Shown: in pieces, positions 1-64,000 of the stretch
Numbering within the stretch: the first letter of the stretch is position 1
How the letters are laid out: every line of letters starts with the position of its first letter
DNA from: Linnemannia hyalina
Taxonomy: Eukaryota > Mortierellomycota > Mortierellomycetes > Mortierellales > Mortierellaceae
Assembly: GCA_019671135.1 (NCBI GenBank)
Contig: JAHRHY010000008.1
Coordinates: 2,170,001 to 2,234,000 of the forward strand
Direction of reading: 5' to 3'
DNA length: 64,000 nucleotides
The notes under the pieces: generated by a model
The model's database searches: none
What the model was told of the DNA's origin: nothing
Seen by the model: the letters and a program-made list of their open reading frames with translations, nothing else
Program-made: the position numbers and the translations under genes

Positions 1-1606
1 CGACTTTTTAAGAAAGGTGTGAGATGGAGGGAGATGTGTCCGGGTACAGGGTGTCCTGTGTGGAGGCGAGGCGGCGATGTGGAGCGGAGCGGAGTGAAAC
101 CTGTGAATAAATAAGTAATAAATGTCCGGGTCCAGTTGATGTCAGCCAGGCCCAAGTATCGAGGAAGGGGAAATGGTTGATTCCAGGAAAGAGGGATGAC
201 GAAAAAAAGGAAATCAGGGTAAAGGATAAGAACGATGGCAGAGGATAAAAAAGAAGGTTTTTCTCTTTTTGTTGGAGGGATTGAGTTGTGTGGAGAAGGA
301 GAGGGACAAGAAAAAAAAGGCGTGAAATAAACTGATGGGGGACAAATAAATAATAACGAAAAAACGGCCGCAAGGAGAGATTCGACGGAATGAGTGAGTA
401 TAACAGGACAAGATAGGTTGGTCACACTTCAAGGGGGTGGTGGAGAAATGAACAAGGGGAAGGAGAGATGATGGAGAGAAAGAGGAGATGGATAAGTGTG
501 AAGGTAAAGAAAGAATACAAGAGAGATAGGGAAGAGAAAGGGAGAAAGAGTGTGCAGAAAAGAAAGATGGAAAAGAACGAATAGAAAAAGTAAAAAGAAA
601 ACCGACCAACAACAGGACGGTAGAGACCAAGGGGGACAAAGGGGGATAGGCACTATTGTTCTTGGTGCTTTTTTTTCTTTTTGTTTTTTTGTTTGTTTGT
701 TTGTTCGTTGATGTTGAGGTTGGTTGGCGACTGGCTTCCTCGATGAAGAACTTGAATTGGTCCCCTCCTCTTTCACTCTGTAGAATCTTTGCCGGCAAAA
801 AGACGAGTCAGCAGAAGCACACTTCAAGGTTGAAAGATGAAAAAAAAGGAAGAGCAAAAAGTGGAGTCAAAAGTTGTCTAAATGGCAATTGAAGGAGAGG
901 AGAGAGACGACGAGAGAAGGTATCTCCCCCATGGTACCGTTGCACCAGTCGCCCTCTTCCTCTTGGCCTGCTTGTATGATAGAAAATCAAAATCAAATAC
1001 AAAAGAGGTACGCATAGTGTGAGCATATGCACAATAGTCTACAAGCATGTCATACCAAAGGAGGATGGCTTCAAAGGTGAGCCCATGATGTCCAGAAGGC
1101 TTTTTCTATGTGTAGACTATCCCTTCAACCTTCAAAGAAGGTCGAATTTTTTTTTTCGGTACCGGGCGACAGCGCTTTTCTGTCTTTCTAAAGAAGAAGA
1201 AGAAGAAGAAGAAGAAGAGGCCGAAGACCCTTTCTTATTTTTCAGGCACCATCAGCTCAATTTTAGCTGAGACAAATTAACTTTGTCACATGACTGGTTT
1301 GAATGGATAGATACGTAGAGGTATGCCAGTATGTAGCATGTGCTTCATACCCTGCCTCCACTTCCTTTCCCCACTGTACCTTTCCTCTTTGCCCCATTTT
1401 TTTTCTTCCATTCCGCGCTAGGACTGGACAAGAGACAAAGAAAAGGAGAGCGTGAAAGTGTGTGAAGAAGACTGAGAGCACAAGAGTTCAATTTTTTCTT
1501 AGTAGTAAAACCTTGTCGCCTTATTTCTTTCTTTCTTTTTTCCTTTTCTTATCTCCTACTCCTTCCTCTCACCCTCTCTTCTCACCCAACAACAGCACCA
1601 GCCAAC
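1..1606. other. Non-coding flank and promoter region upstream of adenosine kinase
   Basis: No convincing gene is seen. Positions 1 to about 660 are purine-rich on the plus strand, that is, pyrimidine-rich on the minus strand. In this window pyrimidine-rich tracts precede real gene starts, so this is probably the promoter or 5' leader of a minus-strand gene lying left of the window (inference). From about 1480 to 1606 the plus strand becomes pyrimidine-rich and forms the likely promoter and leader of adenosine kinase. Minus-strand open frames here are Leu/Ser/Phe-rich low-complexity translations of that tract. Confidence 0.5.
1191..1220 (+). repeat. (GAA)n microsatellite
   Basis: About nine AAG/GAA trinucleotides run in tandem upstream of adenosine kinase. 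It is a simple repeat. Confidence 0.9.
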
Positions 1607-3183
1607 ATGACCTACCCTCTCTTCTGCATGGGCAACCCCCTCCTCGACATCCAGGTCAAGGCCAACGACGAGCTCCTCTCCAGGTAACTATAAAAAAAAC
1701 AAGTTTCCCGCATCATGATCTGATCAGTTCCCACGAAAAAACACAATCTTCAGACACTCGATCGTTCTCGAACCATGAACCATGAACTATGAACTGACCG
1801 ACTCGGACCAACCGACGGAGAGTTTAAAATGAAACATATAGCTCGTGAGTGCTAACCATGGAGCATCATTTTTCATACTTGAATAGATACAACTTGAAGT
1901 CGAACGATGCTATCCTCGCTGACGAGTCCCACATGTCGTTGTAAGTGATCCGTTTGACACCTTCTCAAACAAGCTGGATCTCAGGGGCAGAAGACATAAG
2001 CAGGAACCACACAGGAGAAACGAAGATTGTGAACCGATTCAACAACCTGGGCAAGGAGCAATGATACTACAATACAGCGCTATCAACACCAACTCTCCCT
2101 CCACACAACTCTCCAAGGACACAACGATCTGGGAAACCCCATGCTTAGAAGGCAACAATTCGGCGCTATCAACGCCAAATCCATCGCACATGTGTCAGCG
2201 TTGTTAGCGCGATTCTCTCAACTGCACTTAACTGATCACGTTTCTCTCTGACTGTTACTAATCGACAAAAAAACCACCCAATTGATAGGTACGAGGAGAT
2301 CATCGGCTTCCCCGATGTTGTCTACGTTGCCGGAGGTGCTTCCCAGAACACCGCCCGTGGTGCCCAGCGCTTGTTGCCCCCCAAGTCTGTTGTCTACGTC
2401 GGAGCCACCGCCGATGACAAGTTCAGCGCCCAGTTGGTCGCTGCCGCCAAGGCCGACGGTCTCACCACCGAGTACGTCCACATTCACGGCGGTATCCCCA
2501 CTGGCACCTGCGCTGCCTTGATCTCTGGCCACGACCGCTCCCTCGTCACCAAGCTCTCTGCCGCCGAGAAGCTCACCGTCGACCACATCAAGACCGACCA
2601 CACCTGGAACTTGGTCAAGGGCGCCAAGGTCTACTACATCGAGGGTTACTTCTTGACCGTCACCCCCGAGGGTATCCTCGAGATCGCCAAGCATGCTGCT
2701 GCCGAGAACAAGACCTTCACCATGAACCTCTCTGCTCCCTTCATCCCCCAGTTCTTCACCAAGGTCTTGGATGAGGTCATGCCCTACATGGATGTTGTCT
2801 TTGGTAACGAGGGTGAGGCCGAAGCCTATGCCCTTGCCCACAACTTGCCCGACCCCAAGGATGTCAAGGCTGTTGCCACCTACATTGCCAAGCTCCCCAA
2901 GGCCAACACCCAGCGCGAGCGTCTTGTTGTCTTCACCCAGGGAGTCAACAACACCATTGTCGCCAAGGCTGATGGCTCGATCCAGGAGTACCCCATTATT
3001 ACCATCCCTGAGAACGAGATTGTTGACTGCAACGGAGCTGGAGATGCTTTCTGCGGCGGTTTCGTTGCCAAGCTCGTCCAGGGTGAGGACATTGCTGCCT
3101 CGATCGCCAAGGGCCACTACCTCGCCCACGCTGTCATCCAGCAGGTCGGCCCCACCTACCCCGCCCACATCAAGCAGGATTAG
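1607..3183 (+). CDS. Adenosine kinase (PfkB/ribokinase family)
   Basis: Phosphorylates adenosine to AMP with ATP; cytosolic purine salvage that also supports the methyl cycle. Exons 1607-1683, 1887-1940 and 2289-3183 give 341 aa, the usual size. The N-terminus MTYPLFCMGNPLLDIQ is the typical substrate-lid start. GGASQNTARG (about residue 60) is the PfkB N-terminal signature. DCNGAGDAFCGGF (about residue 290) is the C-terminal signature, whose GAGD forms the anion hole and carries the catalytic Asp. Introns are 203 and 348 nt with GTAACT and GTAAGT donors; the reading frame is continuous across both. Codons are strongly C/G-ending, unlike the flanking genes, which suggests high expression. The minus-strand 310-aa open frame across exon 3 is a shadow of this codon bias. 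Confidence 0.96.
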
Positions 3184-3213
3184 AGTCTTGTCTTCTATTG
3201 TTGTTCTCTAGAA

Positions 3214-3219
3214 AATAAA
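3214..3219 (+). terminator. Poly(A) signal AATAAA of adenosine kinase
   Basis: A perfect AATAAA lies 31 nt after the stop codon. Confidence 0.6.
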
Positions 3220-3656
3220 TATAAAAATCTTATCATTATTGGGGTAATCACACGCACTCACCCAATTATGGTCCGCACATGCCAGAGCAATCTGACCTGC
3301 AGTGGACCGAATGACAGTCACTTTTCTTTTATTCTTATTGCTGTTGCCGCCAACCTCGTCGTCCTCATTAACCGCCACCACATTCTACGGAGAGCCAGGA
3401 ATCAGGATCTTCGGTAGTGCAGGGCGTCTGAAGGAGAAAAGGGATCGACTCGGGTAACAACACTCTGGACACAACAACAATACAGCCAAAGCACACTCAC
3501 TTGGTGCCATCAGTGACATCACACCCTGGGATCACCAATCGTCCCCCCATTCGTAACAACAGACTCAACTACTTGGGGCAACCTTAAGACAACCTACAAA
3601 AGGAACAGCCAGACTATCCTCACCGCGCATACACACGACACGGCACACGGCACACG
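3220..3656. other. Intergenic spacer upstream of the WD40 gene
   Basis: About 440 nt between two same-strand genes. No ORF or RNA gene is recognised. The ACA-rich 60 nt before 3657 probably forms the leader of the WD40 gene. Confidence 0.5.
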
Positions 3657-6600
3657 ATGGCACAGATCAATTACTCTCGCGATCCTCGGCTCAAGCCTGC
3701 CCCTGTCGTTGTTCTGGTGGATTCTGACGACGAGGACAACGCGCCTGTGCTTAGGAAATCTGTTACCTCGAACGAGGTCATCAATATCGACTCCCAGAGC
3801 GACACCGACGATGATGGAGTTAGTTTCGCACCAGGAGAAGTTTACAAGCCGAAAGAAGAGGCCGAGTCGGGCGGATATGTCAATACAGAGGATCACGAGG
3901 ATCAGGAGATTATGAATATGGACGAGTCTTACGACTTTGGTGAGGACGTCATGCTGGACGACGACTTTGAGGAGGATATGATGCCAGACGAAGGTGACGA
4001 AGGACGCGAGCAGGAATATGAATACGAGGCTGATTATCTTTTGGGTGGCTCCATGGAGGTATACATTCTGCACGTGAAATGGGGTTACATGGTATATGTG
4101 TCACCATCGTCTTACGCGCCTTCCGCAATTCCATCTCACCTAACCAAGCTTGAAATTGGTCGCCCGTCTTCGAAAAAAATATTATAGGTGTCACAGGATA
4201 CGACAAGAGTAGCTCCGAAGAGTATAGACTATATTGACCTCATGAACAAGTCATACCATGAATCCAAGAGCCGGAACTTGGTAAGATCCTGAGGTTGCCT
4301 CATTTGCGTACGTGAATTTCGAACCGAAAGACAACAACTTCAAAGCTGGTCATAACCATTCTTATCCTCTCTTTTCACTCATAGTCCTATCAATATCGTC
4401 TGGAAAACAGGAGTACCCAAGAGGAATTCGGCCCGAATGCACCTAAGCGGGTTCGAATGGAGGTGCCGGATGATGTCACAAGCGTGGAGATGGAGCGAAT
4501 AGTCAGTCAAGTAGCCATGTACACAAACAGAGGAAAGTCAGTGGACTGGACAGCTGTGGCAAGGTATGGTTAGTCCTGCGATATTGCACTCACTGGAGTT
4601 GTTCCTGGGCATATGAATTACGGATTCTAAAAACTAGCGCTAATTATTTTCAGGATATACTCAGTGACGTGTTTCTATACACGGGCTACAGGCGGCACGA
4701 GACGGCTTATCAGGAGGCATTTGAAACAGCCATTAGACTGTATCCCATGACGCCTCGGCAAGCCATTCCAAGCTGGGTACCGATCCAGAGCAAGGTGTCC
4801 GTGCGGTCACTTTTGGGGCTGCGAGAGCTTGGTCATCTCAGGGTACCTCTCATCAAGGTTTGTTGTCACCGGTGGTTTAACCTCGTTCATGTTTACAGAC
4901 AAGTTCCCCGGTCATAAATTTGTTTGACTAACATGTGTACCTACTTTCCATTATACAGGATCATCTGCTACTTCACACTACAAGAGCATATCGGCCGGTC
5001 ACTAGCTTCAACTTTTCCAGTGGGAGTGTCGTGGACATGGCCCTGAAACCCTCAACGTGAGTTTTCTTTTTTCTTTTTTTTTTTTTGGTGCGCTGACAAC
5101 TTTTGGAAAGTCTTTCAAAATCACTTGGTATGGGGATATTAACTAGGCTTGTCATTGATCTGACATCTATCAGTATGAAGCTGGCGATTGCGAATGTGGC
5201 GACTCAGGACAGTTACAACAGGAAAGGAAACCTGTTTCACTGCGATCTTAACAATGGGATCTCAAAGAAGCTTGAGGGACACACGCGATTCGATCAACGG
5301 TTCAATCAAGGTATGCGTCTTATTTTAGGTGTGCCATGGACATTTACTTGCCTTGTTCATATTTCCATCACGACGCGTGTTCTACCCATTGCAATCGAAC
5401 TTTCTCGTATTTTCAACGTTGTAGAGATGGAGGCTACTGTCAACGACATCAAGCTGTCCAATTCAGAAAGGTTTTTTATCTCAGGATCTGATGATCACAA
5501 GACCATGGTGAGCATTTGACGGCTTTCAGATGTCTTCTAAGGTTACAATATCCTCTCTGATAAAACCAGCTCTAACGCCAGCCTCAAAACTTGCTCATCC
5601 ATAGATCTGGCACGCGGAGACTGGTGCCCTGATGAACACGATTGGTGAGCCAGATTTTGTTGCGCATGGTCCAATTGAACAATTACGATATTGTTTGGTT
5701 TATACTAAAAAGCGACACTAACAGTCAGAGTGTTATCCGGACCATTCGCGGTATTATAGGTGAACACACCTCAAGAGTGACTCGCGTGGCCATTCAGGAA
5801 TATGCGAAGGATAACCAAGACGTGTTCGCTACAGGGTCAGCCGACGGGTATGTCGTTTTCTGAGGTCGCTGATAGTTAGCTTTTGCTTTCTTTGCATGCA
5901 TAAGTAAGCGCATGATAATGAATCCCACCTCTCTCGCTTATATATCCCCGCCAATAGGACGATCAAAATATATGCTCTAGACGACGAAGGTCTGATCAAG
6001 GTCGGGAATGGGACGTTGGCTCGCAGTGGTGGGAGACGGTGCATTTCGAGCATCTGCTTTGGCTTCGACCACTATTGGGACGTAGTGGCAGTAGGATTCG
6101 AGGGAGCGGACGGGCAGAAGGATGGGGCCGGCGGGAAGCAAGGCCTCATTTCTATATATGATGCCAACCAGATGCAAAAGTCTCTCGATGGTGATCTTGG
6201 CTACAGGCGTGGTGCATTCTGTGCTACGGAGAAAAGTGTGTCTTGCCTGTCATTTTCACCTTCAGGGGACCAACTGGTCTGCGGAACCTCAGGACGGGCC
6301 AGCGCGGAGGATGACGAGAAGGGAGATGAGGTGCTTCGCGTTCTAGACCTTAAAACGGCCAAGGTTGTACAGTCGGCCATCTCTGGACACGAGGACGTGA
6401 ACTTGGTCGACTTCAGTCCCTGTCAGAGGTACTTGATCAGCGGGTCCAACACCAACGAGACGGCGGTCTTTGACCGCCGCCATATGAAGCGCGTGCTGCA
6501 TCGACTGAAGCATTCGGAGAGGAACGATGACCAAGGCCATGCAGGCATCACCTCTGCCCTGTGGTGGCAGACCAGCTGTGGCACCAGTCAGTCGATGCTG

Positions 6601-6840
6601 ATGACCGGCGGAGGTGACGAGACGGTCAGGCTGTGGGATCTTCGACGCGCGTCCGAAGACACGGAAATCTGGAACCTGGACACCAATATTGGCCCCATCG
6701 CGCGGATGACCACGCCCCCCTCGATGGAACATCTGATTGTAGGATCGGATACGGGAGCAGTGAATATCTACTCGATCGATGATGGCATGGTCGCCAAGTA
6801 CAAGGACAAGGGTATGATCCTGCTCAACGACGAGGCTTAA
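3657..6840 (+). CDS. WD40-repeat protein with acidic N-terminal tail
   Basis: Ten exons fit with intact frame: 3657-4058, 4188-4280, 4385-4563, 4638-4857, 4959-5056, 5174-5310, 5425-5507, 5605-5644, 5760-5847 and 5958-6840 (about 740 aa). The exon starting at 4638 is the least certain. The first 130 residues are highly acidic and hold VVVLVDSDDED and VINIDSQSDTDDD, both resembling SUMO-interacting motifs. The C-terminal 450 residues show degenerate WD repeats, for example FFISGSDDHKTMIWHAETG, FATGSADG and LMTGGGDETVRLWDLR. WD40 propellers are protein-interaction scaffolds, so a nuclear scaffold is likely. The tail-plus-propeller layout recalls CLRC/DCAF-type factors such as fission-yeast Raf1, but I cannot assign orthology. 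The gene converges on ATM1 with 261 nt between stops. Confidence 0.85.
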
Positions 6841-7065
6841 ACATTATTTTTTTTTGCTGGAACTCGGCCCGCTCTATCTTTCTCTATTTCTCTCGCTCTC
6901 TGTCGGTCTCTATCTGACTCTTCCTTCCTCTACACCCAACCTTCACCCCCTGTACATTTTTTTTTTCATCCTATTTGTACTTTTAGCATGTACCGTTGCA
7001 ACAACAATGGCTTTTGACAATCTCTTTTTGAGCGATGTGAAAAATAATAACGTTTATCGTAGTGA

Positions 7066-7071
7066 AATAAA
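7066..7071 (+). terminator. Candidate poly(A) signal AATAAA of the WD40 gene
   Basis: AATAAA lies 225 nt after the WD40 stop and only 31 nt before the convergent ATM1 stop, so the two 3' ends are likely to overlap. Confidence 0.4.
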
Positions 7072-7101
7072 AAAAATATGCAAAATATATGTGTCAGCAA
7101 A

Positions 7102-10100
7102 TTAAAACACAGCCTCGCCTTCTTGAGTGTCCCACATGTGGCGGTAGATACCGTCCATCTTGAGGAGCTGGTCATGGCGACCACGTTCAGCGATCTGTCC
7201 CTCCTTGAGAACAATAATCTCATCTATAGAAAGAAAACAAAATACAGACCACGTCAGCTCAGGGTCCGCAAAGCAAATGGCAAAGCGATGATAGCAAATA
7301 ATAACAAAATAGGGAAGGGTACGTTACCTGCGTCGGCAATGGTTCTCAGGCGATGAGCAATAAACATACTGGTGCCTCCCTTCTCATGAAGGACAGAGCG
7401 GATGTTGGACAAAAGACTCTGCTCGGTATGGGTATCAAGAGCCGAGGTAGCCTCGTCAAAGAACATGATAGGCGAGTTCTTGAGGATGGCTCTCGACAAG
7501 GCCACACGCTGCTTCTCACCACCAGAGAGCATCAATCCGCGCTCTCCGACCTTGGTCTCGTACTGATCGGGCAGCTTCATGATGGCGTCGTGGATCTGGG
7601 CCTTCTTAGCAGCCTGGATGACCTCCTCCTCCGTGGCCGTCACGCGTCCATAGTGGATGTTACTCTTAATGGTCGTATTGAACAAGGCCGTCTCCTGCGG
7701 GACAACCCCGATCTGGGACCGCAAACTGTCCAGCTTGACGTCGCGAATGTTTTGGTTATCGATGTACACAGAACCAGACTGGGGGTCGTAGAAACGGAAG
7801 AGGAGACGCAAAAGTGTCGACTTGCCGCATCCAGAGGGCCCAACAATGGCGACCTTCTTGCCTGCAGGGACCACAAAACTGATACCCTTCAGAATAGGAC
7901 GATCCGGGTGGTATCCAAAAACAACATCCTCGAAACGCAACTCTCCGCCTTTGGCAGCCAGCTTCAGGATGGGTGCATCGGGCTTATCCTGGACCTTGAC
8001 ATGGACCGCCTGCAGGTTGAACATGGTCTCCATATCGATCAGCGCCTGACGGAGCTCACGGTAGACAGATCCCAAAAAGTTCAGAGGCAACGACAACTGG
8101 AAGACGAGCTGGTTGATCATGACGACATCTCCGACCGTCATCGTTCCTGAAAGGACTCCCTGGGCGGCGAGGTACATCATGGCCGTCAAACTGGTCGAGA
8201 AAATCACGTTCTGTCCTGCGTTCAAAAAGGCTAGACTGGAGGCAATCTTCAAAGACGAGGTCTCGTACTTGGCCAACGCGTTATCATACTGCTTCAGCTC
8301 AAACTTTTCGTTATTGAAATACTGAATTTGGCAAATAGTGAGAATGGAAAAAGGTTAGATCTATCATGTCATGTATGCAGGGGTATAGAGGTGATCTCAA
8401 CAAAGAAGGTTTGTGAATAGAGGCATACCTTGACGGATTCAAAGTTGATGAGGGATTCCACAGCAACGGTTGCGGCTTGGTTGTCGGCGGCGTTGGCCTG
8501 CTTCCTGAACTTTGTCCTCCAGGCGGTCGTCTGAACAGTGAACCAAGCATAGGCAGCCATGGTGGCGGCGGTGACAGCAGCAAAGGAGGGTCCAAATTGA
8601 TACGTCAAAATACTGCAAACCATGGTAATTTCGAGGGCGGTAGGCAAAAGATGGAAGACCATAGACGAGAGAAGGAAACTGATGCCTCTGTTTGTTGTCG
8701 AGCGCGATTAAACGATTAGGGTATAAATATGGCGTTATGTTAGCAACTTTCCGCGTAATGCGTAGAATATGGTTGTAAAAATGTAAAGAGACACAACAAG
8801 GCGTACTTTGTTCCACGATCAATGGCACGGCTCAATCCACCAGTTTGCTTGGTCAGATGGAACGACATGTCCAGACGGTGCAGATGTTCAAAGACGTTGG
8901 CAGAGACACGACGGATGGCCTTTTGGGCAACAGCAGCAAAAACAGCGTTACGAAGTTCGCCGAAAATGGACGATCCAGCTCTTGCAAGACCATCTAGGAA
9001 GGATTGAGATAGGAATAAATTAGCCAAGGAATTTCGTTGTTCAGACGTTGTCTTTCCACCTTGTACTCCTAGTTCACATTCTTTTTTTTCTCTTGTGTCT
9101 CTTCTTTTCTTATTCTTCCTCTCCTTTTCTTGCGGCTCTTCTTTCCCCCTTACTTCCTCCCTTTTTCTTGAGGTTCTTCTTTTTCCGTTTTTTGTTCTTC
9201 GCCCTTCCATAACCATCCTTCTTCTTTTCCTTAAACATTCGACATAGACTTACATCCGAGAATGACGGCTCCGACGACACCAATGACAGTAGATTCGACA
9301 GGAAACTCGACATTCAGCTTGTCGATGATATCCTTGAAAAAGAAAGGTACTTGAACATTCAGAATCTTGCCCATGACCAACAATCCCAATGCAACCACAA
9401 CACGGATCTTGACCCCACGGTCATTCTTGGGCCAGATGTAACTCGAGAGATCCTTAATGATTTTCCAGTCCATTTGATTTTGATCCGCGTTTGAAGCCTT
9501 TTCAGCAGCGGCCTTGACAGCAGGCGATGTTCCTGACGCGGCTGCCTGTTGAGTAAGAGGTATCTTGACAGTTTGAGCAGCTGCTCCAGATCCTGGTTTG
9601 GGAGATGCTCCAGCTCCTGATGCGGAGCTTCCTATGTTGATGCCAGATGGAGGCTCGTTGGTGTTCTTCAGACGGGGTGCTGTGGGTCGGGTAAAGAAAC
9701 GCTTGTGGGTGGCATTGAACGCCGTGTCCTTGAAAAAACGGTTAACATTCCTTGCAGAAGATGACTACTTGACAGGTTGAGGCCAAAGAAAAAAAATGAG
9801 AAAAATAGGGGAGGAATATGCAACAAAGCGCATTAGTCATGCATGTTTTGTTGTTTCTCCTGTTCACATAACTCATAATTAAGGGACAGCAACAACGACG
9901 ACAATGACGATAATGCGAGAGCACGCGTCTGAATATGTGCGTGAAATATGTAAGTACCTCGAGGAATTGGCCGTGTTGGGCGAGGGAGGACTTGAAGCAG
10001 ATAGAGAACGTATGTCTAGGTTGGCGTGGAATTGCTGTTGTTTGGAAGCTATTGTTGGCGGGGACAGCGAGGGTCGAGGCGAGTCTCCGCAGCGGGGCCT

Positions 10101-10134
10101 TGACCGCTTGGTTCCAAACGGCGTGGCTGATCAT
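7102..10134 (-). CDS. ATM1: Mitochondrial ABC transporter ATM1 (Fe-S/glutathione-persulfide exporter)
   Basis: Homodimeric half-transporter of the inner mitochondrial membrane that exports a sulfur-containing product for cytosolic Fe-S assembly. Six exons on the minus strand (10134-9958, 9728-9254, 8993-8807, 8687-8429, 8321-7328, 7223-7102) give about 737 aa. The N-terminus, with several Arg and few acidic residues, looks like a mitochondrial presequence. The membrane domain holds [34 protein letters not shown] and [17 protein letters not shown], hallmarks of ATM1/ABCB7. The nucleotide-binding domain has Walker [10 protein letters not shown] (about residue 527), signature LSGGEKQ, and Walker [13 protein letters not shown] followed by the H-loop IAHRLRT. 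The exon 1/exon 2 junction (acceptor near 9729) is the least sure. No lesion was seen. Confidence 0.96.
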
Positions 10135-13100
10135 CGAGAGAAGGATCCTAGTTCGGGTGTCCTTGTTGGAACCAGGGGGGACTGTATGATTGGGCGAGGG
10201 AAAGTGGAGAGGAAGGGAGAGGATGGGATTGAGTTGATGGGGAGGTGGATGTAATGATGAGTTGTTGAGTGGGGAGGAAGTGATTAGAAGAGAATGAAAT
10301 GTAAAGGATAAAGGATAGATAGGTTCCGTTGGGTGTATTTGAACACCCGCTCAGTGGCAGATACAGTGCATACGGATCATCGATCAATTTCGCACATGTG
10401 CACACTGTGTCCTGTCTGTTTGACTGTAGCAAGGCATTCATAAAATGGCGCTATTAAAACAGTCACTTTTATTTTAACATGGGTGGGAGAGCCAAGGAAG
10501 GAAGAGCGGTTTGCAAAATCGCGCTCTGCTGGACTGCTCACAGAAAGAAAGAACAGGGCGGAGATGACTGAGAGACAGACTGCGCACATCATAACCTGGA
10601 GCCAATTGTTTGTTGTTTGTTGCTCTAGTTGACAACGGATACCTCTATTTGGGGGGGAGGAAGGTAATGCATCAACACAAGCACCAAGGGAAGGCAGATC
10701 TGATAAGAGGGAATAAGAAAATGGCTTAAGGCAATCTCGTTCCGTTGTTGTTATTGTCGGACCACTATTCTCCAATGACAGCGATCGTCACTGATCAACA
10801 GGATCCACCTTGTGCAACAGATATATACATTCGCCTAGGAGGGGCTAGGGTTCATGTCAACCGTAGGTTCATGTATGAACTGTGTCAGTGGGCCAATCAT
10901 ATATAATGATGCACCCCGACTCATCACACGCGTCGCAAAAATGAAAGACGCGACAAGTCCTGTCTCAGTCTCATACTTGCAGCATGTACGTATCGCAGTA
11001 CAACCTGTTATTTATTTATTTATCTATTTTGTGGGTCTGGTGGAAGACACGAGGTTGAAAGGGTAATCATATTCGAGGGAACATTACATCAACTACGACG
11101 TACACAGTGTAAAAAAAGGGACTATCGTCGTAGCAATAGCCAACCGAAGAAGGGAGAGGGGAAGGAGAAAAAGAGACGCAAGGATTGAAGTGTGAGACAA
11201 CAAAACAAAAAAAAAGGCACGCGAGGATGGCTGTGCTTACATTCGTTCTTTTCGCACTTTTTCGAATATTCATGCAGCCGAGAACGTACCTGAACAAGGC
11301 ACACATTTTTATTATCTACGCGACTCACTTGCGAATTGCGCTCGACGTTTTTTTAGCACTTGAGCGCCATCAGTTGATGTCCCTTGTCGTTTTGGACAAA
11401 AGAGGGGGATTCCAATGCATTCCAACCTCAAGTCATTAGCAAAGATGAAAAAAGAAAGCAGAAAAGGGAACAAGGCAAATGAGATATTAGACCTGTTTTT
11501 TAAACCACATCCGCACCTCTTCCTCTCTCTATTTGTCTCTTTGTCACCCTATCTCCCTTCTTTGTCTTTTATTTTGCCCTCCCCCTCTTGTGGCCTTGTG
11601 GACCATTGTCCGAGGAGTGGAGTCTCTTGGGACTGAGCTCGAACCTACTGCCTTTTGTTTTTTCTTGTTCTTCCATAATTGTTTCTGTGGCCATTATTGT
11701 TGATGAACCTCTGTCAAGTCTGTCGGGTTTGAAATAAAGTGCTTCTTCGACGGTCGGTCGGTTTCATTCACATGTCGTGTTATTTGATGTGGTGAATAGA
11801 CCAGCTAATGGTATAGCATAGCATGACATAAAATAAGAAGACATAAAGGCAGCATGCCAGATGCGGGTCCTCCGATTGACTTACAATTACAAGGAAAGTG
11901 TCTGTGAGTAAAGGGGGTTATGTATGACACTTTGTATTTTAAATGAGGCTGCATGTTTGTGCGCATTGAAGCTTGAAATCTGGAGACTGTAGGACATGCG
12001 CAATTGATAAGGGAAGGGACATATCTTGTTGTGTGTACGACGAGTGGGGAAAGAACAACAACGATCGCACCAGCCTTCGCCAATTCGTGGTTGCTTCTGC
12101 ATGGCCACAATAATTCGTGTTTTCACAGTGTGGCGACATGATACAATACATATCCTTTTCGCGTCATGTTCATTCTCTCGTATCGAGTCAGTCCCCTCCG
12201 CCTATCACTTTCTCTTCAAGCCTTTTGTCTCTCTATTGTTTCTTTGGTCTCTCTCACGCCCACACACTCACTCTGTGAATCGGTGTGTGTATGTATTTTC
12301 TGTCCCTCTGTTGCGCGCGTTCTTTTTACTCTTTTTTGTCCCTGTCCCCCTTCTTCCCTACTTTTCCCTTGCCTTTCCCTTGCCGTCCCTTATCTTCCAC
12401 TCGCTTCTCTCTGCCTCGCTCCCTCCCTCTCCCTCCTTCCCTCTCCCTCCCTTCCTTTCCGCCACCTTCCCCTTGGACAATCCTTTATGCTCTCGACAGG
12501 AACACGAAAACTTCTCTCTCCTGTCCTACCTCAGTCCCATCCACTCAATCCACTCGCCCACTCACTCATTCACTCCTTGTTTCTCGAGACTGAGTAGACA
12601 GACACACACAAACAACAATCGCAGATAGAAGTCTACTAAGGTTTTGCATGGACTCTCTACACCACTTTTCTCTTTGTTCTCTTGTTGCTGACTTCGTCTC
12701 TTGTGCACCTTTTTTTCCATTCAATCCCCTCTCCTTCTCCCATAAGAGACTATGGATCCCTTCTTTACTCTTCACTTCTTAGTAGTTCAGCCATTCATAA
12801 GTTTTTTTTCGTGACCCTTTGGACTCACCCAAAGACCACACCGTGATACACTCCTTACCAAAGAGTGGGAGTCAGTAAGAGAAGAGGAAGGCCCTATTGT
12901 GCGCCCAGCATCCGTTTTTCGTCCGTCTAGTGAAAAGGTCATCATTGTCGTCACTGAGGACAATGGTCAAGGTACTATTCTTATTCTAATTGAATATATT
13001 ATATATATATAATATGTTCCGTTTAGCCACATCTGCCCAGGAAAGGGGAGGCACCCCAAAGGGGACCGTCCCCTTCTTGCCACCTTTTTTTCCCTTTCCC

Positions 13101-14677
13101 TGCAAAAAGCAAGAAAGAAAAAAGCTAAGGGAGAGAAAAGAGAGCGGGGGGTGGAGGTGGGGGAGAGAGAAGATTGCGAGAAAGACAGATAGTTGTGAAC
13201 GAGAGAAGGGGGCAGGATTACCAAGTAAGAAGAAAGGAAAGGAGGACGAAGAGGAGGGAAGAGGAGGAGCGATTTGGGCGAGGGGTTACAATGCACGCTA
13301 GGTCAGTCCCAGGAGACAATGGCAGATAGAAGAAAAAAGTGATGTTGCTGCTGTTGTTGACAAGATGAAGGAGCTGTTGCTATTGGTGCCTGGACTGGGC
13401 TGGTCTGGATGAGTGAATAAGGATTACATGTATAATGGGACTCCCTGTCGTGCCTGTCAGTTCGATGGGGTCGTCATCTTGGTCAGAGAACATCGTGGCG
13501 GTGGCTCTGGTGGTTATTTGATGGTGCGTGTTTGTGGTGGTTCGTGGTGGTCATGGTCCTTCCGAATACAAAAAATAGGAGAGAGAGTGTGTGTGTTTGT
13601 GTGCGAGAGAAAGAGGGAGGGAGGGATGAAGAGAGGGTATTGACACTCCCTTGGAGGAAGATGTCGGGGATGAGTGAGTTCCTGTACTTTTGAGGAACAT
13701 TGGAGGGAGGAGCACCAAAGGAGGACCGCATTGGATCGAATGAATGGACCCATGGAACATGCATACATACGATTCGCTTCCTTCCTTGGTTCTTTACTGT
13801 TCTTTGCTTCTGTTTTCTTTTTCTTTTACTTTTTCTCTCGCTCCTCTTTTCGTTCTCTTTTCGATTCATCCCACCTTTGGTGTTGTTCATTTTCTCCTTT
13901 CATCGTTTTCTCAATCCTCAAGTCCCCCTTTTTGCCTATCATCATCAGCTTCTTCCTTCTCCTTGTGGTCCGCGTCGTTCTCTTTTTTCCTCTGTTGACA
14001 TCGTCTTCCATCCTCTCCTTTCCTCTCATCTCCTCTTCACTCTTCTCCATCATCCTCCCCTCTCCATCTGTCCTCTCTTTCTTTCTTTTTTCTATCCCTC
14101 GTTGTCTCTCCCGTCCTTTTGTTGTCTTCTCCTTCTTTACACCCGATCCTCTTCTCTTCTCTTCTCTCCTTACACGTCCTCACCCCCCGCTCACCCCTTC
14201 TTCCTCTCCTCTCACTTGTCCTCTCACCCTTCCCATCACATATCCTTTTCTTTTCTGTCGCTGACTAGTTGCCTTGCCCTTGTTGGTCATTTTGGTTTCT
14301 TCATCATCCTTGACGATACGCCATTGATTACAAGGACCCACAAAAAATCCCTGTCTGCAGTTGTCGTTAATTACCGCCCTTTTTTTATATATTGCGATCG
14401 AGGCGAGGGAGCCTGCTCTTTTCTTCCTTTTTTTTCCCTTTTCTCTCTTTATCTTCTTCCTTTGACCTTCAATCCCACCTCCATCTTCCCTTGTCATATC
14501 CCGGTTATTGTCCCTTACTCTCTTTTCTTTCTTCAACTTCAACATTCACTTCCTCTTCCTCACTTATTTGCTCTTTTATCAACGATTTAGTTACTGTCGC
14601 TATCGTTTGCCTTCCGTCCTCAATCTCTCCCTTGTATACTCCTCAACCTTCTGCCTTGAAGCTTTCAGCTTCGACAG
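10135..14677. other. Long divergent intergenic region between ATM1 and the TEA factor
   Basis: 4.5 kb without a supportable gene. The ATM1 promoter must lie at 10135-10500. From about 12130 to 14677 the plus strand is strongly pyrimidine-rich, with long CT runs up to the TEA start, consistent with an extended promoter and long leader of a regulatory gene. Several open frames of 100-300 aa here are Ser/Leu/Phe/Pro low-complexity translations of CT tracts. I see no tRNA and no transposon end. Confidence 0.55.
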
Positions 14678-17411
14678 ATGGATAACATGTTTGCAGCAAT
14701 ATACCCCGACCACTCAAGCAATATGCTACACCCGTTTGACCTCCCTCCTTCCGCGTCCTCTCCCCCCTTTCTTTCCACAATACCATCTTCGATGGACCTC
14801 GTCAACCCTTCAGGCCCTGATCCTTTTCAGACTCCCTCTCCTGCTCAGCTGATGCCATCACCATCACCACTGGATCTCACAGCCAGTGACAATGACGCCT
14901 TCCATCAACAAGTCTTCGAGTCCATCCTCAGTCCGACACATCTCACCTCAATTCATTCCACCGCCACACCCACTCCTGAATCGCTCTTCACTCAAGCTCT
15001 TTCCCAGCCCTCATCTCTCTTCGACTTGACGATGCTCGATGTGACGACTGAGCCCGTTGCTGTCCCAGACGCGACTACAACGCGTCCTGACACGACGGTG
15101 ACTGACAAGGAACGAGTCACACCTTCTACCACTGAAAAGAAGACATCATCTGCACCCAAGCCTAACATGACCAAGCGCCACAGTGTCAGTCGTCAGGCAC
15201 ACCAACCGCCACTTGTTACCCACCAACACCATACCCCACCACCTTTTGTGTCTCCCTTGCTTCAGCAACAACACCACTCCCATCCTCTTCACCAGCAACA
15301 GCTATTACAGCAGCAGCGACAACAGCAGCACCAGCAACTTTCAGCACACCCCTCATTCTCACACTCACATAGCCACCACCATCACCATCATAAGACTGGC
15401 TCGCTGGACTTGTCACGAACAGGACTCAAAAACTTCTTCCAACAGCCACAACCACAAACTCAGCAGCAGCCACAACAAAATGGCATGGTGGCTCATGGTC
15501 ATCTAACGACAGCAGGACGTATCAACCTTCCAATGCAAGGAATCTCTAGTCTTGCCACTATTCTCGCCTCTCCAACACAACTTCCTATCAAGGAGCAGCT
15601 CGAGCAAGACCAGCTGCTAATGGAAGGGCCTTCTCAGGCCTCGCAACTACAGCAACAAGAGTCTTCGTTGGACCATGATCAGTTTTTCCCCCTACAGCAC
15701 CTGTCTCTTCATTCCAATGGTAGTGCGACACTTGGTTCCGGTGGACCTCAGCGTACACAGTCTAGTTTGAAGCGCCGCCTAACCAAGGATAAACTTAGCA
15801 AACATGACCGCGAGGAAGTTTGGCCTTCAGATGTCGAGACCGTGTTCTATGAAGGTAGGCTTTGAAAAACACAGCTGTTACCATCACAACTTCATAATAT
15901 ATTCGCTCCAAGGCATGTTTCCAATGTTTCTAATGTTGTATACTTGTAATTTCCATTTCTCCATGGTAGCATTGGAGGTCATTCCCAAGCTTGGACGCCG
16001 CAAAGTCCTTGTCGATGGCAAACCATGTGGCCGCAACGAACTCATTGCCGATTACATTTTCAAGCGCACCAATAAGATCCGCACTCGCAAGCAAGTCTCT
16101 TCTCACATCCAAGTTCTCAAGAACACACGCAAGAGCGATACCGCCTGTAAGTTCAGCCACATTTCCCTGTGGTTTATGTCATATAGGACATTGCGGAGGA
16201 AATTCTTACTGACGACTTTATCAACATCTATTATATTGTTTATAGTCATGAAGCTGCTGATGGATAGTGGCGATGGCGAGGACGATTTGAATATCGATGT
16301 CACTGGGACCGGCTACTTTTCAACGTGCGAGAGTCCCGAGGCATCTCCAACATCGCCTACATCACCGATCGGATCGAGCCTCTTGGACCAACGACGCAGC
16401 TCGATGACGGCCATCCCATCTTTTGGCTTCAATCGCCAGCCACTTGCTCTGAGTTCGCCATGTCAGACCCGTCCAAGAAAGCATCGTCACACCCAAAGCA
16501 TGTCGTCCATCTTTTCCGAGGCCCTGACAAGTCCTTTCATCTCTCTGCCAAACCGCAACCAAGGCTCGAATCACTCTGTCTACCAGCAGTGCGGCGGTAC
16601 CCCGGACTCAGCCGTGTCGCTGTCCAACGATTTGCAGTGGAAGAACAGCCCGACGGCTTTCACATCTGGGTCTGGGTCAGAGGATGGCACATCTGACACG
16701 ACCGCGACAGGAGCCGGTGCTTGCAGTACGTTTGGTCGTGAGGATTCGGGGATGGGAGATTTGACGGCTGAGATCTCGTACGCATTCTGGCCAAGCGTCT
16801 TTGGCCTGTTCACAGAATACATCTCGGACATGACCCCAGCCGTGCCGCAGATGCATTCTCTGGCCCGGTCGCGCGATCTTGGTCAGCAGTCGTTTGGCAG
16901 TATCAACGTCCACCAGCTACCCCAGGAAAAGTTCCCGACCCTGTACGACCTCTACCAAAAGACCATGTGCACATTTTTGTTCTTCAAGATCAAGCTGGAT
17001 CTGAACCTGAACCTTAACGGCGTCTTTGGCAACACGTCGCTGTTTGATTCGACGGAGGGTCGACTGGTGGAATGCACGACATCTATTTATTCCTTTGGGA
17101 GCAAGGTCCTCGAGGCCAAGGAGCTCAAGCAAGCTGCCGTGGTCGACAACAAGTTTGTTTACAACTTTGAGTTTGTCAACCAGTTTTTTGGCGCTTTTCT
17201 CAATGGCATCCGTGGCCTGACAACCTGGGGCGAGATTGACATTGCGCTCACCAACCTCTCGGTCGTCCAGGTCTTTGAGGACAAGGACACCCGATTCGAA
17301 AACCCCGCACCGCTTCTCGTCATGGCCTTTGACTTTGAGCGCGGGCAAGGCGATGTCGAGACCTATTTTATCGCCGACGGATCGGACATGTTAGAGTCAC
17401 TTGTTTGTTAG
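14678..17411 (+). CDS. TEA/ATTS-domain transcription factor with TEAD-like C-terminal domain
   Basis: DNA-binding regulator of the TEAD/AbaA/Tec1 family. Exons 14678-15854, 15970-16146 and 16246-17411 give about 839 aa with a continuous frame. Residues 1-380 are Pro/Ser/Gln/His-rich and likely disordered, including Gln runs and a His6 stretch near nt 15370. The TEA domain (about 382-450) starts [16 protein letters not shown] and contains [19 protein letters not shown] and [15 protein letters not shown], which includes recognition helix 3. The second exon encodes most of it. Residues about 630-839 begin [13 protein letters not shown] and include a beta-rich C-terminus resembling the cofactor-binding domain of animal TEADs. 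AbaA and Tec1 control conidiation or filamentation; a developmental role is inferred. The stop lies 309 nt from the convergent HIS1 stop. Confidence 0.92.
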
Positions 17412-17679
17412 CCCCTTTTTTCATATTTTCTTTGTTCTTTTGTCTCTTTCCTGTACCATAATAAGTGTATCTACATTAGTTCATAAACATCTTTTCTTAA
17501 TTCTTAATAGTTGCGGGTACGTGTTATGGTCGGTAGCTATGAGACACTAAGCTTTTTGTACATAATAATAATACAGAAGCACGCCTGACTCCTTAACATT
17601 TTTGTCTTTTCCGTCCCCTCCAAGGTGAGCAGAACAACTCGAAAAAACAGGACGGGATGCAAAAGGACAGAGTCTAGGT

Positions 17680-17685
17680 TTTATT
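17680..17685 (-). terminator. Poly(A) signal of HIS1
   Basis: Plus-strand TTTATT reads AATAAA on the minus strand, 35 nt beyond the HIS1 stop. Confidence 0.5.
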
Positions 17686-17720
17686 AACTTTTCCATAGAA
17701 GTGCCACGGGTATGTTGTAT

Positions 17721-19339
17721 TTACACACGGCAGTTCTGGATGGCAAACAGGAGGATGTCGCGAGCACCGATGGCCTCCAAATCGTCCATGGTCTGGGCTA
17801 CGTTGTGCTTGAGGACCATGGAGCTGACGGCAACCCACTCTGGGTTCTCGAGAGGGGAGACCGTAGGAGCCTGACGACCGGGAGTGATGAGGGAGGCCTC
17901 TTTGAGGTGCTTGCGCTCGACGTTGTAGTTGATGTAGACGTACTTTTGGGCGGCGATGACTCCCTTTATCCGTCCAGCAATGGTCTGAACCAAGTCGGGG
18001 TGCGATGGCTTTTTGGATGCGATGAGCACAGCCTGTGAGGAGAGGATGGTGACGATATCGTGAAGTCCAGCAGCCTGCATCGTCTCTCCTGACTCGACCA
18101 AATCGACTATTAAACGCAGGTAAGACGGTGATTGGGAGGAATGGTTAGTGTTTAGTGTACAGAGAGGGTCCTGCGAGGACCCTTATTCCCAAGTGTTTTG
18201 TCGTTTTGAACGAGTGCAATATTGAAATATAGCCTCTTCGATCCCACTTCGTCCTGTGCGAATATGCGTCGTCCCATGATCATCCTGAGAACGAGCTACC
18301 GTGCCAGATCTACTCCCGATCTCTTGCAAAAGTGCATCCATGCATGTCGTCAATGCTGTACTTGCACCCTGACTATAGTTGATTGTTGTTCCCTGGCTGA
18401 GCTGAGTCATCCTTGGTGCTTGATGTGATAATTTTTCCCCTCACGTCGTCTCTCTTCTTAACCATTCACAATTTCGATCTCTCTCTCTCCCTCTTTAGTC
18501 TTTCTCATATACACGTCCCTCTTACATCGATCATTCATATATGCCCTGCCTCTTTATCCACCACACCTTCTCTTGTAGCCCTCTTTTCTGGCCCACCACC
18601 TCTTCCACCTCTTCCACCATACGAAAACTCAAAGAAACGATACATATAACATAATGAGACGATAAACAATAAATAATAAACAAAACAAATAGAGGACAAG
18701 AAAAGAAACAAAACAGAATGGACAAACGAACAATTGAAGACAAAGAAAAAAGAAGATCAATTGAAGACAAAGCATAAGCAAAAAGAGAGAGAGAGACGTA
18801 CCAATGCCATCAGCGAGTCCGAGAGCACAAGCAGCTTCGACAGATCCACTGACAAAGACCAACTCGGTCTTCTTTTGCGCGTCGGTTCCAACAGTTCCGT
18901 TGGCAGCAGCAACCTTGGCGTCGACTTCGTCAAAGAAATTCTTGGAGATACCCTCAAAACTGGTAGCGATTCTCTTTCCGACGAGATCATCGACCGAGGC
19001 AGCACCGTTCTTGACAGGGACCTGGACACAGAGTCTGCACTTGCCAAAGCCTAGCTCAAGAATCTCTGTGACCTTGTCCTGGGCTTCCGCCTCGGCGACC
19101 ATGTCCTGGCCGGTGATACCGAGGTCGACGTTACCCTCACCGACGAATTTGGCGATATCGCCAGCGGGAAGGAAGACGAGGGCGATGGGGAGGTTCTTGA
19201 CGAGGGCAATGTCGAGACGGTTCTTGCGGTGGAACTGAATGTCGGCGCCCTCGAGGAGGGAGAGACAAGCGCTGTGGAGGCGGCCCTTCTTAGGGATGGC
19301 GAAGAGGAGGCGGTCGGGGAGATCCTTGATGAGTTCCAT
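17721..19339 (-). CDS. HIS1: ATP phosphoribosyltransferase, first step of histidine synthesis
   Basis: Condenses ATP and PRPP to phosphoribosyl-ATP; feedback-inhibited by histidine through its C-terminal domain. Two exons (19339-18802 and 18106-17721) encode about 307 aa, matching the long-form HisG of fungi. Seen: RLLFAIPKKGRLHSACLSLL at the N-terminus, then DLGITGQDMVAE. The PRPP-binding signature is split by the intron (ACALGLADGIG then VDLVESGETM). The C-terminal regulatory domain includes YINYNVERKHLKEAS and PTVSPLENPEWVAV. The single intron is 695 nt, long for this window. Its donor (GTACGT) and acceptor (AATAG) restore a Val codon exactly. No lesion was seen. Confidence 0.96.
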
Positions 19340-20130
19340 TGTGTAATCAGAGTTCGAGTTTGTCGGTTGTTGGCTGAATGAAGAAGGAAAAAGAAAAGGG
19401 AAAAGGGGTGATGTGAAGAAGCAAAGAAAGGAGAAAATGTAGCCAAAGTAGCGAAAGCGTGCGATAAAAGAAAAAGAAAAAAAATGTATGACTCGATCAA
19501 GTGTTTGTTATCATTTTTTTTATTTGTGGATCGAGCACCGTGTCAATCAGAAGAAAAATCCCCGACGAGGACCCCACAGAGAAGGGAACCCACTCTTATG
19601 AGCGCATTATCGACAATGATTGGCTGACAAGGTTCAATTCAATCCGATCCACTCTCCACTACAAAGGACGCCACGATCTTTTTGTTTTTCATTTGCTTTG
19701 ACTCACACTTACAACGCTCTCTTTTTCTATTTTGATAAAAGACGCGCTGGAATGCGTGTGCACAACGTTCGTGTTCTTATTTGCCCTTTGCTTTTCTCTT
19801 GCTCTTCTTGTCGTCATTCTTACACTCAAAGATACTAAAACTAAAAAGCTCTTATCTAGTTGAACGCAAGGGGTGCAATGCCCCAATACTGCCATGTCGT
19901 GAGTTGGTGAATGGGATCCACAGTTGACTTTCCCTATTCCTTTTTGTGTCTGCTGGCTATTTTTTCTCTTCCACACAACCAAGGGTTTCAACTCTTGCCC
20001 CAACTCATAGTCAGAAGACAAAGTAATCGGTACAACATATTTACACTTTTGATCGTAGCGCTAATATTTCCTTCAAGAACACGCACCAGGGCACGTAGCC
20101 TTTTCTATCTATCTCTGAGGATCATCCAAT
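19340..20130. other. HIS1 upstream region; start of the accessory zone
   Basis: The first 150 nt are presumably the HIS1 promoter. The rest shows only short, compositionally biased frames. To the right of this point no intact housekeeping gene is seen until the HSP70-like gene at 62.8 kb. Confidence 0.4.
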
Positions 20131-21667
20131 ATTCACCATGGCTGGATTTCGACATGGGTGCTGCCTTCGGGCGTATGCAGGAGGGGGTGTCCACATTTAC
20201 CAACGACGAGGGCCACAAAGTGTCAATCAAGAAGATTTATCCGATGTTATAAGTCTAAAGGGACGAGTTTCTTGGTCCTATAAAGCACGCGTTTTACACC
20301 AAACATGCCTCGCTTTTGCAAATCATTAACCTCTTTCCATGTTACGGAAATAGGTAAGGAAATTCAATTTGGGACACTTCTAAACGGCACCAGGACACAC
20401 ATCGCAGCATCCTGTCGGAGATTAAACCCGCAGCGATTCGGCTTTCTATGGACAAGACACGCCTGTCCCAGGACCTCTCGTACGAGCTTGCAGTGACCGG
20501 TCGCGTGTGATCCCGTGAGCTAGAGACAGGAAGAGGAGGACCTGCTGCAGCTGCTTCAGGATTTGTAAGTAATCCATCATTGCCCTTTGGAGTCTCCCAA
20601 AACCCGCCTGTGTAACTCGCCACTTTCGTCTTGCCGACTCATCAATATAAACCTTCCCCCCTTCATATTTTTTGATAGTTCCAAGAAGTTTCTGCCCATC
20701 GGACTCACCTCTGTGGTGGACAATGAGGACACATATAGCCTTGGGGCTTTTGACTCTCTAGTGCCGTCTCTTTTTCCCGCATCGGATCCGGAGTACTATC
20801 TCTCATGGTCCATTTGCCCCTTACAAGGATCCCGAGAGCAGCGAGAGTTACGGAATGCGAACAAGTCTGATTGAACGATCACGAAGGATCTTCATGAGTT
20901 GGCTTTGCAGAAATCAGGGCTCCCAAGGACAGTCGCAGCACATTCCTCTACATCCAAGACAAGTGGGCATTGACGTCATTGGCAATGGATACGATCGACA
21001 TGCATTTACGTGAGCAGCGCACTACCACCTCAGTCGTTTGCCTGCAGGACTTTGGTAAGCAAGTCTTCTTTCTTGCTCTATCTTTATCTCGACCAGAAAC
21101 ACTAACTTTACTGGTCCCGTCTATTTTGTCCGCCTCAGGATATGAACACGCTGATTATGGGTTTCTCTTTTAGTTAGGAATATATCTGTGGATGGAAATT
21201 AGAGCCGGGTACCTGCCGCGTGGTAAGAACGACACCCACTGCTTGATCCGCTGCATGGAGCTACTCAACACCGTCAGGGTAATGTCAGTGTTCTATGACA
21301 GCCACTCCACATGGGTCTCAGGTTTTTTTCCGTGACTAACCCTGTTGTTTGGCTTCTTTTCTTGCTTCTTCGTTCTCAATAGGCTCTTCTAGATGACATC
21401 CCCGTTCTTCAATACGTGCATACGCCACCTCGGCGTGTTCCAGACCATTTTCTGCCAGTAGACCTTCGACCTCAGCCAACGAACATCATTCCTTCGTCTC
21501 GACGGTTCTTTGGTTGTGTTGTAAAGGCAAGCATCAACACCTACGAGAAGTTGACATCATCGTATGGCATAACTACTCGGTTCCCTTTCTTGCACATAAA
21601 CGTATTTAACCTGTTTGCAACTGCAAGGCTTATCTTCTTGCCCTTGCAACCCTCATTTGCTTGCTAA
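20131..21667 (+). pseudogene. Unrecognised degenerate coding block
   Basis: Short protein-like segments lie in order on the plus strand but in shifting frames. Examples are MGAAFGRMQEGVSTFTNDEG (20157), IKPAAIRLSMDKTRLSQDL (about 20421), KKFLPIGLTSVVDNEDTYSL (about 20684), IRAGYLPRGKNDTHCLIRC (about 21200) and LLDDIPVLQYVHTPPRRVPD (about 21386). Intron-like gaps separate some of them. The composition is balanced, unlike the low-complexity shadows elsewhere, so a decayed multi-exon gene is plausible. I do not recognise the family. Confidence 0.3.
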
Positions 21668-23594
21668 AATCTTGCGGGGGCTCTGTTGAGGTCAGGTGCA
21701 GCAATTAAGCAGCCTTTTTTAAATGTGGCTTGTCTTCGCCCCACTTTCCCGATATCGTTCACGGCGCTGCTTTCTAACGCCTCTATATGTAAAGTTGGTT
21801 TAATGCTTTGATTAGCATGGTGTGTACTTGAATGACATGGCGCTAATGATATGAAGAGTGCGTGAGGAGGTCCAACCTGAAAACGGTCGCGATGCATAAC
21901 TATCGCGTGGGGGTTGCAACACCAGTCCGGCTACACCCAACGCATCTGAGGCGATGACGAGCGACAGTGTCGATCGTGCGATGCAGCAGCTTCACGCGAT
22001 AACGAGGCTAGGCTGATGGCCTCTTGAACAGCTCATACATCAAATCCATTTGCTTGCACCCTAACAGCAGCGCTCCATGGAAACATCGCAACGGAAATGT
22101 TACTTCAGAAGTAGTGTTTATTGTCTAGTTGGTACTGTACTCGAAAGGTGCTCTTTCGCTTATGAAAACGGATGATGAAAACAGGGGGTGAAGGAGACGC
22201 GGCTAGTCGTTCCGCCCTGTTTAGTATTGTATTCTACATCAATGGATGATGGTCGGTGGTGTTGCTGTTGCGCTGCTACAGTTTTTTAGCATCTGTGGCT
22301 GAGGGCCAGAGGGTGCAGGTGCTGGGCGTCGATCAAGGTGACCTTGTTGGCAAAGACGGCAGAGGTGTCGTCCTCAAAGCACTTTGTTGATCACGGCATC
22401 GATGACACCGAGGTAGTGGTAGTACTGCAGATGACGTGCGGAAAGCCGCCGTGGGCCAAAGCAAGGCACAGGTGATCGTACAACGGCGGCGACAATGGGG
22501 TCTTCAGCTCAAGGCGCTGCAGCAGTGGACAGCGCGCTATTGTCAACGTGGCTGCGCTGTCATCCTAACGCGCCATGGACCTGCCTGATCCTCAGTGACT
22601 GAGCATAACAGCATTATCCACCCTGAGTGTGTCTATTGTTGTCATCAACTGTCCATGATGATGCCTAAATGATGACGGAAAAAGGGGTGTAATGGTCAGC
22701 AAAACTGTCAAAGGAGACGCACAACAGCACAATCCCTCCGCGAACCCCATACCCCAGACACGACTTGTTAGCCCTGCAAGGTGCTGCCCACTAGCTCTCA
22801 CCCCCCGTGAGAAAGAGCCACCCAGTTTCCGCACAGCAGCGAATGCCACACGAGAGCCAGATCCTAGAATGGGCAGCATGAACAGCCCCAGTGCCTGCAT
22901 CAGGTTTCGGTCTCCAAGAGAGCAAAAGCCGGAGGACCAGAAGCCATTCCCCTGCATTGCCACGACGAAGCTGCGAACCGCTTTTAAGGAACTACAACAA
23001 CCGCCGATCATGTCCACAGACGTTAGGAGCAAGGAACTCACAAGGCCAGATCCTCCGGTCCGGAATGCGGAGCAGGGCATGCAATGAAGGTGCGATCCAT
23101 GAAGGAAAGGGCCGTCATTACACAAGCAGCGCAACCTCGGCAATGCCAATGCTTTCGCAGAGGCCAGCCTTGGAAGCACCGAATCCTGGCCAAACCCGTG
23201 CCCCGAAAGGGTGGATATCAGACTTACAGGCCTCCCACGAGAGAGAAGACCCACCTCGGTACCCGTGTTTCACGCCATGCATCCGCCTTTATCTATAGCC
23301 CGCTGCCATTACCTTGAAAAGCAATACTGCCGAATGTTCTCTGCGAAAGAGGCTATGAAGGAGGAAAGAGTGGTGGTTGTTGGATTGAATGTGAAGTTGG
23401 ACTGGTTATGTAGTTGGATTGGAGTGATTGGATTGGATTGGATTCGGAGAGAAGGTGAAGAAAAACGGTTACAGGACAATGGACGCCATAATTACGTCAC
23501 CGAAGTGTGTAATTGTAGCGCCCCCTATAACCATAACTCGATCCATGTATTTGCTTATACACATATGGATCTAATATACTAAAATAGGAAATAA
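21668..23594. other. Non-coding or decayed accessory DNA
   Basis: A minus-strand frame of 220 aa (22592-23254) and overlapping plus-strand frames exist, but none resembles a known family and none has a supporting promoter or intron pattern. A GATTGG-type short repeat lies near 23410-23450. Nothing else could be supported. Confidence 0.4.
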
Positions 23595-23950
23595 CTATAC
23601 TGTTGCTGGTTTTTTCGTTTGACTCCCATCCCCCTCATCCGTCGCCTTTCGCTTGACCCCCCTCTGCCTACCAGACCCCCCAGGGCGAAGACCCGGCTTG
23701 AAACTACGCTCGCTCTGCATCCAAGGATAGTTGCCGTCAGTGTCCTTGGGCTGGAGGTAGAGTGGCCGCTGTTGCTCGAGCAAGTGTCCTCGGATGGCAT
23801 TACACATGTTGTGGCCGGCCATGATGTCGCGGTGCATGTACTTTTAACACTTTGAACAATACAATCGGCGGAAGTCAACTTGGCCAACGAACTCTCTGCA
23901 AGTCGGACATTTCTTGATATGTAATACTTATTGACATCAACAACGATGTA
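23595..23950 (-). pseudogene. Fanzor/TnpB-like C-terminal fragment (zinc ribbon and RuvC-III)
   Basis: Reading the minus strand from about 23950 gives VVDVNKYYISRN. After a frame change come KKCPTCREFVGQVDF, then RRLYCSKC, a stop, and MHRDIMAGHNMCNAIRGHLL. This is the TnpB/Fanzor terminus: a CxxC...CxxC zinc ribbon followed by the RuvC-III Asp in an HRD-hA-(H/E)NM context. It closely parallels the larger copy at 60409-60745 (CPHC, CPTC, HHRDVMAAENM, then EKQQRPEHLQP against LEQQRPLYLQP here). At least one frameshift and one internal stop make it dead. It has no upstream RuvC-I or -II. The Lys- and Arg-rich tail (VKRKATDEG) resembles a nuclear-localisation signal. Confidence 0.75.
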
Positions 23951-24444
23951 GGGAGAGCCAAAAAAAAGTCAATAAATAATGTCTCTTTAGCTGTACAGTT
24001 ACTTTTATTTCCATTTATCGTTTTTATTCCAGTCTCGCCTAAAATCGGTCCTGAGCGTTAAGCGATGAAGAGACTGCTAGTCAGTCTCGGTCCTCAACTC
24101 GGCACCCAGATGGTAAAATGAACATGTTACACTGTACTGTTCATAGCGAATGAAAAGTACAGGAGAAAACAGGTTCCTTTAGTGATCCTATTAAGCTACA
24201 TTTGACTCTCACTTCCTCAATTAAAAAAAGGCTGCTGGCACCTAACCTCAACAGAGCGGTAAGCGAAGAAGAAGTAGAATAACCTAGGATACTATCACAA
24301 CGCGATGCGCTGGAAAGGAGTTGACAAGGCAAGCAAATGTCGTTGTAAGTGGCTGTTGGTTTGTTTACCTCAATATCATTGCGCTATGGGTCAAATGAGG
24401 CAAAAAAGGTTAAAGAGTTTTGTTCGCTTGAATACTTCTCACCT
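23951..24444. other. Spacer without recognised features
   Basis: AT-rich, with no supportable ORF, RNA gene or repeat. Confidence 0.4.
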
Positions 24445-25141
24445 CTACGGCGCTTGACTTCCATGGCAAGTGTCTGTCGTTTCCGCAGCTAGTCGCTTCA
24501 TATCCTTGAGTGCCTGGACATCATCTGCCGAGAAGAGGTCAAAGATGCTGTCGTCGATTGTCAGGGTAATCTCTATAAGGCCACCGCTGTGCTTCTTGAG
24601 GGATATGTTCATGAAATAGCTGGCAATCTCGGCGGGGTAGCTCACGACGAGGCTGATGTAGTGTCCATGAGGCAGGCAGAGCTGACTGAGCTTGACTCCT
24701 TGGCACCTGATCTTTTTTGTCTGCACCGTCCCGCGGGCGTCGATCACGTCACCCTCGTAGAGCTTCTTACAAAGCTTGGCACAAACACGGGGCAGACAAT
24801 GTCGGAAGATGCAGAACCAGGGGGGAGAGTGTCGAGCTGCTACCCAGGGCGTCATCCGGTGCCAAGCCGCTGAACTGAACAACAAAGACAATGTCCGGAC
24901 CCGACACGTGCTCCTTAGGGTAAAGAATAGAGGTACAAGTTGACCATCACGTTCCGATTTGTGGCTGACATGCGCATCTAGAAAGTCGGCCATGGACATC
25001 TCCAGGCTGCCGGTAGTCCGCATGAAACCAGACCATCCAACTATAGATGCCTTGCGCCGAAACATGTCGTGAGGAGATTCGGCACCATGGAACAGCATTG
25101 ACGAAACTATTTTGCCATGAAATATCCGAACCATCTCGCAT
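24445..25141 (-). pseudogene. Decayed Crinkler (CRN)-like C-terminal region
   Basis: The minus strand encodes segments typical of the C-terminus of fungal Crinkler NTPase proteins, spread over two frames. Seen: YPKEHVSGPDIVFVVQF (about 24880-24930, off the main frame), LYEGDVIDARGTVQTKKIRC, LPHGHYISLVVSYPAEI and a closing Ile/Leu/Asp-rich segment ending before the stop at 24445. The main 229-aa frame crosses the frame change without an intron signal, and no header or NTPase domain precedes it on this strand. I interpret it as a truncated, frameshifted CRN relic. Crinklers are secreted or intracellular effector-type proteins with modular C-termini. Confidence 0.6.
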
Positions 25142-25207
25142 GGGATACTGACTTCTTATTCCTTGCCACGTGCTTTTTCTGTAGGGGAGCGCCGTAACTG
25201 GTCAACA

Positions 25208-25248
25208 CGGTACTGGTGGGGGCCACGGCCCTCACAACATTTTTTATT
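25208..25248 (-). repeat. Dispersed GC-palindrome repeat, copy 1
   Basis: On the minus strand this reads AAATGTTGTGAGGGCCGTGG and continues as CCCCCACCAGTA. Nearly the same sequence lies on the plus strand at 43539-43572 at the edge of the palindrome array. The core forms a hairpin (GGGCC-GT-GGCCC). Confidence 0.7.
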
Positions 25249-25626
25249 TCAAGCCTCTAAACACATGGGTCGAATTGTGGATAAAGGCGGGGCGATTTAC
25301 TCACTTCGGTAACGTAATTCGCCCGCCAATAGTCCTTCACATTCCCCACACCTTTCCATCATCTTCGGCACTTACTTCGTCACCTTTACCATCGCTCGAT
25401 TCCTTTCACTCATCTTTTTTACCGTATCGTCCCCACTTTCCGTTTGTTTCTCACCGCTCCCTTATTGCCACTATTTCCACACCTTCATCCGTTCCCACGC
25501 TCTTTTAATCCCTTGCCTGTCTTCTTTCTTTTCCTTTGACTACACATTCTCTTTCATCCTTTCGCCTTTTTTTCTTTCGCACCTCGACTTCTCCACTCTT
25601 CTTTTCATTTGATTCTTCGCAACACC
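25249..25626 (+). promoter_or_regulatory. Pyrimidine-rich promoter/leader of the split Crinkler gene
   Basis: A long CT-rich tract from about 25340 runs to just before the CRN start at 25627, the same promoter style as at adenosine kinase and the TEA factor. The start context CACCATGG is good. No TATA box stands out. Confidence 0.45.
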
Positions 25627-26970
25627 ATGGCTGACAATAGCCAGAGTTTGTTGTGTATTGTTGACGGTGACCCCACCTTGAAAGCCTTCGCAGTGGACAC
25701 ATCATCGGAAATGACTTTTAGTCAACTGAGAAGCAAAATTCATCTCAGCAAGCCCATCTGGTTCAAGGATTTGGAAGCAGAGGATCTCACCCTTTGGAGC
25801 GTCTCGATCCCAATCACAGAAGACAACGACGACACTCCCATCCTGCTCGAACATGTCCCCAGTAGCAGCAAAAAAAGGCTCGGCCCGGCCACGCGTCTCT
25901 CAAAGGTATTCCCTGAGGAGCTGCCTGAAGTGACAGTCCTCCAACGACCTCCTCCAGGTAATGCACACGCGTTTATTGCTTTTTTGTGACTTGCTGTTTG
26001 CATCGTCGACTCTTGTCCATGCACTAACCTAAAGCACTCATCCATTTGCACTGACATAGTCCGTGCACCTGTCCCTGCCCGTCCCTCCACTCCACAGCTC
26101 AAGTCTATTCCGAAGGATCTCCTCGAGCAGGAACTGGAAGTCATTCTCAATGACATCCAGCTTCGCCCTACCACCCCCTCTGTTGATCCAATGGAAGTTA
26201 AGGCTTTCCAGAATGAAGAACTTGGACCCTTTTTCAAGAGGACTCTTCCGCATGGTGAGACAGCAAGAGACATCAAGCTGGTGATGCTGGGACTTGAGCT
26301 GGGCAAGCTGGCAAGGACGAGCGACGGCGAAACCTTGCATTCTATTGTGGAGGATGACATCGGCAAATACAGTGACCGTCGCGTAGTAGCTATGGTTGCT
26401 CCATCTGGATCAGGAAAGACTGCGACCGTAGTTGACCTCGCGAGCAAGCACTTTGTGATCTATTGTGTTTGTTGCATCCCGAGCCCCACCATCTCTCCCG
26501 GCTTCAAGGACCCGAACTTTATCACGCTTGCAGAAGACATTGAGAGCATGTACCGGGCCGTTATTCACAGGAATCAAGGGCGTTCGCAGGACGCAAAGGA
26601 CATCGATTTCGAAGTCAAGGCCCTAGCAGGAGAACGCGTCAAGCTCGAATTCCTTTCACGGCTGCTCTTCCTTCAGCATCTCCTCGACAACAACCTTGCT
26701 CTAGAACCCCTGCAGTTCTTCCGTGAACAGACCACCAAAGGTGCCTTAACTACCGGTGACCTGGTCTACAAGCTGAAGGAGTACGACTACAACACAATCC
26801 AAGCCATGCTCAGCAAAGTCCAAGACAAGCTTCAGTCTATCCTTGTTTCCAAACGACTTGGACTGGTGATTGCCCTGGACGAGGCTCAAGTTGCGGTTAC
26901 TGGGATCTTGTCCGAAAAGCTCATCTCACCATCCGCTTTGATCAACAGAGATGCCCTCTTCGACAGCAAA
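25627..26970 (+). pseudogene. Crinkler (CRN) NTPase gene, 5' part, interrupted by an insertion
   Basis: Exons 25627-25957 and 26060-about 26970, with a clean GTAATG...CATAG intron. Residues 1-110 form the ubiquitin-like CRN header (MADNSQSLLCIVDGDPTLKA, then SKPIWFKDLEAEDLTLWSV). A linker follows, then a P-loop NTPase with APSGSGKTAT (about residue 224) and the Walker B-like LGLVIALDEAQ (about residue 380). The frame stays CRN-like to INRDALFDSK and then leaves the family. The continuation is found 3.6 kb downstream at 30571-31964 on the same strand. Crinklers are effector or conflict proteins with a header and NTPase linked to variable tips. The break falls just after Walker B, so this part alone should be non-functional. 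Confidence 0.8.
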
Positions 26971-27278
26971 GAACCATGTGATGGTATTAATTTGGTCCAC
27001 AGTAGTCCTGGCTATAGATCAAAGGCAACTATGCAAATAAAATCACAATATGTCTTATTCTCTATCTGCTTCCTACTTTCCTGTTGTTCCATTAAAAAAG
27101 AGTCTAAAACGGTGGCAACAACATACAAAACCACGACCTGCCTCTTCTCTTTGTTGCTCTTCCCTTCATTCTCCGCTCCAGCTCCATAAACCTCCAGCAT
27201 CATATAAGAACTTTGTCATCATTCTCTATTTACTTTTGCCTCGCGACCAACACACGTCTTTCAAGAAGTCCATTCATT

Positions 27279-30088
27279 ATGGAGAAGATTCCAGCTGGAC
27301 GGCGCTCTTCTGGAAAGAAGGCACCATCTCCTTCCGAAATACCCCTCATAAAATCGTGGGTGTGCTCGTTCCAAGGTTGCGGACAAAGATACACGGCCCA
27401 GTCATCACTCCGTGTGCATCACAACAAAGTCCACGCCCCAAAGACCCGCCAATGTACACACACAACCAAGAACGGAGACAAGTGCTCTGAAAGGTTTCAC
27501 ACACTGGCGCTTCTTGATGCTCACCTCAGAGTCGCTCATTCTCACTTTGTCTGCAAGCACAAAAGCGACTCAGATAAAGTTTGTGGACACACATGCGACA
27601 GCAAGGAAGAGCACGACGACCATTTGGATGACGTGCATCGGACTTTTGCGTGCGGAAAGGGCGACTGCAAGGCAAAGTACATGACAAGACGTGTTTGTCA
27701 TCAACACCAACGTAGCTGCAAAGGACAAGGCTCAGAGACTGTTGAGACAAAGCTTCCTGCATGTATCAACAAGGCTTCCAACGGTAATTACTACTATATT
27801 GCTCTGCAGAAATGTTGCGTGCTCAAATCTAACTTTCTTTTCTGTTTGTTCTTCTAGTCTGGTGCATCACGGTGATTGCTGGTGTGCAAACTCATCTGGA
27901 GAACGTTGTGTTCCTACCTAAAGCATATTTGGACAACGACGGATTCATTAAGGTACTTTATCATACATTTTAAATTTTGTTGGCTTTCAAGTAGACAAGC
28001 TTACCTCCTTGTAAATCCTTGGCATAGATCGACGGACTAAAAGTTTCTCCTGTCTTGTGGGCGGATACCAAGACCGAACTTACCTATGGTCAAAAACGCG
28101 ACTACTTGAGGATTGCCGAGAGCGGATACCGTATGGCCGGGAACATACAGAAAGATCAAGGGTGTTCGATCTGTGGAGACGTCATTACTTGGAGAACTGT
28201 CGGCACTTCGCTCAGAAAACCTGGTCTTCCTGTTTTTAATCGCCACACTGTCTGCAATACATGTTTTTCCCGCCAAAGGGGAAGGGTATGCGTCGTTTTA
28301 GACGCTGAACGCAGTTTGTTCCCCCCTGTATAGGCACTAATAATTGTTTTTTTTTTTTTTTTTTTTTTTTTTGTCTCATCAGATTGCAGCAGATATCAAA
28401 GAAACATATGGAGTGGCGGATAGGAATGTTTCTGAACTTGCGAAACTTCCGGAGCTGCAGGACCTTATCAATGAACTTCTTAGTGACAGATGTTGCGCAA
28501 GCTGCGATACAAAGCTTACGAGGGACAACGCAGTCTTCAGAGTTCGCCGCTCGATTCGAGACTCTCGAGATAATCCTCTAGATCTTACAGGACGTTGCAA
28601 GACGTGCAAATGTGTTGCAGATGTCGATTTTTCGAGGCAAGTACGATCTTGGGCCTATCTAAAACGTGCAAAACGACCCGGGGATTATGAGAGCTTGGAA
28701 AAAGCCATGATGGCTTATGTCACGACCCTTGCTCGAGGATTCTGTGTCGGGTCCCCTGCCTTCGACCCTGAGGAGTTTGTTGTGCTCCGTGATGAGGCCG
28801 CGGTATCCTATTGCAGCTGTTTTTATTGCAGGAATCCGACATGTAATGAGATTGGTGCGGATGCTCGAAAGCGATCTTCGATTGACCGAACACAGTTCAA
28901 GGATGGCGTTGCTCTCAATTACAGCCATCCTGACCAAATATTAGTGGTGGCATGTCTACGATGCAATTGGTAAGTTTATTGTCTTTCATCCTTCCTGTCT
29001 TAATATCAGATATTTCTTTCATAAAGTTTCTAACCTCATTTGATAATAGCTTATTCAGTGATCGAACCATCCAGGAGCGGCGAGACTTTCTTCATGATTT
29101 GAAGACAGAGATGCCGAAAGGGACAAAATGGGCAGATGAAGTGATCGAGAGCATCGAGGAAACTGTGATAAACGGTGGATTCGATGAAGCGAGGGTGGAG
29201 CAGTGGCCCGAAGACAAGGTCCTACAGAGGAGGTACCAGAAGTTTGAGTACGGCCGGCAGGAACGCGGAAAAGCTGATCGATTGGCCTCCTGGTCGTATG
29301 AAAAGTATCGCTATTATTTGCACTTATGCAAAGGACGATCACTCGTCACCGGGATGAAAGTGACCCTGCCAAGAAAACTGGATATTGATCGCAACATCGA
29401 CACTGACAAGTACGATTTCGATACCATCCTACTCATGGAGAATGAGATCAACGTGGCGAAGAAGAGTATGTCCGAGTTCAAGGACTCATCTGCATTCAGA
29501 CTCTCCAAAGAGTCATTCAAGCCAAAGTGGGCGGTCAAGATCTTACGCGCTGATCTATGGAAATTGATCGAGGACACCAACGCAACGAAGGATGGGTAAG
29601 TTATAGTGTAATATGGAAACAATCGACAGACTTTCAAAAATGGTATCGCTAACAATTTTTTTTCGAGAATTAGATGGGAACAACAACTGCATGGTGTGCG
29701 ATCAGAACCCCGTCCCAGCTTGGAGGTCGAAGCCGAGTCGCCTCTTCTACCGCCGTTTGTGTTACTCGAGGAGCATACCCTCCAAGGTTCTGCTCTTCCA
29801 CGACAAACCATCAGCCCACTATCATCGTCTATCATAACCAGCCTGCCATCAAACGTCCCATCCAAGATATCTGTTACATCTCGTCGCAGCCAAAAATCGA
29901 TCAAGGATTTTTTTCCATTGACCCCTGCTCATGGAAACTCCGCCATGCGTGCACTGCCCTTGACAGCAGAAATCAATACCCATGGTCGTCACCCACTGGT
30001 GGACATCAGCAACGACGGCAAGGACGTGGCGCAAAAAAACCCTTTGAACTCAAAGCCCTCCCTCAAGCGGCCCAAGCTCCACAAATAA
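27279..30088 (+). CDS. Zinc-finger/HNH-like nuclease protein with PIP box
   Basis: Six exons fit with consensus splice sites and no lesion: 27279-27783, 27858-27952, 28028-28285, 28383-28969, 29050-29595 and 29674-30088 (801 aa). Residues about 27-150 hold four C2H2-like fingers (the first is CSFQGCGQRYTAQSSLRVHH; others near CTHTTKNGDKC, CKHKSDSDKVC and CGKGDCKAKYM). Two Cys clusters follow (CSICGDVI...CNTC and CCASCDTKL...CKTCKC). An HNH-type metal-finger nuclease motif lies at nt 28806-28970: YCSCFYCRNPTC, SSIDRTQF, then YSHPDQILVVACLRCN. The Asn common in HNH is not obvious. The C-terminus carries a canonical PCNA box, QKSIKDFF, and the basic tail LKRPKLHK. Predicted role: nuclear DNA-targeting endonuclease coupled to replication or repair. 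Zinc fingers could give site choice (inference). Confidence 0.75.
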
Positions 30089-30570
30089 TCTCCATTGTCA
30101 CCACTCTTCCTTGACTTTTTTTTTCTTTGTTATAGCTTACTCGACTCTGTATTACACAAATTTGCTAGCTAGGTCTTGAAAACGAAAATAAACCTCAGTA
30201 AACGTAGAAGGTCTTGGACGTTACAATATCAATTGGCGTGAGACGGCATTACACTAATGTAAGGGGACTATAAATTATAGTATCAATCTGTCTGCATGCA
30301 CGCAAAAGAGAAAGATTATGACTCACTCACTTCCACTGCATTCTTCTCCCACAGCTTAAATCGCTGTGTCAACAAAAGATATTGATGAGGTTCCCTTTAC
30401 AATTCGAAGTATTCGTTTTGTGGCCGAGGAACACAACAGCACCTGAGCATCGATGTCCACAGTGCTTTCACTTGTTCGTGTTGCTTTCTTCTGAACCACA
30501 CTGCAGAGACTGAAAATGAATACAGTCTTTTCCCCGACTAGAGAGAAGGGGAGGGTCTTAATTAAAAAAA
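30089..30570. other. 3' flank of the HNH gene inside the insertion
   Basis: AT-rich, with AATAAA-like sequence near 30190 that could end the HNH transcript. No other gene is seen. The segment ends in an A-rich run abutting the resumed CRN sequence. Confidence 0.4.
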
Positions 30571-31964
30571 AAGAGCCAAATCCAATCCAAGTTCCGTCGT
30601 GGTTTCCTCACACCCTTATCCGCAACGCTGAGCAACATGCGGGCAACACTGGTGATTATTGGCACCGCACTCTCGTTGCAAGATGCCGATCATGTGTACT
30701 CGGCCATCGCCAAACCCACCAATTTCTCGAGGATTACTGAATTTCCCCGATTCGATGAAAAAGACGTTATCAAGATCCACTCGAAGCTAGTCGACATGTC
30801 AGACTGTGAAATCCCGCCCGCCAAACGCCACAAGCTAACCGGACGAGCCCGATTTTCCATTGACGTCGTCGAACGCCTTGCCACACGCTGCTCTTCTCAG
30901 GACTCGAAACAAGCTATTCTCGATGACGCTGTTGACAAGTCGATTGAGCATACAATTAATGGGCTTCGGATCGGAGTACGCACTATTCTCGAAAGCGACA
31001 AAACAAACGAGGCAGCTCGGCTTCTTAGTCGAATGGTCTTGGCCTATCATCTCCAAGATGCCAAAATTTCGTTCTCGAGCCAACTGCAGTCCGACTTTGT
31101 GGCCAAGGCGCTGTGCAGACTGCAACAACACCCTGATGGTGTTCACCTGATCATGGACGAGCCCTTGGTGGTTGAGGCGGTGGAGGAGGCGGTGGAAGAG
31201 GGACTGAAGTCTTCGGGCAAGGATCCTACGTTCATCGAGTACATGGATCAACTGAACCGGCTCATTGAAAACCTTGGTGCGAAGTCAGCCACAAAGGGGG
31301 AAGCTCTGGAGATGCTTGTTCGTCGATCGCTTCAGCGATTCAATGGTATCCCAGTGGTGGATCTTCCTTTCTTGAGAGGCCTCCCTTGCCTGCATGGTGC
31401 AGCAAGTTTCAGTTCCAGATCGACGAGATCAACACAGCCAGTGGATTTGGATACAAGGGCAGTGGCGTGACTGCCGATCTTGCCTTCCTTACTGCTTGTC
31501 CTCCGTGCAAGATGCTTGTTGCGCGATCTGGTACACGTCCGGATGGAGTCTGGTTTTTCCCTGATAAACGGTACGCCGGCTCTCTCGCGATCAAGTTTTA
31601 CAGCAACGATGTGCCTCAGCTCACGCACAAGGAGAACGAGACCTCCAGCGATATTCGAGCGTGCTTCTTGATGACGGACGGTGACAAGTTGAACGCAACC
31701 TTGGCAGCCACTCGACACTCCTATGAGAATGCAGGCACCCCCTCCAACGTTAAGGGAATTTTGCGCATTCACATGGAGTTTCCGTGCGTCAAGGGAGTGA
31801 AGCCGGTCACTCACGTCAGGAAGGATCCGACGACTCGCGCTAATGATGTGATGGTGTACATCAACTGTGAGAATATAGACAGCTTTTTCGACGAGAGTAT
31901 CAAAGCATATAGGAACGATATGATCAAGCTGAAGAAACTGATCAAGTATGTCTGCGGCTCATAA
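30571..31964 (+). pseudogene. Crinkler (CRN) gene, 3' part
   Basis: The frame opens with a conserved CRN NTPase segment (FRRGFLTPLSATLSNMRATL, nt 30589 on) and VIIGTALSLQDADHVYSAI. It runs through a helical region to RRSLQRFNGIPVVDLPFL. Near 31380 the frame changes, and the C-terminal half continues with PAWCSKFQFQIDEINTASGF, ARSGTRPDGVWFF and NVKGILRIHMEF to the stop at 31962-31964. I see no intron signal at the frame change, so this is a second lesion besides the upstream insertion. It matches the missing half of the gene starting at 25627: same strand and order, family residues adjoining. Confidence 0.75.
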
Positions 31965-32698
31965 GGATCGTTCTGCAAATAAACGCACAACGCTCTCCAC
32001 ATGCCTCACTTTATTTTCTTTGTTTTCTCCACGTTCTTCGTTCTCGATTATATCGTCATGTCAGTCCTTCCCATCTTGCCCTGTTTCTCCTCATCCATCC
32101 AGCATTTCTCACCAATAGAAGAAGGGAAGAAGGGAGAAGGAGGAAAGCAACAAGCAGCTCACCACTACCACTACCACTACCACACACACGCGCACACGAC
32201 ACAACGCAACGCGCGCCAAAAAAAAAGGCAGAGTTAGGAGATAGGGAAGAACAGAATAAAAGAGAAAAAAAGAATGTTTGGTACTCTCAATATGGAATGC
32301 ATGTGTTGTGTGAACCTATCTACGCTCGCTTCGCTTTCTCTTGCCCTCAGTCTTGAGGAGATGCAACATATTAGGTCTATCATTGCTCTCTAGTTAGTCA
32401 TTCCTTGTCACTCTCTATCATCTCTGACTCTGTATGACACTACACCTAGAAACCGAGTTGGCGACTTTGTAAGTTGTATCATAGTAACAACGTCAATCAT
32501 CACTGCTTCAACTCTCGTCCCCGTTCTATACTTCTCTGTCCCAGTCTTCGCCTGTTGCAAGAGGTAACCAGTTACGATAACACCTACAACTATTCTACAA
32601 TCTTCTTTCTTTTATTGGTGCGCGATTTAATTATTTATTAAAATACGCAGGAGCGTGTCGGACGTACAGTCGCTAATCCACGCTTCTCTGTGTGCTGC
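31965..32698. other. Spacer with (CCACTA)n/(CA)n microsatellite
   Basis: No gene seen. A short ACCACT/ACAC-rich simple repeat lies near 32160-32200. Part of this stretch may belong to the Helitron whose 3' end is at 33542; its 5' end could not be located. Confidence 0.4.
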
Positions 32699-32863
32699 CT
32701 ATGAGTCAAAATCCCAGCCATCGAAGCTTCCCTTGCTGAATTGCAAAGCCTTTTCAGAGGTATTTCTTGCAACCACCCCGACCTTCAACAGTGCCTTTGC
32801 CTTTACATCCTTTGGTACCAGTACATAGTACCGTGCCATGCGACATGCGTTGACCGCCTGACA
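32699..32863 (-). pseudogene. Isolated 3' exon-like fragment, unknown protein
   Basis: Reading the minus strand, a good acceptor (CTCTGTCAG) is followed in frame by AVNACRMARYYVLVPKDVK, ending KGSFDGWDFDS and a stop at 32699. The composition is protein-like. No upstream exon could be joined confidently: upstream frames are short, and a donor GTACGT exists near 32938. It lies inside the presumed Helitron ending at 33542, so a captured gene fragment is plausible. Family not recognised. Confidence 0.35.
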
Positions 32864-33512
32864 GAGGGAAAGCGAAAAGAAAAAAAGGTACTGTGAGTGC
32901 GATAGAGGGCTTTGGGAGGATGGAAATATGGCACGTACGTTGCAAGGGCGACGGTCGAATAGGGGAAGATCCAAGGAATAACTCCTCGAGAGAGGAAGGC
33001 AGGTTTGAGCAAAGGAGGAAAACCGACAGGATTTGGCCCGCCAAGGCAACGAGTCTATTTGTCAAACAAGGTCTGAGTGAGGCGGACGAAAGGGTTGTAC
33101 AGTACGTTCATGGCAAGACAGTATTGCATTTGATGGAAAGAAAGGAGACTGCTGTAAAAAATCTTTGACCGAGATCTCGACTGACAGAGGGCTCATCAGA
33201 CCCGACAGGTCGCGTTGGGGATGCGGGGGGGCTGGCTCGGTGCTCGCCACTTCATGGCACTCATACGACCCAAGTTGTGTAACTATAGGCATTCGGGCTC
33301 CTAGGGGTCCCGTCTGACACCTCCTTCCCGTGGCTGTGGCTTGGATTAGTCAGGCCTGGCACGCCGGCACGATTTGAGGAAATCTGGCGTTAAAAAAAAA
33401 AAAAAAGGAAGGGAGGGCACAGCGAAATAAAAAAGTGAAGGCACAAAAAAAATTGAAATAGAAAAGCGAGAGAGAAATGAGGAACTGACAAACACACACT
33501 TGCTCCACACCT

Positions 33513-33542
33513 CCGCGAGCAAAGCCGCGGGTACTATTCTAG
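33513..33542 (+). mobile_element. Helitron 3' terminus (hairpin plus CTAG), element D
   Basis: Stem CCGCG (33513-33517), loop, CGCGG (33526-33530), then 12 nt ending CTAG with a T next. This is the canonical Helitron 3' end. The last 37 nt are almost identical to the end of Helitron B at 53508. The element lies to the left; no 5' TC end was found, and no helicase gene is present, so it is a non-autonomous or truncated copy. Confidence 0.8.
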
Positions 33543-33741
33543 TCATATACAAACACTCACCTTAAGAATAAATTATGCTAATACTTCCATAAGGGCAATC
33601 CGCAAGTATTGAATATGGTTATTATTCTCGAGGAAATGAGCTGGCTATTCTCGATAATTCAGCATTGTATTAATTATTGTTAATGAGGAACCTTTAATGA
33701 ACTATACTAAAACAAGGTGGATGTGCGGTGTGGATTAATAG

Positions 33742-34032
33742 CTAGCCAGAACACCAGTCTTCCTTAGCAGGCGGATTGCTCCACAGCACACAATGATAGT
33801 ACTCTTCCAAGTTGGTGACATAAGAATCGAAGCCTTCAAGCCAGGTTAAATTCCTGATATCAAGCTGGTAATCGCATTCGTAGAGGGACACTCTCAGTTT
33901 CTGCCAAGAGTGCTTGCATAAGCAGTACGAAATGGATTCGCACATCGGGTAGGCGCCATGACAAACAACACCGAGAAGGGATACCGCGAGTAAGAGTTTG
34001 GATATGAGCTTTAGAGGGAAATACATTCTCAA
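33742..34032 (-). CDS. Small secreted cysteine-containing protein
   Basis: A 96-aa single-exon ORF. The N-terminus has Arg and Lys, then a Leu/Val-rich core (LLLAVSLLGVVCHG), a convincing secretion signal with likely cleavage before AYPMC. The mature part is about 70 aa with six Cys, enough for three disulfides, and many Trp/Tyr. No family was recognised. The size, signal peptide and accessory location fit a candidate secreted effector, but a chance ORF cannot be excluded. Confidence 0.5.
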   Translation of the reverse strand: MRMYFPLKLISKLLLAVSLLGVVCHGAYPMCESISYCLCKHSWQKLRVSLYECDYQLDIRNLTWLEGFDSYVTNLEEYYHCVLWSNPPAKEDWCSG

Positions 34033-35161
34033 TTCCTAGGGGGATGAGTGTTGATAAGAAAGTGGAGTGGAGGATTGTTGTGATTTGCTATATTGTTGAC
34101 AGCGATAGGCAACAGCGGGAGCGAGGAAGTAGAGAATTTGGTAATGATTGGGTGGAAGGGATACTTTCACTACAGACTGAGGAATGTCGGATTTGTGATC
34201 ATCTATGGCATTTATATATCTCTGAGAAGGAGGCCAAGAGCAGACCTTGTATATAAACAGTTCCCCCGAAATTTCTCAACGCCAAATCCACATTGTGAGC
34301 CCTCATTTTCACACGAACACAACAAAGACTTGGTGCACAAACAGTTCCCATGAAATTTCTCATTCGCGCGATGCCATCTCCCAACACCAAGTCTACATTA
34401 ATAACAGCAACAGGAATTGCTCGCTCATTGGCAACAACAACAACAACAACAACAGCCCACGAAAAATCCCTCAAAACAATGCAGCGTATCTTTGAACCAA
34501 TAGCATATACCTCCCTAACTCTAATATATAGTCACTGTTGTGTTTGTATCACCTCCCTCAATCATCTTCATCATCCTTTGGCATGACTGTTCGGCGTTGG
34601 GGAATCTCACTTTTCTTGATTGTACTCAAGCTCTTGTTCCTATTTGAAGATGTAATGCATAGACATTCTAAGTTCGCGTTATGACCATGCCGGAACTTTA
34701 CCCGTTGTTTACGTTTGGACAACAAAAGTGAAAAATGCGTCAATTCTTTTTATATCACATGGCGATTTCATCGAGCATTTAAAAAAGAGGCAAAATCTTT
34801 TTTTTTACTCCATTTATTTCTTCTGACAGTTTCTTTGCCTTTTTTCCCACGAACTCCACTTTGTTGTTTTCTTTTCTACTCTACTTTTGCCTATCAGCTC
34901 TTGACTTTTCCAAATACGCCTCAATCCAAAAAACATCAGCCACAAACCTTTGTTAATAAATCACGGACATCGGACCTCCACAACGAAGTTTTTCAAGCTC
35001 ACTTGTTTCTACGTGTGGCTGCTTCTTGGACATTAATCAAAGCCTCGCCTTGTCTCTACTTTGTCCTTCGTTCTTGTTTGTCTTGTTCTAGTTATTACTC
35101 TTGGTCTTTTCTGTCTTCTTCCTCCCTATCGACTCTTACATGGGATTGGTTTATTTAAACA
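34033..35161. other. Spacer and pyrimidine-rich promoter of the 100-aa ORF
   Basis: A short (CAA)n run lies at about 34432-34453. From about 34790 to 35150 the plus strand is CT-rich, the promoter style used across this window, leading to the start at 35162. No other gene is supported. Confidence 0.45.
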
Positions 35162-35464
35162 ATGAAGATTGTTATTGTAAAGATGAACCATCAAGAGCAT
35201 GGATTATGCAGCGGAAGATACTCCGGCACCGCGAAGCTCCTTTCAAGCATTGATGGTGGGCTTGTTGACGAAAATTGTTTCTTTGAGATAACCAGTACGG
35301 CCTGCATTCCATTTAGTGATGGTGCGTACATAGTCCTAATAAGATTTGGGATACTGGGGAGAAAATTGTTGCGCATAGAGAAAGATGGACAAGCAGTTCC
35401 CTTACATCAAGTAGTTATGACCAATAGCCCAAACAGCGCAATAATATTTGATGAGGACTCTTAA
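35162..35464 (+). CDS. Hypothetical 100-aa protein
   Basis: Single-exon ORF beginning MKIVIVKMNHQEHGLCSG and ending AIIFDEDS. It is supported by a CT-rich promoter tract upstream and by AATAAA only six bases after the stop. There is no signal peptide or membrane segment, and no domain is recognised. Confidence 0.45.
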   Translation: MKIVIVKMNHQEHGLCSGRYSGTAKLLSSIDGGLVDENCFFEITSTACIPFSDGAYIVLIRFGILGRKLLRIEKDGQAVPLHQVVMTNSPNSAIIFDEDS

Positions 35465-35469
35465 AAACG

Positions 35470-35475
35470 AATAAA
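35470..35475 (+). terminator. Poly(A) signal of the 100-aa ORF
   Basis: AATAAA directly follows the stop codon of the 35162 ORF. Confidence 0.4.
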
Positions 35476-35502
35476 GGCGCGAGACTCTCTCTGTCTGTGC
35501 CG

Positions 35503-35563
35503 CACACACACACACACACACACATACATACACACATATATATATACACACAAATACACACAA
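35503..35563 (+). repeat. (CA)n/(TA)n microsatellite
   Basis: A run of CA dinucleotides is interrupted by ATA units. Confidence 0.9.
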
Positions 35564-35887
35564 AAAAAGCGAAGATTCGGATTGTTGGTAAGTTTATTTT
35601 GATGCGTTGCCTACAGCTAAGTCCTTTCCGCACGTTTTATTTTACACGCCTTTCGTGCGCAACACTCCGTTTGTTTTTTGTTTTTTTTGTCATTTTTTTC
35701 TTCCTTCTCAGGCTTATGCGTTAGAAAAAAAATAGGAAAATCTTCTCTCCATCCCGCTAAGTAAAAAGGAAAGATCTTCTTCTTTTCATCGCTATGCTAA
35801 GCAAACCATGACAGCATTTGATTAACTACCCTGAACTAGGGTGCATAAATGAAAAATAAAATAAAAAAGAATGGAGATGTTGTTCTT

Positions 35888-35902
35888 TCGAACAACCTTT
35901 AC
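35888..35902 (+). repeat. Target-site duplication, left copy, of the LINE
   Basis: TCGAACAACCTTTAC. The identical 15-mer recurs at 37565-37579 right after the LINE poly(A). The sequence is the antisense of the 28S rRNA 3' end, so it marks the insertion site in rDNA. Confidence 0.85.
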
Positions 35903-37564
35903 CTACTGACCTATGGCCGCGCATCCAACGCCAAAGTCAACCTGTCCAAAACCATGGCCTTCCCTATGGCCCCCTCCTACTCCAAAGAACTGCAGATCCA
36001 TCTGGAACATCTGGACGTACGATGGCATGACCACAACTCCGCTAATGCCTTGATCTACCTTGGATTCCCTATCTTTTTCAACCGCGATCAGGAAAAAGGG
36101 TTCTGGGACAAGACGCTGAAGAAGATACAATCAGCCATAACCATGCACTCTTCCCGCTCCCTCTCTGTCCTGGGCCGAGCCACCATCACCAACTCTCTTA
36201 TCCTTTCCAAACTTTGGCACCTATCCTGGGTAGTTAAACCTCCGCTCGACTTTGTGCGAAAGGTGAAAGCTGCCGTCACCAAATTCGTATGCTCCTTTAA
36301 ACCAAGGCCTTCATGGGAGGTGATCACTACTCCAAGGGACAAGGGTGGCCTAGGTGTCAATGACCCAGTTACTCAATTCCATGTTTTCCAGCTCAAGCAC
36401 ATCCGCAATGCTCTCTCCACTAACGTCTCTTGGGTAAGGACATCATCCTGGATATCATCCGATGGAGAACCAAAACGTCTCACCGCCTTGCCTTCCTCCT
36501 AACACCCCTGGACGGACAGTACAGATCCTTATTGGCAGGTTTTCCCGGCCTGCAACGATTGATATCCGCGGCGTCCTTCCTTCCTTCCCTCAAAGCACTG
36601 TCCCTTGCTGACTCCTTGCCTGATTCCGTAACACTTGCCTCCTCACCAATCGAATGGTGGTTTGAAACGACAGACACCACTATCAAGGCCCTCAGACTCC
36701 GAGTGGAAGAGCTCTTTCGGTTTTCTCCAGGCAACAATGGGCTCAGAAAAACACACATTTCCCCCAAGCTCCGCCTCGCTCAAGTGGAACTAGGGATCCA
36801 AGCCTACCAAGAACGTCGTCGGATGCGTCGCAGTATGCAACAAGCGCTCTCGAACCCACCCAAGGTCACAAAGAACGATACAATGGCACAACGTATCCTC
36901 TCATCTGTCTTGATCCCAAACGACAGTAATCCTATTACTCTGGAATCGGCCACGAACAAACATCTTCGAGCCTTTTTGAGGCAGGAGACACCACCACCAG
37001 ACCCAAACTCATCAACCCACCCAGAGACGGGAACCTCGAAACAATGGCGCCAATTCTGGAGTGCAAAGGTACCACACCGGGCCAGGACCATGTGGTGGAG
37101 GTTTAAAAGGGATTGGCTCCCTTGCGGAACTCTACGCCATAAGATCTGGGTGCAGGATCCTCATTGCAACATGACTGGATGTCATGAACGACGTGAGGAC
37201 AAGGCGCATCACATCTTTCAGTGCGCTCCTAAATACATCGCTTGGCAAACAATCCTTAAGCAACACACATCCAAACCACTTTGGTCTGATGACGACCTTG
37301 ATAAGGTCTTGTCTTTCCATCCTCCGACCTTTGATATCAAACCCCAATTCAACATCACTATCCCACAATTGTTGGCTTGTTGCCTCATTGGTATTTCAAC
37401 AGCCAACGCCATTCTTTTTCTGCATCAACACACTCAATCTAGTAGCGATATCATCCACACCATACTTCGCGAAATCACCAAAACCATAGCACAAAATAAT
37501 TCATTCAAGGCTGTTTAAGCCACAATAAATCCTTTCATTCATGCCAAAAAAAAAAAAAAAAAAA
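35903..37564 (+). mobile_element. 5'-truncated non-LTR retrotransposon (LINE)
   Basis: A 1.66-kb LINE 3' portion ending in AATAAA (37525-37530) and an 18-A tail (37547-37564), bounded by perfect 15-bp duplications. Coding (35903-37518) starts inside the reverse transcriptase C-terminus (LLTYGRASNAKVNLSKTMAF, then NALIYLGFPIFF). It continues through the thumb (RATITNSLILSKLWHLSWVV) and a zf-RVT-like region near the C-terminus (MTGCHERREDKAHHIFQC). A single-base frameshift near 36435 separates the two halves. It is dead on arrival: catalytic RT motifs and endonuclease are absent. Confidence 0.9.
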
Positions 37565-37579
37565 TCGAACAACCTTTAC
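37565..37579 (+). repeat. Target-site duplication, right copy, of the LINE
   Basis: The same 15-mer as 35888-35902. It continues without a break into antisense 28S rDNA. Confidence 0.85.
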
Positions 37580-37990
37580 AACATGGTGCTTAATCTCAGC
37601 AGATCGACACAACAGAGCGTCTCTACTGCTTACAATACACCATTACTTAAAAGTCGTCTGCAATGAATTTATCTCTTCCAATATTTGAAATTAACATTAG
37701 CAGGAACCTCACCAAGCTTTTCCGCTCTGCAAGATAACCCCACGTAGTATGATTCAGGATTCGAAGATCTATTCATATTCAACTAAAAATGGCACAAGGC
37801 GGTAATCGTCGCGTTCTAGCACGGGTTCTGACTTAGAGACATTCAGCCATAACCCAACGGATAATAGCTTCGGGCCATTGCCTGCTCAGGCAGGCCCAAA
37901 TACCAATTATCCAAATGAACGGTTCCTCTCGTACTAAGTTCAATTACTATTGCAACAACATTTCATCAGTAAGGTAAAACTAACCTATCC

Positions 37991-38021
<31 letters not shown>

Positions 38022-38139
38022 ATTAGTGGGTGAACAATCCAACGCTTACTGAATTCTGCTTCAGTATGATAGGGAGAGCCGACATCGAAGGATCAAAAAG
38101 CAACGTCGCTATGAACGCTTGGCTGCCACGTTATCCATG
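37580..38139 (-). rRNA. Partial 28S (LSU) rRNA gene, 3' end, degenerate
   Basis: The minus strand carries the last 560-580 nt of large-subunit rRNA. Recognisable are GTGGCAGCCAAGCGTTCATA, CGATGTCGGCTC, the block before GGGAACGTGAGCTGGGTTTA, the sarcin-ricin-type AGTACGAGAGGAACCG, and the closing GATCTGCTGAGATTAAGC. Compared with the conserved LSU it has several changes, including a small deletion near its 5' break and divergent variable segments. It starts abruptly at 38139, with no rDNA to its right. The LINE has inserted just past the rRNA 3' end. It is a dispersed rDNA relic rather than an active repeat. Confidence 0.85.
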
Positions 38140-38152
38140 ATTTGAGTAAGAG

Positions 38153-38212
38153 AGGGTGACGTTAAGGGTGAGAGGGGGTGACGTTAAGGGTGAGGGGGTG
38201 AAGTGAGGGTTA
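38153..38212 (+). repeat. G-rich tandem repeat next to the 28S fragment
   Basis: The unit GGGTGACGTTAAGGGTGAGA occurs about two and a half times. TTAAGGG is only loosely telomere-like, so this is called a simple tandem repeat. Confidence 0.6.
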
Positions 38213-38281
38213 CTCTGCACTTCCTCCTTTGTTTTTATTCTCACCTCATTTCTTGCAACGACATCTCATTTCGAATCAATT

Positions 38282-39571
38282 TTGCAACAAGAGGACGCCG
38301 AAGAATTCCGCTCAGACGTGGTGCTGCCCCTTCTCTCATGGCTGAAACCCCTCGATTACACCCAGCTCTTCAGCTCCTTCAAAAAAGAAATTGAAGAGGA
38401 TAGACACTTGCAACACAAAGCCTACACTTCCCAAGACGGGATCTGCATTTCTCTACATTCCCTTTCTACCCTTGCAAACGGCAATCCAATAGACGAAGGA
38501 GTTGTCAATAACTCTTTGAAGCTATTTCAGACCGCCTATTCTCCAGCAAATAACATCATATTCGTCCCTTCCACAATCACATCCCTTTGGTAAACAAAAA
38601 GCTCGCTAGACTGGAATAGTGACCTTTTGCAAGCTGGGCGCATACAGAATGCTTTCGCATTACTCCACTATAAACAACATTGGTCACCTCTGCATGTCGA
38701 CTTCGCATGCACAACCGTCTACTATGGGGATTCCTTCTACAAGACCAAACCCAGCACAACAATCAATGCTGGTTTATCTTGGCTATCCTTCAACAGCTAC
38801 AACATATCGAAGTGGATGATCAAAAAAATCAGCATTCCCCAACAAGGAGCCTTTTCCAAGGATTGTGGCATTATATCTCTTAATGCAATAAAGCGTATTG
38901 TCAACACTCATACTCCTGCTTGGACGTCGCACACCTCCGCCGAGCACAGACTACGACTCTTTAAACTGCTGTGCGGTATTGAACGGGTATTACTTTATGT
39001 TATCATGTATGTTGCCAATAACTGCAAGGTCATAGTGTTACTATTTTCTCACAATATATCCTTTTCAATCCTCTGTAGCTACACATCATCAAGTCTCCTG
39101 CTCTCCCAACACTGGCGTCCATCACCTCGGTTCATCACACTCAGACCATTTGGCCAACTATTCCCGGTCTCCCTACAATATTCAAAGACCCTGAAGACTT
39201 CCAGGATCAATTAAAAGGGTGGGCGTACTCTCAAGGATTTGATATACGACGAGAACGAGCCGATTACAAGAAACGAACAAGTACCCTTTCATTCATTTTA
39301 TTTTAGCATAGTACACAATGCTCATCCTTCATACAATGACTTACGCATCGTCATTTTTTACATTCTCTTTACAGTAACATTTACTTGCAGGCGAGCCGGT
39401 TTTCCCAGGAACAAAACAACGGCGGAACTATTCCGACGTGGACGACAGTCTCGTCGCATTAGCTGTCCTTGCACAATCAAGATTCGCTCGTCTAAATCCA
39501 ACGCGCCACAGTGGTCATTAGTCAAAACAACCCTCCACCATAATCATCCTCTAACACCTCCAAGCTCCTGA
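38282..39571 (+). pseudogene. MULE remnant: Ulp1-type C48 protease fused to FAR1/WRKY-like DNA-binding domain
   Basis: Exons about 38282-38986, 39079-39280 and 39375-39571 join in frame. The first part is a SUMO-protease-like fold. The presumed catalytic triad is His in YKQHWSPLHVDF, Asp in the same strand, and Cys in SKDCGIISLNAIKRI, with the oxyanion Gln in IPQQGAF. It has an in-frame TAA at 38591-38593. Later exons encode LKGWAYSQGFDIRRERADY and FTCRRAGFPRN, then RISCPCTIKI and LHHNHPL, the FAR1/GCM1 zinc fold at the start of Mutator-like transposases. Ulp1 domains carried by MULEs are known. No transposase DDE core follows, since the frame ends at 39571, so the copy is truncated. There is no clear start codon. 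Confidence 0.7.
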
Positions 39572-39828
39572 AGCCAACCCTTGGTTGCTCAAGCGATACG
39601 TGTATTCTTCAACATTCTCCAAAACTTTCAACAAGTGCATAAAAATCAGAATACGTCAGCCATTCAAATTCAGCCCTGAAAACTATTGCTCGTTTACCCA
39701 TTCATTATGCTAGATTATGAGAAAAGACTGCAATTACTTAATATACGATGGATTTATTCTTCAAAACAAGTGAAGTAAGTGTTAACACTGATATCGATTT
39801 TGTCGATAACGTTACAGAGCTTTTTGTA

Positions 39829-40266
39829 TCAGTGAGGTTCGTTCTGAGACTGCTCTTGTCTTGCGTTTATCCAGTTGCTTTCAAGGCGGCTCAAACCCCT
39901 TCTCATTACATCCATGAAAGCCTCCTCCCACGCTTGATTAGGTTCAATGACTGATGGACGATGCTCCGAGTCGACAACCGGGGGACCAGAGACAAGTGGC
40001 TGTACCGAAAGAGGACAAGCGTCAGAAGTATCATGAGACGCTGGCTCAATTGTTGGTGCAATATTAGAGGGCATTGAGATGGATCGGTGGTCATCACCTG
40101 CAGTGTGGGTAGGTTGACGGTCGTGCTTGGAGGTGCGACCATCTCGGTGGTTATCGTTGGCAGCGGAAGTACAGTAGCTTGATCCTCGCCGTTGGCAGCG
40201 GAAGTAACTTGATCCTCGCCATTGGCGGCGGAGGTATCTTGATCGTCATTGTTGGCAGCAAAAGTA
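39829..40266 (-). pseudogene. Truncated ORF with AANGEDQ-type repeats
   Basis: Minus-strand coding with a tandem 30-nt repeat at 40157-40266 (protein units SAANGEDQ), then a Ser/Pro-rich stretch and, in a shifted frame, QAWEEAFMDVMRRGLSRLES ending at the stop 39829. The upstream end coincides with the TA next to a transposon-like terminus at 40267, so the 5' part was probably cut off by that insertion. No family is recognised; it may be part of a MULE protein. Confidence 0.35.
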
Positions 40267-40415
40267 CAGTGCTCCAAAAAAGTGATTCATCTTTTTGCGA
40301 TTTCGACTTTTTTTTTGAAATGCTCATTCATCAATGTTCCGACCGGCCCCCAGATTCCTGTCATTCATTCTCTCGATTCGTAGCCTCATTCATTACAACT
40401 TGCTTCTTTTTGCAT
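40267..40415 (+). repeat. DNA-transposon terminal repeat, copy 1 (CAGTGCTCC end)
   Basis: It begins CAGTGCTCC immediately after a TA dinucleotide and continues about 150 nt with clear similarity to the reverse complement of 61365-61506. CAGT termini next to TA are typical of Tc1/mariner-pogo elements. No partner end or transposase was found nearby, so this is a solo or decayed terminus. Confidence 0.65.
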
Positions 40416-40827
40416 GGACCATACTAATATCGGGTGGGCGCGCAGCTACGAGAGTAAAGGGCCTGCAAAGAAAGAGTGGTCCACAAACTAGTTACTTTTC
40501 GCCTAAATTCCCTACGCTTCTTCATTTCTTCCCTTCTCCCGCTGCCAAAACACGACCGTAGACACATCCTTTACCCATCTGTTAACACCCGCAGCACGAT
40601 ACACATCCCTGATTTGCTCCCTTCTTCAACCCACTCAAACATTCCCTTCTTTCGCCATCTTACAACCTCAATTTAGACCACGTCAAAGTCTTGTATTTGA
40701 ATAAATAAAAAAATCATATAATATCATATGTCTTTAATTGAGTATTCTTCTGGCTTCATTCTCTTGCTTCATCCTTCTCCATTTTTTCGCCTCCTCCTCA
40801 ACCCTTTCTCTTCCTTCACATTCACCA

Positions 40828-42360
40828 TTACTGGTCAGGGGCATCCATACTCCTGCTTCTCTGTCTTCTGGAACCTCGCCCCTCGCCGGACTTTGACTTT
40901 GGCCCTCTCTGCATCTTCTTTGGCAAGTCTACCTCCTCAACATCACCGCCGTCGCTGCCATCATCGTCTCCCGTTCTTGTTCGTTTGACAGCAGCGCGAA
41001 CACCATTTCCATTGGCTGTCGTAGAATTGGTCGCCTTGGTCGCTTTGGTCGCTTGGCTTGCTGCACCAGTGATAATAGTCTTGCTTGCTTTCTTGCTTGC
41101 TTTCTTGATGGCCTTGGACTTCCAACCGCGCGGAAGGCTGACTCCACGTGGACGACCTTCTCCTTTCCGGTCACTTTCGGTTCCATCGACTATACTGTCT
41201 AGATCCAATCCCTTGCTCAAATCTGCGCCTACGGTTCCAGGCTCTTGTGACTGTTGAACTAGAAGGCGAGCACCCTCTTCAAGAGCTTGCATCGTCTCCG
41301 CGATCCCGTCCAGCTTAATGGTGTTTTGACGAGACTTTTGGTGGAGATAAGGATCCTGTTCCCTGGGGCTTTGGGTTGTGTTGAATGAAGAGCAACAGGT
41401 GGAGGTCGAAGGATAGAGTTAGGGTCGTCCATAAAGGTGTCGATGGATAGATCCGTGCCGACCGGGTCTTTGCTGGCACCCTCGTTGACTGTTACCGTCT
41501 GTGCACGGAGGAAAGGTTTGACGGAGAGTTGTTGCTTGAGGTTCGGATCAAATTGTTTTCCCTCTTTGTACCAGCGTGGCAGAATCATGCAAGGGTGAAA
41601 AAGGAATCGTGCATCCTCCATCATCAAACAACAGAAATGTCTACAAACAATGCCCTTATTCTGTCGCAATGCGCAGGTACAGAAGTAGGTGCGGTTTGTT
41701 CGTAAGGCCACATACTCTGGGCGCGTGCCTTTTCCAGCGTCAGCCATAGAAGAGACACGGAAAACCCCTTCCGATGTGTGCCTGGGGATGGACGCGAGCA
41801 AAGCATGAACCGAGCCACGCTGAAGTTGTTCAGCGCGGGATAGTTTTGACTGGAGGGAGTGAATGGAATAAACCAGCGATTAGTGCATTTTCCTTTGTGT
41901 TACATAAACCAAGGAAGAAATGCTCGTAAAAAGAATGAAAAAGTAGCAAAGAGGATAAAATTAAGGCAAAGAGGATAAAAATAAGGCAAAGGATCATTAC
42001 ATAACTCACCAAGCAAAAATCACCATCCTGGACATAAGGAACCGCTCCGAAATTAACGACTGTGAACTTGAGGCCAAAGGAGTAATCCATCTCGGTTCGC
42101 AGCTGACCTTGGGCCCACTGGCTGAGGAATACCTTGCTGGCATCGAGGACTTGACCAAAGATATCGTAAGTCGTATCGCTGACGCCTAAGCGTCTCATCG
42201 GTCTGGCGTCATTCGGATCATTCAACAAAATGGCGAAGAGATCGATCTCATCTTCAATCTTGATCATGATCGCTTTGAACAGATCCGATAGGGAAGTCTT
42301 GCTGTTGTGCAGAAACATCTTGAGGACATCGAAAAGAAGACAAAGCAAATGACGGTTCAT
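40828..42360 (-). pseudogene. MULE transposase C-terminal part with SWIM zinc finger
   Basis: Two exons (42360-42010 and 41849 downward) join with consensus splice sites. The first encodes SKTSLSDLFKAIMIKIEDE and DIFGQVLDASKVFLSQWAQG. The second carries the SWIM finger CTCALRQNKGIVCRHFCCLM, the hallmark C-terminal domain of Mutator-like transposases. After about 41340 the frame shifts to QALEEGARLLVQQSQEPGT, then a Lys/Ala-rich tail ending at the stop 40828. No DDE core is visible upstream of 42360. It lies on the opposite strand to the Ulp1-FAR1 fragment, so they are either two elements or one element after inversion. Confidence 0.65.
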
Positions 42361-43515
42361 GTGCAGAAGAGGCCTGGAAGATGAGGCTAATTTGTGTCTC
42401 GACTCTGGCCAGGTTCAAGTATGAACGGGTGTAAAAATGAGTGTAAAAAAGGATGTAAAAGTCAGGTCAAGATGGCTAGCATCCTCAAGACAAAAACAAT
42501 TTCGCCAGCAAAATGGACACTCAAGGCGTCAAACACCTTTTGTTGCTTTCTGTCAAATCAAAGAAGCAAAAAAAAATGGACAGTTCACAGATAAGAGCGT
42601 CGCCTAGTCAAATGACGCTTAAGGCATCCAGCAGCGCTGGTCAAGCCAGGGTTAGACCAATTGTCGGCAAATAGAAACCTCCTCTATTCTGCTGTAATCC
42701 TTACTCAGTTGTAAAGGAAGCAGAATCGGGCTTTGTTTACAATGGGGTAAGAAAAGGCGATTCTGTATGTTCCTACAAGTATGTAAAAAATGGATTTGGG
42801 GCTAATTGATACACCATTGTAAACATTCCAAAAAAACCAGAGCCTTACTGGGTTGTACGACCTTCGTTTTATGAAATACTTGCCTATGTGTGTTTATTCA
42901 CTCGTTGAGTGCGCCTCACACTAATGTAAAAGACCCCTTTCATCGAATCTTTACTCAAAGTAAGCTTTCATTCATACACCCTTGTAAACATTTAATTTAC
43001 AGAGCATTGCAAGAAATTCTTTTTTGGGCAAAGTCCTTTGTATTTCATTCAGGTAATTATCTACGAAATGCTGTGCTTTTCGTTTTTATTTTATTTTAAA
43101 AAAGCATCCTCCGGAGTCTTCACTATTTTCTTCGTCACCTCTGCCCAGTCACAGAATGGACCCTGCGCAACAATGTGCCTGGTCAATTTTCTAATGAGCT
43201 GGACAACAGTTGCTCTAGCTATATACACTATTCGAAATGAATAATGTAATCAAGACTTATTAGCCCTATGGTTAAGTGGCAGCCCCAAGGCTCGCGATGT
43301 CCCCAAGCTTCACAACAATCCTTATCTTGTTCCCTTGACCCCCGATGTTGAACAAACTTTATTAACAGTTATATCAAACGAGTTTTGGCGTTTTTGAGGT
43401 CCTTGTAGCCCCACGATCGCTTCAACCCATGCAAGTCACCATCGGAGATCCTCTGGATATCAGCCTAAGCGACATCTCATCTCTTTCTCTTTAAAAAAAT
43501 AACGATTTCTGTATA
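42361..43515. other. Non-coding stretch with recurrent TGTAAA motifs
   Basis: No gene seen. The hexamer TGTAAA (or TTTACA) recurs about nine times between 42425 and 42995, several in a CCAT/CCCT-TGTAAAC context, suggesting a transposon end or subterminal motif cluster. Confidence 0.4.
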
Positions 43516-44240
43516 TCACGTGAGGGCGGAGCCCGAACTAAAAATGTTGTGAGGGCCGTGGCCCTCACCAGTATCTTGCGCGTAGCGCCAGCGCGAAGCG
43601 CCTGTGTCTTGCGCGAAGCGCCAGTATTTTGTGAGCGAAGCGAGCGATGGTCACGGGCAAGGCCATCAAGAGTATCTTGCGCGAAGCGCGCCAGTGTCCT
43701 GTGAGCGCAGCGAGCGTACGGGCACGGGCTAAGAGGATATGAGGGCGTAGCCCGAATCAAGGGGCTTTGAAGAGGATGTGAGCGCAGCGAGCAATGGTCA
43801 CGGGCGCGCGCCCTGGCGAGACAATCGAAAGTATCTTGCGCGAAGCGCCAGTATGTTGTGACCGCACGGGTACGAAAGGGAGAAGATGATGTGAGGGCGT
43901 AGCCCGAACCAGAGGACCTTTTTTGCGCCAAGCACCCGTACTTTGTAAGCGAAGCGAGCGATGGTCACGGGCAAGGCCATTAAGAGTATCTTGCGCAAAG
44001 CGCGCCAGTATCCTGTGAGCGCAGCGAGCGTACGGGCACGGGACAAGAGGATATGAGGGCGTAGCCCGAACCAGAGAAACTTTCTTGCGCAAAGCCCCAG
44101 TACTTCGTAAGGGCAAAGCTGTAGCTGTCAGATCCCTGTTGCCGCCTGCGGCAAAAGGAAGCGACCGCTGGAGCGTGGCCGTCTGGGCCATCTAGCGCAA
44201 AGCGCCAGTATGCTGTGAACGAGCCTTTTCGCAAGCCTAC
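43516..44240. repeat. GC-rich palindrome-unit array
   Basis: A mosaic of repeated short palindromic modules: GCGCGAAGCGCCAGTAT, GTGAGCGAAGCGAGCGATGG, CACGGGCAAGGCCAT and GAGGGCG(T/G)AGCCCGAAC. The last begins at about 43524, 43743, 43893 and 44056, giving irregular units of 150-220 nt. Many modules can fold into hairpins. Open frames here are an artefact of repeat structure. Confidence 0.85.
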
Positions 44241-44649
44241 TAAAAAGCAAGAAATCCTCTGGCGTGATGTAGAGCAAAGGGCAGTCAAGGATATCTTGAA
44301 TATACTGCGAGTGAGGGTGACCCGAGAGAATAATGAATACTAACAAGGCCAGGGGGATGGCTCCTCAGCTACTAAGATGACTATCTAATAAGGGAGGTCA
44401 GCTGGGCCCAGCTGGGACCAGGGATATTATTCTTTATGGCACAACAGGAAACTCCACAGGTATGAGCTCTACATTCCCCAAGCATGCCATTGGCCACAGG
44501 TAGTTGTGAAAAAATTACAGTCACACTACAGTTGAAAAAGGAAAAAGGTAATAGGCAAGTGGCACCCTTATCTTTAAACGAGTCTTCTTCAAAGACCCTT
44601 CCAAGACCCACACCCCTCACCCCAGACCCCCTTACAGCAACTTCCGGCA
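44241..44649. other. Non-coding body of non-autonomous Helitron C
   Basis: No gene seen. It lies directly left of a Helitron 3' terminus at 44681 and presumably belongs to that element, which may also include the palindrome array (inference). Confidence 0.4.
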
Positions 44650-44681
44650 CCCGTGGCATCGCCCACGGGCAACCTTTCTAG
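44650..44681 (+). mobile_element. Helitron 3' terminus, element C
   Basis: Stem CCCGTGG (44650-44656) and CCACGGG (44663-44669), then 12 nt ending CTAG with T next: a canonical Helitron terminus. No helicase gene precedes it, so it is a non-autonomous element. Confidence 0.75.
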
Positions 44682-44934
44682 TATCATATATTAAAATCAA
44701 TGTCTCTTTATCACATGATATAGACAAATTTTCTGTAATTGCATAATTGCACAACCGCGTGGCGTCTCCATGCTTGACATCATGTTATCGATAACATCAC
44801 CCCTTTTTTTTAACCCACCCCTTCTTTTCTTTTACAACAACAAAAACTGCAACAGAAAGCAACAAACAACAATAGCAACAACAGCAAGCAACAAACGACA
44901 CCAGAAACAAAAAAGACATCCACCAGCATGGCAT

Positions 44935-45250
44935 GGACAAAATGAGACATGAGAATGCAGACGCAGCATGGACTGGACAGACATGAGGATGCAGCTTGGC
45001 ATGGACAGACATGAAGATGCAGCTTGGCCCTTTTTTTTTTTTGAAAAAATGCACCAGACTCATGATGTTAACACCAAAGTGAGAACGTCACTATCAGAGT
45101 GGGTTGCGTACGCATATTACCCCCTCTAAGGTGTGAAATAAAATATTCCTCTCTTTCTTTCCATTGACATATTCGACCATACACCATCCTTTTCAGCATG
45201 GACAGACATGAGGACTCAGCTTGGCATGGACAAACACGAAGACGCGAGCA
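44935..45250 (+). repeat. Imperfect 28-nt tandem/dispersed repeat in Helitron A
   Basis: Units like GCATGGACAGACATGAGGAT followed by GCAGCTTG recur about five times at 44960-45027 and 45197-45250. Confidence 0.6.
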
Positions 45251-45482
45251 CACATACCACAAGGAAGAACAAGAATGAAGAGAACACAGACGCCAATCTA
45301 CTGAGCATGGTCAGTGAACAGTAGGGTAACGGTATGTCGTGGCACAAGGAGAGTGAAGAGGTTGTATTTTTTCTCTTTTAGAAAAGGGTAAGCGTCTCAT
45401 AATTCTCAGTATCGATTCTCATTAATCCTTGACCATATTTTGACATATCTTCTACAGTCTCAAGTTTTATCCTATTCAACAT

Positions 45483-48400
45483 GCGCAAACCATCCACGCC
45501 TCTTTATACCCGTACCGGAACCCGTTCTTCTGCTGCTGCTCCAAAGTAAGTCTATGTCAGTGTCTATATGCAACTATGTTATTTATGTTCATTTCTGTTC
45601 ATCCCTGACCTTTAGTACTGTTTCCTACTTATCGCAGGTAACAGTCCTCTTTGAGCTCTAAGGTCTTGGTTCGGCTGCTGCAGCGCATTGTAAAGGGCGC
45701 ACCACTCTCAATAATCGCAGGCGCTGCAATACAGACGATACGTAGAACGACAATACAACTATCGTGAATGTCTCTGATCCAACCCCTGATGTCCCCGTCA
45801 ACAACATGACCTCTGATATCGACAGCAGAAGCGTCTTGATCTCAACGGCTCCTGTTCACGACCCTGTCCCCGACAACATTACGTATTTTGAGGATGCGTA
45901 TACACACCTCCGGGGTTTCAAGCCCAAGGTTGCCACTGTTGTTCCCCACCCCAACGCCAACTTCAAAGGTAAGTGGACGTCGATTAAGGGTCTTTTTCAG
46001 GACCAACTCAACTCAAGACCAGAAGCAGGAGCAGGAGCAGAGGCAGAAGCAGGAGCAGAAGCAGGTTGCAAAAAACGTCTCTAGCAACAATACACCTACT
46101 ATCGCCGTCCCTGTCACTGGTCAGGACACGGACAAAGACTATGGATTCAATGACGACAATGATTTCATTGACGTCCTGAGTGATTTGCTGACGAATGGCA
46201 ATTTGACAATGTCTTTTCAATAGACATTTACGATGCCTACCAAAACGGCACCATCAATAGCGATCGCCCGCCCATTGTTGGGACAACCTCGGTTAAGTTG
46301 GACAAGCGACGGCGAATGATTGTTGAAGAGGAGACTGATGAGGAATCGGAAGCGGCACCATCATCCACCACCATTACCACCAGCACCACCATTACCACCA
46401 GCACCACCAGCACCACCAGTACCACCAGCACTAGCGGTACTAATTCCAACGCCAACGTCTGCGACTCCAACAGCATCACGAACACGCGCACGCCAGTTCC
46501 CACCTCCAGACGCATGTGCACCAAGTGTGGGTGTGATGGCCGGAATCCTGTCGGCCACCTTGAACATCTTGCCAGGTCTTTTGGGACTAAGAGGGCGACC
46601 TTGGATGCCTGTGCCGGAAGGTGTAACCAAATAGAACTGGCCGATAATCTCCCGACAGAGATCGACAATAGCTGGGTCGTGCCTCACAACCTTTGGCTGG
46701 CAACCAAGTTCAACACCCACCTCAATGTCGAGATATGGTTTTCCGTCTCTGCCGTGAAATATTTATACGAGCACATCCGTAAGGCATGTCTTTTGTTCAT
46801 TGCCCCCTTATTTCTATCAAAGCAAAAGAAACAATAGTATCGCAGCACAGAAGTCAAAGCATCAATGGACATACACAAATTTCTATTTTTCATTTTTCAT
46901 TTTCCCAATGGACCGAGCAGAGCCAAGATCGCCCTCGAAAAAGAAGGGTCTTCTGTTTGCCTCCACTGATCAATCCCATCGTCGTCTTTGCATCCACCAG
47001 CACCAACACTAGCACTAGCACTAGCACCAGCACCAGCAGCAGCGCCGCCACTGCTACAGCTACCGCTACAGGGTATAACACCACCGCCACTGAAGGCTCA
47101 ATCGCTGCACACCAAAAAAAATGCAGCAAGCAAGGAGGTACTTTTTTTGCGCATTTTTTTCCCTGGATGTCTGACCATTGCAACTCCTTGCTTACTATTT
47201 TTTCTCACTCTCTTTTTGTTTGCTATCGTTTGTATAATAGCATCCTTCACGCATCGAGATTCGCGAATTTCGCGATATGAGATACCTCTCTTCCCATGAA
47301 AGCATGTGGCGCGTCCTTGGATATCCTTTGTACGGTCGTTCACCTGCTGTGCAACGTCTACAGGTCCATCTCATAGGCCAGCACAACGTCACATACGCGG
47401 ATCTACTTTGTGTCGCCCGCCGTAACAACGACAGTCAACTGATGGCCTACTTTAAGCTGAACCAAGAGGACAAGGACGCACATAAATATACATACGCCGA
47501 GATTCGCGAGCATTACACCTACGACCAAAACAATCGCAAGTGGGACAAGGGGCATCAAAAGGACACCCTCAAGATTGCCCGGATCTACTTTGTCCAGCCT
47601 AAGGACGGCGAGAGGTTCTGTCTCCCTTCTCTGGCCGCCTTTCCCACTATGCCACAAGACATCAGCGACAGCATTCTCCGCTACATCCCAAAGTCCGCCT
47701 CTGACCACAGCGAAAAATCGCATGAAGAGCTCGCCAAGCTGGCGGGCCCTCACATTCAAACCATGAATGTCGAGCATCGGGTAATATTTGACGAAGTCAT
47801 CGCCTCTGTCTCCACACCCGTCCGCCCCCAAAGGACCGACCTCTATTTTATTGACGGACCAGGTGGCACCGGCAAATTCTTTCTCTACAACACACTGATT
47901 GAATAAATCAGTGGTGTTCTGAAAAAGAATGTTGTTGTCCTCGCGTCATCCGGTATAGCAGCTCTGATCCTTCATGGTGGACGCATTGCACACTCTGTCT
48001 TCAAGTTCCCCAATCCAGTTTTCAAAGACTCGACCTGAAATATCACCCGCGAGCAACAAGTCGGATCCATTATTCATGCGGCCGACCTCATCATCTGGGA
48101 CGAGGTACCCATGATGCATCGAAATGTCTTTGAGTCTGTGGACCGGATTATGGATCGACCCTTGGTTCCTTTCGGCGGAAAGATTGTCGTGTTCGGTGGC
48201 GACTTTCAACAGGTGTTGCCGGTGGTTGTTCATGGATCTCAGTCTCAAATCGAAGGCGCATGTCTAAAGATGTCTGGCACCATTTGGCCCAAGGTCAAGG
48301 CACTCAAGCAAACTCGCAATATGCGAGTCATGGAGGACAAGAGCAGCTCTTTTTCTTCCGTCGTTTTTTTGCTACATGTGGGTGAAGGCAAGGAGCAGAC

Positions 48401-49198
48401 ATTTTCCTTGGCGACTCTGATGATTATATCAGGATTCCAGACGACATCCTTTTTACGCCACATGGACCCAATCTCAACAACGAGCACGAGATCCAACTTA
48501 TCCGCACCATCTACCCCAATATCTCCATCGGCAACTTTGCACCTCACGACATCAAGCGCACCGCTATTTTGACAACACTGAACAAGGATGTCAATTACAT
48601 GAACAACCTCCCGACCACACTACTTCCTGGCAAGGCAACAGAGTACCTTGGCCAAGACTCCGTTCCGGATTCAGACACCAACGGCGTCGCCAACTATCCT
48701 ACAGAGTATCTCAACTCTTTGGACCCCACTGGATTACCTCCCTACTATCTGGTGCTGAAAGTTGGCATGTCCATCATTCTCCTCCGAAATGTGGACCAAA
48801 AAAAAGGACTCTGCAACAAAACTCGCTTGATTGTCCGCCGGCTCAGGCCACGCTGCATCATGGCAACAATCCTGACGGGACCTTTTGCCACCGACTTGGT
48901 CTTCATCCCACGAGTGCCGATTTTAACAACAGACGACAAGTCCACCCCGATCACATTCAAGAGACGACAGTTCCCGGTCAGGCCTGCCTTTGCCATGACG
49001 ATCAACAAGGCGCAGGGTCAGACCCTTGAAAATGTCGGACTCTATCTCCCTACTGCTGTGTTCACACACAGTAAGCTTTATATTTCTCTTTCTTGATGCG
49101 CAGACATCAAAAATGTCAAAGTTCATATGATCCATGGCAGCATCCCCGAGCTTGAGGGCACATACACTAGAAGTGATGTCTATAAGAGAGTTCCGTAA
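45483..49198 (+). pseudogene. Helitron A Rep-helicase, decayed
   Basis: A possible first exon (MRKPSTPLYTRTG at 45483) is followed by Rep-like pieces: IDNSWVVPHNLWLATKFNTH (about 46660), YLSSHESMWRVLGYPLYG (about 47282), then the PIF1-type helicase. Helicase motifs: Walker A FIDGPGGTGKFFLYN (the Thr after Lys replaced by Phe), IIWDEVPMMH, VVFGGDFQQVLPVV, and FAMTINKAQGQTLENVG. Lesions include stops at about 47904 and 48038, a frame change near 48350, and TGA at 49094 where Arg is expected in the LYISLS-R motif. The Rep part is also heavily deleted; no HUH motif was found. Rolling-circle replication by this copy is not possible. Confidence 0.8.
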
Positions 49199-49903
49199 TC
49201 ATACCCTACACCATAGAATCGATCAAAATGTTAAAAGAGTGAACAATGCTCGCCCGTTCTTTAGATCAGTCCTCTCATCCTTTTTGCTGGCTCACTTTTT
49301 TATTCCTAATATTATTTTCCCCCCTTTGAAGTCAAGACACATCCAAAATGAATGAGAAAAGACCCCAGGTCGGCAACACCTCTAGCCCTTACACACCAAA
49401 CCTGGGAATCGAGAAACCGGCGCAGCGTCCGCGGCGTAGCCGCGGCCACTTGCTAGTCTAATAATACAAAGCGACTGTAGTGATCACCTGATATAGTTCG
49501 CAGTCACAATCAATCAATCGTTCCTAAATCACATGATTGTATTATGTCTATCGTGTGTGCTGTGTGTGTGCCTGACGAACGCCACTAAATTTCCACCTCC
49601 CATTGTTGTTGATTGATGTTGACTAAGCAAAAGTGCGTATGCGTATCCCACAGAAAGCGAAGTGCGTGTCCCCTAGGAGGATCTGCTGACCAAGAAATGC
49701 TAAATAAGCAAAGTGGGAGTCCTCTAGAACCTCTAGAATCCTCCAGCAACAACCTTTTCTTCTCTAATAACTTGCTTGCTGCTACTCTTTTCCTCGCTTT
49801 TGTGCTTTTTTTTTTTTTTTTTTTTGCTCCTTTATTCCTCACTACAGTCTTTCATCAGCCACAACTCCAAATTTCATTTTCATCACATCTGTCACCATTC
49901 AAC

Positions 49904-50389
49904 ATGCCTTCCACTCGCCGTGCTCCTCTTACCTCCACCTCCAGTATCGATACCTCTTCAACTACAGCCTTTACAGGATACAAGCGGGTTAGAGCGACGA
50001 ACTCAACAAGGTCGCAGCCCACCAAGTCCGTCAGGTTCTCTTCCCTTACCACCACCAGGCGTACGGCTGCCACTAAATCTACTGTTACCACTCCCTCCTC
50101 TCCTTCCTCGCTTCCCATCAATAGCACTATCACCACACCCAATGCAATCGCTTCTTCTTCCTCCTCCTCTTCCCCTATTAGCAGGTGTAGCAGGTGCCGT
50201 GGAAACGATCACCAAAGGTCAACAAGTCGTCGCTGCCCATACTTTAAAGGGAAGCAAACGACAAGTGCAAGGATCTGCCATTCCCAGAAGCGTCACTCCA
50301 ACAACTGCGACTACCTCGAAACCATCTTTGACACCGTTTCGGACGAGAGTATCCTCGCTGCACGACCCGCGTCTTTCACATCAAGCTGA
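49904..50389 (+). CDS. Helitron B N-terminal ORF with zinc knuckle
   Basis: 161 aa, MPSTRRAPLTSTSS..., Ser/Thr-rich, with the Helitron-type finger CSRCRGNDHQRSTSRRCPYF (about residues 95-115). In full-length elements this N-terminal region continues into Rep. Here the frame ends at 50389 and Rep coding (RVFHIKLKELLHDLL) begins in another frame almost at once, indicating an internal deletion. Confidence 0.55.
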   Translation: MPSTRRAPLTSTSSIDTSSTTAFTGYKRVRATNSTRSQPTKSVRFSSLTTTRRTAATKSTVTTPSSPSSLPINSTITTPNAIASSSSSSSPISRCSRCRGNDHQRSTSRRCPYFKGKQTTSARICHSQKRHSNNCDYLETIFDTVSDESILAARPASFTSS

Positions 50390-53357
50390 AGGAACTCCTG
50401 CATGATCTGTTGAAAAACCATGTCCTCGGAAAGGTCGTCGGCATGATTCATGTCATTGAGTTCCAGAAGCGTGGACTCCCCATGCACACATTCTGCTCAT
50501 CATGAGCCCCGAGCACAAGCCTGGATTGCCTGAGGACTACGACAAATACATTTCTGCCGAGATTCCTGACCCTGCAACTCATCCGGCCGCCTATGAGACT
50601 GTTGTGAAATCCATGATCCATGGCCCATGTGGACCGGCAAACAGGAACTCTCCATGCATGGAGAACGGCGTGTGTACCAAAGGCTATCCCAAGCCCTTCC
50701 TCGCAACCACCACAAACGGACCAAATGGATATCCGCAGTACCGGCGCCGCATGGATGGAAGGACAGTCAGGATCGATGGCCGGGGAGATTTCGAGATTGA
50801 CAACCGTTGGGTCGTTCCGCACAACCCTTATCTGGCTGCAAAGTATGGTGCCCATATCAATGTCGAGAGCTGCACCTCTTCCACTGCGGTCAAGTATCTT
50901 TACAAGTACGTCTACAAGGGTCATGATCGAGCCACTGTTGTGGTTCAACAGCCGGCACAAGACGGAGCTCAAGCCGGAGCCGGAGATCTACCTGTGCCAG
51001 AAGTCAACGAGATCATTGATTTCATCGACGGTCGCTATGTCTCTGCCTCCGAGTCTTCTTGGCGCATATTCGGTTTCCGCCTACACAGTGCCTATCCATC
51101 CGTCACCAGGTTGCATTTGCATCTTCCCGGCCAGTTCATGCACGCCTTCCGCTCGGACGAACCCATCGCCGATGTCCTAGAGAGAGCCGCACTGGAGCGC
51201 AGTACGCTGACTGCATTCTTCGACTATAACCGCGACCATCCTGACGAACCGCCATCAAAGTACCACGACTTTCCTCAAACCCACGTTTACCTCAAGAGGG
51301 AAAAGCGATGGAAGCTCAGAGAGAGAGGATGTACAGTCGGCCGACTCTTTTTTGTGCATGATACCGCAGGCGATCTGTTTTATTTGCGGTTGCTACTACT
51401 CTCGGTGCCAAGTCCTATATCGTTTGAGGGCCTAAGAACAGTCGAAAACGAGGTCCACCCCACGTTCAAGGCCGCCTGCATCGCCCTTGGCATGCTTCAA
51501 GATGATCGCGAGTGGGAGAACTGTCTTCGGGATGCCGCAGTCAGCCAAACGGGATACCAACTCCGCTCCCTTTTTGCAAAGATTCTTGCCTTTTGCAACC
51601 CGACAAATCCTGCTCAGCTTTGGACCACCTTTCGCGATGCACTGTCTGATGATCTCCGTCCAAGGGAACGTGACGCTACCAGCCTTGAGCAGCGACAATC
51701 CTTTGCAGACCAGCGTGCAAATGCTGCCTTGATCCACTTACAAGTTCTCTTGAGGAACCTCGGCAAGACTCTCCACGACTACGAAGGCATGCCCGAGCCC
51801 GTCATACTGGAGCAGCATGGTCCCAACGTAAATGCATTTATTGCAGACGAGTTGAATTACCCTTTGCCCAGCGCAGAAGATTTCGCCATGATGGAGCAGT
51901 CACTCAACGCGAATCAGAGGGAAGCATACGACCGAATCAAGCACTCCTATGAGATGAACTCTTCCGAGGCGTACTTCATCGATGGTCCTGCAGGTACAGG
52001 AAAGACCTTCCTGTACTCCCTAATCCTGTCTATGGTCCGGTCGAATCGCGATATCGCTCTTGCCGTTGCTGGATCTGGAATCGCCACATTACTCCTACAA
52101 GGCGGAAGAACCGCTCACTCGCGCTTTAAGATTCCCGTCCCTACCCACGAGGATAGCGTTTGTTCAGTCAACCACAGGTCAGAAATTGCCAATCTTCTCA
52201 TCCGGGCCAAGATCGTTGTCTGGGACGAGGCTCCGATGACGCATCGGCATATCTTTGAGGCTGTAGATCGCACTCTCAAAGACCTGATGAAGACTGTGGA
52301 CCCTGCGAACGAACATCGTCCCTTTGGAGGAAAGCTCATGGTCTTTGGCGGCGACTTCAGGCAGATTCCTCCAGTCGTTAAGCAAGGCCGCAGAGAGGAA
52401 ACCATTGGAGCCTGCTTTAAACGATCTCCACTCTGGGACCACATTCAACACCTTCATCTTTCCGTCAACATGCGCCTCCTCAGAAATGCCGACGCTCCCG
52501 ACATCGAGGAACAGACCGGGTTTGCAAACTGGCTTCTTCAAGTCGGAGAAGGTACTGTTCCTGGCCCGTCTCCAGACCACAGAATCTCCACCACCATCAC
52601 ACTTCCACCCCAGATGGTGATGCCAGCCAATGCCAACATTGGCGATCTCATTGCCAAGGTCTACCCTGATCTCCAGCACAATATTGGCAATGCCCAGTAT
52701 CTCAATCAGCGCGCAGTGCTCTGTCCAACAAACGACAACGTCGATGAAGTCAACAACCACATCATGTCAGCCATACAAGGGGAATCAAGAGAGTTTCTCT
52801 CGCAGGACTCCATCATCGACAAAGAAGACGATAGGGTGGACGCTCTGTTTCCTATCGAGTTTCTGAACAGCCTCAAGTCGTCTTCGCTCCCTCCTCACTG
52901 CCTGAGATTGACCGTGGGTTGTCCTGTCATACTCCTTCGAAACCTCATGCCACAGGAAGGACTTTGCAATGGCACGCGACTCATATGTACATCGCTCTCA
53001 CGGTACGTCTTGGGAGCCACTATCATTACAGGAACACATGCCGGCAATCACGTATTCCTTTCCCGCATCCCGATCTGCCCTTCTGACCTCGATATGCCGT
53101 TCAAGTTCCGACGACTCCAGTTCCCTATCCGACCCGCCTTTGCAATGACGATCAACAAGTCCCAAGGTCAGACTTTAGACACCGTTGGTATCTATCTCAA
53201 GAAGCCGGTATTCGCCCATGGCCAACTGTACGTTGCCCTATCTCGAGTGACGAACAAGAACAACGTGCATGTGTTGATTGAGAGGGAGGGTCCCGATACA
53301 CCATATGGCTGTACAACAAATGTTGTTTACCCAGAGATTCTTGCCCTGAGTGACTAA
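50390..53357 (+). pseudogene. Helitron B Rep-helicase (N-terminally deleted, frameshifted at the HUH motif)
   Basis: From 50502 a 951-aa frame is open to 53357. Upstream coding (GKVVGMIHVIEFQKRGLP, then HAHILLI) changes frame by one base at about 50478, exactly between GLP and HAH of the HUH nuclease motif. Rep C-terminal signatures follow: IHGPCGPANRNSPCMENG and IDNRWVVPHNPYLAAKYGAH. The PIF1-family helicase has Walker A FIDGPAGTGKTFLYS, VVWDEAPMTH, VFGGDFRQIPPVV, FAMTINKSQGQTLDTVG and LYVALSRVTN. The helicase half appears intact. Rep lacks most of its N-terminal half, so nicking activity is probably lost and movement would need helper Rep. Confidence 0.85.
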
Positions 53358-53508
53358 AAAAAAAATGACATAAGAAAAAAAAAAAGGAGGGTAGGGATCA
53401 AGGGAGACAGTGACAGACAGAAATAAATATTACCACATCCATTTCGCTTTCTTTTTTTTTTTTTTTCACCCAACACCTCCGCGAGCGAAGCCGCGGGTAC
53501 TATTCTAG

Positions 53509-54633
53509 TATTAAGTAAAGAAAATAAAGAGACATTAGGATGCGCATTTATGAAGCAGTGCCAAAACATGTATTTAGTCTGGCTTACCCGAACAGCTTTC
53601 ATCATAGCACTGTCGTCAAAATCCACCTCGGGGAGCTCGGCAGTCGATTTTGCGAGTGCACGCAGAAGCTTCTTGGAGAACGCTTCTTCCATCCTCCTTG
53701 TTGACATTGATGGTGCAAACACCCCAATGATAGCCATGGCGTCTGCAACCTCCGTCTTCCTGATTTCGTTGTTAACCAATGACTCAATACACGCTCGCTG
53801 GAATTCTTGAAACCGACATGCAACACAAGTACCGTCCACCATCCACTCGCAAGCCCGATGAGAAGCCTTTTCAACGATGCCTAACAGAGTCTCACGCTCA
53901 GCATTGTCGAGTACAGGCTCTTCTGCTTCAACAGCAGCATGATCTGACTCTGCTGCTTCAACAACGGAATGCTCCGACTCTACTGATGGTGTTGTTGACT
54001 GTGCTGGCGATGACGTAGGTTGAAGTGTTCGGCCATGAGGCATAGTTAAAGGAGATGTGGATGGTCCTGATGCTTGGCGCTGTTGATTCTGAACCACCGC
54101 TATTATGCACACATATTGTATCCGAATAATCATTTAGCAAACTAAGCTGGTTTTGGTTCTACAAAAATATCATTGCCATTAAATACAAAACCAACAATCT
54201 TACCGACATAGTTTTTAATGTCAGAGGTGTGGAGGGATGACACAGCTTGTTCTTGTTGAGAGACATTTGGCAACAGAGCCTTGACATGGTCCCGCTATGT
54301 GCAGTTTTAAATAAATAAAAAATAGACAAAAGCGTTCGAGGTTAAGGTTTGTTGACAACATACAAATCGACAGCTCTCCACATAATTACTTACTACTTCG
54401 AACACTTCGTCAACAATGGCCTCTAGATCCTTTCTCGTGGTTTTCTTGAGATATCTCGCTTGTCGACGTTTCTGGGCACTACTGTGCCTTTCGAGGTACG
54501 GCAATACAGTTCCCGTCCAGGACCCAATCAACTGTTCCTTTTCTCGATTATCGTCCAAAGCTGTCAAGAACGCCCGAAACGATATCTCATTCGCCGGAGT
54601 CTTGTTACAAAACTCCTTGTAATTTTCGAACAT
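53509..54633 (-). pseudogene. Minus-strand gene of unknown function, cut by Helitron B
   Basis: Exons 54633-54394, 54294-54204 and 54099 downward splice in frame with consensus GTAAGT and GTAAGA donors. They give MFENYKEFCNKTPANEIS, a basic coiled region (SSAQKRRQARYLKKTTRK), a Ser/Thr/Pro linker, then ECVLD-like acidic and Cys-containing segments (MVDGTCVACRFQEFQRAC) up to DFDDSAMMKAVR. A donor GTAAGC at about 53591 suggests that Helitron B (ending 53508) sits in the next intron. The 3' exons, if they survive, would lie left of the Helitron chain. No domain is recognised. If the intron still splices around at least 4 kb, the gene could be alive, but I find no partner exon. Confidence 0.5.
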
Positions 54634-55706
54634 CGCAATGAAAACGAGGATTGGGCTCTCCTAAGTACAGAGTAAATCCTCAGCGAAAAATGGAAAAGGC
54701 GCAGCATTAGTTCCAAAGTCAATTGGAGCAGCAAAAAAGTAGACAAGATGTCTGATGATCGATCAAGTGAAGGCACGCTGAATTAGACCGAAAGAAACAC
54801 TATCGGAACCCAGTAATCATCAGTGCCATTCCCCCTTGTCATTGGAAAGGAATGGCACTCAATTAGTGGACCCGCTTAACACATTCTCGGGTCGAAAATG
54901 TGGATAGCCATTCACGAAGTTGTCCTCATGTGACTGACCAAGAGAGATGAGGGCCCCGTCCAATCGAATCATTGCCAATAACAGGAGGAAAGAGAAGGAA
55001 CGCCGTCTTTACACAAAAAGAAGCACTATTTGATTCCTGGGCCAACACCAACATCCACTCCTTGCCTATCACGAAGGGAAGATTGGCTGCGAATACCGCA
55101 TGGCGAGGACTGGCTTCACACACCCGCGATCCTCTTCGCAGATGTGCATATCCTTTCTCAAAGCTTATCTCATGTGTCTGGCCAGGAGAGATGAGAGCCT
55201 CGTCGTCCAGAGTCTGTCATTGGTTTGTTTAAAATTCAGACACAATTGAGGTAATTACCTACCAACAGTTAGATGAAACGTCTTCTGCGAGAGAGAGAGA
55301 GAGAAAGAGAGAGATATGAAAAGGAAGGCGAGAGGGATGAAAAGGAAGGCGAGAGGGATGAAAAGGAAGGCGAGAGGGATGAAAAGGAAGGCGAGAGGGA
55401 TGAAAAGGAAGGCGAGAGGGATGAGAGATCAAATATTAAAAAGAAACGTCATCAGAGATTAAAAACGCCACAATTCTCTTATTGGCTGAAAGAATCACTG
55501 GGATCTTTCCTAATATGGATCGAAATTAACTGTCAATTGACACCAAGGCTTTCTAGCTCTGGACTGCTCTCCATATAAGTGACAATATGAAATGACACTC
55601 AAAGCTGTTTCTTCCTCACCATTTTCCTACTCTTACTACTTCAGCAAACCGACTATCCTCATCAACATTCGTTTCTTTCGACCCCAAAAGCACAAGCCCC
55701 AACGCC
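54634..55706. other. Spacer with a duplicated ~55-nt motif
   Basis: Segments at about 54924-54978 and 55164-55222 are similar (TCATGTGACTGACCAAGAGA against TCATGTGTCTGGCCAGGAGA, both followed by GATGAG). A short inverted repeat AGTGCCATTCC/GGAATGGCACT lies at 54821-54859. Short frames here are not convincing genes. Confidence 0.45.
55318..55422 (+). repeat. 21-bp minisatellite, five units
   Basis: Five exact units of GAAAAGGAAGGCGAGAGGGA plus T; the frame reads EKEGERD repeatedly. Because the units are contiguous without spacers, it is not a CRISPR array. Confidence 0.9.
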
Positions 55707-56797
55707 ATGGGGCTCTTCGACAGGTACCCTTTCATTCGCAAGAAGGGCTACAACCCTACTGTTCTATACCAATCAGTCCTAGCCTCCCTGACAACAGGCA
55801 CACGTCGCTTTGATGTGATGGCCGACTGCTTTCCCGTCATTCAACGGACCTACTCGAACCATAACTTGCCTCAGGATGTAGCGCACAAATTTTTGGAGAA
55901 CGACATTAAACGATCTGGCAGCCCACTCAACATGCATCTACATCGACGGCGGCCAGGCAGTAGAGAAAGAGAACACAACCGAGGCACGAGTCGAAGCCCG
56001 ACACAAGACCCTGGACCACACAGAATAGAGCATCGAGGTTTTCAAGGAAAGACTGAATGACAATTTGAGGGTCAGGAAATGACACTTCACTGACGTCAAG
56101 GCTGGACTCAAGTCGTCCTTTCACTGGTCGTTGAGGAGTCGCCAGGAGTTCGCCAGCTACATGCGGCACCGCGGTTGGACTGTTGACGTTTGCGAGACGG
56201 AGGCGGATCTTGCAATGGCCCAGGATGCTCAGCCTGACGACATCATCATCTCGAAGGACAGTGATATGATGGCGTATCAATCGATCAAGACCTTGTGACA
56301 CCCAGTCTCTAATAACCTTATCCTCGTTTACAAGCTTCCCGATGTCCTCGCGACCCTTGGGATCACTCGGACACAGCTGACGGCTCTGGCTGTGGTTTCG
56401 AGGAATGACTATCACAAGAATATCTACTCGCTTGGACCAGCAGCCAATTTCAGCATCATCAAGGAGATCGGAATGGCGGCGATTTTTGGGCATTCTCTGC
56501 CAAATGCTATTTTACAAATCGAGTTCTCATTTTGATTACCTCTTCTTTTTTAATAGACACCCGAGAGATTGTCGCTGCGTACCTCACCCACGGTCAAGTC
56601 AAGGTGAAAAACACCAAAGAGGAGACATTCGGGAACTCTATCCGGGTGTTCATTCTTTTGCAACAAGATCGTGTCGAGCCTTTGGCCCAAGAGTCACGAG
56701 CCCAGCAACTCTTCCGTGTATTGCAGGACAAGTTCAAGGAGCTTTGCATCAAGCATGAGACTCTGAAAAATATTCGAGCAGCAGGAGCCAAGGAGAG
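55707..56797 (+). pseudogene. XPG/FEN1-like nuclease domain, N-terminal part of a Fanzor fusion
   Basis: It starts MGLFDRYPFIRKKGYNP, as in XPG-N proteins, and continues to LPQDVAHKFLENDIKR. After a frameshift at about 55934 come IYIDGGQAVEKENTTEAR and the XPG-I active-site region: CETEADLAMAQDAQPDD and IIISKDSDMMAYQSIK (acidic residues that bind metal in FEN1/XPG), then LPDVLATLGITRTQLTALA (helix-hairpin region). Later segments are EIVAAYLTHGQVKVKNTKEE and QQLFRVLQDKFKELCIKHE, with a normal GTAATT donor at 56798. Stops at 56026 (TAG), 56080 (TGA) and 56296 (TGA) are all explicable by single transitions. The family cuts branched DNA. This copy is dead. Confidence 0.75.
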
Positions 56798-56897
56798 GTA
56801 ATTATACCATTCATTATTGAAGGGCTTTGTACTTTGTGGAGAATTATTTGCGAGGTGCATTTCTCACCATTTCATTTGGTTGGTTTTTAATAAATAG

Positions 56898-59305
56898 AAC
56901 CAAGGACGACGTTGTACGGTTGCCATCGCCAAAGACTCACAACCGATACAGAACAGTCGAGTCACCCAAGGTTGTCTCCAAGGCCAACACTACTGCTACT
57001 TCATCGCCACAATCCACTCTGGCTCCCGGACCTTCACAGCAGAGCTCCTCTTTGCCCTCTAACCCGAATGCAGACGGGCATCCTCCATTGGCCAGGACGC
57101 GAATTCCGAGGAATCGAGGTCGGTTTTGCGTTCAAAGAGAGAACGCGCAAGATTGTCCATGGCCCACCTCCCAAGGCCAAGCAGTTCAAGCTCAAGTTCT
57201 ACCGGGAGCCGGCGCAGACCAACAGTGTTTTGATCAAAAAGTCCAAACCGAAGGGCGACAGAGTCTCATCTGGATTTCAGAAGAAATCACTTGCAGATCT
57301 CGACAAGAATGGTCTCGTGCGGTCGATGAACTGGCACCACCCAACGTATTCTTTGGAGATTGGCACAGTGCGTGCGAACGTCAGACGCGCAGTGATGGAC
57401 GGAGTTGCCGGTACTGACGCTCTTACCAAGGAGCGTCAGGAGGTAGTCGATTGTTTCCAGGCGGCCCCACGGCTGGCTGCGGGCGTGAAGCGTGAGGCTC
57501 AGCGTCTTATTGACCACTTCGTGGAAATGCTGAGGGATCGCATGGACAAAGTGGAGGAGGAGCGAAGGATTATATTGGAATTAATGACGCCACCCCAAAC
57601 GATGACCGAATTATATCGACTTCAGTGCAGGAAGGACTCTATCACGGAGGCGGAGCGGGGGATACTGTTGTCGATTTGCGAGTGGACAAGCCTGCGGATG
57701 TCGATAAGGATGAGGAGGATGCCGGCGGCATCAAGGAGAACGACGACTCCGATGTCGCGAACAGGCAGGACAAGGAGTTCCGCTTCTTAATCTCTTTCCT
57801 GACGTATCTGTATTCAGGAAATTACCCGAAGGAGAACTCCAAGGCAGGCGGCGTTGCTAATCAGCTTGTTGTCTGGTTGGTGAAGGACGGGATACATGAT
57901 CCAGTTCGGGCGCGCAGGGAACTTCAGGAAACCGCACCATTCACACCGACGTATTTGGTCCGATCTGTGTCTGGTCAGCTGGCTGTCGAGCTGAGACGAG
58001 TGTATGGGCATAGGAGCCGTGATCTCCACGATAAGGTATGGGCTGAAGTATCTTTGGCTAATTCAGGTGTGCTGTTATGCTTTCATCGCACAAAAAAAAT
58101 ATCGTGAATATTATTTAATTTATTTTAGGATTAATCTATTCTCACAGGGCTGTGTGGCCTTATTCTCACAGGGTAATATCACATCCATCAATGTAAAGTC
58201 CAAAAACGCAATATGAAGTAGCCCTTTCACTTTAGATACTTATTGTGCCTCATAAAGAGGTGCATCGATTGGTATAAGAATGGACATGATTGGGGTTCTG
58301 GTTCAATGAAATATTGGCATCAAAGTCTTTGTCAATTATAGGACCATTAGATGAAGTTAAATTTGGTCGAAGAAAGCAGGAGTATGAAGGTGGTAGGCCA
58401 TGGCAACAATAGTTAGGATGGCTTCAGAGATTCTTGAAGTGATTGCGAGCAGTTTGAGAAAAAAAAGTAGAGAAACTGTTTTTGCACAACGATCATGTCA
58501 CCTTCTTCATGCTAAACCCATGTAAATATTTAGGACCCTGTGAGAATAAGACTTCACAGGGCTGTCAGAATAACTTCATCCTTTATTATATTATTTTCTT
58601 TTCTTGCATAGCTCAAGGTCATGAAGGACAAGGGCATAGTAAGAGGCGATGTCGACATTCAAATTCGACCACATGTTTCCGCCGTCGAGAACTTTCTCTA
58701 CTTGAACAAACTCACGGGAAACAGCCGTCGGATTGAGCCCCTTACTTCCTCACAGCAACCTTCCATACATTCTCGGAGAGGGAGATTCCAGCCTTTTCTG
58801 GAAGCGTACATCGCTGAAGGAAAGATTGGTGCGGTTGGGCGAGTTGGATAACTCGACCATCACCTCCGTGAACGACCTTGACACATGGATAGCAGGAAAA
58901 GAGCCCGGTTTTATCATCAAGAACTTTGTCGCCGACGTCGCCCCTCAGGGTCTCACAAGTCGACAGCAGAAGCAAGCAGATCATCGATCTGCGGTCAAGC
59001 TATGGTCCTTGGATCAGACCCGGAGCCACTTGGTGGATGTCCAGAATGAATGGCTCGACCCCATTACCTATGCCACGAAGGGATATGTCCTCCGAGGCTC
59101 TCTAAAGACCGACGGGTTCAGGATACAGTTGTTGGCATTCAAGCTTCGAGAGCTTCAGGATGTTCGATTTGGCCGTATCGCAGAGGACAGGCTGCCCTCA
59201 AGATTGACTTCGACTGTTGGCGGAATCGATTACTTCCTGCCCGAGATCCAGAATGTCATTACCAGCAAGGACGACGACGCCAAATATTGGCCAGGAGTTC
59301 AACCC
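56898..59305 (+). pseudogene. Middle region of the XPG-Fanzor fusion
   Basis: It splices in frame from the XPG part (AG|AACCAAGG, restoring Arg). A Ser/Pro linker is followed by KQFKLKFYREPAQTNSVLIK, LVRSMNWHHPTYSLEIGTVR, FLTYLYSGNYPKENSKAGG, GDVDIQIRPHVSAVENFLYL and ITYATKGYVLRGSLKTDG. The pieces keep one order and strand but change frame near 57100, 57565, 58735 and 59300. An intron (donor 58036 GTATGG, acceptor about 58611 CATAG) contains a MITE-like insertion. There is no stop-promoter boundary between the XPG and RuvC parts, which supports a single ancestral protein. By position it should hold the Fanzor recognition and wedge-type domains (inference). Confidence 0.6.
58138..58566. repeat. 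MITE-like element with 15-bp inverted repeats inside the intron
   Basis: CTTATTCTCACAGGG (58159-58173) is the exact reverse complement of CCCTGTGAGAATAAG (58536-58550). Outside both, a direct repeat TCACAGGGCTGT occurs (about 58142 and 58554). The 360-nt interior has no ORF. Confidence 0.7.
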
Positions 59306-60880
59306 TAAGAGATCAAGGCATTGACTTTGGACGGCGGAAGGCGTGTGTCATTGGCGCCTATGCGGATATTCCGGACGACTCGCTCAGGACTGGAAACGGC
59401 AAGGAGGTCGACAGGTAACTTCAAGCATAGAAGGGATTGTTGCTACCTCTGTGGAACCGACAGCAACGTCGACATCCTCAATCTCTCTTCCTACCCTGTA
59501 ATAGGAGCAGAGCAAGAGAGAAGAGGCAAGGGTGAGGACAAGGAAGGAAGACAAGAGGCAAGGAGAATAGCAAGGGAAAGAGACAAGAGGGTGTAGGGAC
59601 AAGAGGAAAGGGCAAGAAGGAATGAGGTTTATTGTACAGGAGGGACAGGGTATTTATACGTCTATGGTATGAGGGATGATGGTGAGGTAATAATAAGCAG
59701 GGGTAGTGTGTAAGACAGACACACAAGATATTAACAAGGAAGTAAGGAACAAGGCAGCCAAAAGCAGGAGGCAATCTACAATCCTGTTACATACCCCCAT
59801 CTCGGTTTCAACTCAAGATCAACATACAACAACCTCGCCTCTGGTGTCGACAAGGACGGTGTTTCACAATCTGGCGGTGAAACAAAAGGCGGTGTATCAA
59901 CCAACATTCCGCTTCCGTCGGTGGCTGGAGGGCGAGAAGCAGGCGTTGCTGGATGTGGGTGAGGAACACCGAACGATTGCAGGAATCGAGACTGAACTTC
60001 CACCTTTGAAAGGCGAGGGGGCGAGTGTGATCAACTACACTGCAGAGCTGAGGCGAATCGAGGAGAGACTATTGGAGTTCTATGCGGGCCCAGACCAGCT
60101 GTACAAACGCCACAAGTGGGACATGAAGCGTGCCCGTCAGTATGAGTACCAATTGCTTGCCAACCGCCTCCTTGGTATCGTTGGAGGAAGTATTGGGCGT
60201 CGATATGATCCAGTAAACCCTGTCTTGATTGGAGTAGGACTGGGCAAGTTCTCGATTAGGAGTGGACTCTCCTCTCTTGACTCCACTTTCCTATCTTTTT
60301 TTGTGCAGAAGGTAACCATTGATTCAAGAATATCATTAAGGATTGACACCTGCAAATACTTGTCATCCGTAAAACAAACAAAAAATAGTAAATATGATTG
60401 CCGGTTTCCTTCAAATTAGCACGGTCGTTGGGTTACCTGGTCGTTGGACTCAATGGGTATTATACGAGCAAGAAATGTCCTCACTGTCGGCTATTCGTCG
60501 CCCAGGTCACCCTCCGCCGTTTCTTTTGCCCAACCTGCCACGTTTATCACCACCGTGACGTTATGGCGGCTGAGAACATGGCCAACCTTGTGCGAGGATA
60601 TCTTGAGAAGCAGCAGCGTCCAGAGCACCTCCAGCCTGTGGCTCCGGACGGATCTCTTCCTTGGGTGGCTAGTGCCGGCGCAGGATCAGAACACTCTCGA
60701 ACACAACCCCCGGAAGCGGCAGCAGCGGGAGCACTGGCACAATGAGTCGATCGCCAGGACATCAAAAACGGCCTGCCTCTACCTCAAGCACCACGGACGG
60801 AACTCAAGGCCGACCAAAGAGGTCAGCCATTGCCTCTAGTTCAAGCCCGGTGCGCGGTGGAAAGGGTGCGCGGAAGTAGT
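59306..60880 (+). pseudogene. Fanzor/TnpB-like RuvC nuclease and zinc ribbon, C-terminal part of the fusion
   Basis: Fanzors are eukaryotic TnpB relatives, RNA-guided DNA nucleases. RuvC-I: QGIDFGRRKACVIGAYADI, with the catalytic Asp at nt 59323-59325. After a 430-nt interruption come FHNLAVKQKAVYQPTFRFRR and the helical segment WDMKRARQYEYQLLANRL. The RuvC-II strand is NPVLIGVGLGKFS (about 60220). An intron-like gap (60300-60415) precedes ARSLGYLVVGLNGYYTSK, then zinc ribbon CPHC (60476) and CPTC (60527) and RuvC-III HHRDVMAAENMANLVRGYL. A basic Ser-rich tail ends at about 60880 in another frame. Where family members usually have Glu before YYTSK, this copy has Gly. Several frame changes make it a pseudogene. 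Confidence 0.75.
59414..59847. other. 430-nt interruption between RuvC-I and the rest of the Fanzor region
   Basis: It begins with a donor-like GTAACT after GTCGACAG and is followed by GTCGACA again at 59848. It includes a purine-rich low-complexity stretch (59505-59630). It may be an enlarged intron or an insertion with 7-nt direct repeats; I cannot decide. Confidence 0.4.
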
Positions 60881-61364
60881 CTACTGTCCCCATCTATCTT
60901 GGGGTGCCATTAGGCGAATATGCGACACACACCTATCTCTTGATGGTGTCCATCTACTATTAGACTGTACCACTCACTGCAAGATTCAGAAGAGTAGTTC
61001 TTGTATGTGATCATCTAAGGCAATTATACCCTCAACTGTATCTTTGAGGCGAAATACAGGTGTTTTGTTACATGGATCTAGCACGACTTCACATTTTATC
61101 ATGATATTGCACTCTATTCAGAATGGCAGGCTTTGCACATCGAAGAATTCTAGATCGCACACCATGTCCTCAGTATGGAACTGCTTTCAGTTTGTCTGTA
61201 GAAAGTGCATTGATATAGTGGTTATTAATAAAACCTGTTTGTTCCGTGCTAAACCCATGTAAAAATTTACATGGAAATCATTCGCCATTACCTGCGATCC
61301 ATTTAATTGATCAAGCGGATTTAGGCATTTCAATTCCGGCGATGATCCAGTGTCGGAACTTGCA
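60881..61364. other. Spacer right of the Fanzor region
   Basis: AT-rich. The segment GCTAAACCCATGTAAA near 61247 is shared with the MITE interior at 58510. A perfect short palindrome CCATGTAAAAATTTACATGG lies at about 61254-61273. No gene. Confidence 0.4.
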
Positions 61365-61506
61365 AAAATGACAAGTGGTGATGAATGGGTTATGAATCAG
61401 GAGAATGAATGACAGGAATCTGGGGACCGGTTGGAACATTGGTGAATTAGCATTTCAAAAAAAACGTCGAAATCACGTTTTGGTTGATCACTTGATAGGA
61501 GCACTG
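61365..61506 (-). repeat. DNA-transposon terminal repeat, copy 2 (CAGTGCTCC end)
   Basis: On the minus strand it begins CAGTGCTCC next to TA and matches 40267-40415 over about 140 nt (shared GATTTCGAC, TTTTGAAATGCT, CCCCAGATTCCTGTCATTCA). It is the right-hand end of an element extending leftward, so the Fanzor region could be its cargo. The matching left end was not found. Confidence 0.65.
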
Positions 61507-61885
61507 TATTTTTTTTTTTTTTTTTTAGGAGGTGGGGGAATGATTGAGGTGTGGCTGGGAACTTGAAGAAGAGGTGCTTGTGGCAGCCAAACGTTCATGG
61601 AGACGTTGCCTTTTGATCTCCTCCCTGCAGGAGAATTCCAGGCCGCGTTGTCAATGCTTCGTTCACATTGGTACAAAAAGATGTGGTGGCTAGGCAGTGG
61701 CGGCAATGCCTTAGGTTAGCAGTCATATTCTTTAGTAGATAGTATTAGTAGTGCGCCGAGCCCTCTTGTCTGCTCTTTGTCCTTTTACACATCACTTCTT
61801 GGACGAGAGCAGTATTGACAAGAGTTTCGCTGGCGCGCTGCAGTGTATCGTTTCGTGTGATTCTCTTAGGACGCTATTATCACTT

Positions 61886-61927
61886 CCCCCCCCCTCCAAC
61901 CTACAACCCCCCTTCCCCCCCCCCCCC
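61886..61927 (+). repeat. Poly(C)-rich tract
   Basis: Runs of 9-13 C with short interruptions. Confidence 0.85.
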
Positions 61928-61993
61928 GTACCAATTGAGGACTTAACAGCGGTCCTACAACTCTGGCCGTCGACCCTCTCCCCTGAGTAACAA

Positions 61994-62046
61994 GGCGTTC
62001 AGCCATAACCCAACGGATGATAGCTTCGGGCCATTGCCTGAGCATT
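61994..62046 (-). rRNA. 53-nt fragment of 28S rRNA gene
   Basis: Antisense GGCGTTCAGCCATAACCCAA and on to CGGGCCATTGCCTG, the same LSU segment as 37846-37890 but slightly closer to the conserved sequence. It is flanked by unrelated DNA and is too short to be functional. Confidence 0.75.
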
Positions 62047-62785
62047 AAATCTTGCCCAACTTTACTAATATGACACATTTCACATCCACTGGCCGCAGGT
62101 CGTTCAGGCATCGCCAAGATAAAAAAAAGATACTGTGACAAGCCTCAGAACCTGAAATGGCTCACTGACCACCATGCATATTGCTCGCCAACAAGGGCCA
62201 GTCGCCATTCTCTTTGTCTTGGGTTTTCTGCATTCAAAAGGAGACTTTGATATAGTTGATCACTGGCCCGCAGCCGCCAGGCCTCTTGAACTTCATTTTG
62301 TGGCGCAACACGTAAAAGATTTTGTACGTGAAATTGATCTCGTACGTCCACGTTTGAGTTTGCTTTTCCGCAGAATGAGACCCAGTGGACACGTTAGAGT
62401 TGAAAGTCTGCCTTTCTTTTAACTCTCACCACTCTTCATTCATTCCTTTTCATCCTTTCCTTCTGTTCATTCCTTCTATTCCTTTCCTTCATTTCATTCC
62501 TCCTATTCCTTTCCTTCATTTCCTCCATTTCCTTTCATTCTTTCACCCTTTCATCCCTTTATCCTTTTATCTTTTTATCTTTTTATCTTTTTATCTTTTT
62601 ATCTTTTTATCCTTTCATCCTTTCATCCTTTCATTCTTTTCATTTCATCCTTTCCTTTCATCCTTTCCTTTCATCCCTTTCTTCTGTTCATTCCTTCTAT
62701 TCATTCCTTCTATTCCTTTCCTTCCTTTCATTCTTTTCCTTTCCTTCCGTTCATTCGTCATTGTTCCCCCCACCCTATTCAAAAA
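62047..62785 (+). promoter_or_regulatory. Pyrimidine-rich repeat tract and promoter of the HSP70-like gene
   Basis: From about 62400 to 62780 the strand is almost pure CT with TTCATTCC-type units and five (CTTTTTAT) units at about 62571-62610. It leads directly to the start at 62786, matching the promoter style of other genes here. Short ORFs at 62145-62422 are not supported. Confidence 0.5.
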
Positions 62786-64000
62786 ATGAAAAGGTCGAAC
62801 AAGAAAGGATTGTTCTCACTTCTGATTACTTTGATCGTTGTGATCTTCCTGTCCTCTGCAACCGTGTCTGCTGCTCGACCAGAACGTGTTCGTACGACGC
62901 TTGCAATTGGTAAGAACAAATTCGCCCTTTCCCTTCCCTCTTCGAACCGCACTGCAGAATGCTCGGAATAACCGTCCATTTTATGTTCATTTTCTTCTCA
63001 GAGGTTGGATCTAGTGTCACTCGTTTGAGTGTCGACGTTGGTGATAACGGTAAACCGAAAATAATATCAATCGGTCCAGGAACACGTTCCACGGCCGGAC
63101 CATTGGAGTCCAACTGGACAACCGAAGGATTCCTGTTGATTAAGGATGGCACAGACAAAGTGCGTTATGTGCACCCATCCAACACACTTTTCAACCTTGA
63201 CCATCCAATCGCGTTGCGTTCACTTCATCATTACGGTATCAGGCCCAACATTACCGGACACCAGGCATTCACCCTCATCGACATCACAGCCAAGTATCTG
63301 CAGGAATTAACAACATCCGCTGAATTGATCCTCGGTCATAGTGTCAACTTTGTTGGTATCCTCTCGCCAGATGGACAAAGCCTACGGACCACGACAAAGG
63401 AAATCATCGGTGATGGGTTCAGAGGGAACTACACCTTGCTTGAGAGAGTTTATGTTGGTAGATACACTGAACGGATAGTGATTGAGTTGAGGGAGGTGAT
63501 GGAGAAAGCCTTAAATGCTGCAGGACTGCAAGCCAAAAAATCTCTTCCCACGTGTACAGGAAAGCCTCTGCCGCCATCGGTTTCTTTGATCAAGGCATGG
63601 AGTACAGTCGAAACGTTCTTGTCTATCGTCTCGGTGGCTCGACATTCGAGGTCTCAGTCCATGAAATTGACGACGATTCCAGTTACGCCATGTCTTCCGT
63701 CTATGATCAACACCTGGGCGGAAACGATTTCAATCAACGCGTCGTCGACCATTTACTCCTGGCCCACAAGAACAAGACCGGTCATGACCTCTCCAGTGAC
63801 GACAAGTTTCTCCTTCGACTGGGAAACGAAGTCGAAAAGGCCAAGCGAATGCTCTCTGTCCACGACTGTGTTCGGATCGAAATCGAGTCCCTCCACCCTG
63901 GGGTTCAAAGTCTCTCCGAAAAGTTGACTCGGTCTCAATTCGAGGATCTCAATATGGATCTCTTTACCAAGACCATCACGGCGATCGATCAGGCTATCAA
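62786..64000 (+). CDS. Divergent ER-type HSP70-like protein, runs off window
   Basis: Exon 1 (62786-62909) encodes a signal peptide (KGLFSLLITLIVVIFLSSA, then VSAARPE). A GTAAGA intron leads to exon 2 at 63002, which continues past the window end. Alignment by eye to BiP/HSP70: the phosphate-1 motif, normally GIDLGTT, reads AIEVGSS; phosphate-2, normally DLGGGTFDVS, reads RLGGSTFEVSV; then YDQHLGGNDFNQRVVDH, NEVEKAKRMLS, RIEIESL and LTRSQFEDLNMDLF are well conserved. The frame breaks at an A-run (63535-63540); one extra A would restore it, so there is either a recent frameshift or a sequence error. The loss of catalytic Asp and Thr suggests a pseudo-ATPase or specialised lumenal chaperone. 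Confidence 0.75.

Follow-up and report, generated by a model that had tools for sequence, protein, structure and literature searches.

The window is a stretch of 64,000 nucleotides of the Linnemannia hyalina (Mortierellaceae) genome (51.5 Mb, 50 contigs), corresponding to C49:2170001-2234000. From 55707 to 60876 it hosts, on the + strand only, coding pieces colinear in tblastn with intact relatives, in the order XPG N-region, XPG I-region, linker, Fanzor REC/WED, RuvC-I, RuvC helices, zinc ribbon and RuvC-III. The same order on one strand had been described in a first-pass annotation, made from the sequence alone, and the intact relatives bear it out.

A 5' leader (55466-55706, +) is delimited by alignments to the DNA of the copies on contigs C17, C4 and C22, which begin at 55465-55468. 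The left terminal repeat is degenerate, its best match, at 55454, having 7/16 mismatches, and a match at 55399 being equally good. Exon 1 opens with the ATG at 55707, and its first part (55707-55943, +, frame 3), found by tblastn with the proteins P0001 (84% identity, residues 1-79) and P0004, encodes the XPG N-region (MGLFDRYPF..., signature MGLFDRYPFIRKKGYNP). A frameshift at about 55940, located by tblastn, separates it from the XPG I-region (55933-56472, +, frame 1, three in-frame stops; signature EADLA...ISKDSDM). Both XPG signatures of the first-pass annotation are present, and Pfam XPG_I (PF00867) matches the read-through frame, with one stop inside, at 33.7 bits (cut-off 24.9). Exon 2 (56556-56798, +, frame 3) and exon 3 (56896-58038, +), which encodes the linker and the start of the Fanzor REC region and changes frame twice, at about 57130 and 57687, are likewise recognized by tblastn, intron positions being taken from the models of the intact loci L038 and L039. 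Intron 3 houses a 456-bp repeat (58127-58582), of which six more copies, at 95-97%, are among the matches listed elsewhere in the genome.

Exon 4 is split by a 297-bp repeat (59496-59792), many copies of which, at 97-100%, were found elsewhere by the DNA search of the genome. Upstream of it (58612-59415, +; tblastn and motif check) are encoded the WED with its TDG motif (GSLKTDGFRIQ) and RuvC-I (LTLDGG), and tblastn places frameshifts at about 58780 and 59340, plus one stop; the second part (59775-60314, +, frame 3; tblastn) encodes the RuvC helices and the old RuvC-II strand (IGVGLG). Exon 5 (60419-60715, +, frame 2; PF07282 and tblastn) comprises the alternative-glutamate site, where the RuvC Glu is replaced by Gly (GLNGYYTS), the zinc ribbon CPHC/CPTC and the RuvC-III tract HRDVMAAENM. 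The ribbon and HRDVMAAENM had been noted in the first-pass annotation, and the TNB zinc ribbon matches PF07282 (60398-60745, E 1.1e-11). The sequence GIDFG, formerly taken for RuvC-I, is an out-of-frame reading, ruled out by the LTLDGG which relatives give in frame 2, cut by the frameshift at about 59340. Nor does the RuvC-II assignment hold, as there is no canonical Glu, and the family uses an alternative one directly before the zinc ribbon. A C-terminal tail (60745-60876, +, frame 1) is recognized by tblastn with P0004.

The right end of the element is replaced by an unrelated repeat (60876-61992; copies on C9 and C44, 96%), identified by a DNA search of the genome, and a motif search did not find the right-end noncoding motif at the expected place after the copy. 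Homology with the C22 and C33 copies stops at about 60883, and the one copy in which it continues is that on C23, a longer duplicate. The joins had been called splice-compatible, which does not hold for all of them: the exon-1 donor known from relatives was not found in the window copy, and several frameshifts and the two inserted repeats intervene. With its frameshifts, stops, two insertions, Glu to Gly change and lost right end, the window copy is a dead relic, and the term fossil, used at first, was right.

Just upstream, at 50460-53357 (+), lies an open frame of 965 aa, in which PIF1 helicase domains are recognized (E 3.3e-77), and which we take to be, probably, the helicase part of a Helitron. 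It was rejected as part of the XPG-Fanzor unit, as family homology begins only at about 55466, with the caveat that the C23 duplicate and the window share the flank from 53509 on. Frames resembling, by eye, an Hsp70-like protein are found at 62914-64000 (+).

Intact copies and their relatives

The C4 copy (L038) is made of five exons and four GT-AG introns of 88-109 nt, and is read as one open frame of 1335 aa, coincident letter for letter with the NCBI model KI688_002751 of Linnemannia hyalina. The C13 copy (L039) encodes 1348 aa, and its junctions match those of L038 (phases 1, 2, 0, 0) at only 52% identity. L040, also of the window's subfamily, has introns 1 and 2 as in L038, and a frame break in exon 3. 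L065, which forms with L041 a second subfamily, encodes 1351 aa and has a different first intron (phases 0, 2, 0, 0). A third subfamily, represented by L111, features the parts in the same order as the other two. The architecture is that of an N-terminal XPG/FEN1 nuclease, a linker and a complete Fanzor1-like domain; exon 3 spans the linker into the Fanzor region, and intact copies have no stop between the parts.

The family as collected includes 58 proteins (56 found and 2 own models), much shorter proteins being out of the reach of the search. Both parts are present in 45/58, the Fanzor part alone in 13/58 and the XPG part alone in none. The named proteins belong to seven genera (Linnemannia, Haplosporangium, Podila, Mortierella, Dissophora, Entomortierella and Benniella), all Mortierellaceae, and two-part members are known in all seven; a third protein search (alignment A5) added only two new proteins, and the searches reached Mortierellaceae only. 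Database names are mostly 'hypothetical', and in some instances 'Cas12f1-like TNB domain-containing', 'XPG-I domain-containing' or 'PiggyBac transposable element-derived'. In the NCBI models P0014 and P0038, Fanzor parts are fused to unrelated sequence (PF20147 in P0038). A pattern scan of genome contigs returned 29 pattern matches and no relatives.

NCBI models are computed, and the Fanzor part stands alone in the 13 proteins mentioned, 5 of which are labelled partial; XPG and Fanzor might on these grounds be neighbouring genes, fused merely by gene prediction. We regard this as very improbable, as the intact copies are free of stops between the parts, exon 3 is continuous from the linker into the Fanzor region, the four introns fall at the same place and phase in copies 52% identical, and the order is the same in three diverged subfamilies. 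The single ancestral polypeptide with both nucleases proposed at first is supported by the intact spliced frames; relatives encoding the parts as separate genes were sought, and the opposite was found, two-part proteins being the large share of the collection. The chance neighbourhood of two genes is also ruled out, because 26 of the 32 XPG_I places considered in the genome are followed by a RuvC part, in the same orientation and no more than 3.5 kb away (32/48 XPG_I and 48/74 RuvC rows were used, short and distant pieces being omitted).

Each part is homologous between the window and L065 subfamilies (XPG, E 3.7e-8; Fanzor, E 4.4e-18), which, at the level of sequence comparison, points to a fusion older than the split of the two. 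XPG and Fanzor trees are largely congruent (Spearman 0.886 over 210 pairs from 21/58 proteins), and have 8/18 splits in common, where shuffled labels give at most 2; a mirror test on raw identities is weaker (Spearman 0.43, 151 pairs).

The two nuclease halves

A single predicted model of a full-length protein has matches among FEN1/EXO1 as well as Fanzor structures, which agrees with the two folds anticipated in the first-pass annotation, and a FEN1-type fold is found in 43 of the 50 matches listed. Profile and fold matches of the XPG half are the DNA-acting FEN1, EXO1 and Rad2 nucleases, with which it shares fold and active-site acids. It differs from them for being Fanzor-fused and transposon-borne, and for scoring below the Pfam XPG_I cut-off of 24.9 in the five members scanned (P0001, P0004, P0026, P0028 and L039; 18.5-23.5 bits); PF00867 is annotated by the database itself in four other family members. 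Seven active-site acids are kept in nearly every sequence of the window's subfamily (alignment A2), where the catalytic residues of both halves are conserved.

One active-site Glu raises the question of a catalytically inert XPG half, acting as a platform that binds DNA or R-loops: by eye it is a Gln in the L041/L065 and L111 subfamilies (NQSD in L041, HQAD in L065, FQSD in L111), in which the XPG part may have little activity or none. An inert platform is improbable: in the window's subfamily it is at variance with the conservation of the seven acids and with the dN/dS of 0.14 in the XPG exon between the C4 and C13 copies, a value to be read with a dS of 2.3, near saturation. For RuvC exon 4 of the same copies dS is saturated and the ratio is not obtainable. 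The recent C4-C17 pair features 6 nonsynonymous changes and 1 synonymous change. The exon-1 cuts used for the selection test include one stop each in C17 and C44, and eight in C22, and pairs with C22 mean little for this reason.

The REC/WED/RuvC/TNB fold of Fanzor1 is found in the predicted model over most of the C-terminal ~780 aa, and this is a likeness to the Fanzor1 proteins SpuFz, GtFz and PpFz, as these are described in PMC3627910, PMC10432273 and PMC11423790. Further likenesses are the TDG in the WED, the alternative Glu, the D...[TS][TS]xxC4...RD motif, carriage by eukaryotic DNA transposons and a noncoding right-end stretch. The Fanzor1 motif, D-X(125,275)-[TS][TS]XX-C4 zinc-X(5,50)-RD in PMC3627910, has its TS..C4..RD part in 32/58 proteins, and D is in range in 27 of these 32 (spacing 245 in P0001); many proteins without the full motif are partial or mis-spliced models. 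Three other features are taken from PMC10711439. The alternative Glu, located there six residues before the zinc ribbon, is E in 31/36 readable proteins, K in 3 and G in 2. The TDG motif in the WED, listed as a Fanzor1 feature, is recognized by pattern in 43/58 proteins, in three of them as TNG. The DPG at RuvC-I, near exclusive to Fanzors according to the same paper, is found in the L041/L065 subfamily (11/46 readable proteins) and in L111. The window's subfamily differs in this from Fanzor1, having DGG (12 of the 46), DAG (10), DLG (8), DVG (4) or DMG (1) in place of DPG.

Known Fanzors are 400-700 aa long according to PMC10432273; XPG-Fanzor proteins differ in measuring about 1,300 aa, and in carrying the added XPG nuclease. 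An exon-4 profile compared to PDB sequences gave 5 weak matches, and no TnpB, Fanzor or Cas12. A scan of viral contigs identified four TnpBs with alternative Glu (L107-L110), similar to the Fanzor half in a 64-column stretch that covers RuvC-II/III and the zinc ribbon (profile probability 97.3, E 1.7e-11); they differ for frames of 398-429 aa, and none has an XPG part.

Carrier transposons and their right ends

Genes of the window's subfamily lie between terminal inverted repeats of about 17 bp, exemplified by the left GGGTGCAGGACAATGGACGCC of C13 and the right GGCGCCCATTGTCCTGCAGCC of C48. The repeat pattern CAGGACAATGGRCGCC occurs 54 times in the genome with at most one mismatch, and 0 times in the reversed control. 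An 8-bp target duplication is exact in 3/5 copies (C13, C22 and C17), and C4 and C48 have none; mismatched pairings give no more than 6/8. The C13 element is about 4.8 kb long, and the gene occupies positions 641-5071 of L039, where other frames have been listed for the + strand only. As to Mutator-like features of this subfamily, L075, a locus with the same terminal repeats, has a SWIM-finger frame at 19.3 bits against a Pfam cut-off of 19.6, and the target duplication is of 8 bp. On the other strand L075 hosts, by eye, an XPG-Fanzor remnant. Rhizopus, Phycomyces and Mucor have Fanzor1 genes in MuDR-like elements with 9-bp target duplications, as reported in PMC3627910; the elements described there resemble the present ones for a gene set between inverted repeats, short target duplications and no transposase inside, and differ for the length of the duplication, 8 bp here, and for the XPG fusion.

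The L041 element, 6.6 kb long, is present in 12 copies (99-100%) with common ends TTATCCCC...AAGGGATA, the left being found in 10/12 and the right in 12/12. Folding as DNA gives a z of -5.0 for the left palindrome, and one of -1.06, no better than chance, for the right end. The element holds an N-terminal fragment of a piggyBac transposase (PF13843, DDE_Tnp_1_7, E 2e-20), and PF13843 matches at C33:1355940-1357862 run into L111; no piggyBac match was found near L065 (C50), though its ends are like those of L041. Of 39 piggyBac places, 27 have a same-strand TNB 5.3-8.5 kb downstream, and none has one on the other strand; the count is based on 39/67 rows, those omitted being for the most part second pieces of a copy already counted, and including at least one separate weak place. 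Frames of at least 560 aa hold 8 of the 27, and 6 of these 8 are stop-free within the match. XPG linkage of the piggyBac-side copies was read only in L041, L065 and L111.

In the C1 copy of L041 the RuvC part shifts frame near 4869-5148, and the sister-copy models P0045 and P0046 read on. These two models (KI688_003228 and KI688_007005; 1418 and 1479 aa) join a piggyBac transposase N-terminus to XPG-Fanzor, and may be genuine three-part proteins or artefacts of gene prediction. An open frame at 1196-1684 of L065, inside the XPG-Fanzor element, resembles by eye a host-type membrane protein, and is possibly a captured gene. In the window itself, a short element extending from 23472 to about 25336 has the XPG-Fanzor terminal repeat and the right-end core described below, matched exactly at 23478-23505 on the minus strand; its relative L076 (C1:239129-240602) looks like one long inverted repeat.

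These settings raise the question whether the substrate of the XPG half is the transposition intermediate, i.e. flaps or hairpins made at the ends by piggyBac or another transposase, rather than the guided cut. The examined copies do reside in DNA transposons with hairpin-capable ends, though the support is uneven, and piggyBac frames precede some of the genes. The XPG domain is, in turn, fused to a guided nuclease and not to a transposase, P0045 and P0046 being the models that join all three, and is common to elements with unrelated ends; we find an action on the intermediate quite unlikely.

A noncoding stretch extending 3' of the stop up to the right repeat is common to copies of the window's subfamily with diverged proteins. 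In L038 this candidate scaffold covers about nt 12-118 beyond the stop, and is thereby part of the gene's 3' untranslated sequence. The core of the stretch, CTTCGGTGACGTAATTNNGGCGYCCATT, has 134 occurrences when up to 3 mismatches are allowed (reversed control 0), and is found about 1.0-1.5 kb downstream of 25/48 RuvC places, a count that took 35 of the motif places listed, selected by eye for their nearness to the genes, and 48/74 RuvC places. A predicted UUCG-capped terminal hairpin contains the terminal repeat, and could be a mere reflection of the inverted repeat. Folding z-scores of six right-end RNAs are -2.5, -5.0, -4.9, -5.3, -0.03 (L098) and -7.0; in other subfamilies they are weaker (0.02 in L041, -2.2 and -2.0). 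The five outer pairs of an upstream hairpin form in all of 14 aligned sequences, picked by eye from 24 extracted right ends, with foldback or diverged ones, including the gene-linked L040 and L097, omitted. Seven distinct arm pairs are found, and pair 2 is TA in 8, GC in 3 and CG in 3 (shuffle share 0.004). RNAalifold on a MAFFT alignment gave an unfavourable covariation term (+0.54), both sides being changed in 5/17 pairs; this alignment misplaced the upstream hairpin, which was for this reason counted in a register set by script. No Rfam family matched window positions 53000-64000 at the gathering threshold.

Right-end RNAs of Fanzor1 include repeat and target duplication inside the scaffold, with reads extending about 15 nt beyond, according to PMC10711439, and XPG-Fanzor elements resemble them for a conserved right end with a predicted fold including the terminal repeat. 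We infer that the right-end RNA is the guide scaffold and the flanking DNA the guide.

Possible role of the fused nuclease

XPG belongs to the PIN-like superfamily, home to many ribonucleases. Since the predicted scaffold lies within the gene's own 3' untranslated stretch, some nuclease must free it, and the XPG half might be a ribonuclease-like trimmer that matures the guide RNA from the 3' end of the mRNA, and does not act on the DNA break. We consider such guide maturation unlikely: the profile and fold matches are DNA-acting enzymes, the aligned acids are those of that family, and stand-alone Fanzors manage without an XPG domain.

A role of the XPG part in processing the guided cut had been suggested in the first-pass annotation. 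The reading we prefer, and would call evenly balanced between right and wrong, is that the XPG/FEN1-Fanzor1 protein makes RNA-guided cuts at transposon-free sites and then trims the 5' ends, which would lead repair to copy the element back in. The protein would bind the right-end RNA, which would guide it to sites matching the flank, either empty alleles or sites vacated by transposase excision. The Fanzor half would cut the matching site with RuvC, and the XPG half would work on the cut as a 5' flap nuclease or exonuclease, removing 5' flaps or resecting 5' ends. Repair would in this way be steered to homologous copying from the element-bearing template. More tentatively, the family may represent a natural cut-and-resect enzyme, a guided nuclease with its own 5' end-processing nuclease, which would serve several kinds of fungal DNA transposon as a built-in homing machine and make the cut recombinogenic at once.

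In the literature searched no report of an XPG-Fanzor fusion was found, though it may be mentioned in Jiang et al. 2023 (eukaryotic and viral Fanzors); Fanzor with Mortierella gave nothing, and TnpB with XPG was met only in work on Cas12a.

XPG-Fanzor is a Fanzor1-like machine with a new built-in nuclease. TnpB and Fanzor are described as single-nuclease enzymes, which leave the cut to host repair. From a family in which a complete Fanzor is fused to a flap or 5' nuclease one would learn by what means transposons may control the repair that follows a guided cut. The idea of coupling guided nucleases with end-resecting enzymes would have in it a counterpart from nature. The family would make the use of Fanzors to their transposons directly testable.
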